This document shows positions 1 to 12,050 of a DNA stretch of 12,050 nucleotides, piece by piece. Below the pieces are notes generated by a model. That model worked only from the letters and a program-made list of their open reading frames with translations, had not been told where the DNA came from and ran no database searches. The translations under genes were made by a program, and so were the position numbers. Position 1 is the first letter of the stretch; the number at the start of each line of letters is the position of its first letter. Source of the DNA: Treponema sp. (lineage in GTDB: Bacteria; Spirochaetota; Spirochaetia; Treponematales; Breznakiellaceae); the NCBI GenBank assembly GCA_031279925.1, contig JAITHQ010000170.1:1-12050 (forward strand), read 5' to 3'.

Positions 1-1860
1 GTAACGGCAGGGACCACCACGATTGAACTTGGCAGCGCATTGCCCCAGATAGCCAAAAGCGTAACCATAGAGGGGAACGGCGTTACCCTTACGCGCAGCG
101 CCGCCTGGACTGAAATCAGCGATACTTCCCAACTGCTGCGCATTTCCAACAACAGTAGCTCCTATATAACGGTAAACATCAGCCGGGTACATTTTAAGAA
201 CGGCAGGGCAACGGCTTACGGCGCAGCTATCAGGGATTACGGCCAAAATGTACAACTGAAATTGGAATCGTGCATATTCAGCGGGAACCAGACCGGCGGT
301 ATGGGCGGAGCGATTTACAGCTCTAGCAACATAACCGTTATGGGCTGCACGTTCTACCAAAATATTTCCAGCGGCGAAGGCACGGCAATTTACTCCCCCA
401 AAGAATACACTGTTCGTCTTATGGGGAACCTGTTCTACGGTAACCAAATACGGGTGGTTCATAATCTTTTTTATGAACAATTTTTACCTGGTAATATCTC
501 ATGTGTACGCTCCTATGGCTACAATGTGGTCGATGTTGCCTTTGGAGTCGATGCTGCAGGCTGGAACGCCGCAACCGGGGACACAACCGCAAACAACATG
601 CTGGTTTCGCCGGTATCATTCAGATTGCTTAGTGGCAGCGAAGCAGCCAATGTTATTACTACTTTGCCCGAAGGCTACCCCCAGACGGATTTCTATGGCA
701 ATGCCATAGCCGATGGAGCGGCAGCGGGCGCGGTACAAAGCACGGCAAGCGGCAGCGGCTATGTTCTGCAGCTTTCGGTAAACAACAGTTCCCTGGGCAG
801 TGTAAGCGCCTCGCCCGCGCCAAACGCGGACGGCTTTGTATCCACCGGTACGGTTAGCCTTACGGCAAGCCCTAAGCCAGGATGCGAATTGGTAAACTGG
901 CTGGTAAACGGCGTTAACGCCGGTTCGGCAAACCCCTTAAGCCACAGCATAACTAACCATACCAGCGTACAGGCGGTATTTGCCAGAATAGTAACGGTAA
1001 CGGCCTTTACCGATACCGCAGACAGCGCCACCACGCCGGGAACCCTGCGCTACGCCCTGACCAATGCCCAGGAAGGGGACATAATTCGCTTTACCGGGGT
1101 AACGCCCTTGACTAGCGCCATTGGATTAACCAGCGCCTTGCCCCCGGTAAGCAAAAGCGTAACCATACAGGGCAACGGCGTTACCCTAACGCGCAGCGCC
1201 GCCTGGACCGCAACCAGCGATACTTCCCAACTGCTGTACATTTACAACGACAGTTCCGCCATAACGGTAAACATAAGCCAGGTATACTTTAAGGGCGGCA
1301 GGGCAACGGATTACGGCGCTGCCATCAGGAATAACGGCGAAACGGTAAACCTGGAATCGTGCATATTCAGCATGAACCAGACCAGTAGAAGCGGTGCGGG
1401 CGGCGGCGTTATCTACAGTTACAGGGGGCCCATGACCGTTAAGGGCTGCACGTTCTACCAAAATATTTCAGGCGGCTATGGCGGCGCAATTTACTTCTCC
1501 AGCGGCGGCTACGCTGACATTACGCTGACCCTTACGGGGAACCTGTTCTATGGCAACACGGCGGCCAATGGCGGCCCGGTGGTGTACTCTTATTACGAAT
1601 ACGAAGTAACATCCAACGGCTACAATGTGGCCGATGTTGCCCTGGGAACCGGTACGGATCAAAGCGGCTGGGATGCCGCAACCGGGGACAACACCTTTAC
1701 CGGACTAAGCATTACCGGCGCCCCGCTTACCGCAACAACCTTTGCGCCGGTAACGGGCCTAAATTCGGTAATACTATCGGCCCCGGAAGATTTCCCCGCT
1801 GCGGACTTTAACGGCGCAGCCAGAACCTGGCCCGGCGCTCCAGGCGCAGTAAAACAGTAA
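1..1860 (+). CDS. Repetitive beta-helix surface/secreted protein (5' end outside window)
   Basis: The frame is open from base 1 to the TAA at 1858-1860, giving 619 visible residues; the true start lies upstream, and the TTG at 40 is only the first start-like codon. Two homologous modules are seen: the first from base 1 to about 750, the second from about 990 to 1857. Each has the pattern KSVTI-GNGVTLTRSAAW, then short beta-helix rungs (GAAI, ESCIFS-NQT, GCTFYQNIS, GNLFYGN), and closes with a DF-G...GA-GAV stretch. Between them, about 760-995, lies a segment typical of divergent InlB B-repeats (GSVSASP, VSLTASP, W-VNG, VQAVFA). The second module opens with GTLRYAL..A-EGD-I-F, typical of right-handed beta-helix or polymorphic outer-membrane-type proteins. 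The role is probably surface exposure or adhesion, inferred only from the fold; no signal peptide or anchor is visible because the N-terminus is missing. It ends without a membrane segment. Confidence 0.75.
   Translation, partial: VTAGTTTIELGSALPQIAKSVTIEGNGVTLTRSAAWTEISDTSQLLRISNNSSSYITVNISRVHFKNGRATAYGAAIRDYGQNVQLKLESCIFSGNQTGGMGGAIYSSSNITVMGCTFYQNISSGEGTAIYSPKEYTVRLMGNLFYGNQIRVVHNLFYEQFLPGNISCVRSYGYNVVDVAFGVDAAGWNAATGDTTANNMLVSPVSFRLLSGSEAANVITTLPEGYPQTDFYGNAIADGAAAGAVQSTASGSGYVLQLSVNNSSLGSVSASPAPNADGFVSTGTVSLTASPKPGCELVNWLVNGVNAGSANPLSHSITNHTSVQAVFARIVTVTAFTDTADSATTPGTLRYALTNAQEGDIIRFTGVTPLTSAIGLTSALPPVSKSVTIQGNGVTLTRSAAWTATSDTSQLLYIYNDSSAITVNISQVYFKGGRATDYGAAIRNNGETVNLESCIFSMNQTSRSGAGGGVIYSYRGPMTVKGCTFYQNISGGYGGAIYFSSGGYADITLTLTGNLFYGNTAANGGPVVYSYYEYEVTSNGYNVADVALGTGTDQSGWDAATGDNTFTGLSITGAPLTATTFAPVTGLNSVILSAPEDFPAADFNGAARTWPGAPGAVKQ
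61..1857 (+). repeat. Large intragenic tandem duplication (offset about 1098 bp)
   Basis: The stretch beginning GTAACCATA at 61 recurs at 1159, an offset of 1098 bp (366 codons), and similarity continues through the rest of both modules with small in-frame indels. Near-identical DNA blocks include the bases coding for GNGVTLTRSAAW and for ESCIF, GCTFYQNIS and GNLFYGN. The middle of the first module (about 443-520) is much less similar to its counterpart. The repeat is at both DNA and protein level, so it is a relatively recent or homogenised duplication. More copies may lie upstream of base 1. Confidence 0.8.
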
Positions 1861-1878
1861 ACTAAAAAACCTAAAGGC

Positions 1879-1899
1879 AAACAGTGCCTGGCACTATTT
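1879..1899. repeat. Short palindrome, copy 1 (AAACAGTGCC-T-GGCACTATTT)
   Basis: An inverted repeat of 10-bp arms around a single T, with one mismatch in the right arm (A where copy 2 has G). It lies 18 bp after the stop codon of the beta-helix gene and immediately before the terminator. A second, perfect copy lies after the terminator. The role is unknown; it resembles dispersed REP-like palindromes, but only two copies are visible here. Confidence 0.6.
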
Positions 1900-1901
1900 T
1901 G

Positions 1902-1933
1902 GGACTTGCCGCAAAGCGGCAAGTCCTTTTTTT
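1902..1933 (+). terminator. Intrinsic terminator of the beta-helix gene
   Basis: A perfect 11-bp stem (GGACTTGCCGC at 1902-1912 with GCGGCAAGTCC at 1916-1926) closes an AAA loop and is followed at once by seven T (1927-1933). It lies 41 bp after the stop codon. The opposite strand has no T-run after the stem, so it acts on plus-strand transcription only. Confidence 0.95.
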
Positions 1934-1943
1934 CAAAAACAGA

Positions 1944-1966
1944 AAAACAGTGCCTGGCACTGTTTT
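1944..1966. repeat. Short palindrome, copy 2 (perfect 11-bp arms)
   Basis: Arms AAAACAGTGCC (1944-1954) and GGCACTGTTTT (1956-1966) are exact reverse complements around T1955. Apart from one base it matches the copy at 1879-1899, so the terminator is bracketed by two direct copies of one palindrome. On the plus strand it ends in only four T, so it is at most a weak back-up terminator. Confidence 0.65.
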
Positions 1967-2017
1967 AGTATCCAAAAAACGGCGTGTATGTAATTGAGCC
2001 GTCCGGGAAACGTTTAA

Positions 2018-2028
2018 GAGCCTGTTCA
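2018..2028 (+). repeat. Solitary left half-site of the palindromic element (GAGCCTGTTCA)
   Basis: These 11 bases equal the left terminus of the elements at 2081 and 2495. No matching right end follows before the next element begins, so this is either a remnant of an older, decayed copy or a chance match. It is preceded by TAA. Confidence 0.45.
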
Positions 2029-2059
2029 CAATAATGGCAGCCGCAGAGACGGGGGATTT

Positions 2060-2080
2060 TAAGGGGGCAAAGCCCCCTTA
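2060..2080. other. G/C-rich hairpin next to the long element
   Basis: TAAGGGGGC (2060-2068) pairs perfectly with GCCCCCTTA (2072-2080) around an AAA loop. No T-run follows on either strand, so it is not a standard intrinsic terminator. Its last three bases (TTA, 2078-2080) are also the left flanking duplication of the 144-bp element, suggesting that the element inserted at the edge of this hairpin. Its function is unknown. Confidence 0.6.
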
Positions 2081-2224
2081 GAGCCTGTTCAAAATCTGGA
2101 ATTTTGGCGTTGCAAACGCCAAAATTCTACCTTGCAGGCTCCATCGAACCGAAGGTTCGCAGAGCCCGAAAATCGGGTTTTTTGTGGTCTATTGACCGCA
2201 AAAAACCATAATTTGAACAGGCTC
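2081..2224 (+). repeat. Long (144-bp) palindromic/MITE-like element flanked by TTA
   Basis: The ends are a perfect 13-bp inverted repeat: GAGCCTGTTCAAA at 2081-2093 and its complement at 2212-2224. TTA flanks both sides (2078-2080 and 2225-2227), as expected of a 3-bp target duplication. Inside are three hairpins: a 13-bp stem with a GCA loop (2099-2127), a 6-bp stem with a GAA loop (2145-2159), and a 12-bp stem with loop TCTATTGA (2176-2207). Internal GGCTC (2137-2141) and GAGCC (2162-2166) suggest two fused units of 61 and 63 bp separated by 20 bp. No coding capacity is apparent beyond short chance frames. It is related to the copies at 2495-2560 and 8257-8319. Confidence 0.85.
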
Positions 2225-2227
2225 TTA

Positions 2228-2313
2228 CCGGCATGGTACGGCGGTATCATCCCTGAAACCCCGCGCTTTCCCGCCTTCACGCTATCATACCATCCGGTTT
2301 ACGCGGAGGGGAT
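2228..2313 (+). promoter_or_regulatory. Leader of dut with ribosome binding site; no clear promoter
   Basis: GGAGGGG at 2305-2311 lies just before the ATG at 2314 and is a strong but closely spaced Shine-Dalgarno sequence. A TATCAT at 2283-2288 could be a -10 box, but no matching -35 stands at the right distance. The element end contributes TTGAAC (2213-2218), with no good -10 downstream. Promoter placement is therefore unresolved. Confidence 0.4.
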
Positions 2314-2850
2314 ATGAAAGGGAAAGGCGTGTCCGGCCAGGGGCCTGTAATGGTAAAAATAGCAAGAGCCGATCCCCGCATCCCCCTTCCCCGCTACGGG
2401 AGCGGGGGGGCGGCGGGTATGGATATATGCGCCTTTCTTGCGGAAGACGCCGCCGTTCCCCTCCTGGGCAGGGTTAAAATCCCTGCGGGGCTTAGAGCCT
2501 GTTCAAAATCGGGATTTTTGTGGTCTATTGGCCGCAAAAATCCACAATTTGAACAGGCTCTTAGGCTTGAAATCCCGCCGGGCTTTGAGGCGCAGATACG
2601 CCCCCGCTCAGGACCGGCAATCCGCTCCGGCTTTACCGCGCCCAATTCCCCCGGCGCCATAGACGCGGACTTTCTGGGTGAAGCGGAAATCATTTTGGTT
2701 AATCTGAAAACGGAACCGGCCAGCATTAAAAACGGCGACCGGATTGCCCAAATGGTAATCTCTCCGGTTATGCAGGCTTTTATTAAAGAAACCGCTTCTC
2801 TTTCTGAAACCAAACGGGAAAGCGGCGGTTTTGGATCTACAGGAATGTAA
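2314..2850 (+). CDS. dut: Deoxyuridine 5'-triphosphate nucleotidohydrolase carrying an in-frame 23-residue repeat insert
   Basis: This trimeric dUTPase hydrolyses dUTP to dUMP and pyrophosphate, keeping uracil out of DNA and supplying dUMP for thymidylate synthesis. All five family motifs are visible: I, AAGMDICA (33-40); II, RPRSG (96-100); III, PGAIDADFLGE with the catalytic Asp117; IV, RIAQMV (143-148); V, R168 with GGFGSTG (171-177). The protein has 178 residues against about 150 for the family. The excess is residues 61-83, encoded by the palindromic element at 2495-2560 plus a 3-bp duplication. Without it the sequence reads IPAGL-RLEIPPGFEA, matching the usual TGL..I..... segment ahead of motif II. 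Start 2314 is chosen for its GGAGG site; ATG 2350 (MVKIARADP) is a plausible alternative nearer the usual N-terminus. The stop abuts the lptF start. It is likely still functional, but activity is not shown by sequence. Confidence 0.93.
   Translation: MKGKGVSGQGPVMVKIARADPRIPLPRYGSGGAAGMDICAFLAEDAAVPLLGRVKIPAGLRACSKSGFLWSIGRKNPQFEQALRLEIPPGFEAQIRPRSGPAIRSGFTAPNSPGAIDADFLGEAEIILVNLKTEPASIKNGDRIAQMVISPVMQAFIKETASLSETKRESGGFGSTGM
2495..2560 (+). repeat. 66-bp palindromic element inserted in frame within dut
   Basis: Perfect 13-bp terminal inverted repeats (2495-2507 and 2548-2560) enclose a 12-bp hairpin (2512-2523 with 2532-2543, one T:G wobble, loop TCTATTGG). TTA occurs on both sides (2492-2494 and 2561-2563), so the net insertion is 69 bp, or 23 codons. 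It is read as RACSKSGFLWSIGRKNPQFEQAL. Two of the three forward frames and one reverse frame across the element lack stops, so it can be tolerated in several reading frames. From AATCGGG to the right end it matches the copy at 8266-8319 at 53 of 54 positions. Confidence 0.92.
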
Positions 2851-4202
2851 ATGGTAATGGAAAACGCCTCAGCTGTAAGCGGGAATGTTGGCAGCCGTTC
2901 TTCGGGCGGGCTGCTTTTTTCAGGATTGGACCGGGAGGGGGAGAGTGAACGCGCGCTCTCTTTTACCATTTACCGCTACATCCTTACCGAAACTTTTTTT
3001 TCGTTTCTTATTGCATTCCTTTTTTTCTTTTTTATTTTCTTTGTGAATCAGCTCCTCCTTATGGCCCAGGATATACTTACCAAACATGTGCCGTTTGGAC
3101 AGGTCGCTCTTCTTGTACTGTTTTCCCTGCCTTCAGTTATCGCAATGTCGGCCCCGTTTGCCTCCCTGGTGGGTACCCTTATGACTGTGGGGCGGCTCAC
3201 CAGCGATAATGAAATCCTGGTGCTGCTTTCGTCGGGGCTTTCGTATAGAAACGTGTTTATTCCCGCGATAACGGTAGGGATAATTATCTCGATGCTTTCA
3301 TTTTTTGCCAATGACGTGCTGCTTCCCGCAGGTACCGTGCAGTTTGCCCGGCTTTATCGAAGAATATTAACATCCACTCCGGCACTGGAACTGGAAGCCA
3401 ATTCGGTTAAAAAATTCAAGGATACGGTGATAGTTACCGGAAACGTTTCAGGCAACTCCATTGATAATGTGCTGATACTGGACAGGACCAGCGATGGCGA
3501 GCGCAGGGTTATTATGGCGAATAATGCGGAACTCAAGGACGCCGGCAAGAACGGCCTTAGCCTTGACCTTGAACGGGCATTTATTCAATCGTCAAAAGAA
3601 ATTATCCGCGAAGATTATGACTACGCTTCCGCCAGTTTTCTCCGCTACTGGGTACCCCAGGAGGACCTTATTCAGGCAATGTCTTCCATTAGTCCAAGGG
3701 AAATGAGTTCCCGCGATGTATTCCGCGAAATACAAAAAAAGACTGTGGACCTTAACGCGAGGCTTAATGAACGGAAAAACAAGCTTGCCACCCAGGCGCT
3801 TGCCCTGGAAGAAAGCCTGCGGCAGGGCCCTTTCGGGGAAACATGGAACCGGAGGGCAAATCATCTTGCTGGTTTCCAGCGGGAACTGCAGACGCTGGCG
3901 GGACTTAAAAGGGATCGCAGCCTGTCCATTTATTGGCTTGAATTCTACAAAAAATTTTCCATACCCTTTGGCGCGTTTTCGTTTATATTCCTCGCGGTTT
4001 CGCTGGGTTTGATGGCAAAAAAAAGCGGCCAAACGGTTGGTTTTATTTTTGGTCTTTTGATAGCGGTGGTATATTGGGCGCTGATGCTGGGAGGACAAAC
4101 TATGGGGATTCGCCTTAACACTTCCCCCTTCTGGTCCATGTGGCTGCCCAATTTATTGGCTTTGTCGGCAGGGCTGGTACTGGCTGTTGTAAAGGTGCGG
4201 AA

Positions 4203-4206
<4 letters not shown>
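2851..4206 (+). CDS. lptF: LptF/LptG-family permease, first of pair (LptF-like)
   Basis: An inner-membrane subunit of the LptB2FG-type ABC transporter that extracts lipopolysaccharide or a comparable glycolipid from the membrane and passes it to the periplasmic bridge. The layout is that of the YjgP/YjgQ family: three N-terminal membrane segments (about 47-71, 86-113, 134-158), a large periplasmic beta-rich domain (about 165-290), a charged, probably coiled-coil stretch (about 288-360), and three C-terminal membrane segments (about 370-389, 395-418, 428-447). Length is 451 residues, longer than the usual 360 or so because of the coiled-coil stretch and a 37-residue N-terminal extension rich in Ser, Gly and Glu. 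ATG 2851 follows the dut stop directly, with AGGA at 2841-2844; ATG 2857 is also possible. The LptF versus LptG assignment rests only on being first and paired. No ATPase gene (lptB) is seen here. Confidence 0.88.
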
Positions 4207-7802
<3,596 letters not shown>

Positions 7803-7803
7803 G

Positions 7804-8220
7804 ATGAATATTTGTATCCGGGTAAAGGCTGCGGGAAAGCGCCGTGATATGCTGGAAAAACAGCCTGCGGAAATTCCCGGCGGCATTGACAGCGCGGAAA
7901 AACTCATCGAGCACCTGGTGCGGGAAAATGCGCGTTCCTATAACACGAAACAGATAGACGCGCCCTATTTTCAGTACCTGAGCGAAAAGGAGCTTGAAGA
8001 CGGCGCGTACTTAGGCAGGATCGCTTTTGGGGATCGCAAAAACGAAAAACAGGCGGATGAGGAAGGGGCGGTACAAAACGCCCTGCAATGTTTCAGTGAC
8101 GGCATCTACCGGGTTTTGGTCAACGAGACCGAAGCCCTGCCCGGCGGCTCCTTCAGCCTGAACGAAGGGGACACGGTAACTTTTATCCGCCTGGTGATGC
8201 TGGCGGGGAGAATGTTTTAA
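7804..8220 (+). CDS. Small conserved-looking protein, possible beta-grasp (MoaD/ThiS-like) fold
   Basis: A 138-residue protein without signal peptide or membrane segment, starting 1 nt after the HEAT gene stop with a weak GGAATAGGG upstream, so translation is probably coupled. I do not recognise a named family. The outline is suggestive: a beta hairpin at 2-24 (NICIRVKAAGKRRD), a helix at about 29-46 (SAEKLIEHLVRENARSYN), a variable charged middle, then VLVNE (104-108) and LNEGDTVTFIRLVMLAG (119-135). That ending recalls the VNG...L.DGDEV.I..P..GG layout of MoaD/ThiS beta-grasp proteins, though the terminus is AGRMF, not Gly-Gly, so classic sulfur-carrier activity is not expected. It directly precedes the DUF4132-type gene and may work with it; both points are inference. 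Confidence 0.7.
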   Translation: MNICIRVKAAGKRRDMLEKQPAEIPGGIDSAEKLIEHLVRENARSYNTKQIDAPYFQYLSEKELEDGAYLGRIAFGDRKNEKQADEEGAVQNALQCFSDGIYRVLVNETEALPGGSFSLNEGDTVTFIRLVMLAGRMF

Positions 8221-8246
8221 GGGAAAGAATCGCATGGAGGCACAGA

Positions 8247-8261
8247 GGCTCTAAAAGAGCC
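8247..8261. other. Small hairpin at the left edge of the third element copy
   Basis: GGCTCT (8247-8252) pairs with AGAGCC (8256-8261) around AAA. The right arm belongs to the element terminus; the left arm repeats the element's right end, since AGGCTCTAA occurs at 8246-8254 and again at 8314-8322. This could be a trace of a second, mostly deleted copy abutting this one. No T-run follows, so it is not a terminator. Confidence 0.45.
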
Positions 8262-8319
8262 CGGGAATCGGGATTTTTGCGGTCTATTGGCCGCAAAAAT
8301 CCACAATTTGAACAGGCTC
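8257..8319 (+). repeat. 63-bp copy of the palindromic element between two genes
   Basis: The right end is intact (TTTGAACAGGCTC, 8307-8319) and the central hairpin is perfectly paired (12-bp stem at 8271-8282 with 8291-8302, loop TCTATTGG). The left end is the variant GAGCCCGGGAATCGGG, 3 bp shorter than the dut copy and like the internal junction of the long element (GAGCCCGAAAATCGGG at 2162). The flanks are AAA and TAA, so no clean target duplication remains. It lies in the leader of the DUF4132-type gene, 14 bp before its Shine-Dalgarno, and may fold in the mRNA. Confidence 0.85.
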
Positions 8320-8333
8320 TAAGAGGCTTAATT

Positions 8334-8340
8334 AAGGAGG
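8334..8340 (+). promoter_or_regulatory. Strong Shine-Dalgarno (AAGGAGG) of the DUF4132-type gene
   Basis: AAGGAGG lies 5 nt before ATG 8346 and fixes the start of the last gene. The 125-bp gap before this gene has no terminator and no recognisable promoter, so transcription from the upstream operon probably reads through. Confidence 0.85.
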
Positions 8341-8345
8341 CTGTA

Positions 8346-11300
8346 ATGGATAATGACGCGGTAGTTGAAAAACTCAACAAGGAAAAGGGCCGGAATTGGG
8401 ATTTAGCCAAGGCGATAATTGATTTCAAAAATTGCGGTTATACGACAAGGGAAAGATACCTGGGCATCCTTTACGAACTGCTGCTGGAAGGCGATCCAAA
8501 AACCTTGTCCGAAGTTTTTAACAACGGCCCCAGGGACCTTTTTGCCGGGGTTTACGGTAAAGAAACCGCCGCCTTTGTGGGCAAGGCTGTTTCCCGGCTC
8601 CATAGCAGCGTTCATTCCCCCAGCGCCTGCCGCCGCAGTTTCCGCACCAAAGAAGTTGCCCCTTACCTTGACCGCCTTGCGCAAATTCTGGCTGATCTTC
8701 TCTTTTTCCCCTGGGAACATTTTGATATGCTCCACGATTTGACCAGCCCGCGCAAGGCGGACGATGACGACAACGAAAAGGCCGGCGCCCGGCGCTTCCC
8801 CCAATGGCTGTATGGTGATTTTATCGCGGTCCGTATTGACGAGGGCGATGCGGATATTATCAAGGCCATTAAGGATATTTGCCTGGGGGACAACAATACC
8901 AAACTGTTAAGCCACGCCATTATCAACGGTATTGTAAAAAGCGAAAACAAAGAGCTGTATAAACTGTTAGGCGATATGCTGCTTGCGGCCCGCCTCCAGG
9001 AAGGGCTGCGCCAGTCGATTCTGGAAAACGCCGACAACGGCAGGGTCGAGGCGTTTATATATTTGATGAAGATCGTTATCGACAACGATCTTATCCGCTA
9101 TTCCTCCGCGTTACGCGCACTTGACGTATGGCTTGGCCTGGGCGAAAGCTATGACGACAGGCGGACTGCGGAAAAACTGCTCAAGCTCTGTTACGCCTGT
9201 CTTACCGGTAAAAAAGCGCTTAACGCGGGCCTTGAAAGCAAGGATGTTACCGGGATTTACGCCGACCTCTGGGCCCTTTCGGTGCGGGAAATGAACGACG
9301 TGCTGGGGCCCATAGAAAAACTGATGCGAGGCGAAAAATACCAAAAGCTGGTTGGCCTTTACTTTGCGGGGCAGCTTGAAAACAGCGGCCTCCAGTTTGC
9401 CGTCACTTCAAAAATAATCGCGGGCTTTACGCCGGAGGAGGCCGATCTTGATATCCTGGGCCTGACAATCGAGAACTATCCGGTTAGCGGTTCCTATCCC
9501 TGGCGCAAGGAGGATTTTGCGGGGGAATGCCGCAAGAACCGGTTCCTGGCGGACAAAAAAATCCGGGACGAACAATTTGAAAGTCTTTTGGGAATACTCC
9601 CCCTGGTTCCGCAGAAAGGCTATGCTGCCGGGGGCAAGCCCTTTCCCTGGCGGCTTATTTCCCTGGAGCCAAAAGATATTGCTATCCGGCTGCTTAACAT
9701 CGCGGGTTATGATTTTGAATCCGCCAAAACAGACCGGCTCATGGGGATCATGCCCCTGGCGGACAGTTACAGCCGGGTTACTTTTATCAAGGTTTTTCTG
9801 CAAAAACCCGCAGGCCAAAAAGAGCGGGACTTTTTGTTTGCCTCGTTAAACGACAAGAGCATGAGCGTCCGTTCCCAGGCTCTGGAAAATGTGCTGGCCT
9901 TAGCTGAAACAAAGGAAGGCAAAGAAAGCGCCGCGCCGCTGGATGAGGCCGAAGAAAAACTCGTTATTGATCTGCTTGCCCTGAAAACCGGGGACCTGCG
10001 CCAGAACAGCCTCAAAATTCTGCTGTCCCTGCCGGGGGACCGTCCGCTGGAAGCGGCAAAGATTCTGCTGGCTGACAAAAACGAAAACAAGCGGCTCGGC
10101 GGCCTTGACATGATCGCCCAACTGGTAAACCGCGGCAAAATAGACCGGCGGGAAGCGGCGGACTACATCGCCCTTATGCCCAGGGCCGGCGGCAGGGAAC
10201 AGGTGCTTATCAAAGCCATCACCGCCGGGGCGGTCAAATACACCAAATCCAACGGTTTTGGCCGGTATAACCCGAATTATTGGCCTGTTTTCCCCGCGCC
10301 TGAAAGCGATCCCCGTCACAACCTGGAATCGATTTTCGGCCTTTCCCCGGAGCGGGCCAAAAAAATTTTTTCTTCCCTCTGCGAAACGATTAGGGCACAC
10401 AAGGACTATTCCTACCAAATAGAAAACTACGACGGCGTGCAGGATGTTGTCCTGGGCGGCCTTAACTGGCCCAGAGCCAGGGCGGAACTGCATAACGATA
10501 AAAGCAAAACCATGCTTGAATGTTTTGTACTGCAAGAGGTATGGCGGGGCTGGATCAAGAAAACAGCCCTTACCTTTAGCGAAGTTTTTTATTTTATGTT
10601 TCTTGATGAAGTGAAACGGTATAACGACAGTTATGAGCCTGATTACCAGGACTGGGCAAATGCGTTAGTCGAAACTTTTTTCCATGCCGGGGACATAGAC
10701 GCGCTTATCCGCTGGATGTCCAAACAGGAATACGGCGCCCTTGCCCTGCACATCATCCTTATACTCTGGACGGAGTTTTCCGAAGAAGAACGCTTTACCG
10801 CGCTTGCCGGGGCTTTGGCGGAGCTCTTCAAAAAAATCCCCAAAGAAGACTGGAAAAAAAGCATCGAAAACGAAAACAGTTACCGCTACAACCGGGAAGA
10901 CCCGGAGACTTTTGCCGATACCAAAGAAACGCTCTTTATTGTCAGACGCTTGAAGGAAGCGGCGGTCAATGATGAACGCTTCAAAAAATACACCGCCATT
11001 TGTTTTGAACTGGGGCGGCTTTCGGGAATGTTTTATCTGGAGCTTGAGCCGCAGGACATTGCCCGGGGAATAGCCCTGGGCATTCTGGAAAAGGACACCT
11101 TGTACCGGACCATGTTCCTCACCAATCCCCAGAACCTGGGCGGCTACGCGGGAAAGATCCGCTACGAGGGCTATAAAAAGGACGTGGAAAAATACCCCCT
11201 GCTCAAAACCGTTGCCGATGAAGCCGCGGTCCGGGTGATTGAGATTGAGCTTGACCGGGGGGACAGCGAAACTGAGGTGAGCAAGCTGGCCCTGGCGATC

Positions 11301-12050
11301 TCCTGGCACGAGGGCGCGGAAACCCTGGTGAAAATTCTTACGGCCCTGGGGGACGAAACCTTTGTGCGGGGTTATATCTACAGCAATACCGCTGCCAAGA
11401 AAGCGGTGCTTTCCAGCCTGCTCAAGGCGTCTCATCCGGGCGCGGCGGACAGCGTAGAAACCCTGCGCGCCGCTCTGTCGGGCAAAAACATCAGCGAGAA
11501 ACGGCTTATCGAGGCGGCCATGTACGCCCCGGCCTGGCTGGACCTGGCGGGGGATTACCTGGGCTGGCCGGGATTGAAAAGCGCGGCCTGGTACTTCCAC
11601 GCCCACATCAACGAAACTTTTTCCGCGGAAAAGGAAACCGAGGCCGCCCGGTATTCACCCATCAGCCCGGAGGAATTCAACGACGGCGCCTTTGACATCA
11701 CCTGGTTCTGGGACGCCTACAACACCCTGGGCGCGGAACGCTTTGATCTGGTTTACATCTGCGCAAAGTATTTGACCGAGGGAAGCAACCACCGCCGGGC
11801 GCAGCTTTTCGCGGACGCGGTTCTGGGCCGCCTGGAAAAAGACGCGCTGGCACAGGAGATCAGGGAAAAGCGGAACAAAGATAAACTGTTGAGCTACTCG
11901 TTAATACCACTGGCCCCGGAAGCGGCGGCCCAAGACGCGGTGATGAGCGAGGCCCTGAAACGCTACGAGTTTATCCAGGGCTTTTTGCAAGAGAGCAAAA
12001 GTTTCGGGGCCCAGCGCCGGGAGAGCGAGGCTAAAGCCTGCGCCATTGCC
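8346..12050 (+). CDS. Giant DUF5724/DUF4132-family (MolR/YehI-like) protein, C-terminus cut by window end
   Basis: The frame is open from ATG 8346 to the last base, giving 1235 codons without a stop; the 3' end is outside the window. There is no signal peptide or membrane segment, so it is probably cytoplasmic. Most of it is alpha-helical, HEAT/ARM-like. The stretch at about 318-370 (IYADLWALSVREMNDV, then VGLYFAGQLENSGLQ) and the segment from Met1059 (MYAPAWLDLAGDYLGWPGLKSA, WYFHAHINE) match my memory of DUF5724/DUF4132 proteins such as E. coli MolR and YehI. The visible end, ESKSFGAQRRESE (1216-1228), is the conserved stretch just ahead of the DUF4132 domain, which should follow downstream. 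The family's biochemical function is not established; the old 'molybdate regulator' name for MolR should not be transferred. No WGR domain is seen at the N-terminus. The long minus-strand frames opposite it are shadows. Confidence 0.85.
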   Translation, partial: MDNDAVVEKLNKEKGRNWDLAKAIIDFKNCGYTTRERYLGILYELLLEGDPKTLSEVFNNGPRDLFAGVYGKETAAFVGKAVSRLHSSVHSPSACRRSFRTKEVAPYLDRLAQILADLLFFPWEHFDMLHDLTSPRKADDDDNEKAGARRFPQWLYGDFIAVRIDEGDADIIKAIKDICLGDNNTKLLSHAIINGIVKSENKELYKLLGDMLLAARLQEGLRQSILENADNGRVEAFIYLMKIVIDNDLIRYSSALRALDVWLGLGESYDDRRTAEKLLKLCYACLTGKKALNAGLESKDVTGIYADLWALSVREMNDVLGPIEKLMRGEKYQKLVGLYFAGQLENSGLQFAVTSKIIAGFTPEEADLDILGLTIENYPVSGSYPWRKEDFAGECRKNRFLADKKIRDEQFESLLGILPLVPQKGYAAGGKPFPWRLISLEPKDIAIRLLNIAGYDFESAKTDRLMGIMPLADSYSRVTFIKVFLQKPAGQKERDFLFASLNDKSMSVRSQALENVLALAETKEGKESAAPLDEAEEKLVIDLLALKTGDLRQNSLKILLSLPGDRPLEAAKILLADKNENKRLGGLDMIAQLVNRGKIDRREAADYIALMPRAGGREQVLIKAITAGAVKYTKSNGFGRYNPNYWPVFPAPESDPRHNLESIFGLSPERAKKIFSSLCETIRAHKDYSYQIENYDGVQDVVLGGLNWPRARAELHNDKSKTMLECFVLQEVWRGWIKKTALTFSEVFYFMFLDEVKRYNDSYEPDYQDWANALVETFFHAGDIDALIRWMSKQEYGALALHIILILWTEFSEEERFTALAGALAELFKKIPKEDWKKSIENENSYRYNREDPETFADTKETLFIVRRLKEAAVNDERFKKYTAICFELGRLSGMFYLELEPQDIARGIALGILEKDTLYRTMFLTNPQNLGGYAGKIRYEGYKKDVEKYPLLKTVADEAAVRVIEIELDRGDSETEVSKLALAISWHEGAETLVKILTALGDETFVRGYIYSNTAAKKAVLSSLLKASHPGAADSVETLRAALSGKNISEKRLIEAAMYAPAWLDLAGDYLGWPGLKSAAWYFHAHINETFSAEKETEAARYSPISPEEFNDGAFDITWFWDAYNTLGAERFDLVYICAKYLTEGSNHRRAQLFADAVLGRLEKDALAQEIREKRNKDKLLSYSLIPLAPEAAAQDAVMSEALKRYEFIQGFLQESKSFGAQRRESEAKACAIA

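What the first reader, a model, noticed from the sequence alone, without database searches (positions are those of the whole stretch)
2492..2563. A palindromic mobile-type repeat is translated in frame inside dUTPase
The sequence shows a 66-bp element with 13-bp inverted ends, flanked by TTA on both sides, splitting the conserved segment IPAGL | RLEIPPG of dut. The net gain is 69 bp, so the frame is kept and 23 residues are added while all five catalytic motifs survive. Known precedent: Rickettsia palindromic elements inserted in frame in essential genes. I infer an analogous, independent family in this organism, making new protein segments. The insert replaces part of what should be a core beta strand, which makes tolerance surprising.
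Basis: partly seen in the sequence, partly recalled or inferred. Interest (0 to 1): 0.85.

Follow-up and report, generated by a model that had tools for sequence, protein, structure and literature searches.

The report
Mobile palindrome inside decaying dUTPase gene
A 66-base mobile palindrome sits in frame inside the dUTPase gene of a Treponema-like bacterium, adding 23 amino acids, but the gene around it is losing residues that its relatives keep, so it looks more like a gene on its way out than an enzyme that accepted a new part.

Summary
A 66-bp inverted-repeat element (2495-2560) with 13-bp perfect ends and TTA on both sides lies in frame in dut and adds 23 residues. None of the 119 homologues examined (the best listed of 7,999) has it. 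It is a short form of a MITE family: 129-bp full form, TTA/TAA target duplication, 40 more places in three related genomes, and ends like those of an IS5-type insertion sequence in another relative. In-frame copies also occur in a PfkB kinase gene and a hypothetical-protein gene, each with empty-site relatives.

The claim that an essential enzyme tolerates the insert is not supported. The window dut has changed 7 of 56 near-invariant sites (119 others: mean 0.5, maximum 3), and its tree branch is about 20 times that of its insert-free sister. Neighbouring lptF, lptG and tgt are normal. Five relatives lack dut at this locus. Best reading: a frame-neutral MITE entered a dispensable dut that is now decaying, its frame kept open by short time or by coupling to lptF (inferred). 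It resembles Rickettsia palindromic elements in part, but only 1 of 40 copies was shown in frame in a conserved gene, and its open frames match chance.

The parts
2314..2850 (+). dut, trimeric-type dUTPase ORF of 178 aa with the 23-residue insertion; several near-invariant residues changed
   Evidence: ORF list; PF00692 70.9 bits, best stretch 83-177 only, against 110.7 bits over 23-154 for insert-free P0002
2492..2494 (.). left copy of the target duplication, TTA
   Evidence: sequence; 20 of 26 two-ended copies in three other genomes have identical TTA/TTA or TAA/TAA flanks
2495..2560 (.). 66-bp MITE, short form, 13-bp perfect inverted ends, read as RACSKSGFLWSIGRKNPQFEQAL
   Evidence: a 66-bp copy also at L167 in G013
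2561..2563 (.). right copy of the target duplication, TTA
   Evidence: sequence
2081..2224 (.). 144-bp copy of the same family upstream of dut, flanked by TTA/TTA
2018..2032 (.). solitary left end (GAGCCTGTTCACAAT), probably of a truncated copy
8257..8319 (.). 63-bp right half of the family element, upstream of a long ORF
2851..4206 (+). lptF-type permease; its first ATG abuts the dut stop codon (possible translational coupling, inferred)
   Evidence: PF03739 on the window's own protein P0139

Best explanation
A non-autonomous IS5-type element (MITE) that inserts at TNA and duplicates 3 bp landed in the dut gene of a Treponema-like bacterium (anatomy shown; movement itself inferred). The 66-bp form plus the 3-bp duplication is a multiple of three, and it is stop-free in the frame it landed in, so the frame survived (shown). 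dut appears dispensable in this clade, since relatives lack it at the same locus. In this lineage dut is no longer under normal purifying selection and has probably lost or is losing dUTPase activity (inferred from the substitution pattern). The frame may still be open because little time has passed, or because lptF translation is coupled to it (inferred). The 23 residues are thus a passenger in a decaying gene, not an accepted new part of a working enzyme.
For: Mobility: full form 129 bp; 20 of 26 two-ended copies in G013, G030 and G003 have identical TTA/TTA or TAA/TAA flanks; an 895-bp element in G061 has ends matching the MITE at 14 and 15 of 16 positions and IS5-family transposase fragments. 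Empty sites: dut 119 of 119; PfkB 9 of 9 aligned relatives; P0125, whose 277-aa orthologue at G013:C224 matches residues 1-159 and 202-280 in one frame. Decay: 7 of 56 sites conserved at >=95% changed, against mean 0.49 and maximum 3 in 119 others; near-invariant sites changed dut 8/55, lptF 5/178, lptG 3/136, tgt 1/177, Fisher p=7.7e-5; relative rate 17:2 against P0002, p=7e-4; end branch 0.31 against 0.014; mean dut-on-lptF residual -0.095 against -0.022 to +0.019 in 24 others; share of changes at conserved sites 0.24 against at most 0.11 in 280 control pairs and 0.39 under neutrality. Dispensability: pnp-dut-lptF in all 19 dut-bearing operons examined, but no dut in L217, L238, L245, L237 (contig 3,239,340 bp) and L239, the 5 of 15 dut-less stretches where both pnp and lptF were in view. 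A dut profile matched 0 of 23 genomes. PF00692 gave 4 of 15 weak matches, one over the cut-off; all four ORFs look like peptide deformylases by motif.
Against: There is no stop or frameshift, though random substitution of this size leaves the ORF stop-free in 25-49% of simulations (indels not simulated). Changes are somewhat fewer at conserved sites than neutrality predicts (7 of 56 against 22 of 89, p=0.09), so some constraint may remain. Residues such as D37, RPRSG and DRIAQ are kept. E. coli Dut is recalled to differ at T115 and R121, so not every change need be fatal. Whether decay came before or after insertion is unknown. L233 has as many changes in dut (8/58), though its other genes are divergent too. 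Single pairs range from z -1.0 to -5.0, and three lie at -1.3 or weaker. The genomes without dut are mostly fragmented MAG-like assemblies. One search had no positive control.
Confidence: 0.7

Rival explanations
1. The enzyme still works. The 23 residues form an extra loop between motifs 1 and 2 that the trimer tolerates, as proposed for Rickettsia palindromic elements, and dut is merely evolving faster.
For: Open frame; kept motif cores; changes at conserved sites below the neutral share, p=0.09; Pfam still scores 70.9 bits.
Against: Gene-specific loss of near-invariant sites and a roughly 20-fold longer branch; the share of changes at conserved sites exceeds all 280 control pairs.
Confidence: 0.15
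2. Compensatory or new-function evolution: the substitutions are adaptive answers to the insert, so the protein has a changed but selected function.
For: Many changes in a gene that stays open.
Against: The changes lie on both sides of the insert and include R to C, P to L, L to P and E to G, which suggests random replacement. Clustering in the structure could not be tested.
Confidence: 0.08
3. Assembly chimera at a repeat: two unrelated halves were joined through the element.
For: Several family copies lie at contig ends, so the repeat breaks assemblies.
Against: The two sides are contiguous pieces of the same gene with no residue missing and a matching TTA duplication, and both halves carry window-specific changes.
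Confidence: 0.03
4. A palindrome arising by chance or local duplication, not a mobile element.
For: None found.
Against: Family copies with target duplications at unrelated places.
Confidence: 0.01

Closest known systems
Rickettsia palindromic elements (RPEs; Ogata et al. 2000 and 2002, not read; described in the review PMC10969869, passages seen)
   Same: Short palindromic repeats, some in frame inside unrelated protein genes, adding a similar peptide each time.
   Different: The review says nearly half of the RPEs lie in ORFs; here 1 of 40 copies was shown in frame in a conserved gene. A 3-bp TNA duplication and IS5-type kin are visible. The best-studied host gene here is decaying.
Bacterial MITEs, e.g. 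QMITE1 and QMITE2 of Coxiella (PMC5896051, passages seen)
   Same: Non-autonomous elements with terminal inverted repeats and target duplications; a few in-frame insertions in ORFs are reported.
   Different: Longer (150-400 bp), other host, other duplications (2-3 or 7-11 nt of variable sequence); QMITE1 often overlaps ORFs.
Enterobacterial RU elements in genes (PMC2759123, abstract seen)
   Same: MITE-like repeats with open reading frames translated in annotated gene loci.
   Different: Other host and lengths (103-168 bp); the abstract gives no empty-site or rate test.
Spirochaetes without dUTPase ('Life without dUTPase', PMC5122711, passages seen)
   Same: Counts 19 of 57 Spirochaetes species without dut, in line with dut being dispensable.
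   Different: Here a possible intermediate stage, an inserted and drifting dut, is seen.

Membership tests
[quoted passage not shown]
   66 bp with 13-bp perfect ends; family 63-144 bp
[quoted passage not shown]
   TTA/TTA in dut; 20 of 26 two-ended copies elsewhere have identical TTA or TAA flanks, 6 do not
[quoted passage not shown]
   895-bp element in L208 (G061) has ends matching at 14 and 15 of 16 positions and IS5-family transposase frames, but the frames are broken and its flanks differ (TAA/TTA). Of 30 loci held from 36 PF01609 matches in six genomes no other convincing end pair was seen
[quoted passage not shown]
   40 places in three genomes; empty sites for dut, PfkB and P0125
IS5-family derived | TNA target and IS5-type transposase | tested here: inconclusive
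   TTA/TAA flanks; kin IS fragments match PF13340 and PF01609 over their cut-offs and NF033580 at 69 and 47 bits, below its cut-off of 110; that TNA is typical of an IS5 subgroup is recalled
Rickettsia palindromic element (RPE) | sequence homology to an RPE family | not tested
   no RPE sequence was fetched
Rickettsia palindromic element (RPE) | in-frame insertion inside protein genes | tested here: met
   dut, PfkB (up to the contig end), P0125
Rickettsia palindromic element (RPE) | a large share of copies inside ORFs (nearly half, per the review) | tested here: inconclusive
   1 of 40 copies shown in frame inside a conserved gene (PfkB, L176); flanking genes were not annotated for all copies and several copies lie at contig ends
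Rickettsia palindromic element (RPE) | host protein remains functional | tested here: inconclusive
   dut shows signs of decay; no assay possible
trimeric dUTPase | PF00692 profile and intact motifs | tested here: inconclusive
   PF00692 70.9 bits over the cut-off of 22, but near-invariant residues are changed

The most novel reading that the evidence does not exclude
Treponema-type bacteria carry a second, independent family of protein-coding palindromes. The commonest form (129 bp) and the 63-, 66- and 144-bp forms are multiples of three and with the 3-bp duplication keep the frame, so the element seeds peptide segments into working proteins, among them dUTPase, a PfkB kinase and signal peptides. 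Against it: 8 of 26 two-ended copies have other lengths (130 bp four times, 128 bp twice, 127 and 95 bp once each), and open frames are no more than in shuffles.
Probability: 0.12. Interest if true: 0.7.

Novelty: new member of a known kind. Interest (0 to 1): 0.38.

Why it matters
It shows why an open frame through an inserted palindrome is weak evidence that the protein accepts it: frame-neutral length, an element open in two or three of six frames, and a short time since insertion are enough. It also gives a case in which decay of the host gene is measured against insert-free relatives and operon neighbours, a test that could be turned on the long-standing claim that Rickettsia-type palindromes make new protein segments. 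Searches of the held library for termite Treponema with miniature inverted-repeat elements (0 papers), Treponema with MITEs and palindromic (2 papers) and Spirochaet- with miniature inverted-repeat elements and insertion sequence (5 papers) showed no paper on this family by title; those papers were not read.

Tried and rejected
Rejected: chance palindrome; replacement of dut residues (155+23=178); the insert as an old trait of the lineage (0 of 119); misassembly (see rivals). Selection for coding ability of the element: fractions of shuffles with at least as many open frames 0.26-0.73. Loss of ung as the reason that dut is dispensable: uneven, 3 of 5 dut-less and 8 of 11 dut-bearing genomes have a UDG match over the cut-off. 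Parent IS by PF01609: of 30 loci held (36 matches) only L208 has a convincing end pair; L193 has one end. Viral contigs: 0 matches. Structure prediction: switched off. One search printed nothing because the script read too few files; repeated. One search failed part-way with some wrong ORFs; replaced.

Full report
Observation. The window holds dut at 2314-2850 (+). Between IPAGL and RLEIPPG lies GAGCCTGTTCAAA...TTTGAACAGGCTC (2495-2560, 66 bp), flanked by TTA at 2492-2494 and 2561-2563. The net gain is 69 bp, or 23 residues. The strand folds to -44.9 kcal/mol, z -10.7. A 144-bp copy lies at 2081-2224 with TTA on both sides, and a 63-bp half copy at 8257-8319.

Family. No genome is held for the window. 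A pattern of both ends in the genome collection gave 18 stretches from several phyla, four of them in one Treponema MAG; the viral collection gave 0. Among 147 genomes related to that MAG, 22 match the 72-bp query at E<=0.01, most strongly G013, G030 and G003 (at most six first-look candidates per genome were scored). The core pattern with up to 3 mismatches finds 40 distinct places in these three (24, 13, 3), none in the six other genomes searched, and none for the reversed control (places merged). The full form is 129 bp; the dut form lacks an inner stretch, and the join can be read at a shared AAAATC. Of 26 copies with both ends found, 20 have identical TTA or TAA flanks and 18 have a length divisible by three (sixteen of 129, one of 144, one of 66); the rest are 130 (four), 128 (two), 127 and 95 bp (my count). 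Two 63-bp half elements carry their own TAA/TAA flanks. The 66-bp copy in G013 (L167) has unlike flanks, TGA/TCA. An 895-bp element in G061 has ends of the same kind, flanks TAA/TTA, and broken IS5-family transposase frames. I infer that an IS5-type transposase moves the family; this is not shown.

Copies in genes. A search with the translated element (45 residues of the PfkB ORF) against 5.8 billion proteins gave 17 proteins at E<=0.1, the PfkB protein itself included. Nearly all carry it at or near an end; P0125 is the clear inner case. P0126 and P0128 carry it inside what looks like a signal peptide (by eye). The PfkB gene of G030 (L176) carries the 129-bp form in frame with TAA/TAA flanks. 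The nine relatives aligned have the GAGD motif directly after this place, but the contig ends after NTVG, so the rest is not seen. P0125 has an 82-91% identical orthologue in G013 matching residues 1-159 and 202-280 in one frame without the insert; other genomes hold many more distant relatives of it. Of the 40 copies, only PfkB was shown to be in frame inside a conserved gene. L151 has a 444-aa ORF through it that was not tested for homologues, and in L185 an ORF that looks like a phage packaging protein by eye runs into the element and stops. Open frames of the element are 2 (129 bp) and 3 (66 bp) of six with TTA flanks, 1 and 2 with TAA, no more than in shuffles. So a third to a half of insertions of the 66-bp form would leave a frame open, and no special coding design is needed.

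State of dut. The 119 homologues listed beside the window's own protein, out of 7,999 matches, lack the insert. The window protein differs at 7 of 56 sites conserved at >=95% (E29G, T58A, L110P, T115A, Y120F, R121L, G169E); the others have a mean of 0.49 and a maximum of 3. In 19 relatives' operons, near-invariant sites changed in the window are dut 8/55 (rank 1 of 20), lptF 5/178 (9th), lptG 3/136 (9th) and tgt 1/177 (19th) (Fisher 7.7e-5). L233 has 8/58 in dut but is also high in the other three genes. Relative rate with outgroups P0004 and P0005: 17 changes against 2 in P0002 (p=7e-4); with P0009 and P0012, 15 against 0; against P0003 15:3 and against P0004 14:4; three control pairs 4:2, 2:2, 2:4. 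In a tree of 26 proteins, insert left out, the window has an end branch of 0.31 and its sister P0002 0.014 (support 97/93). Of window-P0002 differences 24% fall at conserved sites, against 2% on average and 11% at most in 280 control pairs, with 39% under neutrality. The nearest LptF is 97% identical (P0140).

Dispensability. pnp-dut-lptF-lptG is the order in 19 of 19 dut-bearing stretches, with tgt next in 18 (in L228 it lies further off); these were chosen because dut and tgt lay near each other. I also fetched 15 stretches around tgt in genomes without a dut match. In five of them both pnp and lptF are in view, and dut is absent: L217 (G013), L238 (G042) and L245 (G048) have pnp next to lptF; L237 (G027, contig of 3.24 Mb) and L239 (G014) have 1.3-1.4 kb of other DNA between. 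The other ten could not be judged: tgt alone in eight, lptF without pnp in two. G013 carries this same element family. A dut profile found nothing in 23 genomes (20 of the 23 without a match, plus G003, G013 and G030, no positive control). PF00692, which rings in 11 of 14 control genomes, gave 4 matches in 15 of them, one over the cut-off (G030, 26.8 bits); by motif all four are peptide deformylases. A published survey counts 19 of 57 Spirochaetes species without dut (PMC5122711, passages).

Conclusion. The insertion and its frame are real and the element is a MITE. The dut gene around it is drifting. Coupling is possible because the dut stop (2848-2850) abuts the first lptF ATG (2851), but it is not shown. 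Whether insertion started the decay or hit an already useless gene cannot be told. The parallel with Rickettsia palindromic elements holds in part for mechanism (in-frame palindromes in unrelated genes), not for functional tolerance.

Noticed in passing
window 1879-1965: A different inverted repeat, AAACAGTGCCTGGCAC..., arms 22 nt at 91%, downstream of the first ORF.
   Followed up: no
window 1-1860: The first ORF holds two diverged copies of a unit of about 1.1 kb (blocks 79-94% identical).
   Followed up: no
window 1860-2314: Upstream of dut is an element-rich spacer and not pnp, unlike the 19 dut-bearing stretches examined in relatives, so the locus looks rearranged here.
   Followed up: partly
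L217, L238, L245, L237, L239: dut is missing between pnp and lptF in five relatives; in L237 and L239 about 1.3-1.4 kb of other DNA lies there.
   Followed up: partly
L001-L018: The same 13-bp ends, often with TNA flanks, bound 54-79 bp stretches in unrelated groups (Lysobacteraceae, Chitinimonas, Azomonas and others), suggesting a widespread IS group.
   Followed up: partly
P0126, P0128: Element-derived residues sit inside apparent signal peptides of a TPR protein and an NlpC/P60 protein (by eye).
   Followed up: partly
copies in G013, G030 and G003: The commonest length (129 bp) and the 63-, 66- and 144-bp forms are multiples of three; 130 bp (four copies) and 128 bp (two) also recur.
   Followed up: partly
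window 8257-12050: A very long ORF runs to the window's end; the mechanical TTG start at 8277 lies inside the half element, while an ATG at 8346 with AAGGAGG before it lies just after.
   Followed up: no
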